Source: Sipunculus nudus (Eukaryota; Annelida; Sipuncula; Golfingiida; Sipunculidae). Taken from it: 64,000 bases of DNA. Where the stretch lies: the NCBI GenBank assembly GCA_026874595.1, contig CM049308.1:23586367-23650366 (forward strand), in the 5' to 3' direction. The notes under the pieces were generated by a model that saw only the letters and a program-made list of their open reading frames with translations, was not told where the DNA came from and searched no databases. This document shows positions 1 to 64,000 of the stretch, one piece after another (within the stretch, counting starts at the first letter, position 1; every line of letters begins with the position of its first letter). The position numbers and the translations under genes were made by a program.

Positions 1-309
1 ACGAAGAGAATTTTAAAATATTATCAGTTAAATTGCTGATGATACTTTAGTGTAATACATGTGTATATATGTATCATATCATGCAGTTTTATTAATTGCT
101 TAACTATAAAGAAAAGCATTATTAGTTTCAAATGCTGCGGCCATATTCATATTTGTACTTTCCTCTCAATGTATAACATAATATTTAAAGTGACATCGAA
201 CTTTGATGAATATAGATTTATAATTTTCACGAAATCTTACTTTTCATTGTAGACTTTTTATAGTTAAATAATGAATGCATGTGTTCATTAGAAGATAGTT
301 AAACCACAG
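1..309. other. AT-rich non-coding stretch
   Basis: No exon, repeat or regulatory signal could be supported here. The short open frames contain no recognisable domain. Confidence 0.5.
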
Positions 310-362
310 TTGGACCGGGTGACATTGTGGCGTCTTGGATTGAGGCCGCGGGCAGTTCATAG
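310..362 (+). CDS. Candidate 3'-terminal exon, unknown gene
   Basis: A CAG acceptor-like site ends at 309. In phase 1 the next bases read GPGDIVASWIEAAGSS and stop at TAG 360-362. The segment is GC-rich against an AT-rich background, which is the main reason to list it. The family is not recognised, there is no clear poly(A) signal nearby, and the upstream exons would lie outside the window. It may be chance. Confidence 0.18.
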
Positions 363-618
363 CTAAACATCCGGGTAGACTGCAAGATAAACTATGATAT
401 CTTTACGGAGTGGTTGCTGGTTTTGCACTGAAAAAACTTCATGGGAAAGTCTTGTTATCTTAAAGATCAAAACTCGTCGGTAAGATCAGGTATTTATATT
501 TTATACGTAGAAGCATTAATCATATTGAGTCTTCGTGCCTATTGCAAGTTGCCAAACAGTTGAGGTAAGTATGATAATTGATAAGAGAAGTCTTTCCTTA
601 TTTTAAATCAGACGTCAG

Positions 619-864
619 GAGTTTTATTTGGGAACTAACTTAACCCATGCAACGGGTCCGATCTCCTTGGCAACATGCCAACATACACGCAAGCAAACTT
701 TCCCAGTCATGGAGGTAAACCAGTACTGTGCCCCTGGCGACACCATGTGGGCAAAAATGCAACCAAACTTCACCTCTTTGTTTTCTTTCTTGTTGAAGCC
801 TGAGTCCGGGTCAGCTTCCTGTAAAGGAAATGGATGCCAGCACAAAGAACATTATCTTTTGTAA
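619..864 (+). CDS. Candidate 3'-terminal exon, cysteine-bearing protein
   Basis: After a CAG at 616-618 an open frame of 81 codons runs to TAA 862-864. It has balanced composition, four cysteines (in TCQH, QYC, SCKG and GCQH) and two N-glycosylation sequons (NLT, NFT), as expected of an extracellular protein end. An AATAAA-type signal lies near 969. I do not recognise the family. The opposite strand is also open for 73 codons over the same span, so the strand is uncertain. Upstream exons are probably left of the window or unidentified. Confidence 0.33.
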   Translation, partial: EFYLGTNLTHATGPISLATCQHTRKQTFPVMEVNQYCAPGDTMWAKMQPNFTSLFSFLLKPESGSASCKGNGCQHKEHYLL

Positions 865-2680
865 ATGAAATATTCATTTATTTATTAAACAATATAATTT
901 CTAATAAGAAAATTTGATTTTTGGTAAAACTTAAATTAATGCAAGTAAGAAATCATGTCTTCCTGTATTAAATAAACCGATATATATATATGTGTGTGTG
1001 TGTCTGTGTGTGTGTGTATTTGTGTGTATGTGTGTGTGTGTGTAAAAAAATCATTACTTTCTCTGGCTGGTTAACCTCTTATGATAGAAACATGATTATA
1101 TATCATGATAAAAAATGATGACTTAGAATTGTTTATCTGTTAATAACAATTTTCTGTTATTTCTCTGCCTAATATTTTTCCCGAATGTGTAATCGAAACT
1201 ATCAAAACTCAAAGTATCTATTCTCCGTCCTTCAGCGTATCATTGCTATAGTACTAAAAATACTGAGGTGACGCCTTTCTTTTATTACAGTGGCCCTTAA
1301 TTGCTATTTAAGATTAAGAGCTGATCAGAGTTACGGTACCACCTTATATATATAATCTACTCTGGACAACCCCCGACTATTGCCATAATATACATCAATG
1401 AATTACCGATTGAAAATACTGGTCGTTAAAACTCCATGTTACCATGACAGAAAAACAGAAGTGAAAGTTTTATCCTCGTGCAAACCGAATTTATTCATTA
1501 TAATGATTATTAACTGGTGATACTTTTTGCACAAATTTTATATGCGAGCAGGATATAGTGAATTTATGTATCAGTACAGATTAATTATATATAAATCAAA
1601 TATGCGAGCTGGACATAATGATTTATACAAAATTAGTCATATTCATCATTGACGGGGTCCCGTGGTCACAGGAAGAGGGCATGGGGGATGTATTCACAAA
1701 GGGAATGATACCCACCGTTCCCATGGTTACTCATGCAGGCGACTTAAAATTTTACATCATATGATTTCCTTTGGAGATCCTTTAATATTCGTTCATTTAC
1801 TCTTCAGTCATAACTTTAATATGTAGGTGTGTAAATGGAAATAAAATAGAAATGTTCATATAATTAGACACATATAAATGATAGATCTTTGATAACAGGA
1901 TATCCATATATACATCTTTATTTAAAGACCTTTAACTAGTTTCAAGATTTTACAAATACATTAAAATAATTTCAAACAATTATAAAATAATCTTGCTACC
2001 AGTTACTGTATTTTAATTGGTAATTTATTATTTATTTTGTTACAGATACACATATACAGATATGTCAAAATTCAACACCACATAGATATATTTCATATGG
2101 TATGCAGATTAAGTGATTATAGTTAATAAAAATAAATGATAACAGTAATAATAAATTACGATAATAAAAAAACAATTTATTGATGTCCTCATTATTGCCA
2201 AGTTTTATGCAGATTTTGCAGTTTGAAAAATCAAAACATTTCAGAATCTACATGAGCACTCATTAATATGCTTTCTGTTTTATTCTCAGCTGGCAGAAAA
2301 AGACATGAAAACAGTCATTTTATGAATTAAATTATTGTTTCCAGGGGCCATATTATTGCTTATTTTAAATAGGGGTAAAGTTATAATGGAGTGTACAGGA
2401 TTATGTAATGCCAAAGAAAAGGAATATATAAACTAGACGACCATAGGTCGAACGCCTTGCCGGAAGATGACATGCAGACAGGTATTGTAAAATTTGTTAA
2501 ATTCATCCAATGAATAACCCATATTCTGGAAGAAAAAAAATCATATGTTTATACAACTTTATCAATTTTGCAAAGTAGATGACTTAAACAGATAGAAGGT
2601 GAACGGAAGGATGAAGGTCAAGGCCAGATCATTAGTTTATGTTATGGAAATGGAGAGACGAATGGAGTGAGCTACAGGAT
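865..2680. other. Non-coding stretch with a TA/TG microsatellite
   Basis: A (TA)n(TG)n microsatellite lies at about 980-1043. Near 1540 and 1600 there are two diverged copies of a short ATATGCGAGC-containing block. No exons could be supported. Confidence 0.5.
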
Positions 2681-3010
2681 GAGATTTTTTCACGGTCGGC
2701 CCCCACATGCACGGGGTGAGCGCTCGGAAGACATGATTGGAAGGCCGTGCCCATCGGCCGTGTTTCACCTACAAACGAGTGCACCTTTCGGGGGTTCCTC
2801 GGCGGTATGACCCAGCAATGGGGATGATTACATCCCAGGGCCCGCAGGTGCGGTAGTCACCGGGACTAGTTATAAAGACTAGGACTAGGATATAAAGAAA
2901 GGAAGCGTGTGAAACTGCCCTGTCACGTAGTCCGAAACGGAATGGAATTCTGCAGAAGTACATGTACTTAGAGTTATGCTAGCATTGAAAAAATGGCGGC
3001 GATTACCTCG
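2680..3010 (+). repeat. 5'-truncated SINE-like dispersed repeat
   Basis: This segment shares scattered blocks with 37691-38060: CACGGTCGGCCCC, the GCCGTG...TCAC...ACAAAC stretch, GGTGCGGTAG, TGTCACGTAGTCC and the ending GGCGGTTACCTCCAC or GGCGGCGATTACCTCGAC. The other copy has an RNA polymerase III box A/B head and this one begins downstream of it, so it looks like a truncated copy. An A-rich tract follows at 3017-3060. Confidence 0.6.
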
Positions 3011-3016
3011 ACAAAA

Positions 3017-3060
3017 AAAGTAAAAAAAAAAAAAAAAAAAAAAGAAAAAGAAAAAAAGAA
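3017..3060 (+). repeat. A-rich tract downstream of SINE
   Basis: A long A run with interspersed G follows the SINE-like body, consistent with a degenerate tail. Confidence 0.7.
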
Positions 3061-4243
3061 ACAATTGTGTCCTGTAGAGATTGGAGAGATCGGGGCACAA
3101 ATAACGGGGCATATAGGGAACTGACCGACATGATTGCCGATATCGAAGATTCCGACAAGCAATAAAATACAATTAATTATAAGTATTTGTCATGCTTGCC
3201 TTTTCCGTCTGCAAGATGAACAGTCAATTGAATACAAAAGACAGCTAGGTGGTAGCTGCCCTAGCTGATATTTACTGAGTATTTACGGCACTGTTTATAC
3301 AGAATATTAACGGCCGCCTAGCTTGTATACGGAATGAGATAAGCCATCTGTGCCATGATAGTACTATTTGGTGCACGTATAATTTATCCGGATATATCAT
3401 GTGAAAATGACTGGGCTATTCGTTACACTCAGTTAAACACAATTTCCGATAAGCAGAGACCAGGATGAAAGGAGAGTGAGTACAATTAGGAGAACACGTG
3501 GGATGCTCGGCGTACCGGAATGAACCGGTTAAATAGCTTACTAATCGATGCTTCCTCCTGCACCCGCTTCATCTTCACGGTGATTAACATGTTCGTCATT
3601 AAAGTGAACACACTTAAACAGTTCCCCTATTGCCTTATTAATCTTCATAAAGTAATAAATATTTACAAAATAACCTGAGACAATTTTCCTCCTATGGTGA
3701 TGGGGTACTTAAGTACACAGGAGCTGTTGACCGAGTACAAAATTGCAGAGAACAGGTTATTAGAATGCTGTCAATAAACCAACAACTCTGTCCATTTAAT
3801 GTTCATATAAAGAATATATATATATATATATATTGTGATTACCGTCCTGTTCGCGATATTCGTGCTATGGGAATTATCACGAAAATTAATTCTTCGTGAG
3901 TAAGGGGTGCAATTAAAGAAGACATGCAGTTCATAGGTTAAAAGACATAAATAATAATAAATCTTGTATGTTCAAAGACTGCCGTGTTATGAATTAAATT
4001 CGATCTTTCAAATTATCTGCATATGATGCCTGAACAACAATTTTACTCGGTCGATGTACCTCGATGCAATATTTAAGATTTTGCGCACATTTTATTATAC
4101 ATAACTTAATCATATAATAATGGTTAGACTCTATGTAGGCCTTTTAAATGGCGAGGTCTTAAATAGATTCCTCGTGAAACAGTGATCGCGATATTTTAAC
4201 TATTACAACCACTGCAAAATTTTGTAGCCAACCGTCCCCCCCC
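3061..4243. other. Non-coding, no feature seen
   Basis: Apart from a short (AT)n tract near 3810-3832 nothing is recognisable. Confidence 0.5.
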
Positions 4244-4351
<108 letters not shown>

Positions 4352-5068
4352 AAGACAAAGAGGAAGATATGGTCTCTATAACCTTAACTGATGTAAGAGT
4401 TGGTGAATTAAAGTGGGATTTATTTGACGGGAACAAAACTTTAAATTTTACATCTCCAAGTCCGTCATTACAGCTGCACATTTTCCGTTTAAAACGGCAC
4501 AAAATAGGGGTCAACTACATCAAAATATATCCTTAAGCCGCCTACACTAAGAAAGAAAGAAAAAATCAATATCCGAGAGTAAACGTGAACTGTGACACGA
4601 ACTTCAAAAATGCACCCTGCAGTGGACGATTTTATAAGCAGAGTTTTCTGAACACGCGGTTTTATGATGATATCAGCTATATCATAGGATGGGCACGTTG
4701 AGGAAGGGTTCTATCATTCGAATATCTTGAATAGGGATGTTCTTCCTGATACATGTTTTTGTAAAGACAGATGATGTCAAACTTAACGGACCGTTCCGTT
4801 TACATGACTATTATGAGATGAGGTGGGTATGTGGAAAGGGGAACGGGAAGCTGCCTTTTAATAGATCACGCAGAGCACGTTCTGTTGCATCTGAATGCAT
4901 TGTACTCAGAAGTACACCATAATTTAAAATTTTTCGGTTTCACTTTGGTACACATTCAGTCATCCTTGTATTTGGTACAATTCTTATAATATCATTTCAG
5001 ACGAAGACGCATTTTTGAATGAAAATTATGCAGTAGCTCAGTAAATGGGATTTAGACACATCTGTCAG

Positions 5069-5126
<58 letters not shown>

Positions 5127-7159
5127 TAAGGCGCTTTTTATGTTTGTGTTTTTATTCTAGTCCGTCACTTTATTACACGGCCTCAACGCACGCAAAATCC
5201 ATTTTGATAATACTCATTATGACAAGTGGGTTTTAGAGAATGTCATTTAAATGCTATGTGTGTATTATTAAATATTACGTTCTGCACCTGTGTATTCATC
5301 CATAACAAGAAATGCAGAGTTAAAACGCAGAGTCAAAATCCTGGAAATGCATGGAAGTGTTAAATATTAGGTAGACAGGCATGTGTGTTACAGTTGTACT
5401 TATATATTTTGTATATATCTGTATGTGTTTTGTACTTCAGACTTAAGATTAAGTACCTTTTTGACATAATTTATATTTTGATATATAAAAGCCAAATATG
5501 AGCCCTGTCTAAACGTTCTTGATCTTCGCCCGATAAATATGGCGGGTTCCCAGCAGTTTATGTAATATCGAACGGGCCATCCAAATTTACACGTTATTTC
5601 TGGCGTTACACGCATCCAATTGTCATGGTGTTACGTTTTCATAAATTTATAGATCAGTTCCAAAAGAAAAAAAGTGCCACAATGAAGGAATAAGGCATAG
5701 GCTTGATTTGTTAGAATGAAACCAAAATAATAACTTATATTAAATATTTTAGTAACTGAAGAAAATTAGTCTATGAGAAAACAGTCTATATTATAACATC
5801 TCAATCCCACTGATGAAGGTCAAGGTCACTGGTCATATGCTCAAACAACTACATATTATAGCCGCTGATTGGTTGTTTAGTGTCATAAATATTCTAAAAA
5901 AATGTAACTATCGAAATTTGACTGGAAACCCATGAGATGCGCCACGTCACTTTGCCAAAAGATATAAAAGAACCAGGAGACTGCAAAAAATGTATTGTTA
6001 TTTTTTGTCATGAGTTTTGTATCTCTTTTTATGACTTTAGCCCCTCATCCGCTTTAGTATCAAAATGTGTGGTCATATTTAAGCTGAGTAGAATAATCGC
6101 CAAATTTCAGCAGGCAGCTGCTGGTCGGAAACTGACTACTGTATTGTGAATTTTGTTAAAAGCCTTAAAAGGAGCCATTTATGTATCTTGTGAACAAAAA
6201 TCACACCCGTCTCCATTGGCAGAGTGTCTTATATCTTGCAGTTAAAACATATATATATATAAACTAGTTACCGTCCTACTTACTGCGTTTTATGGTGTGA
6301 TGGGAGAAAAGTATGTGACGTCACGAAGAGAAGATAAGCACGCCATCTGGTTTGCAATGTGTGGACTAAAATACCAGTGTAAAGACTTCAGCTTACCTCC
6401 ACCCCATCTCTCCCCCCCCCCGGAAATCTGAAATCGTTCTCCTGGGGGTAGTCTAAAACTAATTTACCCCCGTACTGTTCAGATTATCCCCTTGCAGTTT
6501 AACTGAAAGATAAATACATCCGCTTTTAACTCATGATATATAATTTCAACCAAGTGAACGGTATGACATTTAAAAGATGGACTCAATCTATGAAAAATGA
6601 AACTGTCGCTAATTTAAAAAAAAATATTATCGGTGGTTATATTATTATTGAATCTTACACTTCACTTAAGATGATGACACATAACATGCAACGTTAGATA
6701 CACAAAGATTCCACCTAATATGGATAATCAGGAAGTAAGAAATTAAACGAACTTTAAGAATATAAGAATATAATGGAACTGTTTTGAATGGATTTTCTGA
6801 AGAAAACGATTTAAACATCCTTGGGGGGCGGGGGAATCTTAAGCAGGGTATTCTGAAATCGCTATACCGACAGCGTACTTCATGCCCCATGGCCAAATCA
6901 ATAAATATTTATAGCCAATTTAACACTGGCAGACTTGCTGGCTGAGACAGGCTTAAACAGGTGGCCCTGTACTTGGACAATTGACGTCAATAGATTGATA
7001 TTTACACCCTACAGGCCTATTATACAAGTCTTGATACTGGCTTAAGCGAGGCCTGTGTGTGTTACATAAAACACTCTTACCTTAATGCACCATCACATAA
7101 CAATATTTAATTATAGAACTATAAAACTCCTTCAGTTTTCTTCATATATGTACAAGAAA
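4352..7159. other. Non-coding, one long (AT)n tract
   Basis: A 50-bp (AT)25 tract occupies 5071-5120. No exon with plausible splice sites and family resemblance was found. Confidence 0.5.
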
Positions 7160-7316
7160 GGTATAAGTGATTAAATATATAATGATAAGTAACTAATGGT
7201 AATTAATTACACGCAGGTATCAGTGATTTAATATATAATGATAAGTAACTAATGATAATTAATTACACGCCGGTATCAGTGATTTAATATATAACGATAA
7301 GTAACTAATGATAATT
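7160..7316 (+). repeat. 56-bp tandem repeat, about 2.8 copies
   Basis: GGTAT followed by AGTGATT recurs at 7160, 7216 and 7272, a 56-bp period. Each unit contains ATATATAATGATAAGTAACT with few substitutions. The last copy is partial. Confidence 0.9.
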
Positions 7317-9196
7317 TTTATTTATAATGATATTTATTTTTTGGCCTTTAACTTCCCGATTGGTAATGAATCAAACCATTTTGTATTTAAATTTAGCAGT
7401 TACTTACGTGAAAAGCAGTTTGAAATACTTACTTTGATAAATGATGTCATTTCGTGAAGGACATTGTTACTGCCTTGATAATTAAAATATACTTTCACTT
7501 TAGTCATAAAAAAGTATACAATATAACATTATTCTTCGTGTGAGATAGCTCTGTTGCTCTTTTGTTTATATATCATGTGAGATCGGAGATCGGCTATTTG
7601 AAGGAAGGAGATTGTATACGCTGACAGTCCTAAATAAATCGTTAGAACACCCGTTTTCGTTGGGTGCAGACCCAGTTATACATATATGACATTAGAGCTT
7701 ATACATTTTACTGTTAAACGAAAAATCTTAAATGGCTTCAACTGAAAATAAAAAATCAGAATTAAATGAAAATAAAAATGAAATAGGCCGTTATTCAAGC
7801 AGTCTAATAACAACAACAAACTCCAGTAGGCCAAACTCCCCTCCCATAAAAAAATATATTTAAAAATAGTTTCATCTGTGCTCAGTATGTTTACAAAGCT
7901 TGATAGACGCCGTCGTATCCTACTGCTATATATTTGCGGATGAGGGCGCGGTCACCCCCCAAAACATTCCTCAGCCATCTTCTTGGTTGATACATGTCTA
8001 ATGGCCACCAAACTCTCTCTGCAGATATAGATTCCCACATTTAAGAGTGTCTTTGGAGTACTTTTCTGTAGTATCTCCGTGCACTTATCAAATCTCCACC
8101 TTACAAAAATATCGAAACTGCTCATTGAGGCTGTCATTTTGCGTACAGACTGAAACAAGTCGCATGTAACTGTGAATGCCGAAATATTTCTATATTCAAT
8201 ATATATATATATATATGGCATCAAACATGGTCAGTTCCAGATAAACTCTGCTGCTTGTTTGCTCGGTCGTTGACAACTTAGATTTCTTTAAAGGCTTGGC
8301 GTTGAGAATTTGTTGAAAGAGGAAATGGTTTAGTATAGCAGAAGAAACACAAGGTTTATATTTCTAGAAAAAAAATTCTCTTCGCGGATATTAATAATAT
8401 TTTTTTCTGTCAGTCATTTATCTTGTAAGGTATATTTTTAGGTGTAATCTTGGCTAAGAAAAGGTTAAGATCTCATTGTATCCAAATTGGCATGCAATGA
8501 TTGAAACAAGATTTTCTGGAGACGGGAGTAATTTATTATTATTTTGTACTTAATTTTGGTATTGACACAATTGCTTCGTGTAATATCAAATTAGGAAGCT
8601 TTCTATCACAATAATTATAATAGAACTATTATAATCCATTTTTTTTTTAAACGGGGTTCATTATAACGCTGAATGAATAAAAAAGGGACTTGTCAATGGA
8701 CAATTTAATCAGCCTGATAGAAAGGACTAATTTAATGATGTGATTATATTCAAACATGACTTTTTTAGGGTTAATATTACCTTGCAATTTTATAGACAAA
8801 AGAAAAGCAAACAAAGAATGGAAAGGAAACGTGCTTAATGTCGCCCGCTTTTGATGAAATATAATATGCCCTTTAAATTTCCAGGAGCACATATTTGATT
8901 TAATAAATGATCATGCTTTGTTTGATGTTATCTTTATATTCATATATAAACGCTCCATCTTAAGGACTTACACTCCTGTAATATTAAGTGCATGCGATAA
9001 ATTTATCATGTAACACACAATTTCGTGATTTTTTTACAATTATCCAGAGAGTAGTAACTAGGTAACAAGTGGTAATAAATATAAAATCGAAAATGGATAC
9101 CGTCTTTAATTATATATTATACACCAGAATCAGATTAACGTATTTGCATGGTAAGGTAAAGAAAATGAACACTGACTATAAATTATTGACCTAGAT
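7317..9196. other. Non-coding, no feature seen
   Basis: AT-rich DNA with a short (AT)n tract at about 8199-8216. No gene supported. Confidence 0.5.
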
Positions 9197-9349
9197 CGAT
9201 ACAAATATCTTTTGCAATAACATAGACTTACACTAATTGACCATTATCTAATTACCAGTTTAACCTATACTAGTTCGATACAAAAATCTTTTACAATAAC
9301 ATGGAATTACACTAATTTACCATTATCTAATTACCAGTTTAACCTATAC
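9197..9349 (+). repeat. 79-bp direct repeat, two copies
   Basis: CGATACAAA starts at 9197 and 9276, and both copies end in ACCAGTTTAACCTATAC at 9270 and 9349. The two units are about 90% alike. Confidence 0.9.
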
Positions 9350-12300
9350 CTAAGTTCTAATCTTGGTACCATATTTTAAACCTGATGAGTCTGGTAGTTC
9401 AGATATTCGATTAACGGTTAGCAGTACTAAAAACCTAAAGAAGGAAGAGACGGCGTTCGAAAGGGCTATAGTTCAGGAAGTCAGGGAACCCCTCTCATGC
9501 AAGCAGTCCGTCAACGAAAAAAGCTAACAGCTAGGTGAACGTTTAACCATATAAAGCACAAAAAAATATCTAACATCAATCCAAAATTTGTTTGAAATGC
9601 ACTATAGATCCTATAAAGTATACATCATTTTTAACCTTGTACAGTGCTCTCTCTGCATGATGGTATACATATTTCTTTTTACTTTTTACTTATTTGATTA
9701 TGATTTTGTGATATTTGAAATATTTATTTTTTGTTAAGCACCCATGTACACTCAGACTATTTTTGTAGAAGAAAAAAGACGAAAACTGTGAGAAAATTGT
9801 TACAAAAGGCGATCTAAGAGCAAAGGTTACTCTGGGAAAAATCAGTGGATGGCAGTTTTACAAATTTACTATTCTTTTAGTTCAAGCAGTGCAGTGTCTT
9901 AATTAAAGCAGGTTATGCCTTGTGCATATAAGACCTGAAATCCAGAGTGCAAAATAATACTATAAATTTGTTATCAACTGATTACCTTCATACTCATTCA
10001 ATCAACAGCGCCACCAACAGGCCATTTGCTTATCATTGAAAAAATATCTACAAATCTTACCAACATTTTCAACTAAAATCCCATGTATGACAACTGTGCA
10101 TATCATGTTGTTGAATGACCTTCATGCGAGATGTTTCGTTCCATTTTCATTTCATTCTTCTAGTAAACACATAATATTTATGTTTTATTTGCCAAATAGA
10201 TATTATAAGGGAACAAAATTCAATAAAGTTCAATTTATTTTATTATAATTAAATTTCAATTGCCTAATCTGTTTAAGGATAATTAAAAAAACCCGTGTCT
10301 GTTTGTATATTAACGACACTGAATGAAAAGTTGATGCATGCGTAAAATATTTGATATTGACATGTACACATACATAAAAAGAGTACAATTTCTTTACATT
10401 GAACACACGATATATCAAATATTAATATATATATATATTACATATTCTTTTATTACATATTATCATAAAATATTACATATCAATACATATGTAGGAATAC
10501 AAGGAACCGTAACGGTTTAGAAAATAATCCAAAGCAGTATTGTATAGATTATACCTACCAAGATAATCTGCATGCACGGTAATTTGTTTATTAGTTCCAG
10601 GAAATGACTTTTTAACTTTTTTTATTCTAGATATAAAAATAACAAACATTTAAAATATAAAATAGCCAGTATTCACTATAGTTCACATAAAATTCTTTCG
10701 CAAAGTTTCGTAGGAAATATCGCATGGCCAGGTGAATAACAATATGGTAAAGCATTAGATATTTTGCTGTATTTTGTTGTAAAGCATCATTGGTACATTT
10801 TTATAGACATTTATAGGAAGTCAACAATCCATTACGGATAACTGTACGATGAAATATTTCGTGAAATATTCTAAAAGGAAAACATATTGGATACACAACA
10901 TGTACAAAAACATGTCTCAAAACTGGCCAAAAAAAAAAACCCAAAAAAACGTTCCGATGAATTTTCATTATGGTTCATTATCTGCCTGTGTTCTGAGAAT
11001 GTTTCTGTTGCCAGCAATGAGTTCCGCTGGAGTGAGTCAACGCCCCCGCTCTCGGACTTGTTGGTTTCAGTGCGCAGGGGTCAGGTCACGTGAGAATATC
11101 GAGAACCCGATGACGCGGAATGAACTCTACTGGCCAGAACAAATCCAATGAGATATCGTTTGGAACGAGATCTGGTTCAATAACAATGTTGTCGTAAAAA
11201 ACAACTGTGCTGAATTATAAAACCATTTATATGTCGGTCAAAAGTTATCAAACATGGACACTGGGTCAGTGGATGTACTTTCCAGACACTGTGTGGGAGT
11301 GTAGTGACAAACAGATGTAATAAAAACAAAGTGAACACATGTCACGTGTAAGTATTTCAATAAATCGCGCAATAAAATTGATAAATGGGGCGGGGGAGGG
11401 TTATGACGACAATAATGCCTGCATGTATGTTATACAAAATATTAAAAAGTTATTTTAAAAAGTGAATTTATTCATTGTTAAGGGATATAATTACGGACAC
11501 AGCATACTTAGTATAATGTGAGAGCTATAATTTAACTCATGAAACATGAAGCGTATTCCAGATATTTTCATATAATAGTAACCCTTTATTTAGCCATTTA
11601 TTACCCCCCCCCCCCCCCCCCGATATGAATAATCTTTGTTATTGACATGCTAATTTTACTGACAATTTTTCAATGTACTCTACATGCAAGAGAAGAAGAG
11701 AAAGAAGAAAAATAACATCTTCAAAGTCGTCAGCTGATATTTATACCAGAGGAAGCCACTGGACAATAACAACTTTGACAAACTAGGCATAGTCCATATT
11801 TATACCGCCGCCAGATGGCACGCTAACATGTTTTAATGACAACCATTGGTTGGTTTGTCTGTGAGGCTTTGTTTGTAAAAGGACCGGTTTTTGTTCTAGA
11901 GCCGACTGGCTGTAATCAAACAATGAAGTTGTGACACACATACGGCTATTCTGTGTAGATAAATGAGAAATTTAATTTAGATCCCATCGGACGTATATAT
12001 ATGTGGGTTCAGACTACGTATCTTATATATTTACAAGATAAAACTACTTTAAATCAATCTTTATCACTTTATCTTAATCCTTATAATATTATTGTGCCAT
12101 CGTCGATATCGACGTCGCCTTGTTAGTTGATATATTATGTTGTGTAAGATAATGTAGGGTGGTTACGCTCAGGGTTTTTTTTTCTTACATCATGTTTGTG
12201 CGAAAAAATGTGCCCCTAAGAGTATTCCCATCATCCCTTCAGGAACCATTTTTTTTCATACACCCACGCTTTCTGATCGCCATATGAAAACTGAGATAAT

Positions 12301-12408
12301 TGACAAGCTCCATCCAGTCAACAATCATATATACCATTCAGGTTCAAAATAATAATGCACAACTTGGAGAAATTGTCAGAATATACACAGGAATTTGTTA
12401 TTAATATA
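9350..12408. other. Non-coding, C-run at about 11605-11622
   Basis: A GC-elevated patch at about 10980-11130 stands out from the background and has a short open frame, but no family could be recognised. A homopolymeric C tract lies at about 11605-11622. Otherwise AT-rich. Confidence 0.45.
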
Positions 12409-13331
12409 CAGTGAAACCTCGTTGTGTCGAAGTCGAAGGGACTGGTGAATTTACTTCGACACAACCGGAGTTCCAGACAACCGATGTTCATTATATTCAA
12501 CCTTCTTCAGCCTCGATTATAACAGATAAATACTGCACATGTATAGGGCCTATATCATATAGTTCTCACAAATGTTTACATGAAAGAACAACACACATTT
12601 TTATACAATTTTTTATTAATAATAAAAAAACACATAAGTACCACCAAAATTAGGATTAGGTATATCAAGAAAGGGAAATTAGAGCACATACATGTACGTG
12701 AATAAAAGCACACAAATCAATAAATGATTGGCTCAGATCATTTTTTGTTCAACTTTATCCAAGCCACATCAAAGGTAAGGATTGGATAATGTTTGGTTTA
12801 TCAATAACTTCTCATTAATGCTTTGTCGGCGAGAGAAGAAAGGCATGTTCATGGGTGACTGATTGACCGAACAAGTAAACAACGGACTAGGTATGTTAGC
12901 CATCGCGCGTGATGTGTAAGATTCTTGCCGGTATTTATTTTGTAACTAGTCATAGCGGCCGTATGTATGATTGTTGGACCGTGCACAACTGTTGTCCAAA
13001 CATTAAAGCGCCATGACCTTGAGTCGACAGAGCCATCGCGCTTGATGGGTGAGAGCCTGGTCGGTATTAATTAATTATGACTGGCCATCACGGCCCCATC
13101 ATGATTGACGGGCCTTCCACAACCAATCATGACTTTGAGTTAAGCGATAGAAATATTAGCTGGGGACCAACAAAACACCTCGACACATCCGGTTTTTCGA
13201 CACATCCGACTTCGACACAAGCGGAGTTAAATTAGTAAGATTTTAACTGTTTTTTTGCAGGGACCCCACGTTCCACTTCGACACATGCGGGAATTCAACT
13301 TAACCGAGTTCGACACAACGAGGTTTCACTG
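12409..13331. mobile_element. pogo/Tigger-like non-autonomous DNA transposon
   Basis: The left end reads TA|CAGTGAAACCTCGTTGTGTC and the right end is its inverse, GACACAACGAGGTTTCACTG|TA, so the terminal inverted repeats are about 20 bp and near perfect, and the target duplication is TA. This is the signature of the Tc1/mariner superfamily, and CAGTGAAACC ends fit the pogo/Tigger branch. TTCGACACA-type blocks recur inside both ends. At 923 bp without a transposase frame it is a non-autonomous, MITE-like copy. Confidence 0.88.
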
Positions 13332-13703
13332 TATACTAATTCATTCAAAGATACAAAAACATTAAAAGTTTGAAAAATGGCTATTTTTTGGTACCATGTC
13401 AACATATTTGAAAACCCGTTTGAGAGACTCTTTTTGTCTATCCATATATTCCTTACAGTAGGTCCCCCGTTACAAATTTTCCCAAAAAGTCACGTATTAT
13501 CCCGGGACACTCGATAGGATTCTGCAACATAGAAAAATTGAGTGAGAACATACTAGTATATAATGAAAAAAAATAATTGTCAAGCAGCTTGTTCATAAGA
13601 TGCTTTGAGACCTATTTATAGAACACGTGATGTATTTTATGTTACATTAAACTGATGTATGGGGTTATACAATGTGTGGGGTTTCTATATGCTGTCTGGG
13701 TAT

Positions 13704-13792
13704 TAGACTGGTACCCTGCTTTATTATGGCCCTCAGCCAAGCATAGATTGGCCTAGAGCAGCGGTGCCATAATAGAGCGGGGTACCAGTCTA
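13704..13792. mobile_element. 89-bp foldback element with 9-bp target duplication
   Basis: The left arm 13704-13730 (TAGACTGGTACCCTGCTTTA...) is the inverted complement of the right arm 13766-13792 with about two mismatches, leaving a 35-nt loop. The 9 bp TCTGGGTAT occur immediately left (13695-13703) and right (13793-13801), a perfect direct repeat. An 8-9-bp duplication fits hAT or Mutator-type insertion. No coding capacity. Confidence 0.85.
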
Positions 13793-13801
13793 TCTGGGTA
13801 T

Positions 13802-14198
13802 AAACACGTGCGTGACGTCACTGTTGTAGAATCCTCCACAATGACACAGCAATTTTGCAGACGTACGCAGATCAGCTATATTTCTAGGCAAGGTAAAAAT
13901 AGACATCTGTAGCGCATTACGATGGCAATGAACTATACACAGAATTTTCCGGAAATTCGTCTCGCCTGGACTGACTGGAATGTATGGAATTACACGCATT
14001 CTCTCTCTAAGGGTACTACTTTTGGGGGGTGTTTGATAAACGTACCGCGTGGGTCGTTAGTGGAGCCAGAGTCATACAGTAGAAATCACTTCTGTGAGCG
14101 CGAGTGCGGTATTTGTTTCTTTTTTGTCAGCACGTGTCTTCATAGTTAACAGCTGTTATCTGTCTGCATACTTACAGTGCCACTGCATTGTTATAATG
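13802..14198. other. Non-coding, no feature seen
   Basis: Short open frames only. Nothing supported. Confidence 0.4.
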
Positions 14199-14600
14199 AT
14201 GTTAATAATAATAAGAAGAAGAATAGGAATAAGAAGAAGAAATAAAAGAAAAAAGAGAAGAAAACAGAGAAGAAGATATAAAAAAGAAAAAAAAAACAGA
14301 AAAAGAAGGAGCAGGGGACACAGAAGAAAAAAAAAAAAAAATCAAAGAAGCAAAAAAAAAAAAAAAAAAAAAAAAAAGGAGAAGATAAGGGAGAAATAGA
14401 AACAGAAGAAAATGAGGACAGAGAAGGATAAGTAAAGGAAAATAAGAAGAAGAAAGAAGAACCAGAAGAAACAGAAATAGAAGAAGAAGAAATAGAAAAA
14501 GAGAAGAAACTGAGGAGCAGGTAATGAAAGAAATGAAGAAAATAAGATATGAAAACAGAATCAGAAGGATACGAAAAATTGGACAAGGAAAGAAATGTAA
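14199..14600 (+). repeat. 400-bp polypurine (GAA/GAAA/A) tract
   Basis: Almost every base on the plus strand is a purine, in irregular AAG, GAA and A runs. The open frames on both strands across it are low-complexity Lys/Arg or Ser/Phe strings and are not treated as genes. Confidence 0.93.
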
Positions 14601-14934
14601 TAACCATATCACAATCTTCAATAATATTAGCTAACTCCAACTGAAAGTGTTACTCGAAGTCTTGGGCATAAGTTTATCTCTTCCTGGGTACTTAGAATAT
14701 TTAGTTTGTGTACGTAAATTTTATTTTTACTAATTTTCAAATATAAAATCAGTTGAGGGGACAGTTGTTACATATTCCATTAGACAGAAAGTGTTATGTT
14801 TAAGCTAAATTTTAGTTAATACGGGGGAAGAAGGGAAAAAGGAAAAATACATGGATTTTTAATTTGGGCGTTTTGATAAGGGATGGTACATTGAAGAGCA
14901 ATGCCTCTTTCCGGACATAAAGAATGACACAGAC

Positions 14935-15270
14935 ATGCTGGCGTCTTCATTTTAGCAATTCTAACAATTCTAAATGACCTGGTGTTATTTCACCGTTTAC
15001 ACATAATTCCGACATGCAACCTTTGAAAGCCGGGTTTTAGTCTACAGTTCCATGAGCATGTCGGAGAAACTGATAGAAATAAACCTACCAAGGTTCAATA
15101 GAGCGTGGGAATGAGACGCGAAAGTACTCCGAGGACAGCATGTAAGTAAGAGTCTATCTGCATGCGGAGAGAGTTTGGTGGCATGGGGAGGAGTATCGGC
15201 AAAGTTAACAGCGGAATAACACTTTTTCAGGACACGCCCAAATCCTCGGTTGTATTGTCTTTTCTCGTTT
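14935..15270 (+). repeat. Dispersed repeat, copy 1
   Basis: The segment aligns with 18950-19260. Shared blocks include GGAGAGAGTTTGGTGGCA, AGCGGAATAACACTT and TCTCGTTTC in the same order and orientation. Class unknown; no clear termini. Confidence 0.6.
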
Positions 15271-15395
15271 CACGCCCACTTTAGAGTTATACATGTTGTA
15301 ATCATGTAGAATATTTGTTTATGAGAGTTAATGTTGTTTACGAAAGTCGCTGGCCTACGTCATGCAAGTAACCAATTAAAAACTCTGGCGTCGAC

Positions 15396-15423
15396 GGCGC
15401 GCCAATGAATATCACTGACGTCA
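15396..15423. promoter_or_regulatory. GC palindrome, CCAAT box and CRE cluster
   Basis: Within 28 bp lie GGCGCGCC (15396-15403), an overlapping GCCAAT (15401-15406) and a consensus cAMP response element TGACGTCA (15416-15423). The surrounding 150 bp is GC-richer than its neighbourhood. This is a plausible promoter-type cluster, but no gene start could be tied to it. Confidence 0.3.
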
Positions 15424-16569
15424 TCCGGGACATCATCAATAGGGAATGCGAGATCACTCGTCTGCTAGAAAGCTGCAGGAGCACGACTGAGTACGTTTAC
15501 ACACCTTGCAGGGTTATATACCTTGTAGCCTCGTAGATATATCCCCTTACCAATGCCGTGAGGCACTAAATATAACGTTGTGATGTAAACATGATAACTG
15601 CCAACAGGTGCTAGCCAGCCACGTAGTTAAGGAAACACGCTACACGCAGACACTATTCGTTTGTGGTTTCTATGATGACGTGGACAGGCCATTTAAACGT
15701 CATACATCAAACAAAATGTATAATTGATGTATTTTATTTACATTAATCGTGTTTTAACTTCTATGCTACAGGATCCGTAGTCACGGTTTGATATAAGATG
15801 GCACTGATAAGGCCAAAAAATAAAGGTCTCGTACACTTTTTTCCATAAATTATTAATGTAATCGTTATATGGATTATAAGGGCCCCTCTTGTAATCACTG
15901 TGCCGTCTATCATGCCCATCATGCAGTGACGCATGTCTGAAAGATTAGACCGTTCTAAAATTCAGATGCAGGGATGATTCGGGCCCTATGGAATTTCAGG
16001 TCTGATATAAAGTCCCGTGAGGGGATTAGTTCTACACCTGTTAGAATTACAATATGACCCCCAGACAACCATCTGGTTAGTCTGTTCGCACACATTATCT
16101 AAAGAACCGTTCAAGCCATGAATGAGCATAATAACATTTCAGCCGTGGCCGAAATCTAGTGTCCTGGCGAGACAGCGAATTCTGAATTCCTTTCAAGCAC
16201 CTACCAAACATGAGAATATGTGCACTATCGAATTTCAGACCTATCTGAAATCCGTTATATATAGCTTCCAAGTAACGATCTTCGAATTCCTTCCATGCAC
16301 ATTATCTCAAATATTGTTCAAGCATTAACCGTGAAAATTGTATCGAAGACTAACACCCATGCATAAACGGATTTCAGACGAATCAAAACTGAGTATAGCC
16401 TCGAATTCTGCCACTTGGGGAACTGGCCATCAAGGGGCCCTAAATGAGGACCTTTGTGGAAAATTCTCTATTTAAGTTCAGAGACCGTCGCCTTATAAAA
16501 GGACATGTTATGACTTCTATATCAGTCCTAGTCTAGATAATATCAAAACCTGAAAACCAGAAGGCTTGT
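15424..16569. other. Non-coding, no feature seen
   Basis: No exon or repeat could be supported. Confidence 0.4.
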
Positions 16570-16841
16570 TACCTCCGCCAAAGGGGCGGGGTAATGTTTT
16601 TGCCGGCGTTTATTTGTTTGACTGTTAGCAACAATACTCAAAAAGTTATTAACGGATCTTGATGATATGATCAGGTTTGCTAGGCAATGATACAAGGAAC
16701 AATTGATTAAATTTGGGAGGTGATCTGGTTCACCATCTAGATCCAGGAATATTTTAAAGGAAAATGGAACATTTCTGACAATGCCTTATGGGGTAATGAG
16801 CTGCCTTGGTGGAGGTCAGCGCTCTCTGCGTGCTTTTCTAG
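16570..16841 (+). repeat. Widespread marine-invertebrate repeat with inverted ends
   Basis: It begins GTTACCTCCGCCAAAGG and ends CCTTGGTGGAGGTCAGCG...GTGCTTTTCTAGTT, so ACCTCCGCCAA and TTGGTGGAGGT form approximate inverted termini. The interior (CTCAAAAAGTTATTAACGGA, GGTGATCTGGTTCACCATCT) matches from memory a sequence common in marine invertebrate genomes. That identification is recollection, not a search. Confidence 0.6.
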
Positions 16842-17239
16842 TTATCACAATCAATTTTGTTTATCATATTTTGTTGCCTTCATTAATATTGAACAGTCAG
16901 TGTCACCTTTTCTTTAAAAATTCATGGTTGTAGCTGGGTCCATCAATGGCAAAACGTGTATGAATACATAACCACTTTAAAAGTCAAAGAAATAAATTTA
17001 CAAACCCAAGCTTGATAAAATCATTTAACCTCAAAACCAGAGCTATGATCATAATGTAAACCTCACCCGCTAAATACGTGTGAGGGATTCCTGGTATTAC
17101 GGCAAGGGAAACTAATTGGGAAAATATCCGATTAACGCGAATATGCTGAATCAGAAAAAGATAAAAACTGCTCCATTCTACACATGCTTCTGAGATTCTC
17201 GGCATTCCTGCCAGACTGGAGCACGCAGTTGGTCTTCAT

Positions 17240-17712
17240 CAGTGATGTAGGACTCTAGTCCGGAGACGAGTCCACTTTTTTAGGGACTCGGTCTGAAGGT
17301 CCTCGACTCGGACTCGTGCTCGGATTCTGAGGTAAGGACTCAAGAAATCAGGTCGAGTCCATCTCGAATCCAATAGAATACAGCTCTGTCACATATTATA
17401 AAGACTTACGTACATGTGAGAACTACAAACAGAATATTACAAAATAATACCACTATATATACCAAGCGTCGGGAGCCATAAATGTGATTAACCATTTTAG
17501 TAAAAAGGCATGTATGAATTACCTTAAAATTGTACATGAAAATCTGAAATTTCACTTTTATTTGCTTTTTTTCGGATATTTCTATTGGACTCGGAGTCAG
17601 ACCTGGACTCGGGTTCCAAATGACCCGGACTCGAAGATCAAGGAGTCGGACTTGGACTTGAGTGGCCTACACTCGGGCTTGCACTACAAGCGGGGACTCA
17701 CCAACCTCACTG
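17240..17712. mobile_element. hAT-like non-autonomous element with 8-bp duplication
   Basis: The 8-mer GTCTTCAT flanks the element on both sides (17232-17239 and 17713-17720). The termini are CAGTGATGTAGGACTC and the inverse of CAGTGAGGTTGGTGAGTCC, imperfect inverted repeats starting CAGTG. Both arms are packed with GACTCG/CGAGTC hexamers in opposite orientation. CAGTG-type ends with an 8-bp duplication are diagnostic of the hAT superfamily. No transposase, so a MITE. Confidence 0.88.
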
Positions 17713-17870
17713 GTCTTCATCAAAAGATTTTTTGACAATTTCCCTGATCACAGAATAAACATTTTTTTATTGTTGTTAAAACCATCATGATGTATTAATT
17801 ATTGTTTAATTATATAAAAAATCTAGTTGGTTTTAATACTTTTCATGAAACTCTATAACATTCTATGAGA

Positions 17871-18160
17871 TGATCGATTATTAATTGGTTATTTTATGTA
17901 CCTTCTATAATACCGTGAAATGTGCTGCACATAGAAGTATACTTAAAATAATATCCAAGTGAATTCTGTCTAACTCGTACATTACACTGAAAGGTCAGGG
18001 CCATGGCCGGGTTGTTGACACTTATTCGTAACACAAGGTTAGTGCTGTTTCCTGTCTTATGCCCCGCCATTCGATATGTCTTACAGAACAAAAATACTTT
18101 ATCTATGTAATATAATATAATTATATGATCGATTGAACAAAAATACAATCGATTTAATAT
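17871..18160 (+). repeat. Dispersed repeat with ATCGATT ends, copy 1
   Basis: Shares order and orientation with 39705-40010: GATCGATTATTAATTGGTTA near the left end, TTACCTTCTAT, CTGGAAGGTCA or CTGAAAGGTCA, GTTGTTGA, and CAATCGATTTAAT at the right end. ATCGATTA and AATCGAT at the ends suggest short inverted termini. Class not assigned. Confidence 0.6.
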
Positions 18161-18949
18161 ATTATATAAAAAAGACCAATCATTGAGGTAATATTATTGA
18201 AAAAGGATTGAAATAAATCCTTTATAGTCTGATCAAGTTAATATCCCATATGGCCTAAAATCCAAGGGCTAGGACTGTTATATGAATATTGCTGGCTAAG
18301 CTGGTTAAGAGTACAGAAATATATTCATCACAGCAGATCATAAAACACTCAAATCATAACTCTATCTTTCTAGAGCTTTGTGGCTTCTTCCTCTCTGCGT
18401 GACCTGAACAGGCAACTCGGTGAATGTTAGACAGAACCTAAAAACAAACGTTATGAGGTCTCAATTAAGACCACAGGTTATGACCCCTGTTCTTTTTCCT
18501 AGCCCGGTCTCAAAAAACTAAAATCTAGATAATTTTAAATCAAGAGACCCAGGGGAATAACTCATCAAATCATCAAACTGTGTGAAATACTGAATGTCCT
18601 GGGAGACGTCGGTAATAAAATGATTCATTCTAATAAGTGTATTTCAGTTCGTACTTATTCAGTTCCAAAAACTCTGAGGAATAGTTTTCCCCGATATGAA
18701 ATCTGGCGTGTTGATATTTTTGACTTACTAAGGCAAAGGTGGTCTTGCTAGCGGAAAATACATGATCACAGATTTTATAAAATTCTGCACATGCATTTCT
18801 CTCCGTAATTTCATTATGGTAGCTGCAGTTGCCTCTATGATATTCGGTAACAGACGGTGAACGGCATCCGCATCATAGAGAGAACTAAAATTAATTCATG
18901 GTTATGCACTGCCTTCCCCTCCGTGGCACCTTAAGGCCATGCATGGGCC
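18161..18949. other. Non-coding, no feature seen
   Basis: Nothing could be supported. Confidence 0.4.
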
Positions 18950-19260
18950 CAATTTAAAATGATTTTATGAAGAAATATAAATCCTATTGAAGAGACAAGC
19001 GGTATACCAATAATTTCAACATACGACTTGTAACATCCGGGGATTAGTGTGACCGTAAATTGTGAACCTTGGAAAAACAAACCTATTAGGGTTTGATAAG
19101 GGCCGAAATAACTCCTAGTATAGCATCCAGGCGAGAACCTATTTGTGGAGAGAGTTTGGTGGCAAGGCAACGTTTAAAGCGGAATAACACTTCTTTCGGA
19201 CCAGACCCCATCCTCAATTTTTTAACAGATGTTTGCTCTCGTTTCTAACTGTATCCTTGT
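18950..19260 (+). repeat. Dispersed repeat, copy 2
   Basis: Second copy of the repeat at 14935-15270, about 4 kb away in the same orientation. The best-conserved block is GGAGAGAGTTTGGTGGCA. Confidence 0.6.
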
Positions 19261-22200
19261 GTACATGCTATATTTATTGCTATCTTTGGCAGAGCGACCG
19301 GTTCTTTCTGTCTCCCGTAATACCTTACGCTGATGAAGCGGATCTGTGTCTCTCTGTGCCTGGCGAGGTATATAGTGAAACAACACAGGCTGCCAAACAA
19401 TTACTGCTCACCTTTCCGCATTCTGCCAAACAGAATAACAGCCGTTTTTGTAAGTTTGGTTCACCTTGATTGTCTCCTTACATAAATCCACAACGTGCAC
19501 GTATATAGTCGCGCCTAAATTACAGTTGTTGTGTCGATTGTGTCGATTACCTTGATGACTGTTTTTTTTTCATTTATTCTTGAGGCTGCAAAATTACATC
19601 AATGGTTTCAGTATCTCAGCTGTGCTTACATCAGGTGTCCGAAACCTGGTGTGTTTAATGATTATAACGCCACCTGGATTTTTTTGGTCTCAATTGTGGT
19701 TTCACCTAGTGTGATCTATAAGGTAAAATTAACCAAATTATACTTTAGGATAACTTGTTTACGTGATAACTTATATTTTGGCTTCAAAATTTTGACAAAA
19801 GGTGCAAAAAAGTTCCAAGATCAGTTTGAAAACTTGTGACCTTGACTCTGGTCTTATTCTTTTCTTGTACAACCTGTAAAGACCAGTAATGACTGGATTC
19901 AGTCTTCTTATATGTTGTGACCCATCACGTAAAGAAGAATCCTTTTGACTTCGGTTTCAGGAAGTCAGAGACCAAGATCACATCTGTAGTTAATCCCAAT
20001 TTGGCTTCAGATGATACAGTTCCTGTTGTGAAAGTTGTTAAAAAATGTTATACGAGTCAGCTTAGAGTCATGCCCCATTGGCATCCAAAAATATGTAAAG
20101 TACGTTCTACTTTGCGTAATTAATTATTTTTGAAATAATAGCCTACCTTATGTAATTTTTCTGTAAACATTTTAAAGAGACATTTTATGAGAAACTAGAC
20201 TATTCTGTAGTGACATCCTACCACCAGTCTATGAAATGGGCATGACAGGGATATGGTGATGACGTCATAATAAACGTTAAGCACGAAATAGGCAACCCTA
20301 TTCACGGGACCAATAAACAAGCTGCCGAAGCCTGTTTACAGTAAAACTTCAATGGTCATTTGTTAGAGATGCAATTGACCACGGATTTATATGAAACAAG
20401 TCAACCAGGCCGTAAAGTGAATAATTTTTATATCATAAGCAGGTAGAGTAACCAAAATCACGCATTTTCTTCTTTTTGCAATTGGTGCAAATTTTGTTTG
20501 GCAAGTTTGTCTAACCTGGAGATAATCGCGTAAAACCGGTCGGACGGGGGTAGTGGACGGACTCTACCCGGAACCTCAAGACTAACCGTGAATACGCGTA
20601 GATCAATTAACATTCAAATTGAATACTGAGAGGTTACCATTCAATGCGCTATGGTGGCCGTCCATACCATTGTTACGATATCGGTTGCTAAGATATCCGG
20701 ACGTATGAGAATATAAATAACACGTGGCTTTAATCAACGTTTCCTTTTAATCTCTTGGACAAAAAATGTCTGTCATGACTTGAGTTCGTTCTAGCATGGG
20801 GTTCTAATATAACACCAATAGTATGCACATAATATAGATTTTGTTGACATGATATGACTAAATACCTAAATTGCATTTTCAATAACAATAAGATCACGAA
20901 ATATAATCTGTGAAAGATATCAAGGGAAGCAACTCGGAGGGCCGTCTCGTTTGTCCGACAAGATTCCGGCTTCATTCAATCAGCAACTGCCAACCGCACC
21001 CTAATGATATTGCCTTTAGGAATAACTCGAAACAGTAATTTGAAAGAATATTTTCGGATAACTGTTATTTTGACCAACCCTTTAACGGAACTTGCCGTCT
21101 CGTGAATGCCTGTCTCTCCGTTACTAGTCATTTCTTGGTCATGCAATTTTGCACAGTATGGCAACATCTATATGAGCATTTGAGCATAAATGTACCTATA
21201 TATTATTTAAAGCGCATAACTTGATAATAATTTATGTTGATTCTAATAATTATTAAAATAACACCAGGTATGTCAGAGTCACGAATGTTTTATCCTCAAG
21301 CCACATCGGACCGGCCAAAGCTTCATGAGGTGTCAAGATAAGCGGATTGTCGAGTACATTAGACAGCTCAGCCTGGTCGCAAGCTTTGAACACGGGAGTG
21401 CTCTCTCCTTCTATATTAAACCTTCGTAGTGTTGACCACGCTTATTGGCCGACAAAAATCAACAACCATGTTGGGTGTCCAGTTTTGCTTGTGTTACCAC
21501 ATACAGCCACTCGGCACAGTGTATTCCCCGGTTGGGTGATATAACAAGTATATCTTTTACCCTTCCAGTCACTTATTGAAAACCATCTGATTGATAATTT
21601 CATCAGTGATAGATTTCAAATAATTCTATATAAAAACCTTGTGAGAAAAGTCTCGAAAAAAGGACACAAGCTTTACACCTGGTGGCTAGTTCACACCTGA
21701 CATGATCACGTTGCTGATTTAGGATGCCGGATTTATTTGTTTCAATTTCTGGTGAATTCAATACATTACTAAAATTTATACCACCTAAGTTTAGTTCAGA
21801 GGGACTAAATTTGCGTTAATAAAGAGAGTTTACCAGAACCTCTCTGAATATTAAGTCTGTACGGGTTTTATTGTAACGATCTGTGTTAGTTAGGCATCTC
21901 ACTGTGAGATTTAGTCAAACAAAAGATCAAAGGTTCTTACATTCATTCTGTTTGAAACTATGCATGCAGGAGGGCAGGTAACAGTTTTGGCCAACAAAAT
22001 TTGTGCTTCTTGTGATCCTGATGGTGCAAACTTAAAATAAAGGGGGATAAAGCCTTCTGACTGACAGTTTACCATTATTAATGGTATTGATATATTGAAA
22101 TAATTCACTCTAATTCGCACCCATTTAATTATTTATCCATTCACATCTAATTATGTACAAAAGTTAATTACGGTTGTAGTGTGCAACATTCTCTTGAGTT

Positions 22201-22589
22201 TATACATTTATACATTTTAAATTTCTCATGGGGTCATTTGTGTATGTTTACTAATACAATCTTGTGCATGCGCGACAACTACCAAACAAGAAGAGACATG
22301 ATAGAAGAAACAGACACCGTCTGGCGCTTGAAAAATCTTGATCTGTGAGGTTGCGCTGTACGGCCACCAGGTGGCGTTAGCTATATGTTTATGTTAAGTA
22401 CTACTGATCGCGCCCGATGCAACTTTATTTCCACTCATGTACAGGAGTTAGCAAACGGTTTCAGGAAGGAGTATTGGCAGATACGATTATAATTTAAGAA
22501 CAACACACTATACTGCATACTGCATGTATATTAAATATACCTTAAATATGAGTAGGTCCCTTTAAAGTTATCTGGCTGTTACAAGACAA

Positions 22590-22626
22590 TTGGGGGTGGG
22601 GGGGGGGGGGGGGTGGGGGGTGGGGG
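22590..22626 (+). repeat. G-run cluster, quadruplex-prone
   Basis: A series of G runs of 5 to 16 separated by single T bases, which meets the G4 pattern several times over. Confidence 0.9.
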
Positions 22627-23366
22627 GTCGATGATATTTCCATAAAAAAAATGTTTGTTTTATAAATCAGTCAACGTAGCATTCTGCACAAAAAAAGGTT
22701 AAGCTACATACCGGCTCTAATCAATTTTAGCATTTGAAAATGAAATAACAGCAGAAAATTGAGAATTATTTATTAAATTCAAGGAGTAAAAAGTGTACAG
22801 TTCAGGAATATACTCATACTGTGATACATAATCAATTTCATTGCTTTTCCGAACTAACTGATCTTGGTTTTCATTGTACCGACGTGCACAGACTGCTAAA
22901 CATTAGAAGTGTGTCAGGGAAAGTAAAATGTCAAAGTCATTTGAAAAAATGACACCTATCGTATACACTCAAAATACACGTGTTCCAACATATCTGGCAG
23001 ACTCGCACGGCCTTCATGTGCAATGTTGGTCGTATACTATACGCAGGCTTCCTGTGAAAGGTTACTATCACGTGAAACACTTAGGGTCAAAGGTAAAGGA
23101 CGTGACACGCCTCGAATTAAAGGTCAAGGGTGTTTAACAACATGCTGACTATATGCTATACTGCTAAATTACCACCTGGAACATTCTGTGAACAAATAAT
23201 AAGTTGATACATGGTTTGCCCAAAGCATGTTTATATCTTCTCCATAACCTGTATGTTCTATGTTCATAACTTGCTATTTATATTCAATTATAATTGTAAT
23301 GAGAGTTGTCATAGTGTCATTCAACACCTCAGTAATATTAATCCACACCACACAACATGATAAAAC

Positions 23367-23392
23367 CAAAAAAAAAAAAAAAAAAAAAAAAA
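23367..23392 (+). repeat. Poly(A) tract
   Basis: An uninterrupted A run of about 24-26 bases. Confidence 0.9.
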
Positions 23393-23674
23393 CCAAGGTA
23401 AATACTTTCAGTTTCCTGCTTAGGAAACTCGTTCATCTGTCATATTTGTAGTATGATCACTATATCACTGCTTTTTACTCTGCGCGACTCTCTTAAAAAT
23501 GTGATTGGAATTTGATATATAAATAACAGACTTTAAACCGATCATATAGAGCAAAATGCTTTAAGATTAAAACGACCTACACAACTGTTCAAAATTATTA
23601 AGTAACAGTTACCAACATTCATCCAAACACCCGAAAACATATAATATATAGTCGCCTTGACCTGTAGAGACATT

Positions 23675-23726
<52 letters not shown>

Positions 23727-23737
23727 GGGGGGGGGGA
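23675..23737 (+). repeat. (GA)n followed by a G-run
   Basis: About 20 GA dinucleotides run directly into about 20 consecutive G, a wholly purine tract on the plus strand. Confidence 0.93.
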
Positions 23738-24193
23738 TAGCCGCTACAGACACGTGTATAGAAGAAGACGTGTATAGTTACCGGGGTTTTGAGATTCCTC
23801 TTTTACTGAAGCTAAAGGGTACTGTTTTACCCATGTCTCTCCTTCCGTTTTTATTTGTTTTTCTGACTTTGATCTGTTGGTGTACAATAAAGCTGACAAA
23901 ATTATGGATGTATTTTCATGTTAATTACGTATAGATACGTAAATTTACGCTCTAATTTACAAGAAAACCTGGATACGAATATGTACGACCTAACAAATGT
24001 TTGTATGTGGATGGGTTTTAAAAGGGGTTGTGTATTTACAGCGTATGTCTACGTCTCTCATTTTATGACTTCAGACTTCAATATGTTTTGATCCAGACAT
24101 CGGACAAGGTTCAGTTACCGATCTGATCCCAGCACGTGAACACCAAACACCTGTGTGTGATTCTTTTGTAGATTGTATGACTCATCCGTTGTT

Positions 24194-24197
<4 letters not shown>

Positions 24198-24249
<52 letters not shown>
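24198..24249. repeat. (AT)n microsatellite
   Basis: About 26 uninterrupted AT dinucleotides. Confidence 0.95.
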
Positions 24250-24253
<4 letters not shown>

Positions 24254-25078
24254 AAAAGATTGAGAGAAAGAGACAGACACACACATACATACAAACATGA
24301 ATACACTTTTTTTCTATAATTAGGTCCACATTCAGTTACATAAATAATTAAATATTCATAGTATTACGTAGTAATAAATACATATTTGTACATACAAGTC
24401 TACACAAATATATGGTCTTCACGTCATATTTTCTCAGTATTATACAAACATACATACATATATATTAACATTCCAACATAAATATATGAAGACATACATA
24501 TATATATATATTCCATACATTAATATATTACCCTACTTGCTTCACTTCATATTATTTATGAGACAAAATGTTTGTTATATTTGCGCCAAGGTGTTATATA
24601 TTTTGATCGTCATTTTATGGTAGGATTGTCTATAAGCAACCTGACCCAAAACATTGTAAAAGGCCTTTTTTATGAAAGTTTATTAGAGCTAACAAATCAA
24701 GGAAGAATCCTTTAATTTTAAAAGTAATCTTAATAAAAATATGTCTGTGTGAGATATGGTAATCGCTTATTACCTTGAAGAGCGTGAGTAATTCACCGAT
24801 ATTAGGGACCGTCTTTGTTCTGACGTTCAGAGCTGACTTGTGATGCAATGATCAAGTTGGTGAATCGTGACACACACCCGTCTCTCCGCTTGGATGAATA
24901 TAGTTTGATAGGGATCGTGGAAATATTCAGCGGAGGTATACATGCGGTTTTAAACTTCTTTCTTTTTTTCATGCTTAATCCCATTAACAAAAGGGAATCA
25001 TAAGTATATATGAATAAGCTGTCAAATAAGTTTACAAAAAATTATTAAGCATCCACATAAAAAGTACAAACTAAATAC

Positions 25079-25258
25079 AATGAAACCTCCAAATTACGGC
25101 CGCCTATAAAACGTCGATGAAGTAGTCGCATTTTCGTGGTGGATGTCTAAGCGAGGTCTGATATGAAGAGCATAAAAATTTAATTAGGACCATGAAAAGT
25201 GGTCGTTATTTCGTGGTGGTCGCTAAACCGAGTTCGTCGTTGGGCGAGGTTAATTTAA
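25079..25258 (+). mobile_element. pogo/Tigger-like transposon remnant
   Basis: Starts CAATGAAACCTCCAAATTAC, one base from the CAGTGAAACCTC end at 12409, and contains GTCGCATTTTCGTGGTGG and GTCGTTATTTCGTGGTGG blocks. The presumed right end, GGGCGAGGTTAATTTAA, is degenerate, and no duplication could be read with confidence. Confidence 0.5.
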
Positions 25259-27313
25259 CGGTGTCTAGTTATTTTTAAACATTATAAACTATATGACTGA
25301 GCATATAAATGTAATGTTAAATAAAAATAAAATGGACCCGAAAGATGTCGCTGAAACAAAACCAACTAATATGTTTACGTAAATACCAATAAAACATTTC
25401 GAATGCGTAATACATATAGGTAAGGTTCTGTGTCACATATTTGCCTGTACATGTTTAAGGTTTATCACCGTAAAAAACAGCAAATCATTTTAAATGCGCA
25501 ATGTTATTGAGGTTCTGTGACAGTACACGTGTCTGTTTATAGCGTGTTTGTGTTTGGTTTCAGGCTGACCTAAGTGCACTAGTATACATATACTTGATCT
25601 GGCCACCGGACACAACAGGAGGTTGATCACCTTTTGTAAGCACTCAACGGTAAATATATATACGCTGACAGGAGCGTATAATAATCATTTCACAATTTGT
25701 ACAGACAGCATGCAATGGCGCGAATCATCTGAGTGCATGGGATCTGGAGTTTTTTTTAAACTAAATAATATAAGGGCTGCATCAAGATATCTTAAAGTCT
25801 AGTAGAATAAAATTTACCAGCCAATATTATAGTATTTTTTTCTCTTGATACAAATTTTGTACCAAGACTGCTGATAGTTTTTCACTGAAAGTTTTCTGAC
25901 TATTTAAAAGTATTCCAACAGTTGGGTCAAACACTCGGTAGGATCTACTAAGTCGATAGTAATGGGACATATTCCGATATCTGCAATAAAAACAAAAGTC
26001 TTGCCACACACAGGATGTTTGGTTTCGTTTATAGCAACTGGTTATAGCATGTTTTACAAGGGGGGGGGGGCTCCAAAATATTTCAACACTTTCAACAGAG
26101 GCATCTTGCGGCAAGTCAGACGAACCATATTTGCATGATAAAATTTGTAATGTCCATGTTTGCTTAACAGGTCACATGATGTTATTTTTTTCAAAATTTC
26201 AAATGATTAAACCTACTAGGGTGGTCGTGTGGATATAACATATATTATAAATGCCCGCCCGCCTGTGTATAAATATGAGGAGTTTTATTCACAAAGGCTT
26301 CATATTCGCGATTATTTACCTTTCGTGAATATTGCAAATTTGAAAACCTCGCGAAAAAATCACCAACAACTGTATAAGGATGCTGTAACGACTAAGTGTG
26401 AAATGTTAAAAAGTTTCAGTGCCTACTACATTGAAAGATAAACATGTATTGCACCTGACTTCGGTAACCCATTTTATGTATAGGCTAACGTGTATACGGA
26501 GCTCGAACTACTTGCATATTTGCAGGTGGGTTGTGAGTTTTACTCTTGGTGCGTCGTGAGTAAAAGAAAGAAACAGCTGAGATCAGAAGATACCTTATTC
26601 CAATTGAAGCCCCTCCAAAAAGCATACTGACGACTCCATTTAGTAGATATTTAATTTGCATCTATAATAAAATTTATATTTCAAACTAAGGCCTGCATGA
26701 TTATCATCCCCTAAACATTACCCGAACTTTGGACAGTTGTGTATCGCAGAAAAATATAAACCTGTACCATAAGACTAACTTTAAGGAAAGGGAGGTTAGT
26801 ACTAAAAATTTAACCTTTATGTTTGGTTACTATAGTCCGTGCAATCAATGGGGGCCCATTGAAATTTGACGGTTATTCTATCATACTTAAATATGATCAC
26901 ACAGTTTGACACTAACGTTTATGAGGAAGTATAAAGGCTAAATGCAAGAGGGAAATTTCATGACAGAAACCATTTATTTTTTTCAATCATCTGGTTCTTC
27001 TATGTCTTGCTGCCATGCAATTGATAGGCCTATGAAGTCTGCCATAAGTTGTCAACCTCCCTTTGATAATTTCATTTTTTAAATATTTATAACTATAAAA
27101 AAATCAGTAGCCTTAAATGTGTGTGTGTGTGTTTTTTTCTCTCTGATATAATATCAGTAGTAATTAAGTTCTTACATTATCACATTAAAACAATATAATA
27201 ATGTATGTTTTGGGTTTAATTCCAGTTAATACGGCTTATTTCTTCTTCCTTCATCGCAACTCACATCTTTATACTGATCAATCATTGATGAAAATATTAA
27301 TAAATCTCAATGT

Positions 27314-27334
27314 CCCCCCCCCCCCCCCCCCCCC
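27314..27334 (+). repeat. Poly(C) tract
   Basis: About 21 consecutive C. Confidence 0.9.
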
Positions 27335-28726
27335 ACATACCCGAACATGCTGAACAGGCTTAAAGCGTTGTGCAAGTATTCGACGATAGGTGTCAGTACT
27401 GTGATGGGACCATTCATGCTTACCTTATGCCATGTGTTATAAGGATAGCATAACCTCAATATGACAATCAGTACTGAGATTAGAGACCACGCCCTCTCAT
27501 CCGTATTTCAAAGGTTTACAAGGAAAATGGCTTTTGATACACTAAAACTGATGAGTAAATACCGTGGTAATATAAACTGCAGCCTGCCACAATGGATAAG
27601 ATCTCATGACTTTCTCAGGAGTGTGTTTAAAAATTTTTTCATTTTACCCTGATATTAGCCACACTTTTGCCCGGGAACTCTTGATATGCACATATAAGCT
27701 TAAATGGTCTTTTACTTTATCACGCACTGGTAACACATTTGCGATTCCATGTTGAACTCGAATTCAAAGACAAATGCAGCGTCACAGGTTAACTATATAT
27801 TCATTTCTCAAATAAAAATGAAACAATGACAAATGCAAGTACCGATGCATTATAATTCGAGTACACCTTCCGCCAGAGGTCGTTTCTTCTCAATGCAAAC
27901 CTTTTCAAGTTGAGGTGGGCAAAAGAATACAGGACATTTTAATGATATTTTAAAATGCTATTTCGAAAGGCTGATGTCTATTGTACGGAAATGTGGCAAC
28001 TGTCCCATTAAAACAATTATGACAGCTGACCATATGACGATGGACATACGTCGTGTGCATATGGTCAAAGAAGTCAGTGTCTTGAGATGGTATACTCCTG
28101 CAAGGGGTGTAGGCCCGCAATATCTAGGTATTTCGTATCTAAATTTAGCAAAATCAATTGTGTGATAAAGCAGGTGTTAAACAGATAACCGTGTTTTTTT
28201 TTCTTTCTAGTCACACATCTACTAGCTTTCATTATAGGAAGTTTATCATGTCTATATCAAAGTGCACATTTAACAAAAGTCTGTCTCTTTGTCTCTCTCT
28301 CTCTCTCTCAGACTTGGCACTCCTGAGACAAACTAGACCAAGCCTGACACTTTTTACGACAGATTTTAGTTATATATATATAGTGATATATTTTAAATAC
28401 ACATACACACACACATATATATATTATTATATGTATTTATATTATTAAAATGTGTTTTCTTGCCAGTGCAAGAATTTACCATTGTGAGCTAGTGTTATAT
28501 ACATTTATTTACACATTCTGAACTTTCAAAGAAATCAATTTATCTGAATATCTTAATCATTAAATATATACGGTATATATTTAATATATCTACCTCTTCT
28601 TATCGTGTTGGTATATGGGAATATCACCAGCGGTTCTTACAGAGACTGACCCTAGATAACCATCCATAAAACCACTCACTGCGTCAATGAAACAACACTC
28701 GCTGCGACGCTCTCTTTAAATTCACA

Positions 28727-28768
28727 ATGAGGCCACTGTTGTTTCTCATATTTTGTGGGTGTGTTTCG
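28727..28768 (+). CDS. Copy 1 exon 1: signal peptide
   Basis: Fourteen codons, MRPLLFLIFCGCVS, ending in phase 0 at a GTGAGT donor. The paralogue's first exon at 60768 is also exactly 14 codons (MRVLLALALCGVIS), which fixes this start. It is the hydrophobic core of a secretion signal. Confidence 0.85.
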
Positions 28769-29664
28769 GTGAGTGTTAATACGCATCTTCATAAAATTAT
28801 TCAAACAATTGTTGTTATATTCGGTCAAACCACTGAATCACGTATCAACTCATTTACTAATAACGACCGAGGTATCAATGAGATATATTATGTTTAATAT
28901 ATATTACAATACACAACTTGCATGAATTACAATGAACAGTCAAACCCGTCTATCAAGACCATGCTTGACATTCGGAACTCCTCGACCGAATCCGTTGGCT
29001 TCTAGCCTCGGATGCATGTATGACCCGATAAAACACCATCGATTTTGGAGAAGTTCGCCAGAAATCTGTCGGATTGCCATTTCTACTAACTCGTCTAAGA
29101 TAATCTCACAGTTTCCACAAAGAATATTATTGTATAATAATGTGTATTATATAGGCTTGAAATGTAGCTTAACATCAATTATAACCGGGTTCCGACAGTA
29201 ATTTAACTATAAAGTTCAGTTTATAACAAATGCCTCATACATCGCCCTCTCGCGGTGAACTTCCTGGCGTGAATGTATCCTCGAGCGGTCCTGATCAGTA
29301 TACATGGGATCTTCCCCTTTTTTTTTCAGCGATGTCTTATTGCTGTAAAAGTACAATATGTGAGGATCGGCAGTATCTGTACAAAAAATACATTGTTTTC
29401 CTCTTGCAAAGCGCACAACAGATGTGCGGTTGACCTGCCATGCCCTCGACCTTGCCGGAATCCTTTCCATGGCGGCCACCGAATGCACGCATGATTGAAC
29501 CGAAAACACTCGCATCGGTAATAACTGACCTGTCTATTAAGACCACCTGTGAATTAAGGCCACATTTGACAAGTGTCACGGGTGGTCTTTTCACACAGGT
29601 TTATTGTATTTTATTGTATTATTATTGTAATTATGTGAACACCTATTAATTATATAATTAAAAG
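28769..29664 (+). other. Copy 1 intron 1
   Basis: A CAGTCAAACCCGTCTATCAA block at about 28935 resembles a transposon terminus, and a related ACCTGTCTATTAAGACCACC lies at about 29529. No complete element could be delimited. Confidence 0.4.
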
Positions 29665-29797
29665 GCACAGCCTACGCCCCTGGATGATTACGTCAGACGA
29701 GATGACGCGACCTTCAGCTACCGACTGGTACAAACACGTGAATACTTGGATTATACTGTCTACAGCTTTAACATGACGTCACAAACCTGGATGAATA
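29665..29797 (+). CDS. Copy 1 exon 2 with broken donor
   Basis: Begins AQPTPLDDYVRRDDATFSYR after an AAAG acceptor and matches exon 2 of copy 2 codon by codon, apart from three missing codons near the start. It ends in phase 1 before ATAAGG, where copy 2 has GTAAGG. Reading through gives a TGA at 29809-29811. Confidence 0.82.
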
Positions 29798-30110
29798 ATA
29801 AGGAAATGTGACCAATAGTATACCTAGATTACAAGCGCCAGTAATAAGACAAGGATAAATCAATTAACCTTTGGGGTTGATTAAAATTTTGATTAAATGC
29901 CGGTGTATGATTAAGTCATTATAGGGCTCTGTTTCTTTCTTTCCAAGATATTCAAAATGTTCAAATTCAATATTGTTGATAAAATGGCCTTGAGTGGAAA
30001 AATTAGGATTCGTTATTAATAATTAATTAATTAATGTTCCATCATAGCTGTCCCATCTATTTATCTATCTATATTTCACGTACTCCTTCCCAAACTCAAT
30101 TTTCATGTAT

Positions 30111-30111
30111 C

Positions 30112-30157
<46 letters not shown>
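30111..30157 (+). repeat. (CT)n microsatellite
   Basis: About 20 CT dinucleotides. Confidence 0.93.
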
Positions 30158-30159
<2 letters not shown>

Positions 30160-30557
30160 AATTTTATAAGTTGGACATAGATGAATGTATGAACTTCTGT
30201 CTGTTTTTTGTTTAAAAAATGACTTAGTTTGTTGAGGAATATGTCAAAAGTGTTGGTGTGTTTTGCGCCCCAGAGGGGAAAGTGTATTAGAGGTGGTCCC
30301 CTTTATCAAAACATGGAAAATTTCGAAATAAATGTGCATAACTTAAATATTTGTCAATGACAATTAAGGTAGTCTTGTAGAAAAAATAAGGAGAAAGGGA
30401 AGGAGTAAAAGTGTTCTCACAAATTTGGAGGACAAAATACTTTTTCAAAAGTACAGAGACACTCATAGTAAACGATTTATTGTCACAATTTTTTTAGACA
30501 AGCTTGATACTCGGCGTTGGCGGAGGTATGCGCTTTCTACAGTTCCTGTTAATTTTA

Positions 30558-30686
30558 GCCATGGACAATATCAACAGGGGTCCATGGGCAATATCAACAA
30601 GGGTCAATAGACAATATCAGCAAGAGTCCATGGACAATATCAATAAAGGTCAATGGACAATGTCAATAAGGGTCCATGGACAATAT
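30558..30686 (+). repeat. 23-bp minisatellite, about 5.6 copies
   Basis: Units of the form TCCATGGACAATATCAACAA plus GGG repeat every 23 bp from 30558, with substitutions alternating between TCCATGG and TCAATGG or TCAATAG versions. The period is not a multiple of three. Confidence 0.92.
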
Positions 30687-31099
30687 ATTATGTGCAGCAA
30701 GCTAAACGGAATTTAAATGTTTCAGGAAAATTCATAAATCCATTCAATTTTACTTTATTCATACGATGAACAGGTTGATCTTACCAAGGAGATAGTCAAA
30801 TTGTAAAGCAAGCTTCTAAATTGCATTAAACAGGAATTATTTAATTTAAGTTTAAAAAAAGACAAAAACAACTGGAAATCTGTTGGACATATGTATTAAT
30901 CCTTCGATGCCATGCCTAAATTTTGTCAAATTGTTTATAGCAATTTTATTCTGAACCTTTCATGTGGTTGATTTTCCGATTCAAATATAATGTGTGTCAC
31001 CAGGGAGCTGTGACTTACACATTGTGTTGCCAGATGATTGTTTTGATCATTTAAATTATTCTGCATTAATATGGAATATAATGTTCATATAATAGCGTG

Positions 31100-31230
31100 A
31101 GATTGTCGGTTAAAGGACACACGTGTCTCGTTTCATGTTGATTTCAGGGCAGATTAGTTGTAAAAGAGCACACGTGCCTTCTTTGATGTTAATTTCAGTA
31201 CGGTTTAATTTAGACGGCGACGTCTCTGTT
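31100..31230 (+). repeat. 51-bp duplicated block with E-boxes
   Basis: CACACGTG occurs with its CACGTG core at 31120-31125 and 31171-31176, each followed by a T-rich GATGTTAATTTCAG-like stretch, so the block is a tandem duplication. CACGTG is the consensus of bHLH factors such as USF and MYC/MAX. Regulatory use is unproven. Confidence 0.6.
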
Positions 31231-31329
31231 CAGGCAATCACTACGGTTTGTTGTAGATTTCAAAGAAGTGCACCTGTGTAAGTTCTCACACACATTTACC
31301 AGAGGCGTTTTCATATTAATATTCGTGCA

Positions 31330-31900
31330 GTGATTGACGTGTAATTTGGAGTGATGAATGGCCGGGAGGACGATCTGGAGTTGTGACGTCTGCTAGCAGT
31401 TATAAGGAGGGCCCGTTTCTGCGTTTGGGGGGAGAACTGCTTGTTCAGCAGTCCGGAAGCACGTCTACATGTTACAGTGGAGACAGCTGAAATGTGGTGT
31501 CTACGAACGTAGTGATTTCTCTGATAAGGACTTCAGACCAAATAACGCCTTTTCCCGACGGACTGGTATTCTGGCGGGAAGATACTTGTTGTGAACGCTT
31601 CCAGGAACAGACCGAGGACTTTATATTTACGCATTCCTGAAAAGGTACAAGATATTGCTGTGTGGAAGCTTATTCTGGTACCAGTTCTGGATGATTCCGG
31701 GAGACATCAGCTTTGAGAAACAGTGATTCAACGCTCAGATAGGATAGTCTGTGCTCGATACGTGGACTGTGAAACGTGATACAGGAGATTGTTACATCCC
31801 GGTGTTTCGTGTGTGCGCATAAGGAAAGTGGTTAGGAGCCGAGTGAACAGGAATTTTGTTGTTTGCCTTATGATTGGACATATTTTAATATTGGTTTAAA
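31330..31900 (+). other. GC-richer, TATA-containing, possibly LTR- or UTR-like segment
   Basis: This 570-bp stretch is more GC-rich than its flanks. It contains TGACGTC (31383), a TATAAGG box (31401-31407) and no long open frame. It could be a solo LTR or an untranslated first exon with its own promoter. No duplicated flanks or paired terminus were found, so the class is open. Confidence 0.3.
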
Positions 31901-32219
31901 GGAGCGCCTCTCCAGAGAATGGAAGTATTTTTTTAAAAATATATTATTTGTCTGTTAACACAGATCTGATCCTGTACGTAGTGTACGTAGGTATGTGTTC
32001 AGTCAGTTAGTTTGATTCTAACAAGAACCTACACATTCACATCTTTACTGGTGTAACTATGTATGCATTTTTGTCCCTCGACACCTAAAGACTCATTTTC
32101 TTAGTTTCAAGAATATTGTGTAGTATTTTATATCACCTGCTTTAGAAGAATATTCATTGTTCTGATAGCCATGTATTTGTGAATCCACAGCACTTCTGTT
32201 TCTTTTTTTTTTAATTTAG

Positions 32220-32338
32220 CCCACCTGATCCTGAATCAAGCCCTAGACTGGTACAGGGAGTTCGGCTGGCCAGATCAACCAATGCGCCCTTTGCCTACCT
32301 GCGACAGACCCCAAATCAACCAGTTTACTTCACGGTAG
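32220..32338 (+). CDS. Copy 1 exon 4
   Basis: The first base completes the codon split by exon 3 in copy 2. It reads PPDPESSPRLVQGVRLARST and on to QTPNQPVYFTV. The GTGCTT donor after 32338 gives phase 1 and joins exon 5 in frame as YFTVDNSSRGRYED. The stronger-looking GTAGGT four bases earlier would break the frame. Confidence 0.8.
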
Positions 32339-33090
32339 GTGCTTGGCATATATTGTACCTACTGTATGATATTCGGAGAATTCCGTGGTTTAGGATCAGA
32401 ACAACGTCTGTTCCGATTAAGGGGTCACACTGGGCGGATTTGTATTTATCAATCTTGAGTCAACACCCGCGTGTGAGCCATATTAGTCGCTATTTTCTAC
32501 ATTTGGTATGATCATATGGCTATTCCGAATTTTATTGGTGTTAAAGATCAAATCTCAATTGTTGGGTAAAGTCTTATACCGTGGTGCCAATGCTATATTT
32601 TTCTTTTTGAGTCGGCCGACTTTTACCACATTCCGAGCCAGGGGCGGGTCCAGGATTTAGGAAAAGCAACCCAGGACGACTAATGACAAAACCTCGAAAA
32701 AAGGTTCCCATGTCCCGATAGAGCGGGAGGGATCCAGGCCAGAAAATTTGTCGGAAACCTTTAAAAAAAGTTGCGGCGGCTGAAAAAGAGGTGTCGGGAC
32801 CGCCTGGATCCGCTTAAGCGACCAAAAAAACCGGACCATCATCTGAATCCAAGAAAGCATATGACAGATCACAGCAGTGAATATATATTACAAAGAACGT
32901 TTGCACCAGATTGCCATGGTTATCTAGTCGACAAGAATCCGGATCCCTGGGACATTGAATGTGAAATCTCTCTTGCAATTCATGTCACCTTTCGAATTTG
33001 ATACTGGTATATTAAGCGGCATTCTTCCTTAAGAACAGCTGTGAAAAATAGGACTAAATACTGACCATGTTCCTCTTCTTTTCCAAAAAG
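32339..33090 (+). other. Copy 1 intron 4
   Basis: Holds the hAT-like repeat at 32639-32835. No exon. Confidence 0.6.
32639..32835 (-). mobile_element. CAGGGGCG-type repeat, hAT-like MITE
   Basis: Starts CAGGGGCGGGTCCAGGATTT and ends GACCGCCTGGATCCGCTT, imperfect inverted termini built on GCGGATCCAGG. The inverse strand aligns closely with 34790-34960. CAGGGGCGGATCCAGG ends are typical of hAT MITEs, but no 8-bp duplication is readable here. Confidence 0.6.
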
Positions 33091-33206
33091 ACAATTCTTC
33101 CCGGGGCAGGTACGAGGACGACGCCATCGCCTATACATGGAGACGATTCATAGACGATCCAGACGGTACTAACCCAGACATACTGATGAGGATGCCCATG
33201 ACCAAG
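33091..33206 (+). CDS. Copy 1 exon 5
   Basis: Encodes DNSSRGRYEDDAIAYTWRRF and on to MRMPMTK, entering in phase 1 and leaving in phase 0 at AAG|GTAACC. The ED-x-AIAYTW core is the family's characteristic helix start. Confidence 0.88.
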
Positions 33207-33903
33207 GTAACCCGGGACATAGTGTTAATTAATATAATTAACCTCGAACTCACTGAAAAACACATGGTATGAGGGGTCCTCGTTAATATTTTTGGTTATT
33301 CACAAAACCCTGCCCTGTCAAAAGTAATGACGTCATGTCATTATGCCTTTTCTATTGGTGTTTTCACTAATAACAATCTATAAAATAATTAATGTCAAAG
33401 TTGTGAATCTAGATTCCTTATCTAGAACCTATCTTGTCTGTCATGTTTAATGGCCCACCTGATACAAAATCCCTTTTAAGTGTATATGAGCAAGACACAA
33501 GTCTAACATACATGCCACATTCTGGAAAGATGTATATATTGGTAATAATGATCTAAGAACAATCTGTAACAAAAAATTCCAATAAGGTGTATATGCTAAA
33601 ATGGGTGAAACACGAGCATATAATGATAAAATCCAAAAAGGAAACTGTATATGCTAATTGTGGTAAGCTGCAAGTTACTGTATCCGCAGATTCTATTTCG
33701 TAGTCATGCATGATGTCCAAATAACCTGTTTCATAATTCTTTAATTTGTATTTTTTTTTCTGAAAAAAAGTCTTTAATTCTATAAAAGGAAGTTTAAAAA
33801 ATCATTAATTTTCAAAACAAATACAAAAATGACACGTGTGAGAGGAAAGTTTATCGTATTTCAAGCTGAAACTTTTACCTGTGATACTTCTGTTGGCCAC
33901 CAG
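33207..33903 (+). other. Copy 1 intron 5
   Basis: AT-rich intron, nothing else seen. Confidence 0.6.
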
Positions 33904-33996
33904 GGGGCAGTGATGGCAATGGATGCCGTCATGGAGTTCGCCCTGCTCAGTCTGACACAGCCAATCGGAAGGTTCTTCGTCAGTGGGGGCTCAAAG
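33904..33996 (+). CDS. Copy 1 exon 6: nucleophile elbow
   Basis: Thirty-one codons, GAVMAMDAVMEFALLSLTQP then IGRFFVSGGSK, phase 0 at both ends. It joins RGW in exon 7 to form GGSKRGW, the conserved serine motif of the family. Confidence 0.9.
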
Positions 33997-34789
33997 GTTG
34001 GTTCTGTTGTAGATTTTCTTCTACAAAGAAAATACAACGACAAGGCAACTGAATTATAAAACACCCAATATTTGCGAAAGGTCTGTTTGAATTTAGAATA
34101 ATAATCATCATTAGGCCGAAGCCGACTATACTGCCAGTCTTTTAGCTAAACGTGTTAGATACAGCCAAAAAGTTGATTAACGTTTAGACCCTTATCACGA
34201 CATAAATAAGCTAAGTAAACGATTTGTCAAATCGCCATATGATGCACGCCTACGAAACATCCAAGAAAAAAAAATAAGCATGTAGGCTAATCAAGGATCA
34301 GTTATAGTTATTATAGATATAGATCAGTTATAGTTATAGATATGATGTATTCCTGTTAATGACTTAAATAGATAACCAATTTACTTTAAATAAATTAAGT
34401 AGTGTAACATTATCAAATTAGAGCAGATTCTTTAAAGCCTATGGGTGCCACGACTGACAACTACAAAGTAAGAAAAGTTTTGTCAAAGCCAGCCACATAA
34501 TGTCTATAAAAGTGTGACCAACACTACCGAGGTATGAATATGATATTGTTTTAGGCCACATACAACACTAATAGCAATAAAATTCAATAGCATGCACGAT
34601 TACGTTTAGATAAAAAATATGAAGCTTTTTTGAATATGCGCCACGGTCAGGTTCTAGTATATCTCTTAAATAGCTTTGTACATGTTATGAAGTATCTTGA
34701 TATCGGTCATAGGCGCAATCTTCCGGTTCAGAGAACCTTTGATTACGAATTTTAAAATATACAGGCTTTTTGAAACAGCGTCTTTCTAG

Positions 34790-34965
34790 AAGCGGAGCCC
34801 CCCCCCTTTTTATCAGAAACAACGTCTTTTAAGGGCTTCAGACAAAATTTTGCGGCCTGGACCCCCCTCCTTTTCCAGACATGGGGACCTTTTTTTAGGG
34901 TTTTCAATAGTCCTCCTGGGTTGGACTCCCCTTTTTCTTAATCCTGGATCCATCCCTGCTTTCAT
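34790..34965 (+). mobile_element. CAGGGG-type hAT-like repeat, inverted relative to 32639
   Basis: GCGGCCTGGACCCCCCTCC, CATGGGGACCTTTTTTTAGG and GTCCTCCTGGGTT match the complement of 32639-32835. The right end is TCCTGGATCCATCCCTG, the inverse of CAGGGATGGATCCAGGA. Confidence 0.65.
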
Positions 34966-34989
34966 TGTAACATCATGGGCTTAGATGCA

Positions 34990-35195
34990 TGGAGCAGCGG
35001 ATCCAGAGGAAAGGTTCAGACCCCACACCTCTATTTTCAGCCACCGTAAAATCTTGAGGGTTTCAAAGCATTTTTAGCGGCCTTGCCAGCTCCCTTTACC
35101 TGACCTTAGGACGACCTTGTTTATGGTTTTCTCATTAACCTTCCTGGGTTTGATCCCCCTTTCCCAAAATTTTGATCCGCATCTGTTACAAATTT
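34990..35195 (+). mobile_element. Second hAT-like repeat copy, diverged
   Basis: Begins near GCAGCGGATCCAGAGGAAAG and repeats the order GCGGCCTTGCC, GACGACCTTGTTTATGGTTT, CCTTCCTGGGTTTGATCCCC, ending near TTTGATCCGCATCTG. A diverged head-to-tail neighbour of 34790-34965. Confidence 0.55.
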
Positions 35196-35607
35196 TTAAC
35201 TATGGAACCATTGGCGAAATTTGGTGGGGGACATTTGCCCCTCTCTTTAAAACAATGTGATATTTCCCCCTCTAACACTATGCTGTTCAAATGTCATTCT
35301 TCCTTGAAAATGGGCTTTAATTGCAATCGGTGAAAATAAAGAATTTTAAGCAAAATTTGTTCATGTGTTGCAAGTACTTTAAATATAAATGCATTTTAGT
35401 CTTTCAGATCTGAAGAAAATACCAAAATGACTGATAATATGTCATGGTTCACTGGTTTCCACGACATTGTGGTGTCAATCCATTAATTAAAATCATTCAT
35501 GCAGGTTTCATAGGTTAGAATTTTTAGGGAAAGTGTGTTTACTGTTTGTTGTTTTTTAAAGCAAGACTATCCTGATATTTTATAGACATATTGCTTCAAT
35601 ATTGGGG

Positions 35608-35775
35608 GTTATGACAGTCGAGGGGTAAAACGCTCGGCGCTCTCCGCTGGCGACCCGGGTACGATCATCGGTGTGGCTATGAGCGTGGGTTGTATTTGCC
35701 AGTCCAAGGCCAGTGATTTTTCTCCGGGTTCTCCGGTTTCCTCCACCATTACGAACACGGAACGCCACCATCTGA
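35608..35775 (+). repeat. tRNA-derived SINE
   Basis: A box B-like GGGTACGATCATCG (35657-35670) follows a region resembling a tRNA body. Downstream, TTTTCTCCGGGTTCTCCGG and GGTTTCCTCCACCATTACGA match from memory the conserved central domain of metazoan SINEs. The copy is slightly degenerate. Confidence 0.65.
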
Positions 35776-36377
35776 GCCATACAGTATTCCGCGATTAGTT
35801 ATATAATAACTATTTGTACAATCAATGTAAAATAAATAAGTTTATATCAATATTGCTTATATTCTGAACGAACCTTTCCTCACAGAAGAGGGTGGACACC
35901 AACTTCCACGACCAACCACCTCGGCCAATATACATACACTTGACAGTCACGCTTCCTTTAAAATATTACCTTCCCCCGAAAAGGGTTCCACTATAAACAT
36001 TATTATTATTATATTGTATTGAGAAAATAAAAAGGGGGGGGAGGTATTGTGTATAGTATGTGTGTTGTCGAAGGGGGACCATCTGTTAAATGATACCTCA
36101 AGAAAAGACGCGATATAACAGTAGGTCCCTGTGATCTGTGTTTATTTGACCGTGTTGAGCCGTAGTTTGCACGTTTTGGCTTATTATATTTAATAATAGT
36201 TGGTCAGACATCCAGTTTATACACCGCCATCATCATATCATGTTATTTCATTGACCCAATTTGGCGTCATGGTTGCACATACTGCTTATTTACGAAGAAT
36301 TAAGTTAATATATTAAACCCACATAAGCCCCAGATGGGTCTTATAATTTCTCAATACAATGACATTTATTTACACAG

Positions 36378-36476
36378 CGGGGCTGGACAACCTACACTGT
36401 TGCTGCAACTGACCCTGTTCCCGGACGCGTGTTTGCAATAGCGCCAAAGGTAATCAGCATCCTGAACGTGCAGCCG
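36378..36476 (+). CDS. Copy 1 exon 7
   Basis: Thirty-three codons, RGWTTYTVAATDPVPGRVFA then IAPKVISILNVQP, phase 0 at both ends with donor CCG|GTAGGT. A GT at 36450 within the exon is ignored because the following codons continue the family sequence. Confidence 0.9.
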
Positions 36477-36936
36477 GTAGGTCAAGGTCATTCTGTATAT
36501 ATGAAAGTCAAGGCCGTTTAAGTTCAAAGGCAAAACCTTAAAACTGTACAATAAATACTAAAATAAAGTATTGCTACGTTTTGCCTTTTTTACTATTGTG
36601 AATTTCACCAAAAAAAAATGATAGGAGAATAAAATATACGTCAAACTTACACGATAAACTGAAGATATAATTTTTTTCAACAATACAGCATATATCGGTC
36701 TCATGTAACAGAATAAATCAGTAATTATACCGGGGTATCTAAAGATCGTTTCATTTTATTCTGATACCAGTACACTGGAACTAGTCCTGGCCAAACTATG
36801 AACTTTAAAATTCGTGAACCATAAACCAAATTCATCCAGGAAAAAAATTCTGTTTTTTTTTATATAAAACTATAAGCTAAATTTTAGTGTGGATAGAAAA
36901 TACTTTATCTATTTATTAGTATCTTTGTCTTTGTAG
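36477..36936 (+). other. Copy 1 intron 7
   Basis: AT-rich intron without recognised content. Confidence 0.6.
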
Positions 36937-37066
36937 AATTTTCACCACCATCGGCAGTCCCTGGGTGGCTGGTCGTTTGCTCTGAATGATTATTATAACG
37001 AAGGTCTGCTGGGAGATGTGGACCATCCCAATGTGCCACTGCTAGCGTCAATTGTTGACCCCTATA
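36937..37066 (+). CDS. Copy 1 exon 8 with broken donor
   Basis: Encodes NFHHHRQSLGGWSFALNDYY and on to LASIVDPY. Exon 9 needs phase 1 entry, which places the original exon end at 37066 just before TTAAGTG. That is a strong donor GTAAGTG with G changed to T at +1. The only nearby GT, at 37071, would shift the frame, and read-through meets TGA at 37072-37074. Confidence 0.8.
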
Positions 37067-38570
37067 TTAAGTGAATGCGTTACGTTATTTTACTCAACAA
37101 TATGACAAGCTATCTGAAGAAATGTTGAATTATTAATATTATTTTGGAGAAGGTTGTTTGATTGCTTATATATACACACTGACAAGGTAATAAACCTGTA
37201 ACATTTGATTTTAATTCCGTTCTGGGTAGCACAGTTTCTCATATGGCCCACACGACCAGCGTACCCGCCATCATGCTCTAGTCTGACCTTTGAACCCCTC
37301 TCCTCTCCAGCTCTTTTATAAAAAGAGAGTCTTGCAGATTTACACAAAACTGAGATGTGTAGAGTTGAAACACGGATTCACCTGGTCAGTTGCTTAGCAA
37401 ATGCTGACCCTGAATGGAGCGGTCTCTCCATGGACAAAAGCATCAACCTGTGCTACGATGGTATATAATCCTGTGAAAAAAATTATATATTTTACGGTGA
37501 ACGGATTGCCAAAGTTATTTGATGTTTCCTTTATGTCACCATAACCGTAAACAAAATTATTATTCAAGTTTGCTAACAGACAAACCAACCAACGAACCAA
37601 GGGAATAACACAATACCCTCCAGGCGGAGGAATGTAAATATAACTGCCTGGCAGCAACGGTATCGTGGACCAACAAATAACAGTTGTAACCGGTTTCTGT
37701 GGCTCAGGGGATAGAGCAAAGGACTCAAAGCCGGGAGGTCGTGAGGTCAAATCTAAGCCGAGGAGCGGTGAGATGTTCACGGTCGGCCCCACCTAGGGCT
37801 CTGCAGGATTAATGGGAAGGCTGTACCCCACAGCCGTGTATCACTCACAAACAGCAATTGGGAAGATAACACACCCAGGAACTGCGGGTGCGGTAGACAC
37901 CGGACCTGGGTGGCACCAGGATATAAAAATACAATGACAGGAAGCAAGTGCTACCGCTGTGTCACGTAGTCCCAAACCAAAAACTTTGCAGATGTAAATA
38001 CTTAGACTAAGTATAAGATAAGTCAGCATAAAAAATGGAGGCGGTTACCTCCACAACCCCCTCCCCTAAAAAAGAAACAGTTGTATTACTTAATATGGAA
38101 CATTTTCAGAGCCATCGATAATCCCAGTTATCCTTTACAAATCTTTCAATAACTGAGTCGGTCATAACTGATCGATTACTGAGGTAGCCCTACCAAACAA
38201 CATACCGAAAGTATGTTGCCCGATTGGCAGTAAAGGGGCTCTGGGAACCTTTACAACAAACCATAACGAAATGGTACATTCTTTAAATATTAGATTTAGA
38301 TATAAACATAGATTTCAGGATTAAACAGGTCATAATCACCTTGGAGTAGAATTTGAAATGTTAAAATTTGATATAAAGAGGGCTTATATTATTTAGTTTT
38401 TTTTTAATCAGACACTTACAGCATTTGATATTCGAACTGAAACCTTATGAAATGGAAAACGTCAAGCATACTTGTACATCGGACACGTAACGCGTGGAAG
38501 GGGTACAGTAGCGCCATCTAGAAGCAGCTTATGTAACTATAATAACCACAGTGAGTTTTATTGTTCTCAG
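37067..38570 (+). other. Copy 1 intron 8
   Basis: Holds the full-length SINE at 37691-38060. A CCCTCCAGGCGGAGG palindrome near 37616 resembles CCCTCCTGGCGGAGG near 63405. Confidence 0.6.
37691..38060 (+). repeat. Full-length tRNA-derived SINE
   Basis: Box A TGGCTCAGGGGATAGAGC (37700-37717) and box B GAGGTCAAATC (37743-37753) are spaced as in a tRNA gene. The body matches 2680-3010 and ends ATGGAGGCGGTTACCTCCAC. It lies in intron 8 of copy 1, in sense orientation. Confidence 0.85.
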
Positions 38571-38688
38571 GTTATTTATCTCGTCTCACCATGCCCAAGT
38601 TCATGGTCGGCGGCTCATCCGACGAGTTTTTCCTTCCTGACTCTTACCGCCATTTCTGGAATGATGTGTTGGAGCCTAAAACGCTTTG
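38571..38688 (+). CDS. Copy 1 exon 9: catalytic acid region
   Basis: Entered in phase 1 it reads YLSRLTMPKFMVGGSSDEFF then LPDSYRHFWNDVLEPKTL, leaving in phase 2 at TG|GTAAGT. DEFF after the MPK strand matches the family's conserved acid position. Confidence 0.88.
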
Positions 38689-39281
38689 GTAAGTAAAAGA
38701 ACAAACAAGTACATTCATAAACGTTCCTGTTTCCTGTTTACTGACGATTTATTTAATATCATACGAGACATTACGCTCTTCTAGGACTCAAAAGCACATC
38801 GATGTTGAAGCCCGGATAATGTCACATCCCGGTTATAATCATAATTTATGTATCTGTCAATCCGTGTCTGTGTAGCCTACCTCCATGTTTCCCACCATGC
38901 TAAAAACCAATGTGAAACAAGACTAACAATCACCCTTTCGCAAGAGGTCGTTTCTACTCGAAACGAATCTCTTCTTTTTGGGTACTGTTGGAGGGCCGGA
39001 ACTACTTGTCTCAACTTACTAAATCAAAATTTGTTACATTACAAGCAAACACCTTATCTTTACATATCACATGCACATCGATATTTACAAAATAATACTT
39101 ATTCCATAAAACACCTATTTTTATGTGATTTGCCTTGAAACTATTCTTATCCAAAGCGGTCTACATTGTCCTCTTCACTACATTTGTATCTACGCCGCTG
39201 GTGTATAAGAAGCCGGTGCATTCTGAGTGTCAGATTTTGACTTCAACAATTCCTACACATATATATATACACACACGTGTA

Positions 39282-39283
39282 GG

Positions 39284-39338
<55 letters not shown>
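39282..39338. repeat. (AT)n microsatellite
   Basis: About 28 AT dinucleotides. Confidence 0.95.
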
Positions 39339-39342
<4 letters not shown>

Positions 39343-39704
39343 TATGGGATTCCAGTATCTAAATTTAATATCTTAATTCCATACATTGTAAGCACTTGCA
39401 TAAAAAACGTCAGTTTGGTTGGGTACAAGTACGGAAGAGTGCATACATTCATACATAAATATATTTTTTTTGGTAGTTTATATAGACTCGATTAGCTATA
39501 CCCTTGCATTGATCTCCTGGGGCGAGTTAAATCGGATTCAGTAAATCCATAGATTCAAATGATCAAACTTTAAATTAAACTGTAAAAGGGAACCAGCTAT
39601 CAGTATTCCATGCCTTTTACCTTTCAATCCTGATATACTAAATTATAGTTGCAATTGTTTGCAAATTCATATGTAATGATTGAAATAAAAAAGACCGGTG
39701 GTTA

Positions 39705-40010
39705 ATTATTAATCGATTATTTCATTACCTTCTATGTTATCTTGAATAAATATTATAGAATTATACCTTAAATATTGATATTCGGTTTAACTTGAACATC
39801 ACGCTGGAAGGTCAAGGTAAGGCTCGTGTTGTTGATACTTTATCGTTGCATAAGCATTAACAATTATATTGTTTGTTGTATAGTGCCCTATCATTCTTAT
39901 ATCTCTGACATAATAAGAATAACTTTACTTGATAATATGACGTTTTTGGATGTGCACACATCATAAATTATGATCGGTTATGCAAAAATGCAATCGATTT
40001 AATCAATTAT
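39705..40010 (+). repeat. Dispersed repeat with ATCGATT ends, copy 2
   Basis: Second copy of the repeat at 17871-18160, with TTAATCGATTATTTCATTACC blocks at the left and GCAATCGATTTAATC at the right. It sits in intron 9 of copy 1. Confidence 0.6.
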
Positions 40011-40696
40011 GAAAGAAAACTACCGCTCTTTACACAGCGCTTTACCCATAGGCCAACTGCCTATTTCGTAAGCGCTGTTTGTTATGACCTTGTATCCTGA
40101 ATCTCTACACCAGAGGGGAGCACTGTATTTTGGTCCAATCAGATGAGACCCTGTGCTGGAAGCAAAACGGTTTACCAGCCAAGCGAGGAATACACGAAGC
40201 CAATGTAGTTCATTTCGTTTTGGGTGACAGCTCATCGCCCCGGCGACCGTTTGAACAGGCCACAGGCTCAGAGAGAATTGCCCTACACGTGGTTTCTGGG
40301 CGGAGCCTGATGCCTGTCGAGTGTTTGTTGACTTGCATTTGGTTGGCTGATAGTCACATCAGCAGTTTTTAAGCAGGCAGGCCCATGTGCACCACCTGGT
40401 GTTTAAATTTATAATGAAGGGTCAAAGCAGTCAGCGGAAAAATCAGTAGCTTCTTTAGAAGCGCAAGATTTCCGCTGCCTCGGGAGCGTATACCAAACAT
40501 CGTTTAAATCGATTAAATGGCACATCACTACCGAATCCAAGTCCCAGTCCAGGTAATCCAAACGCACAGGGAAAATTTCAATATGGTGAGATCGTTAAAG
40601 ATTTATAAATTTTATAAATGACAGTATTTAACAAACTTTATTAAAGCATCGGCAACAATGAAAAAAAAAAAGAATGTTTAACATTTTCTTTTGAAG

Positions 40697-40790
40697 GATG
40701 GTTGAGAACACCGGGCATTGCACCGCGTGTTCACATCACTTTGATAGCATCTGGGACGCGATGAAGAACTTTTATTTGTTCGCTGCAAGG
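40697..40790 (+). CDS. Copy 1 exon 10: catalytic histidine region
   Basis: Joins exon 9 to give WMVENTGHCTACSHHFDSIW and on to NFYLFAAR, ending in phase 0 at AGG|GTAAGC. The His in NTGHC lies where this fold places its catalytic histidine. Confidence 0.88.
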
Positions 40791-41483
40791 GTAAGCCAGT
40801 CTTATACTAATACATACTAGTATGCTTTTTATTCAAATTCTAATGTCCGAAATGAGTAGATGTTGCTTGCTTATTATTTATAATTAGAAAGAAAGCCAAG
40901 ACAGGAACCTTCACTTGCAACTGCTCTGGATTCATTTAGAGAACACCCGCATTGAATGTTTTGCATAGTTCTGATTGATTGTCATAATTGAAACTGTGAC
41001 CAGTCTATAAATGTCTTTTTTTATAATAATCAAAAGGTCACATATATTCTGTGCTGATCTGCTCTGAATAAATGCAGCTTTAGTAAATGGTAGGGGACTA
41101 TTTGAAAAAAAAAATGGTTTTGAACTTATAAATCTGTTTTTATACACATGTATAGAGTTCATGCAAATGCAGAGGAGGGTAGACCTATGTCAGTATAAAT
41201 GTATTAATCATATCTGTTCAAGCTTAAGTCATATGATTAATATCTAAATTTTCGAAAATGGTGTAGACCTTTATACGTGTATTACAGTCAAGTTAAATGT
41301 AATTTCTGTGGCACACACTTGAGGTATTTTCTATGTTCTTTAGTGTGACCTTTTCCCGTTGGTCTGTTGTGGGTCATAGTCACAATTACAAAAAAAAAAT
41401 AATATATAACTTTAACTTAAGTGGTCCTACAATGTACAAGGTCCTATTCTTAAATATTAAATAATAACATTTTTTATCTTTAG
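40791..41483 (+). other. Copy 1 intron 10
   Basis: Nothing recognised. Confidence 0.6.
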
Positions 41484-41522
41484 GATCAGCCATATCCAAC
41501 GATGACCTGGACTCATAGTGAA
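41484..41522 (+). CDS. Copy 1 exon 11
   Basis: A 13-codon exon, DQPYPTMTWTHSE, between TTTAG and GAA|GTAAGT, phase 0 at both ends. Confidence 0.85.
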
Positions 41523-41697
41523 GTAAGTATTTGTAGTATACAGTTCATATATAAAGAATAAATAAGTTATAATTAAGAATAACAATTGTGTTCATGTAAG
41601 ATGTAACATAAAAAAGAAAGCTTTGCATTTACCTATAGCTTCATTAGAAATAAGTCAATTATTGAAACTAAATATTAATAATAATTAATAATTAATA

Positions 41698-41756
<59 letters not shown>

Positions 41757-41907
41757 TGATAAGAAAAGAACGAGGTTACAGTAAATATTGAAAAAAAATT
41801 ACAGTATGTGCTTTGGATTATAATTTTCTAATCTTGCTCGCACACTGAGTGAGCTCTCTTCGTATTGTTACTTTGTCTGTTACAATTGCTTTGTCAATTG
41901 TATAATA

Positions 41908-41956
<49 letters not shown>

Positions 41957-41991
41957 TCGGGGGATGACAATGAGTTGATAATTTATTGTAG
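41523..41991 (+). repeat. Copy 1 intron 11 with (TAA)n and (GA)n
   Basis: A (TAA)n tract occupies about 41697-41752 and a (GA)n tract about 41911-41953, the second ending only about 40 bp before the exon 12 acceptor. Confidence 0.9.
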
Positions 41992-42080
41992 ACAGCTACT
42001 GATGGCACTGTGACGGCCACCGTGAGTGAGGTGCCAGTAGCTATCAGGGCCTGGGTGGCCAACAGTATCAGCACTGTCAG
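41992..42080 (+). CDS. Copy 1 exon 12
   Basis: Encodes TATDGTVTATVSEVPVAIRA then WVANSISTV, leaving in phase 2 at AG|GTGACT. Confidence 0.85.
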
Positions 42081-42850
42081 GTGACTGGACCTTCCTCTGA
42101 TGCAAAGTCACAATAACCAATCAGATTTCAGCAAACGATTTTGATCTCACAGTCATGAGCAGCTTGCGATCAAAATACTGAAGTTTGCTTAATCACGTCT
42201 TGTTTACAATAGAAGAATATAGAACGGAGAATACATTGTGTAAGGCATAAGACAATAAATATAAATATACAACGAAAACCCTTCCCTTTAATCAACAGAC
42301 AAAACAAGAATTATAATGTGAACTAATATTATAAGGTGGAATAGTTAATTCAATTTATGTTAACTTATATTGATTACATTAATAACAATGATTATTGACT
42401 TCGTCATGTTATATAAAAAATAAAATTAAAAAATTGATATTATATTATATTTTATTATTATATATCATGTCATAATATCATGTTATGTTACGTAATGTTA
42501 TATTCCACATCACGTAATGTTATAAATCAAACTGTCAATAAATACTTAAGATTAAAAAATATGATCTTGTATGACATGTGAATAAATTAAATTATATTAT
42601 ATTTAACTATATTATATAACAACATATTAAACTATATTATATTATATTATATTATATTATATCAAACTATATTATATAACATTATATTCTACTATATTAT
42701 ATTATATTCAACTTTATTATATTTTGTTATATTAAACTATAATATAAAATATTATATAAAAGTATATTAAACTATATAATATTATGTTATATATTATATT
42801 ATATTATATTAAATTATATTATATTAAATTTCAACTTAACTATCTATTAG
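42081..42850 (+). repeat. Copy 1 intron 12, largely (TATAT) satellite
   Basis: From about 42400 to 42840 the intron is composed of irregular ATATTATATTATATT-type units with occasional AAACT. Confidence 0.85.
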
Positions 42851-42923
42851 ACGAGACTTCCGTCGCATGGCTGGATTGCCGCCAACAGAGACCGGGGTCG
42901 TCTGGAACGCGACCACTGTCACG
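42851..42923 (+). CDS. Copy 1 exon 13
   Basis: Completes the split Arg codon and reads RDFRRMAGLPPTETGVVWNA then TTVT, ending in phase 0 at ACG|GTAGGT. Confidence 0.88.
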
Positions 42924-43415
42924 GTAGGTTGGTACCAGCTGCCATAAAAACATATCTCTATTTCGTTGATTACATTTAATCAAATTACCGGTTATCTAAA
43001 TTATCGGTCAAATAAATAGGATGACTTTGATTAAATTGCGAAGGGTACTCCTCATGATTATATTTACCTGCATTTGATGATAATAACTTGAATTCATGTT
43101 TGACATCGAAAAAATGGGATACAAACAATCTTCTTCTTAATGTAAAAAAAAAAATTCTTCCGATGGGCATGGTATGAACCTATAAAAACTAGACGCAGAC
43201 ACAAAGACCGTTTAAAGTTTTTGCTAAGAGAAAAAATTTGATGGAGGGGTTTCTTCAATTAGAGTTATATGAAAACGGAACATTAATCTTTTTTAAATTT
43301 CTCAGTAACGTTCATATCATTTAGTGAAACATATGTTGTATTCAGCTGTTCCGGTTACCACATATATTTGATGAAGAAAAGTGATATTTTAAATTTTGAT
43401 TTTATATGATTGCAG
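42924..43415 (+). other. Copy 1 intron 13
   Basis: Nothing recognised. Confidence 0.6.
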
Positions 43416-43487
43416 AGGGATGACATTTTTCAATATTCTGTGACCATTCCTAAACCGTCCTCTGGCTGGCGAGCTTTCTACATTGAG
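43416..43487 (+). CDS. Copy 1 exon 14
   Basis: Twenty-four codons, RDDIFQYSVTIPKPSSGWRA then FYIE, phase 0, donor GAG|GTTCGT. W-RAF-IE is a conserved strand of the C-terminal beta domain. Confidence 0.88.
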
Positions 43488-44093
43488 GTTCGTGAAATCA
43501 TGTGAACACAGTATAATACTTTCACTGCTGTTTGTTGGTTGGTTAGTTAGTTTCATAGTTGGTTCCTTTTTAGGTAAGAAACTTAATTTGCTCCAAGAAG
43601 CTACGTAGTGATTTCGATGAATTTTGTGAAGGATCAGGTTAAATCCGAATTAAATTTTGGAAGTCGCCTGGATCACTCTGTGTTTGTTTATATAATAATT
43701 AAATATTCATTTGTATTAAGGATCTTTGATGCAGCCACAGAGTGTGTTAACAGTTACATAGATTCCATTGGGATTACAATGGCATGTTTCAAGTGTAGCA
43801 TAGACGTGGCTGGGTCATATCTGGCTCTCGGACGATATCAATAGTTCAGTTTATATCTTCAGGTTTTATCTTAAGATATGTTTTAATAAAAACCGGTAAC
43901 CCATGGCTGCTTGGCCTTTTACAGTCAGAGACGCCCAAGGTCTCACAATGCCATTGAACCAAAGTACCAAAAGTAACTATAATAACAAAAATGGTACCTA
44001 CAGGCAATATATATGTATATATGTATAAATATATTTATATATATTATTTAATAATTATCCCTTCGCAAAGAAGTTGCGAAGGGGATATAGTAA

Positions 44094-45255
44094 AGGCGGT
44101 TTCACACCGGATGTGTCCGAACGAATTTTACGTCCGAACGAAAATTTGCTGTACGAACATGTTCTATTTTTTGTCTTTCGCATCGGACAAGAATAGCTTC
44201 TTTTCATCTTCAACACAAAAGAGCTGGAACATTTATATGCAGGCTTTGACATTTGTACGTTACATATTTGATATATAATACTGTACAACGAAGAAATGTT
44301 GTCTCCTTGTCCACTGTTCCAGAATTATGCATTGATAAAAGAAAAATATAAAAAGAGGGATTATTTCTATATCAATTAAATTTATTTGATTTAAACAGAT
44401 ATTTATAACTTTTTTTGCTCAATGATTTTTCCATTAAAAAAAATCTCATATTACTTTTTATGAAATATGTATATTTCCTAAGGGGGGAATAATATTTTAA
44501 TCATAAGGGATTTCAATCGCCGTTTGACCACTTATTTACAATCGAGGACAAAAAAGTCCATTAAACCAGGTTAAGATATAATATTTCATGGTAAATTATA
44601 ATTGTTAATATATTATTTGCAATATATTACAGTTATTCTGTGAAAGGAGGGGGGAGGGATGATTACATTGATCATCCCCCTAGCCCCCCCCCCCCTATAT
44701 TAACGCCCCTGAATATAAGTCAGTCGTATAAGCGATATGTACACTAATAAGCAACGTTATCCAGGACTTGTTCTTTGTTACCCAACCCCTCCCCCGAAAA
44801 TAAATGTTCCGTGATAAATTATGAAAAAAATCATGAAACACTAATTTTTTCATGTGTCATTTTTATTATAACAAAAGTATTATTTTGTGTTAAAAGTTTT
44901 GCATATTAACTGAAGTTTTAAAGCTTTGGCAAGACCATTCTAAATCATATTGGTAAATTTTAAATTCAAATATAATTCAAACTAAAATAGTGATTCAAAC
45001 TTTGATTTAACCTGAAATGCAGGAGTTACAATGGAATCTGTTCTGTTGAAACAACAGGTTGCACATTTATTTTAAAGGCATGTCGAAAAGGTAATCTGGG
45101 AACAGTCAGTGGTATAAATATATTTCACCGGTGAACTCAATTATACATTCATTACACTCAGAGATAAACTTTATTATTAAATATGATTAATTACAAAATT
45201 AATTAGAAAATCAATTAACAGGTTCAAAAAAATATTCGACATTTTTCTGTATAGG

Positions 45256-45310
<55 letters not shown>

Positions 45311-45524
45311 GTGGCAATAAAGCCTATATTGTAGTGCATCCGATTTATTTCTCATGTACCTGTCCAATACGAATTTCGGAGACGACAATTCCTAGGTCGG
45401 AAACCAAAAATATAGTTCGGCTTTGGTGTGAATGAAATTTCGGATGCGACAGGATTTTAGTCGGAACGACAGAAATATTCGTTCGTGTCATATTCGTTCG
45501 GGCGCATCCGGTGTGAAACCGCCT
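44094..45524. mobile_element. PIF/Harbinger-like non-autonomous element
   Basis: TAA at 44091-44093 and 45525-45527 flank inverted termini beginning AGGCGGTTTCACACCGGATG. The right end, CATCCGGTGTGAAACCGCCT, is a perfect 20-bp inverse, and similarity with CGAACGAA motifs continues for about 50 bp. A TAA/TWA duplication with such ends fits PIF/Harbinger. At 1431 bp with no transposase frame the element is non-autonomous. It contains a C/G-run hairpin at about 44646-44695 and a (CT)n(AT)n tract at 45254-45310. Confidence 0.88.
45254..45310. repeat. (CT)n(AT)n microsatellite
   Basis: About 12 CT units run into (AT)n, inside the Harbinger-like element. Confidence 0.9.
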
Positions 45525-45527
45525 TAA

Positions 45528-45784
45528 CGCCTCCGTTCGTGCGTCCGTCCGACTTTCCGTCCGGAATTGGCTTGTGGATCGATTTCAAGCCAAACCTTTT
45601 GACCAAAACCTTCATCTTGCACATATGGCTCACCCATCCATAGATGAAGAACCCTATCGATTTTGAAGTCATGGGGTCAAAGGTCACGGCCTCAGGGCCC
45701 ACTTCTTGAAAAAGGTTGTGGACCCATTTAAAGCCAAACCGTTAGACCAAAATATTTCATCTTGCACATATAGCTCACCCACGC
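45528..45784 (+). repeat. 146-bp tandem array, left part
   Basis: Starts CGCCTCCGTTCGTGCGTCCG after the Harbinger-like insertion. Units GGCTTGTGGATCGATTTCAA (from about 45566) and TTGTGGACCCATTTAAAGCC (45713) are 146 bp apart and continue at 56927 after the large insertion. Each unit carries a GGTCA-rich block such as GGGTCAAAGGTCA (45674-45686). Confidence 0.85.
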
Positions 45785-45789
45785 ATCAC

Positions 45790-45990
45790 TGTAAAAAGAA
45801 AAGGTTTTCTAAAGGGTAATAAAAAGGTTTTTATCGTGTCCAAATACAGAAACCCTTAAATGTTTTTTTTGAGAAAACCCATTTCCGAAAAACCTTTAAT
45901 AGGTTTTTTTTAAAACCCTTTAAAGGTTTTATTTAAATTACATCAAACCAAATAACCTTTATAGGGCCATGAAAAAAAAAACCCTTTTGA
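45790..45990 (+). repeat. Left subterminal repeats of the CMC-like element
   Basis: AAAAGGTTTT, AAAACCC, AACCCTTAAA and AAACCTTTAA motifs recur in both orientations at 15-30 bp spacing. In CACTA elements such motifs bind the element's own DNA-binding protein. Confidence 0.65.
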
Positions 45991-46899
45991 AAGATTTTGT
46001 TTATAGGACAAACAAGAAATCTATAGGTCATATCACGCAGTACATATTGTCTTCTAGGGTAACTGTGCATAATCTGTAAAATAAAACAAGGAAACAATAA
46101 TTTGCAGAAATCCAGATCTATTTATTTGATATTAAAACTTTACATGAGTATAACATAAACAATTGCCGCTCATGCTAATTCGACTTAAGAACAACATTCT
46201 TAGAAGTCCTACAAGATGCTGTTTTGAAATATTAAAAATCTTGCCAGACTTAACTGAAACACAAACACCTATACAAACAATTACAATATGTTTGCACATA
46301 AGATTAATCAAAAGATAACATAAATGATATATAGAAATCACAACTGAGAATTACGCTTAATAGAAAGCCCATAAAATATATCAGCACTTCATGTCACAGG
46401 ATATCCATTAAAAATTGTCTGAAAATGTAACAAATTCCTCATTACTGGTATTATTTAGGGGGATGGGGGATCGAATTAGACACTGCCTGAATTCAAACTA
46501 TAATAATTTATAAACAGATAGTAACATCAAAACTTTCTTGTATTAAAATGACATCAAAACACATATGTCTTACATGAAATGATGTATAATTTGCAGAATA
46601 GCTCGTTTTGTTATCCACTTTCTTAGCATCTTAAGTTGCAAGCCACTTTGCACATATAATAAGCCTTTTCTGTCAGATAATAAATCAAATAAAATCTTTT
46701 ATTTATCCTTGACCTATATAAGAAAATGATAATAGGTGTAAAATTGTACATTTAAAAACCAGGTTCTTGTTTCTGAATATTAGAATTTAAGATATGTTGT
46801 TCAACATATTTCATACTTTTAATAATGTGAAGACAATGCTTAAATGTAAAAAAACATATAATTCATTATATGTTATTCATGTGAAATAATTTTATGAAA

Positions 46900-47330
46900 C
46901 CTGGTTACTCTATCTTTTGAAACATAGTTTTTTATAATGGCTTTAAACTTTGACCCATGGGTCACTGTGCTCAGCCGAAGTTGACCTTGAACGTTAAAAT
47001 ATAAAATAAAAACAAATTGAGATAAAATCTGAGAAGAAGTGGTAATATAGGCCATGATTGGTCGAAGAAACTGTTGCAAATAATATTTTTTTATCTTACC
47101 ATGTGTTTCCTAATTTTAAGAATGTATGCAGTTTGTGAATAAAGATCTATATTATTACCATGACCACTGATTGGCTTTTTGATAAGCTGTTGACAGTTCA
47201 GCAGTTTACACATTTGTTCAATTAGATTCTATTTTTTTATAAAACCAATTTGTTCTCTATTTTATCCAATGTTTACAGTTCCCATAACATTAACACTCCA
47301 TAGGTGGAAGGACTTGATGGTTGGTGTAAC
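46900..47330 (+). repeat. Internal direct repeat A, copy 1
   Basis: Blocks GGTCACTGTGCTCAGCCGAA, TTGTTGCAAATAATATT, TTTCCTAATTTTAA and CTGTTGACAGTTCAGCAGTT recur in the same order at 52290-52640. Confidence 0.75.
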
Positions 47331-48699
47331 ACCTCTGTATACATTTTCATTATTTTATAAAAGTTGTGCACTTGCAAATAAAACTATTGTCCAAAGTGCT
47401 CAGGTGCAGGGACAAAGTGATGACAAAGGAGGGGGGGGGGGTGATGAGGGGAGTAACAATTTCCATTGAATATACTTCTTACAGGATATAAAATTTAAGT
47501 CAAATGTGTTTACAGAAAAAAAGGTTATTTATAATAATTAAATATTTAAAAACAGGTAAAAAAAATGGAAAAAGAATCAAATCACTTTAATTCCCATTCC
47601 ATTGAAGCAGGAAAATAATGAACAAATGTTTGCACTAGATCTTCATCTTTTTAATAACATCAATTTTTTTTCAAGTTTATAAATTTTACTATGCATTCAC
47701 CGTATAACATATATATCTGAATATCTAAGTTGATTCATAATTCACAAACTGCATCAAAAGTTATAGCTTATTTGGTCAGGTAACATCACAGTATGTACAC
47801 AGATCTATTTTTATGATATATATTTCTTAAATTTGAAAAACAATAAAAATTTGAAAATAACACGATTTAGAATTCACAATTTTAAGTTGCACCTTCACTT
47901 ATCCATGATTTGGCTCACATATTATCCAAATTATGCCTACTGATGGGTTTAATAATATTTTAATTCGCTAAAATTATTTAAAAGGAGATGCCACATTACC
48001 ACAACACGACATCAACTAGATTACTCTTTGAATAATTATTTCAAGAAAAGTTTTGTACACTGGAATATAAACAGCTTCACAATTAAAGAAATACAGTTAT
48101 TGCAATACACTAGGAGAGGGGGAGGGAGAGGTGCCATAAGAATAAATGTACACCTGTGACAGCAGGGGTGATCGACTAGCGTTGCATCACTGATAAGGTT
48201 ACCCAGGCAGGGCTGATCCACCAGAAGTGGATCTCGACAATGCAAATCATTACAAAAGAGCCTCTGTAGAAAACTTCAATAACTAGTATATTTATTTTTT
48301 AAACTTTACTTTCAAATTTCAGGTTAAATTCTTATGTTTACCTGCTGTGAATATTAAATCAAATGTAAAAAAATGCAATGGTCAATGTTGGCCAAAATTT
48401 AAGGTACTAATTTTATATTTATGCCAATAACATAAAATTTAAAAAAAATCAAGTCTAATTTTAGGTATTCAATAAAATTTTTATTGAATAAAGCCATATA
48501 ACTGGAAAAAATGCTTTAGCTTCAACAATTATCATGTGAAGGGATTCAGCTTTCTTTCCCTATTGTTTTACAAAGTGCATTATGTTTTGGCCCATAAGTT
48601 TCACAAATTACATAATACTGACCTAATTTCTGGCATGTACATAGGAACTATAGATAGAAATAATTATAGTAAATATTAAGGAAAGGAAAGTGATATTAG

Positions 48700-48950
48700 G
48701 CAGTCCTGAAAGTGTTTAATAATAGGTTTTTAATTGAAAATTCAGGTTTTACCTTAATTTCTCGAAGGAACAAACCTGCAATGACCCAGTGTAGGGTTTG
48801 GTAGGGGGTCTTGGGAACATCTAACAGTATGCTGAATTTTTTATTCGTTGGTCTGATGGTTTCACAACATGCCAGTCTAAAAGGACAGGCTGACGGACAA
48901 CGGACCATTACTGTAGCTCAGATTACTTGTAGTCAGCTGAGCTAAAAATG
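48700..48950 (+). repeat. Internal repeat B with GTCAGCTGAGCTAAAA end, copy 1
   Basis: GGAACATCTAACAGTATGCT, GACGGACAACGGACCAT and AGTCAGCTGAGCTAAAA recur at about 52950-53132. The AGTCAGCTGAGCTAAA end also recurs near 51150 and 51505. Confidence 0.75.
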
Positions 48951-49324
48951 TAATATAAATATGGTTACTTAATGCAGTTGAAAATCTTAATTGTAAACTT
49001 TGAAGTAATTTAACATAAATTACAATTTGACTTTTAAAATAAAATATCTCATTGATACACTCAAATGCACAACAAGCTTAAATTTAACAAGAACTAGCAT
49101 TGTATATTAATATTTGGTTCCCAAAGTCTTTGCAAACAAAATGGTCTTAAATCACAATATGAAATGTTAAGTTTTGATGCCCAGGTGTCGACTGTAGTGG
49201 TCACTTTTGTATCCTCTTTGCCAATGGCATACTTTTCTATAAACAAACATGTCTTTTGCAACCTCTGAGCGTAACTGATGCTATACCCAAAGGTTGTGAA
49301 CCATGCTGCCAGGACTAGTGAAAA

Positions 49325-49423
49325 CTACTTTTCTGCCCCTTCAGTAACAAGTTGCTCATCCACTTTCAGCTGGAACTGGCCCTTGCTGTCTTCCTTGATG
49401 GTGGAGAAAGGTGATGTGACATC
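49325..49423 (-). CDS. Candidate terminal exon of element-borne gene
   Basis: On the minus strand, TTTCCATTACAG is followed by GAT GTC ACA..., giving DVTSPFSTIKEDSKGQFQLK then VDEQLVTEGAEK and TAG. The composition is strongly protein-like and the acceptor is good. Family unknown. It is the farthest downstream exon I can support for the minus-strand gene in the CMC-like element. Confidence 0.5.
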   Translation of the reverse strand, partial: DVTSPFSTIKEDSKGQFQLKVDEQLVTEGAEK

Positions 49424-51515
49424 CTGTAATGGAAATACCATAGAAATACTCAAGAGAATTATCAAAATAGCCAATAAGTGATTAAAATGGATGCTCTTAT
49501 AGCTGTAATTGTATGCTGCTTTATAATGTTTATTGTCAGTTACTTTAAATTATAATACAGCTCTAGATTGAACAGAACGAACAAGGGACCTAGGGGTCCC
49601 AGAGCTCAGCTGAAACTGACTCTGAGAACAGTGGCATAATTTCCAAGTGATTGTGTTGACTGTGCACCTTCATGGACTACATGAAAGTTGTGGGAGACTC
49701 ATAATCACATATTTGTGAAAGTTTCAGTATTTCTACTAAGTGATTTGAATATGCATGTAAAAATACACAGAGAACTTATTAAACCCTGTAAAATATAGAA
49801 TACTGGACATGGACCAAAATATAATAATAAACATTAATTCATTAGCTGGTATAAAATGCTGTAAAAAATCAAATGAGCATAAACTAAATTTGACAAGCAT
49901 GTTAAAACAAGCAAAATATGTAATAATTGCATTTGCACTGTGAAATAAATGACACTTTTGGCCTCGAATCTATATCTGGACATGTGTCCTGCATTACTTA
50001 AACTGTATACATTGCAGCTTCAGCAGGTCCACCACCCTATTTGTCACAACAGGTCACAAGCTGCTTTGTTTACCTTTTTGAATGCTCCATCGCGTAAGTT
50101 ACTCATTATATAAATATATCCTTATTCATAGCAGCCTTCAGTGATGAAAACGTCTTCCACAGATAACAGATGACTGTCACTCAGATTTATATTTAACATC
50201 TTAGTCACCCTTGGTGTCTACCTTATTCACTGAAGACATCAAATCTGAGTTTGTTCACAAAACTGGGGACCATGGGTCTTGATGCTCAGGTCAATTTGTC
50301 TATAAAAATATGTTTATGAGCTTTTCAAAATATGGGTGTCAGATATATATATAGATAACTATGATCAGTTTGAAGCCAACCTGTCTACCCATACTTGAGT
50401 TATCATTCATAAACTAATATATCAATTGATGAGTTCTGTGACTTTGAACTTTAACCTAGAGACTCGAAAATCAAGAGAAAACTTCCCCTATTGGCAAGTT
50501 TGAAATGGAAAGTTTGGCACAAAATACATCCACAATCTTTTTAAAAGTGTAGGTCATGTGACCTTGACTTCATGCGTTAGAGATTGGTGAACTATAGGTC
50601 AAATTTGAAATCCATATCCAAACTGGAGTTATCACCAGGAAACAAATTTGACAGACATACAGAAAGATGAACAGATGGACGGACAGGGTGATTAATATAG
50701 GGCATCTCCTTTCTCAAGCGGGGCCCTAATAAATACAAAGGACACAGTTGAAACCACAGTTGCGAATCTGATAGTATCAACATAATTTGGCATTCTGAAA
50801 ATAAAGGAAAAAATGCATAAAAAATACAGGTGGCACCATCAATCTTAGGAACTGAAGAAACATTCCATGACCAATAAGCATGCAAAGAATCATGGAGATC
50901 AATGCATTAGTTATTCAGAAACTGGAGCTTTTGTATCAATTTTTTCATTATTCTGGGGGGTATGTAAGAGTCCCATAGCTCAAAGGATATGGGTAACAGA
51001 GATCTAATTTCAGGTTTCTATGGAGATTTTTCATGGACCTCCCTGGATGTCAAATATAAGATTGTAGGTCCAGCAGTTACGATTTGTGCCTTATTAACGG
51101 ACGGACAAAGAGTGTTTGTTATAGTTCAGATGACTTTTAGTCAGCTGAGCTAAAGAATTGTAAAAATTATGAAAAATACAGGTTGTGCCACCAGTTTTAG
51201 GGAACTGACAAATCTAGTTGTTGTTAACATTCAAGGCAAGATTCATGGCAATCCATGAATACATTATCAATATACTGGAGGTTTTCTACCAAATTTTCTA
51301 TTATTGTGGGGAAGGGGGGGGGGGGGTAACTGCTTGAAGGAAATAGGTTGCAGTGACTTATTTTCATGTTTCCAAGAATATTTTTTATAAACCTACTTGG
51401 ATTTTAAGTAACAAGTTTCCACGATTAGCGGTTACATTTTGTAGCTGGACTGACGACGGACAATGCGCCACTCTTACACCTAAGTTGACTTTCAGTCAGC
51501 TGAGCTAAAACCTGA
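49424..51515. other. CMC-like element, introns and repeats
   Basis: A possible 28-nt minus-strand microexon lies at 50074-50101 (NLRDGAFKK, donor GTAAAC), which would enter the terminal exon in phase 0. Further copies of repeat B ends lie near 50990-51155 and 51420-51510, and a G run near 51308-51326. Confidence 0.35.
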
Positions 51516-51705
51516 CCTGAATTGTCGGTCTTGTCCTTTTTTGTGGTGTTTCCTCATCTATACTGGTCAAGTTCTTCCTCTTTTGCCCACTCTTTCCTCA
51601 TCTCCCATACTTTGCTTTCGTGTGAGCAGCATCTGGAGTGTCAGTAAGTGGTATTCTTATTGCTTTCATCATGCTGGGAAGGGGTTCCTTCCAGGAATAT
51701 AAATA
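51516..51705 (-). pseudogene. SAMD3-like exon with in-frame TGA
   Basis: Minus-strand exon from acceptor TGTGTAG to donor GTCAGG. In the frame entered from 52019 it reads YLYSWKEPLPSMMKAIRIPL, TDTPDAAHTKAKYGR, stop, GKSGQKRKNLTSIDEETPQK and on. W-K-x-x-L, LTDTP and KAKYG in this order match the region after KYPxL in proteins annotated as SAMD3-like. The TGA (codon 36, probably a former CGA) is the only interruption. Spliced entry is in phase 0 and exit in phase 1. Confidence 0.55.
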
Positions 51706-52018
51706 CTACACAGAAATCACTCAAATAAATAATAATACTTGAACCGACTCTTCTAAATCCACCTTTTGCTAACATTTGTTTACCCTGCAGGTAATAATTC
51801 AAAATAAATAACAATTAACAAGTGAAAACAAAAACCATTCTAGTGTACCAACAGAAATATATTTGTGATTGCTTATAGTTATTATTTCCACCAACATCAC
51901 TTACTTCAGGTATCAGACTGTCATTGTCATATTTCTTTTTTAGATATGTTTTAAAATTAAAATAATTCTAAAGTATTGTACAGGCTACAACCCGTTGATC
52001 TTAACAGAAAGTACTTAC
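51706..52018 (-). other. Intron between the two SAMD3-like exons
   Basis: A 313-bp intron with a GTAAGT donor and TAG acceptor, read on the minus strand. Confidence 0.45.
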
Positions 52019-52091
52019 ATATTTTCCTATATGAGGATACTGATGTAACAGGGCAGTCATTATTCTTTTATATCCTTTCCTGAATGGGCAC
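52019..52091 (-). CDS. SAMD3-like exon (FRKGYKRIMTALLHQYPHIG)
   Basis: Minus-strand exon between CTTTTCAG and TAT|GTAAGT. After one phase base it reads CPFRKGYKRIMTALLHQYPH then IGKY. The pattern (Y-x-x-I/V)(x)ALxxxYPxL matches, from memory, a helical motif of uncharacterised invertebrate and fish proteins often named SAMD3-like. It joins 51516-51705 in frame. Immediately upstream (52129-52227) another open stretch reads RREEPGDTPSLF, but the 37-nt gap is too short for a normal intron. Confidence 0.6.
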
Positions 52092-52289
52092 CTGAAAAGA
52101 TTAATATTTGATCATTAAAACATGCAACTCGAACAAAGAGGGAGTGTCTCCTGGTTCCTCTCTCCTTTTCGAGGTGAGCACCTTTATTCTTGACTGTACC
52201 ACTTCTGTTTCCAGTAAAATTCTGAATCTGCCTATATATGATACCACACATATATTACACTGGTAAGTAATTAAAATCAAGGGACCAAA

Positions 52290-52640
52290 GGGTCACTGTG
52301 CTCTGCTGAAGTTGAACTTGAAGGTAAAAATCTAAAATAATATCAAATGGAGATAAAAGGGGAAAAGGCAATATAGTCCATGATGGGTTTGTATTTATGA
52401 GTAAGAAATTGTTGCAAATAATGTTCTGTGACCAAACCATGCATTTCCTAATGTTAAAATTGAAGCATGTGAGCAGGTTGTGAAAATAAGATGTGAATTA
52501 TTACCAAGATCATTAGTTGGCCTTTTGATACACTGTTGAAAGTTCAGTAGTTTTCACTTTTGTTCAATTTGATCTATTTTTTATATATATCATTAATATA
52601 TGGGAGTTACAACATCTCTGTATTATTATAGTGTACATAC
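52290..52640 (+). repeat. Internal direct repeat A, copy 2
   Basis: Second copy of 46900-47330, about 5.4 kb away, diverged by roughly a fifth, and followed at 52950 by repeat B copy 2 in the same relative order as the first pair. Confidence 0.75.
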
Positions 52641-52649
52641 CAGGGTTGG

Positions 52650-52812
52650 GACCAGGTACTTGTATCTGTACCTAGGTATATTCAAAAGTACCTGTACCTG
52701 TACCTATAGGCACTTTACAAAACTGCTGTACCTGTACCTGAACCTGTACCTGACCATTTTTCAATACCTGTTCCTGTACCTAGGTACTGTCACATGTACC
52801 TGGACCCTACCC
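52650..52812 (+). repeat. TACCTG hexamer-like minisatellite
   Basis: GTACCTGTACCTG-type units with GTACCTAGGTA variants recur about 15 times between 52657 and 52812. Confidence 0.85.
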
Positions 52813-52949
52813 TGGTGTATATACATAGGATTTTCACTTAATTCTACAATGCTTACAGAATAAAAAAGTTCATTTACAATTACTTAATATTTAAAATAGG
52901 AGAGAAAGACTTAGACACACAAAGCTGATAACAAAGAATTTTTTTTTAG

Positions 52950-53132
52950 TCTCAGTGACCAATTTTGGTAGGAGACTCAGGGGACATCTAACAGTATGCT
53001 GAGTTTTGGATTTGTAGGTCTAACGGTTTCAAAATGTGCAAGTCTAACGGACTGTAAACAGACGGAAAGACAGACAACGGAAATGGACCACGACTATACC
53101 TCAGATGACTAATAATCAGCTGAGCTTAAAAT
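52950..53132 (+). repeat. Internal repeat B, copy 2
   Basis: Carries GGGGACATCTAACAGTATGC, GACAACGGAAATGGACCA and AATCAGCTGAGCTTAAAA, matching 48700-48950. Confidence 0.75.
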
Positions 53133-53189
53133 AACAAGTGACTGCATTGCCCTATAAGCTTTAAAACAATTTATTGTGTGTATGAGACT

Positions 53190-54200
53190 GATATGAGATA
53201 TTGACATTGACATATTATTATGTATGTGTACCCATCTTCACTCGACATCAAATACATGGAGGGGGTGGTGAGGGGGGGGGGGGGGTTTGAGGTGTTGGAA
53301 ATGTCAATGTCTCTCTGTTGAATGTAACCAGCTTCACACAAACGTGTGTACCTGTCTTCACTCGACATCAAATACATGGAGTGTGTGTGTGTGGGGGGGG
53401 GAGGGGGGTGGGGGGTGGGAGTGAGGTGTTGGACAGTACTCTCTGACAAATGTGACTGGCCTCACACACATAGGTATGTGTACCTGTCTTCACTCGACAT
53501 CAAATTCATGGAGTGTGTGTGTGTGTGAGGGGGGGGGGGGGAGTGAGGTGTTGGACAATACTTTCTGTCAAATGTGACTAGCCTCACACACAAAGGTGTG
53601 TGTGCCTGTATTCACTCCACATCAAAAACATGGAGTGGGGGTTCAAGGTGTTGGACAGTACTCTCTGTCAAATGTGACTGGCCTCACACACATAAGTATG
53701 TGTACCTGTCTTCACTCGACATCAAATACATGGAGTGTGTGTGTGGGGGGGGGGGGGAGTGAGGTGTTGGACAGTACTCTCTGACAAATGTGAATGGCCT
53801 CACACACATAGGTATGTGTACCTGTCTTCACTCGACATCAAATACATGGAGTGTGTGTGTGTGTTTGGGGGGGGGGGGGAGTGAGGTGTTGGACAGTACT
53901 CTCTGACAAATGTGACTGGCCTCACACACATAAGTATGTGTACCTGTCTTCACTCGACATCAAATACATGGAGTGTGTGTGTGTGTGTGGGGGGGGGGGA
54001 GTGAGGTGTTGGACAGTACTCTCTGTCAAATGTGACTGGCCTAACACACATAGGTATGTGTACCTGTCTTCACTCGACATCAAATACATGGAGTGTGGGG
54101 GGGGGGGGGGGTGAGGTGTTGGACAGTACTCTCTGTCAAATGTGACTGGCCTCACACACATAGGTATGTGTACCTGTCTTCACTCGACATCAAATACATG

Positions 54201-54234
<34 letters not shown>

Positions 54235-55010
54235 GTGAGGTGTTGGACAGTACTCTCTGACAAATGTGACTGGCCTCACACACATAGGTATGTGTACCTG
54301 TCTTCACTCGACATCAAATACATGGAGTGTGTGTGTTGGGGGGGGGGGGGGGGTGAGATGTTGGACAGTACTCTATGAAAAATGGAGGGGGATGGTCAGG
54401 GGAGGGGGGTTTGAGGTGTTGGACAATACTTTCTGTCAAATGTGACTAGCCTCACACACAAAGGTGTGTGTGCCTGTATTCACTCCACATCAAAAACATG
54501 GAGTGGGGGTTCAAGGTGTTGGACAGTACTCTCTGTCAAATGTGACTGGCCTCACACACATAGGTGTGTTTACCTGTCTTCACTCGACATCAAATACATG
54601 GATAGTGTGTGTGTGTGTGGGGGGGGGGGGGGAGTGAGGTGTTGGACAGTACTCTCTATCAAATGGAGGGGGATGGTGAGGGGAGGGGGGTTTGAGGTGT
54701 TGGACAGTACTTTCTGTCAAATGTGACTGGCCTCACACACATAGGTGTGTGTACCTGTCTTCACTCGACATCAAATACATGGATAGTGTGTGTGGGTGTG
54801 TGTGGGGGGGGGGGGGGGAGTGAGGTGTTGGACAGTACTCTCTATCAAATGGACGGGGATGGTGAGGGGAGGGGGGTTTGAGGTGTTGGACAGTACTTTC
54901 TGTCAAATGTGACTGGCCTCACACACATAGGTGTGTGTACCTGTCTTCACTCGACATCAAATACATGGAGTGGTTGAGGTGAGGGGGGGGGGGGGGGGAG
55001 GTTGAAGTGT
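53190..55010 (+). repeat. G-rich minisatellite, about 14 units of 100-180 bp
   Basis: Each unit combines TTCACTCGACATCAAATACA, (GT)n, a G run of 8-17, GTGAGGTGTTGGACAGTACT, CAAATGTGACTGGCCTCACA and CACATAGGTATGTGTACCTG. Units begin near 53237, 53357, 53488, 53610, 53710, 53826, 53948, 54068, 54178, 54301, 54478, 54577, 54757 and 54941. Length varies mainly through the GT and G tracts. A longer pattern (AAAGGTGTGTGTGCCTGTAT with ATCAAAAACATGG) occurs at 53590 and 54460, so multi-unit blocks were duplicated. Open frames here are by-products. Confidence 0.92.
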
Positions 55011-56613
55011 TGGACAGTGCTTTCTGCTTATGTGACTTTCTTCACACGGGTAGGTGTATATACTATCTTTTCCCACTAATAAATTAGTACTTTGAGGATG
55101 GGGAGATAGTACTCTCTGTCAGATATTACTTTATTAGTTCAAACATGTATGCATGTACCAGTACTTGGAAGAAGAGTGATGGGTTGGACATTCAATATTA
55201 CTCTCTCACAGATAGATACATTTATACATAAAGAAGGTTGCTATACCAAACTCAAAACAAGGCCCATAGATGTGTATCAAATGGAATTATTTTTTTATTA
55301 TAATGATACCTTAAAAGTGCTCAGTATAGTACTGTACATATTCTGTGATAGATAATTGAAATTTAATTGAAGAACTTACAAACTGTTGAATTAGCAGGAG
55401 GCACATAACAGTTGTAATTTTCAAATTCAACAAGTTGTCACAGAAAAAATGCATGGATGTTCTGTTTTATTTTACTTTTTATGCTGGAAGTTGATCATTG
55501 GTCCAAGTATGTGAAAATATTAATAAAGGTTGCTGTCTGGCCTTTATAAATTATATAAACTGTTGTAAGCTTTTAATCATATCATATATGTACAGAGGCT
55601 ACATCATAATGGTATTGTATATATGCATGGAAGAGGTAGGTAAGAAATCACCATTGCAAACTAATTTTTATATTGAGGCATTATGAAACACACTGCTGAC
55701 AAGGCTCTAAAATAGATACTCCTTTTCAAAATCAGCTGGGTATAATTTAAAAACAAAGTGAGTTGACAATGTAAATTCTAATTTAAAAAAAAATAATTTT
55801 GAGTTTACCAGCACATGCAATGGAATATATGTATAAAAGTAATTTTTGTATTTTTTTTGTAAATCTTAAAGGTTAAATCATTTTTTTTAATATGTTGTCC
55901 TATAGCACCACTTAATATAATCCAATAGAACATAAAATAATTTATGGAAGACATGAACATTCATTAATGTTACTGTTCCTATGTAAGGACTCAGCATTTT
56001 TTTTATTCTTTTGTTAACTGTATTCTGTAACTATATAAATATTAAATATATGTGGCCTGGATGACATCCCAGGCATCTGATTTGGACTGAACAATATTGT
56101 CAATAATAATAATACAACAAAAAATATAATCCGTACATAGCGAAAATGCCCAGTTATGGAATGAGTAAATAAACATGCATGTGTCTGCTGGTAATAACTT
56201 GTACCCAGTATACGTATAACTTGGACACAACACGTTTTGGGATGCAAATGTCGTTTGTTTACATGCCGGGGACGGGGGGGGGGGGGGGGCGGTAGCGCTG
56301 TTAAAGACCGGCTGAGTAATGCTTTTCAAAGTCGTGTTGCTCCTTGATTCTAATGCAATGCGGATTTTTACATCCGGCAGACCATATAGGAATCGTCTTT
56401 TGTAGGTGACATCCGTTAAAAAGCCTTTTCATCGCTAAAACATACCAAGCCACCTGCTTTTGTCATACCGGGCCGCCATCTTGAAAATCCCACTGCACTA
56501 GACGCCGCCATGCGCCTAACATTCCACGGCGTAAAACTAAATGTAGATGTGCCAAGTTGTTTCACCTGTTTACAAGCAATTGCCATGATCATCATGATAC
56601 AAAACTGACTTAC
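55011..56613 (-). other. CMC-like element: presumed intron 1 region of minus-strand gene
   Basis: Mostly AT-rich. Minus-strand 55369-55432 reads LVEFENYNCYVPPANSTV before a GTAAGT donor but lacks an AG acceptor, so it is not called. A G run lies at about 56274-56289. A GCCGCCATCTT (YY1-type AAGATGGCGGC on the minus strand) lies at 56472-56482. Confidence 0.35.
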
Positions 56614-56839
56614 CTGAAAGCTTGAATTTCTGAGAGTGACGGATTCTCTGCATAAAAATAGTAATTTGCTGTTGGTCTTTCTGACACCTCATGTCACTGG
56701 TGAAGCCGCCAAGAAGATACACGTCACGCGTGACGTGTTCAGTCAAACGCCGGCAGTGCACCCTCGCGTTAATATAACGAATTAATGACACACTCGCGGG
56801 AAAGGGGTTTTTACGGGAAATACATAAAACAAAACCCAT
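56614..56839 (-). CDS. Candidate first coding exon of element-borne gene
   Basis: On the minus strand an open frame from ATG 56839-56837 (MGFVLCISRK...) continues through a second ATG at 56692-56690 (MRCQKDQQQITIFMQRIRHS then QKFKLS) to a strong TCAG|GTAAGT donor before 56613. It lies about 85 bp inside the right terminus, where a transposon-encoded gene would start. The family is not recognised and the true start is undecided. Confidence 0.4.
56719..56738. promoter_or_regulatory. Perfect 20-bp palindrome with paired ACGTCA half-sites
   Basis: ACACGTCACGCGTGACGTGT is its own complement and holds two TGACGTG/CACGTCA bZIP-type half-sites around CGCG. It lies about 190 bp inside the right end of the CMC-like element. 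If the short ATG at 56692 is used, it is 27 bp upstream of the start. Confidence 0.6.
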
Positions 56840-56912
56840 TTACAAGAGGCTACGGGTGAGGGAAGAAAGAACAACCCGTTTATCTAGAAACAACCGTTTT
56901 ATAAAACCCTTT
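56775..56912 (-). repeat. Right subterminal repeats of the CMC-like element
   Basis: AAGGGTTTTATAAAACGG, AAACGGGTT, AAATGGGTTTTG and AAAAACCCC (minus strand) mirror the motifs at 45790-45990. Confidence 0.6.
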
Positions 56913-56926
56913 CTTCTTACAGTGAT

Positions 56927-58110
56927 GGATGAAGATACTTTTCGATTTTGTGGTCATAGGATCAAAGGTCACGGCCACAGGGCCCACCTCTTGAAAAAGC
57001 TTGTGGACCCATTTAAAGCCAAACCATTTGACCAAAACCTTTCATCTTACATATCAGGTCATGGGGTCAAAGATCACGGCCACAAGGTCCACTTCTCGAA
57101 AAAGCTTGTGGTACCCGTTTAGAGCCAAACCGTTTGACCAAAACCTATTATCTTGCAAATATGGCACACCCACCCATGGATGAAGACATCTATCGATTTT
57201 GAGGTCACGGGGTTAAAGGTCACGGCCACAGGGCCCACTTCTTGAAAAAACTTGTGGACCCATTTAAAGCCAAACCGTTTGACCAAAACCTTTCATCTTA
57301 CTCATATGGCTCACACATCCATGGACGGAGAACCCTATTAATTTTCAGGTCATGGGTTCAGAGGTCACTTCCACAAAGCCCACTTCTTAAAAAAAGCTTG
57401 TGGACCCATTTAAAGCCAAACCTTTTGACCAAAACCTTTTATCTTGCAGATATGGCTCACCCACCCATGGATGAAGACATCTATCGATTTTGAGGTCACG
57501 GGGTCAAAGGTCACGGCCACAGGGCCCACTTCTTGAAAAAGCTTGTGGACCCATTTAAAGCCAAACCGTTTGACCAAAACCTTTCATCTTACTCATATGG
57601 CTCACACATCCATGGACGAAGAATCCTATTAATTTTCAGGTCATGGGTTCAGAGGACACTTCCACAAAGCCCACTTCTTAAAAAAAAAGCTTGTGGACCC
57701 ATTTAAAGCCAAACCGTTTGACCGAAACCTTTCATCTTGCAAATATAGCTCATCCACCCATTGATGAAGAACAATATCGATTCTGAGGTCACCGGGTCAA
57801 AGGCATGGCCACAGGGCCCACTTCTTGAAAAGTTTGTGGACCTATTTTAGGCCAAACCATTTGACCAACAGATTTCATCTTTAACATGGCTCACCCATCT
57901 ATTGATGAAGAACCCTATTGATTTTCATGTCATGGGGTCAAAGGTCACGGCCACATGGTCTACTTCTTGAAAAAGCTTGTGGACCCATTTAAAGCCAACC
58001 GTTTGACTAAAACCTTTCATCTTGCTCATATGACTCACCCACCCATGGATGAAAAACCTTGAGGTCACAGGAGCAAAGGTCAAGGCCAGAGAGCGCCCTC
58101 CTCATTCTCA
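56927..58110 (+). repeat. 146-bp tandem array, right part
   Basis: Units starting CTTGTGGACCCATTTAAAGC recur at about 57000, 57105, 57251, 57397, 57542, 57690, 57835 and 57977. Each has ACCAAAACCTTTCATCTT, ATGGCTCACCCACCCATGGA and GAGGTCA...GGGTCAAAGGTCACGG. It continues the array at 45528-45784. Confidence 0.92.
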
Positions 58111-58200
58111 CACTGGTAATACACCCGTTTAATCATGCCCTCGCGGGGATGCTCCGCTTTGCGGTGCCCTTGTTATACTTTATATCAACGTTATAATTTT
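58111..58200 (+). repeat. 3' flank of the array element
   Basis: CATGCCCTCGCGGGGATGCTCCGCTTTGCGGTGCCCTTG-type sequence (given in part) forms a GC-rich hairpin-prone end. Together with CCTTCGCAAAGAAGTTGCGA at 44059 it probably marks the two boundaries of one older repeat unit that contained the array. Confidence 0.5.
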
Positions 58201-58430
58201 AATTTATCTTTGCATAACGAGGGCCAGTGCATGGGGGCCATAGCCTGTTTTATTAAATTAGTTTATATATAGTTATGTATTATATATACATTCAAATAGT
58301 AACGGCAGGTAAGAGTTTGATGTCTAATAGTGTTATCAATAGCGTCAACGAAAGTGATCAGTATACAAGCAGTGTCAGACCATAATTAGTAAAAGATGCT
58401 GTCATTTCTATTTTTTTCTTGTCGCTGCAG

Positions 58431-58568
58431 GCAGAGTTCGCCGGACTGTTCGGTTCCACGGCGCCAAGTGAACGCTTGTATTTCTCCACAGAGGTCAACA
58501 TCATCCCTGATACTCTACCCTTCCCAAGATGCAGCGGATGGGTAGACTGCCAGGGAACGCTGCTTTAA
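58431..58568 (+). CDS. Copy 1 exon 15 (last)
   Basis: Forty-six codons including TAA: AEFAGLFGSTAPSERLYFST, EVNIIPDTLPFPRCSGWVDC, QGTLL. Phase 0 entry after GTCGCTGCAG. F-G...TEVNIIPDT-P and a C-terminal Cys pair are family features. Confidence 0.9.
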   Translation, partial: AEFAGLFGSTAPSERLYFSTEVNIIPDTLPFPRCSGWVDCQGTLL

Positions 58569-58571
58569 TTA

Positions 58572-58586
58572 AATAAAGTAAATAAA
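58572..58586 (+). terminator. Overlapping polyadenylation signals of copy 1
   Basis: AATAAA at 58572-58577 and again at 58581-58586, 4 and 13 bases after the stop codon. The 3' UTR would be very short. Confidence 0.65.
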
Positions 58587-60767
58587 AGCATCCATTTATT
58601 ATATCTGAATATTACCATTTCCTTTTGGGGTTTCGAGCTTGTTCTTTAACTCCTCATACTCTATTTGTTTCATTATCACTGTAGTTCAAACATCTTTATT
58701 AATGTAAAGTGTATATTTATATATTTGTGTATGTGTGTGTATGATTGGAAATTTATGTTAGTAATAGAATCAATTAATTCTAGCTCCTCGGCGTGATGAC
58801 CAAGCAGTATTGATAAATTACAAACCCACGACCCACAGATGTTGCAGACATCAGGATTAAAAAAAAAATGACAGAAAATAAGAGTACCGTAGTCCATAAC
58901 CGAACAAATGATGGCGGTAACCTCCATGAGAAACTAAAAAGAAATTTTTTTCTTGGACTATGTGACAAAATATTTTGCCCAGTGTTTTTTTTGCAGTCTC
59001 CAGCTTAAGGAAAAGATGACTTATCTTTAAAAAATAAAATGAAAAAATTGCTTGTTTAATGGCTTCAAAGGTTTGCGTTTGTCGACCTCGCGTTCTAAAT
59101 GTAGAGGGAAATCAGACGATACTAAAAATGTAGTCTTATCAGACTTTACGCCCAATGTCTTCCACCGAGTTGAGTTCAACTTGATCCGTCAGGTGAGAAG
59201 AAACAGCTGTGTTCTATATAAACCAATACTATATGCGTGGTGCGTTTTTACTGTTTATCAAAGGACGAAATAACACTATATCTTTGAACCCTATAAATAT
59301 CACAGTCCCGTGTGTCTCTGATGAAACCCCTGGATTCAGCGTCGGGCATCTCATTAGGGTTATATATACTCTATGCTGACGCGGTACAATGTCCAAATAA
59401 ACTTTTCACAGTTATAGTCATTTTCTGCACAGGGCAATGTTTACCCTGCTTGCGGCAAGAATGACAAGTCACGTGCTCACAAACTTCCATTTCAAACAAA
59501 TTATAAACTAAACATTAAATATTTATCTAAGCTCGCATGGTATGAAGCAGTGAATAAGAAACTACAGTCCGTTCAATACCCAATGAACGTGGGTTTTTCC
59601 AGTGGAATATTTATTTTTTTTTTGGAAAATCCTTGCTGCAAGGAAAACCTGAGCCGCAGAAATAATTTATAACAAGGTTTAAGGAATAACCCTGCATGAA
59701 AAAAAAAAAAAAGAAATCAATCTACACTAAAAGTTACAGCCCCAAATATGGCAGTCGATGTCACTGGTTACATGCAAGAACAGCCAAGTTGACATGTAGC
59801 TGCTGTTTGGATAATGTCATGTAAACACTCCAAAAATCTACGATCAGCTGACACAAAGATGGCTACTCATGCAAGGACACATCTGATCTAATAATTAACA
59901 TAAAGGAAAAGTTAAAGTGGTTAAATATAAACATTTTAAAGGAAATTCTTGATTGTCATGTCCGGTGCAAATCTGTGACCTATAATATATATTGCGCCCA
60001 AAGGTCAGTTCTTGAAAATCGGCCATATTCAAGATCTAGAGCAAACACAGGCAGAAAGAAGTATAAGAACAAATTTGTAATCGATGGTTTGCCACTCGGG
60101 GGGGGGGGGGGGGGGCAATGGACGTGCACCCATACTTTTTAACCAAAATATGGATAAAAATATATACTCAAAAATCCCTATAACTGCTAGGGAGAGACTG
60201 AACAAGAGAATATGAGTGTTACAGTTCGGGGTAAATATAAACACAGTAACTGTTAAAACAGGAATAAATTTAACATTCATTCCTTTAGGTCTGCAGATGT
60301 GTGTCATGCTGATGTTCACGGTGTATAGGTGACAATATACGTGTATATAATAAGTTGTTAAGTGAAAATAATTAATTAATGAATTAATTTCATTTTTGTA
60401 TTTAAGAAAATTTGAGGTAAGAGAGTTCGTGAATAAAAAGTCTGGCCTGATTCCTCCCGATTTTCCCAAGTTGAAATCAGAGAAATAGTGTCATTTTCGA
60501 TTAAATTTATTCCCGACTTGAATTAATATTATGGCTGAGGTAAGGGTTCTAATGAGTTTTAGCTCTGTCCCTCCAGTCCGCCTGATGTAGTAATGCAACC
60601 AATAACATATTCAAGCAAAGCTACGTTTAAACGCGGTATGTGTTGTGAATTTCGCCATCTGGTAAATGTTTTATGACGATCAGATAGTGTCTCCCAAACC
60701 CCCAGTCGGAGGGCAGACCTGAACAAATTTGCATCGTTTATTTAGGGGATCAATTAATTAAATTACC
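58587..60767. other. Intergenic region between the paralogues
   Basis: No exon supported. A 17-G run lies at about 60098-60114. A GATGGCGGTAACCTCCAT block at about 58911-58928 faintly resembles the SINE 3' end. ATTTGCAT, an octamer-type motif, lies at about 60727-60734, some 35 bp before the copy 2 ATG. Confidence 0.45.
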
Positions 60768-60809
60768 ATGCGAGTGTTACTGGCCCTCGCGCTTTGCGGT
60801 GTCATTTCG
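60768..60809 (+). CDS. Copy 2 exon 1
   Basis: Fourteen codons, donor TCG|GTAAGT, phase 0. Same length as copy 1 exon 1. Confidence 0.88.
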
Positions 60810-63643
60810 GTAAGTTAACTTATACATTTTAATTTCCCTATCGCTAGATACTTAAGAATTTAAAGAAAAAGAAAAAAAAAAAAAAAAAAACGAGTGGAAT
60901 CTCAGGCACTTTTTTTTAACAGAAATTAATGCGGGGTATTTAGTGAGGGGTATTTTTTCCTTTTAGGGTTTAGGTATAAAGTCTTACTTCATAATCATTA
61001 TGACGACAGAATTGTCTCGCTAACCAATAAAGCAGAATATGCCTAAGAGAATGTAATTGAAAATTTATTTAAAAAAAAATAAATGTCCTAGCAGCTTGAG
61101 CACAAAATCGATACATTTTTTCTCGAAAATAAAAATAAAAATATTGATTTGGGGTAGGGGTGGTGGCGGCTAAGAAATGTCTTTTTACTGAATATTTCTT
61201 CGTGACAGTAAACTGTCAACAGTAGCCACGAATTGCCCACGTATGTTCTTTACCGCTTACGGCTTGCATGGTGACAATTTAAACGCTAGTGTAAACGTTT
61301 CTCTTCTTTGTGAGCCAATTTCCCTGACAAATTAGACCGACTTCATGATTATGGTGACAAGTTTACATTTTGCCCTTCTGTCCGTGATGGTTTACTATTT
61401 TAGAAATAAAATTCATTTTATCGTCCCCTTGTTTATTTAAGCTGACCAATCCTCTAGGTCATAGTGCGACACTTTAATGAAATTTATTCATGTCAGTTAT
61501 GTTTAACATACCTAAAGTAAATCTTTTCTCATTAGGGTATTATGGTACCTATCTATATTTTGTTCTGAACCCGTCTGCTTATTCCTGTACACAACTGGAA
61601 GTTAACTTACACCGGGCGCGATCAATGGTGCTAAACATAAACATAACGCGCACGCCACCTGACACACGTGGACTCTGTTTACTCACTCGCAGAACCTTAA
61701 TAATGTATAAATCAGGTGAATTAAAGATTCTGGTTGCCGCGATGATTTATTTGGAAACTTTGGTATTCGGCAAAACTAAACTAAAAGCGTTGGTGAGATA
61801 ATTCACATACTATTTGTTAATGTTTATGTAATTTAACCGATGAATCCAGTGGCAGCAGTTCAAGTTTCAATATTGTAACTACAGGAACATGCTGAATCCT
61901 TAAAATCCGGGTAACAGGTCAACCTAAAAATCAGGAGATCTGTCCACAGCACCTCGCATGCAATAAATAGGTCTCGTTGACCCAGTTTGTAGAAACTAGA
62001 TAAGGTACTCACATGTCAGTACATTTTCCTTTTTTAATGGAACAGAAACAGGATTATATTTATGAACAAAATAATAGATGTGGACTAGCCGATGATGTAA
62101 AATAAGGTATTATTGGGGACTTTTCTCATCCAAGTCATCTGGTGATCAAGATAGAACAGCAGCTTGAATTTAATATCAATACGATGCAGTGCAGGTGCTG
62201 CTATCTTTGTGATCCATTCATGACCATTTTTGACGGAATACGCAGACTCCCCCCCCCCCCAATTTAAATTAATGTAGTTTAATTAATGAACAACAGATGG
62301 CGCTGGTGTCTTTACCATATTTAAAATTGAAACTTTTTAAACAGGCCTATCCCGAAACTCCACGTCTATAAAGTGAAGATAATTCCTTGAATCTGTTATA
62401 AGAAAGGCCAGAAAACGCCGATCCTACGGTGTGCAAGCTGTTCATTAGTTTATATCCACGTGCTTATAATATGTATGGGCCCGCCAAGTTCATCCAAACA
62501 CACTCAACAAGGACATCTGGGGCCAAGTTAAAGTTTAATAAATGGCGCTATAACAATCTTTCGTAGTGAGAATCACCAACGTTTTATTATTAGTATGCAT
62601 CCAGAGTAAGCCAAAAATCAAATAATTCTATAAATATGGCAGGTGAATAGCTGGCTTTAAGCTTTCCAATGTGGGCGAAATCATGCTTATACTTGCACAT
62701 GAACGTATACGTGTAACTGACGTAACATTCAAATAATAGTTGATTACATTTATTTGTGTAGTTGTTTTTACGAGGCCTATTTTTTCATCTTGACAGGCGC
62801 AGCTCACGCCGCCGACACCTCTGGATGACTACATCAGACGACCCGACCCGTCCATGGGATACAGGCTGATGGAAACACGTGAATTCTCCGATCACACGAT
62901 TTATTTCTTCAACCTGACGTCACAAACATGGCTGACAAGTAAGGAAATAAACGTCCTTATCCTTTTTTTCAATTATAATGTGTTGTATATAGCATGTTTG
63001 AATGGTCAGAGCTTATACGTGTTTGTGTGTGTTTGTTAATAAACTGCAAGTATGCTCCATTTTATTTATCTATTAACATGTAACCTTAGTTTGACGTAGT
63101 TTGCTATTTCGCACTTCCAGCGTTAACAACGAGAACTGTATTCGAATGAATGCAACCCTCCGCCATTTTTGCAATCACTTATTCAGCCCATATTTCCAGG
63201 TTTATTTGTACATAAGTGACCATACATTTGTGAATATTCCTCGTTGACGTTCCTGAATCCGGATCATGTGCCGGATGCACACACCAAAATCTAAATGGTA
63301 CTTCATGAGATTCTGTTCTTGTTTGCTAGAGTAATGATGTGAACAGTAACACAAACACATGTACCCTACACACACAAACACGCACGAACGGGAATGGAAG
63401 CATACCCTCCTGGCGGAGGCAAATACAAAATAGGAGAAACACAAGCGAGCATTTCGTATTGTGAAGAGGACGGGATGCAGCGCCGTCTGATGGTGATAAT
63501 TTGAACTATTTTCTTGACGTAGCGGAGGAAGTGACGCAGCCCCGTTGGTGGCACTGGCTGACCCTGGTGGTACCTCACGTGCCGGATCCGACCCTGGATA
63601 CCTGCTTCCTGCACATCGGCACAGGCAACAATCGCCAAGACAC
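60768..63643 (+). CDS. PqaA/AprA-family secreted protein gene, copy 2 (5' part)
   Basis: Three exons are visible: 60768-60809, 62797-62938 and 63523-63643. They encode a signal peptide (MRVLLALALCGVIS), then AQLTPPTPLDDYIRRPDPSM and on to LTSQTWLT, then EEVTQPRWWHWLTLVVPHVP and on to FLHIGTGNNRQDT. TPLDDY, TSQTW and the RWWHWL-VVP core are hallmarks of the family. Donors GTAAGT, GTAAGG and GTAAGT are all intact and phases (0, 1, 2) are consistent. Exon 4 is not reached before the window ends, so the gene is partial here. It lies head-to-tail 2.2 kb downstream of copy 1, a tandem duplication. Substrate and target in animals are unknown; Dictyostelium AprA is a secreted growth repressor. Confidence 0.9.
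60810..62796 (+). other. Copy 2 intron 1
   Basis: A-run near 60867-60890 and C-run near 62251-62260. An open frame at 61490-61801 (103 codons) has no recognised domain and no splice support. Confidence 0.5.
62797..62938 (+). CDS. Copy 2 exon 2
   Basis: Forty-seven codons plus one base, acceptor CTTGACAG, donor A|GTAAGG. The intact donor is the reference for the lesion in copy 1. Confidence 0.9.
62939..63522 (+). other. Copy 2 intron 2
   Basis: Contains CCCTCCTGGCGGAGG near 63405, similar to CCCTCCAGGCGGAGG near 37616. Confidence 0.5.
63523..63643 (+). CDS. Copy 2 exon 3
   Basis: Phase 1 in, phase 2 out, donor AC|GTAAGT. It joins the start of copy 1 exon 4 perfectly (QDT|PPDP), which shows what copy 1 lacks. 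Confidence 0.9.
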
Positions 63644-63939
63644 GTAAGTTAGTCAAAGTGCACCATTCTACCGCCAGATGTCCTTTCTACCCAAAACAAA
63701 CCCTTCTGATAACCCTTCTGATAAAACATGTTGCCAATTTTTTAAAGGTCACCAAGCAAGGTCAAGATCATGGCTTTTAATATTACTTTATTTTTTTTTT
63801 CCAGTTTCAGTTCCAACTATCCCTTGACTACAGATCAGACTTTGTCTCAATGGTCAAGAGTTATTTGTTGACATCTTCAATTGGTGTAGAAGAGAGGCGC
63901 TCGTATAGTTAAGGAACATTCCCTTCTTAAATATATAAA

Positions 63940-64000
63940 CAGTGGAACCTCTCTTTCCGGGCACCTCAATTCCAAGGGCACCTCCTATTTATAGCCCCTA
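63940..64000 (+). mobile_element. Left end of a pogo/Tigger-like element, cut by the window
   Basis: CAGTGGAACCTCTCTTTCCG followed by GGGCACCTC repeats resembles the CAGTGAAACCTC terminus at 12409. The rest lies beyond the window. Confidence 0.5.

Follow-up and report, generated by a model that had tools for sequence, protein, structure and literature searches.

The window, a stretch of 64,000 nucleotides of Sipunculus nudus DNA, contains one copy of a young, seemingly non-autonomous transposon family of about 36 copies, and the spliced minus-strand gene that this copy carries is broken, both here and throughout the subfamily of near copies. Our preferred reading, to which we assign a probability of roughly 0.6, is that the gene is a relic of one belonging to a lineage of CACTG-ended EnSpm/CACTA-like transposons that make 2-bp TA or AT duplications. 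Some distant relatives of the gene adjoin similar transposon ends, and the gene may therefore be an old resident of such elements and not a one-off capture. From these sequence comparisons, an old element gene is probably to be favoured over recent capture.

The earlier note on this DNA had placed the gene inside a transposon, and the element is real: its limits, a 24/27 inverted repeat, a 2-bp target duplication and the empty site all agree (Table 1). The left limit is common to nine of the ten aligned copies and lies three bases beyond in the other, while the right limit recurs in eight; the C5 copy is cut by the edge of its stretch, and the C16 copy is interrupted, with its own right end outside the aligned stretch. 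When the empty site of the window copy is rebuilt, it reads as a unit of the surrounding minisatellite. TA flanks both ends in all eight other copies in which both flanks are visible, and the C16 copy, where the left flank alone is visible, has TG there. The right terminus that had been proposed is present, but the true end, at 56924, lies 85 bases past the one given. The ends, CACTG...CAGTG, fit the CACTR..YAGTG form with inverted repeat that marks EnSpm/CACTA (CMC) elements, and the 2-bp duplication (AT in the window) falls within the range of 2-5 bp that one paper gives for the wider EnSpm group (PMC12730594). The CACTA-like class assigned earlier is thus a fit of ends and target duplication, on which membership of EnSpm/CACTA rests.

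Table 1. Features of the transposon copy and of the gene within it
Feature	Position	Strand	Remarks
Target site duplication AT, left side	45785..45786		read from sequence
Whole transposon copy	45787..56924	minus	11,138 bp; taken as non-autonomous; limits set by aligning ten further copies
Left terminal inverted repeat, CACTGTAAAAAGAAAAGGTTTTCTAAA	45787..45813	plus	pairs with right end, 24/27
Terminal exon (T), DVTSPFSTIKEDSKGQFQLKVDEQLVTEGAEK then stop	49325..49423	minus	acceptor CATTACAG, phase 0
Exon B, YLYSWKEPLPSMMKAIRIPLTDTPDAAHTKAKYGR, stop, GKSGQKRKNLTSIDEETPQKRTRPTIQ	51517..51705	minus	GT/AG borders; phase matches exon A
In-frame TGA	51598..51600	minus	directly after KAKYGR; in 11/11 near copies including the window
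Exon A, CPFRKGYKRIMTALLHQYPHIGKY	52019..52091	minus	TTTCAG acceptor, GTAAGT donor; repeated in genome
Internal minisatellite	53222..55025		units of about 100-186 bp; differs among copies
First exon as proposed earlier	56614..56839	minus	splice donor string present; coding status unsupported
Right terminal inverted repeat, CACTGTAAGAAGAAAGGGTTTTATAAA	56898..56924	minus	shares 24/27 bases with the left end in reverse complement
Target site duplication AT, right side	56925..56926		read from sequence

Exons A, B and T join into a single 119-codon frame with one internal TGA, reading CPFRKGYKRIMTALLHQYPHIGKYYLYSWKEPLPSMMKAIRIPLTDTPDAAHTKAKYGR, stop, GKSGQKRKNLTSIDEETPQKRTRPTIQDVTSPFSTIKEDSKGQFQLKVDEQLVTEGAEK, stop. 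Two minus-strand exons had been said to join in frame, and the peptides are indeed present, with GT/AG borders and matching phase, but the TGA at 51600-51598 interrupts them. A terminal exon near 49325 had also been predicted, and 49423-49325 does continue the frame of exons A and B. The first exon placed next to the right terminus is not supported as coding sequence. The frame from its ATG at 56839 does not fit exon A: by arithmetic on the sequence, the 226 nt from 56839 to 56614 leave one base over where exon A requires two. The donor string of this stretch is exact in 8 of 11 copies, and the ATG is, by eye, missing in an older copy (L036).

Which transposase could move such an element? An autonomous partner was sought by the ends, by PF02992 and by EnSpm-type protein. 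No transposase-sized frame is found in the 11 copies, two of them incomplete, and the longest stop-to-stop frame is 184 codons. The 53 EnSpm-type transposase entries (scoring covered 51 of 118 candidates) all lie more than 30 kb from each of the 36 right ends, and 44 of them, compared with a further 81 sites (ends or homologues), likewise have none of the listed sites inside that distance. At three loci with common ends (L035, L036 and L039) no transposase was recognised by eye among the reading frames, and a 58-codon frame in L036 (MADQDDNNTW...) matches no Pfam family; L039 is a related family with similar ends and shows no such exons. When the spliced peptide was compared with two transposase loci (L037 and L038), nothing of significance emerged, the best E value being 1.7. 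Presumably the family relies on a transposase supplied in trans from another locus. A separate suggestion, prompted by L030, was that exon B is the frameshifted C-terminus of a transposase of GDGRC type; we rejected it because the homology between L030 and L033 stops exactly at the exon B start, ending at L030:3005 where exon B homology begins at 3006 and L033 continues differently.

The case for an old element gene comes from its distant relatives. The spliced peptide has 126 matches in the genome, and 14 distant homologues remain once all young-family copies (three exons each), L030 (C16:46159001) and the older family members are left out (C7:40365162 with 40365700 and 40363116, C7:40347113, C7:40321830, C16:6301907 and C3:25634458). 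These 14 were counted down to an E value of 8.2, and E exceeds 0.3 in six of them. Among the end sites listed (100 of 161 for a first pattern and 100 of 119 for a second, which was composed after two links were already known), an end-like site lies within 15 kb of six of the 14 homologues. All six of these ends are 2.7-9.4 kb downstream of the homologue and on the opposite strand, the same arrangement as in the window, and the six homologues are 33-47% identical over the matched stretch. Three are weak matches (C8:72589926, C14:8056137 and C3:51926206, E 0.3 to 3.9); the other three, in which one 22-base end recurs 9.2-9.4 kb away, may all belong to one family. Among the sites listed, an end-like site lies within 15 kb of 0 of 21 control transposase places (from 23 entries, after dropping the query's own place and the second piece of C9:3974541) and of 0 of 7 PF02992 places. 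A chance estimate of 3e-17 for the links assumes independence among homologues and sites and is not usable at face value; the estimate for the three links found first, using the full set of 161 sites that fit the first pattern, is 1.7e-5. Judged by coordinates rather than by the letters of the elements, each linked homologue has a related inverted repeat downstream of it, with order and orientation preserved. Exon B is paired with a right end on the same strand at 34 of the 36 right ends in the genome, which also holds 36 exon B places. With these pairings and the six links, the earlier claim of a minus-strand spliced gene within a CACTA-like element is supported.

Perhaps a non-autonomous CACTA-like element took up part of a host gene just once, in the manner of plant Pack-CACTA elements, and then spread. 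Such a capture would account for an element that lacks a transposase-sized frame, for the related family with similar ends that shows no such exons, and for the introns, which are expected from capture at the DNA level. The other eight of the 14 homologues have no nearby end among those listed; these include the best of all, C6:30293353 (E 9.6e-8, 42%), which might be related to a donor gene, as well as C7:35671488, C10:71005825 and C2:39252440 (E 0.01-0.06). Against this, six of the 14 adjoin related ends in one orientation, among the ends listed, and identity of the spliced-peptide matches never exceeds 47% at any genomic place besides the family, the older members and L030. Capture is not the simplest reading when relatives of the gene also adjoin related ends, and we consider it somewhat unlikely. 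The earlier note had left the choice between an accessory regulator and a captured host gene; a gene borne by the element gains from these comparisons, whereas the captured host gene looks less likely.

The exons might also be accidental open stretches that splice in frame by luck. The 119-codon fragment matched nothing in Pfam over cut-off (the best, CCDC71L, has an E value of 0.03-0.05, under its cut-off), and the spliced product had no match in the PDB. Between L031 and the window, exon B shows 1 change at the first codon position, 6 at the second and 3 at the third, and its 60-base windows are 0.87-0.97 identical to L031, inside the range of 0.70-0.97 found elsewhere (unaligned first window omitted). 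It is difficult to see, however, how luck would repeat the order of exon A, exon B and terminal exon in an older copy (C7:40365700, 40365162 and 40363116). Moreover, C4:69017059 and C5:5475718 align without a break to residues 5-84, a span that includes the A-B junction, and contain one TAG, and L030 carries a 119-base exon B homologue in a different setting. We regard an accident as quite improbable.

If the gene is an old element gene, when was it broken? The codon at the position of the TGA is TCA in L029 and CGA in L031, and the terminal-exon stretch of L031 has a 4-base gap. The open frame of exon B is 34-35 codons in 29 of the 36 genomic places, the length expected from the TGA. Gene-bearing copies of the element, which had seemed worth seeking, are plentiful in the sense that exon B accompanies nearly every right end, but the near copies share the stop. 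Among the 11 copies, which differ by 1.6% in mean pairwise comparison, variable sites per base are 0.096, 0.069 and 0.061 in exons A, B and T and 0.096, 0.067 and 0.066 in intron A-B, intron B-T and downstream; exon variation is about that of the introns and not clearly lower, and the gene evolves like the surrounding DNA. The shared TGA, together with exons as variable as introns, implies that the gene was broken before the family spread: the ancestor of the near copies already had the stop in exon B, and what they spread was a broken gene. That the gene still works in the window copy, say through readthrough of the stop or as a truncated product, is highly improbable given that common stop and exon variation that is not clearly reduced, even though the splice sites of all three exons keep their exact strings in 7 to 11 of the 11 copies, depending on the site.

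What might the intact gene have done? The ancestral product may have been a small basic protein, perhaps an accessory factor acting on the element's own ends. The motif order quoted in the earlier note presumably resembles that of SAMD3-like uncharacterised animal proteins. A SAM domain is expected in SAMD3-like proteins, and the 119-codon fragment, which may be the C-terminal part only, has no Pfam SAM match. To our knowledge, little has been established about CACTA-like elements of animals, and less still about their accessory genes. Among the papers listed in our literature search, judged by titles and the openings of abstracts, none describes a transposon that carries a SAMD3-like gene, and none deals with accessory genes of animal EnSpm elements. 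The SAMD3-like proteins of molluscs, and perhaps of other animals, could in part stem from an accessory gene that belongs to an EnSpm-like transposon lineage with CACTG ends and TA targets. Such a protein would be a DNA-binding helper with a role like that of plant TnpA, so that many annotated "host" copies would be transposon or domesticated genes; we hold this broader idea to be unlikely. If several families of elements have retained the gene next to such ends, this would point to an unrecognised helper function, and gene catalogues may then count transposon genes as host genes.

Among known systems, non-autonomous EnSpm/CACTA (CMC) elements resemble the window family in being large, in having CACTG ends with a short inverted repeat and, judged by eye, words of the AAAGGGTTT type towards the termini, and in the inferred need for transposase in trans; the window family differs in carrying a broken spliced gene, with no partner transposase identified. 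Plant CACTA elements usually make a 3-bp target duplication, whereas this family has 2 bp, TA or AT. The fungal EnSpm-like ESTA also has a TA duplication and carries an extra gene, and the paper gives CA..TG ends for most of the wider group (PMC12730594); its transposase is known, however, and the extra gene is TET/JBP, which nothing in the window family suggests. SmTRC1 and the animal TRC elements (PMC1636069) share the CACTA superfamily and 2-bp direct repeats, but their ends are reported to begin with CCC and not CACTG. Pack-CACTA elements of plants (PMC8903248, PMC13317346) are likewise non-autonomous with gene exons; in the window family, by contrast, some relatives of the gene also adjoin related ends. 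The family is a clear case of spread while carrying a broken gene. By eye, AAAGGGTTT-like words are repeated close to its element ends.

The earlier note claimed a minus-strand SAMD3-like cargo gene within a CACTA-like element, and its exons A and B on the minus strand are genuine sequence features of the window (G000:C3:23586367-23650366). Together with the terminal exon they give one 119-codon frame with GT/AG splicing in phase 0, and its only interruption is a TGA after KAKYGR. The proposed first exon, from an ATG at 56839, had to be given up: by arithmetic on sequence and frame it leaves 1 base where exon A requires 2, and so is not in frame with it. By eye, that ATG is missing in L036, an older copy of the element. 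An open stretch just inside the right end of L036 (see table) is broken at its window counterpart (56479) and has no match in Pfam. The spliced peptide matched only CCDC71L in Pfam (E 0.03-0.05, below the cut-off of that entry) and nothing in PDB; it may resemble SAMD3-like proteins. The literature searched for a transposon-borne SAMD3-like gene yielded none.

Comparison with ten other copies set the limits of the window element, whose ends (CACTGTAAGAAGAAAGGG... and ...CCTTTTCTTTTTACAGTG) form an inverted repeat with 24 of 27 bases matched. The element sits inside an approximately 145-bp minisatellite, with AT flanking it on both sides; with one AT removed, the site matches a unit of that minisatellite. 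TA flanks both ends in all eight other copies having both flanks in view, and is the single flank in view of the copy on contig C5; the C16 copy has TG at its left. Nine copies, that of the window among them, show both ends and span 9.5-12.5 kb; much of the variation comes from an internal minisatellite and from an additional 1.4-1.5 kb or so in each of the C4 and C5 copies. Ends and duplication fit the EnSpm/CACTA (CMC) group, whose wider membership has, according to PMC12730594, mostly CA..TG ends and 2-5 bp duplications. The same paper describes fungal EnSpm-like elements that carry a TET/JBP gene and share the TA duplication seen here (PMC12730594). Animal CACTA-superfamily elements described in 2006 likewise have 2-bp repeats, but have CCC rather than CACTG ends (PMC1636069).

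Coordinates of features (window positions unless a contig or locus is named)
Feature	Location	Strand	Remark
Element	45787-56924		11,138 bp
Exon A	52019..52091	-	
Exon B	51517..51705	-	
Terminal exon	49325..49423	-	
Host-site minisatellite	57054-58058; 45457-45741 (by eye)		~145 bp (TCAGGTCATGGGGTCAAAGG...); similar sequence both sides of element
58-codon frame	L036:409-582		MADQDDNNTWYVFVNKRLFKGCYVQRTISIWSARCKRTHC..., just inside right end of older copy
Minus-strand frames	L036:6007-7555	-	resemble integrase and RNase H fragments from a nested retroelement
Exact junction	L030:3005/3006		decayed GDGRC-type transposase gene, then 119-bp exon B homologue
EnSpm-type transposase frame	L037:3410-6100		897 codons; above PF02992 cut-off
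EnSpm-type transposase frames	L038:2983-5749		549 and 375 codons; above PF02992 cut-off
Second family, L039	C4:37576465-37583070		related ends (CACTGTTAGAACAAAGGG)
Further L039-type end pair	C2:31118818-31129800		
Further L039-type end pair	C3:10932110-10938697		
Further L039-type end pair	C4:52688005-52694063		

Among the 11 near copies (mean pairwise difference 1.6%), exon variability is close to that of the remaining element: variable sites per base are 0.096, 0.069 and 0.061 in exon A, exon B and the terminal exon, and 0.096, 0.067 and 0.066 in the first intron, the second intron and downstream. All 11 share the identical exon B TGA, and the codon at that position is TCA at locus L029 and CGA in L031, an older copy; the TGA is older than the spread of the near copies. 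L031 is 84-87% identical to the window in matched pieces, and exon B windows (0.87-0.97 identical) lie inside the spread of the flanks, toward its upper half. Exon B changes relative to L031 number 1, 6 and 3 at codon positions 1, 2 and 3, with no third-position excess. The 11 near copies show no visible selection on the protein.

The longest stop-to-stop frame in these copies, of which C5 and C16 are incomplete at the right end, is 184 codons, for which reason we take the family to be non-autonomous. Apart from one of 113 codons in C5, frames of at least 110 codons map to the minisatellite or to just within the right end. We infer a transposase that mobilises the family. All 53 EnSpm-type transposase matches lie more than 30 kb from each of 36 right ends, and 44 of them (the set without second pieces of one locus) are likewise over 30 kb away from each of 81 additional sites, either ends or homologues. 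No ends of the window family were found in the 10 kb covered around the long frames of L037 and L038.

In the genome searched (1.43 Gb, 153 contigs), the 147-bp right end and exon B each occur at 36 or more places, both counts being lower bounds. Exon B lies downstream on the same strand, at 3.3-17.6 kb, for 34 of 36 right ends. The right ends at C2:71632382 and C9:55453869 lack it; exon B stands without a right end at C16:46159055 and at C6:30602228, the latter accompanied by left-end sequence at C6:30597070. The open frame is 34-35 codons at 29 of 36 exon B places, as expected from the TGA, and longer at the other seven.

Locus L030 prompted the idea that exon B is the end of a transposase, which was dropped: L030 and its relative L033 match at 84% identity as far as L030:3005, beyond which L033 has an end of its own (TQLAALDH...), while exon B homology in L030 starts at 3006, so that exon B is an independent module attached at this point.

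A genome search with the spliced peptide (E cut-off 10) produced 126 matches; once the family with its older members, and also L030, had been set aside, there were 14 distant places (30-47% identical, E 9.6e-8 to 8.2). At C4:69017059 and C5:5475718 one continuous match covers residues 5-84, spanning the exon A-B junction, with one TAG inside. A first end-pattern search found 84+77 sites against 8+2 for the control (first 100 of 161 used for links); a second pattern, composed after two links had been seen, found 58+61 against 0+0 (first 100 of 119 used). For at least six of the 14, an end-like site lies no more than 15 kb away (at 9.4, 9.2, 9.2, 4.0, 3.2 and 2.7 kb), and among the matches listed none of 21 control transposase places or seven PF02992 places has one; the other eight homologues, including the best match (C6:30293353), are also without one among those matches. 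In all six the site is downstream of the homologue on the opposite strand, the window arrangement. We read the gene as a long resident of CACTG-ended elements, because weak matches or a later pattern should not prefer one strand and one side. The three homologues linked at 9.2-9.4 kb have one 22-base end in common and may form a single family; those on C8, C3 and C14 match only weakly, with E of 0.3, 3.9 and 1.2. None of the three exons is present in L039, from a related family with similar ends, and the gene is therefore not universal. The L039 family is apparently non-autonomous and has internal repeats of its own.
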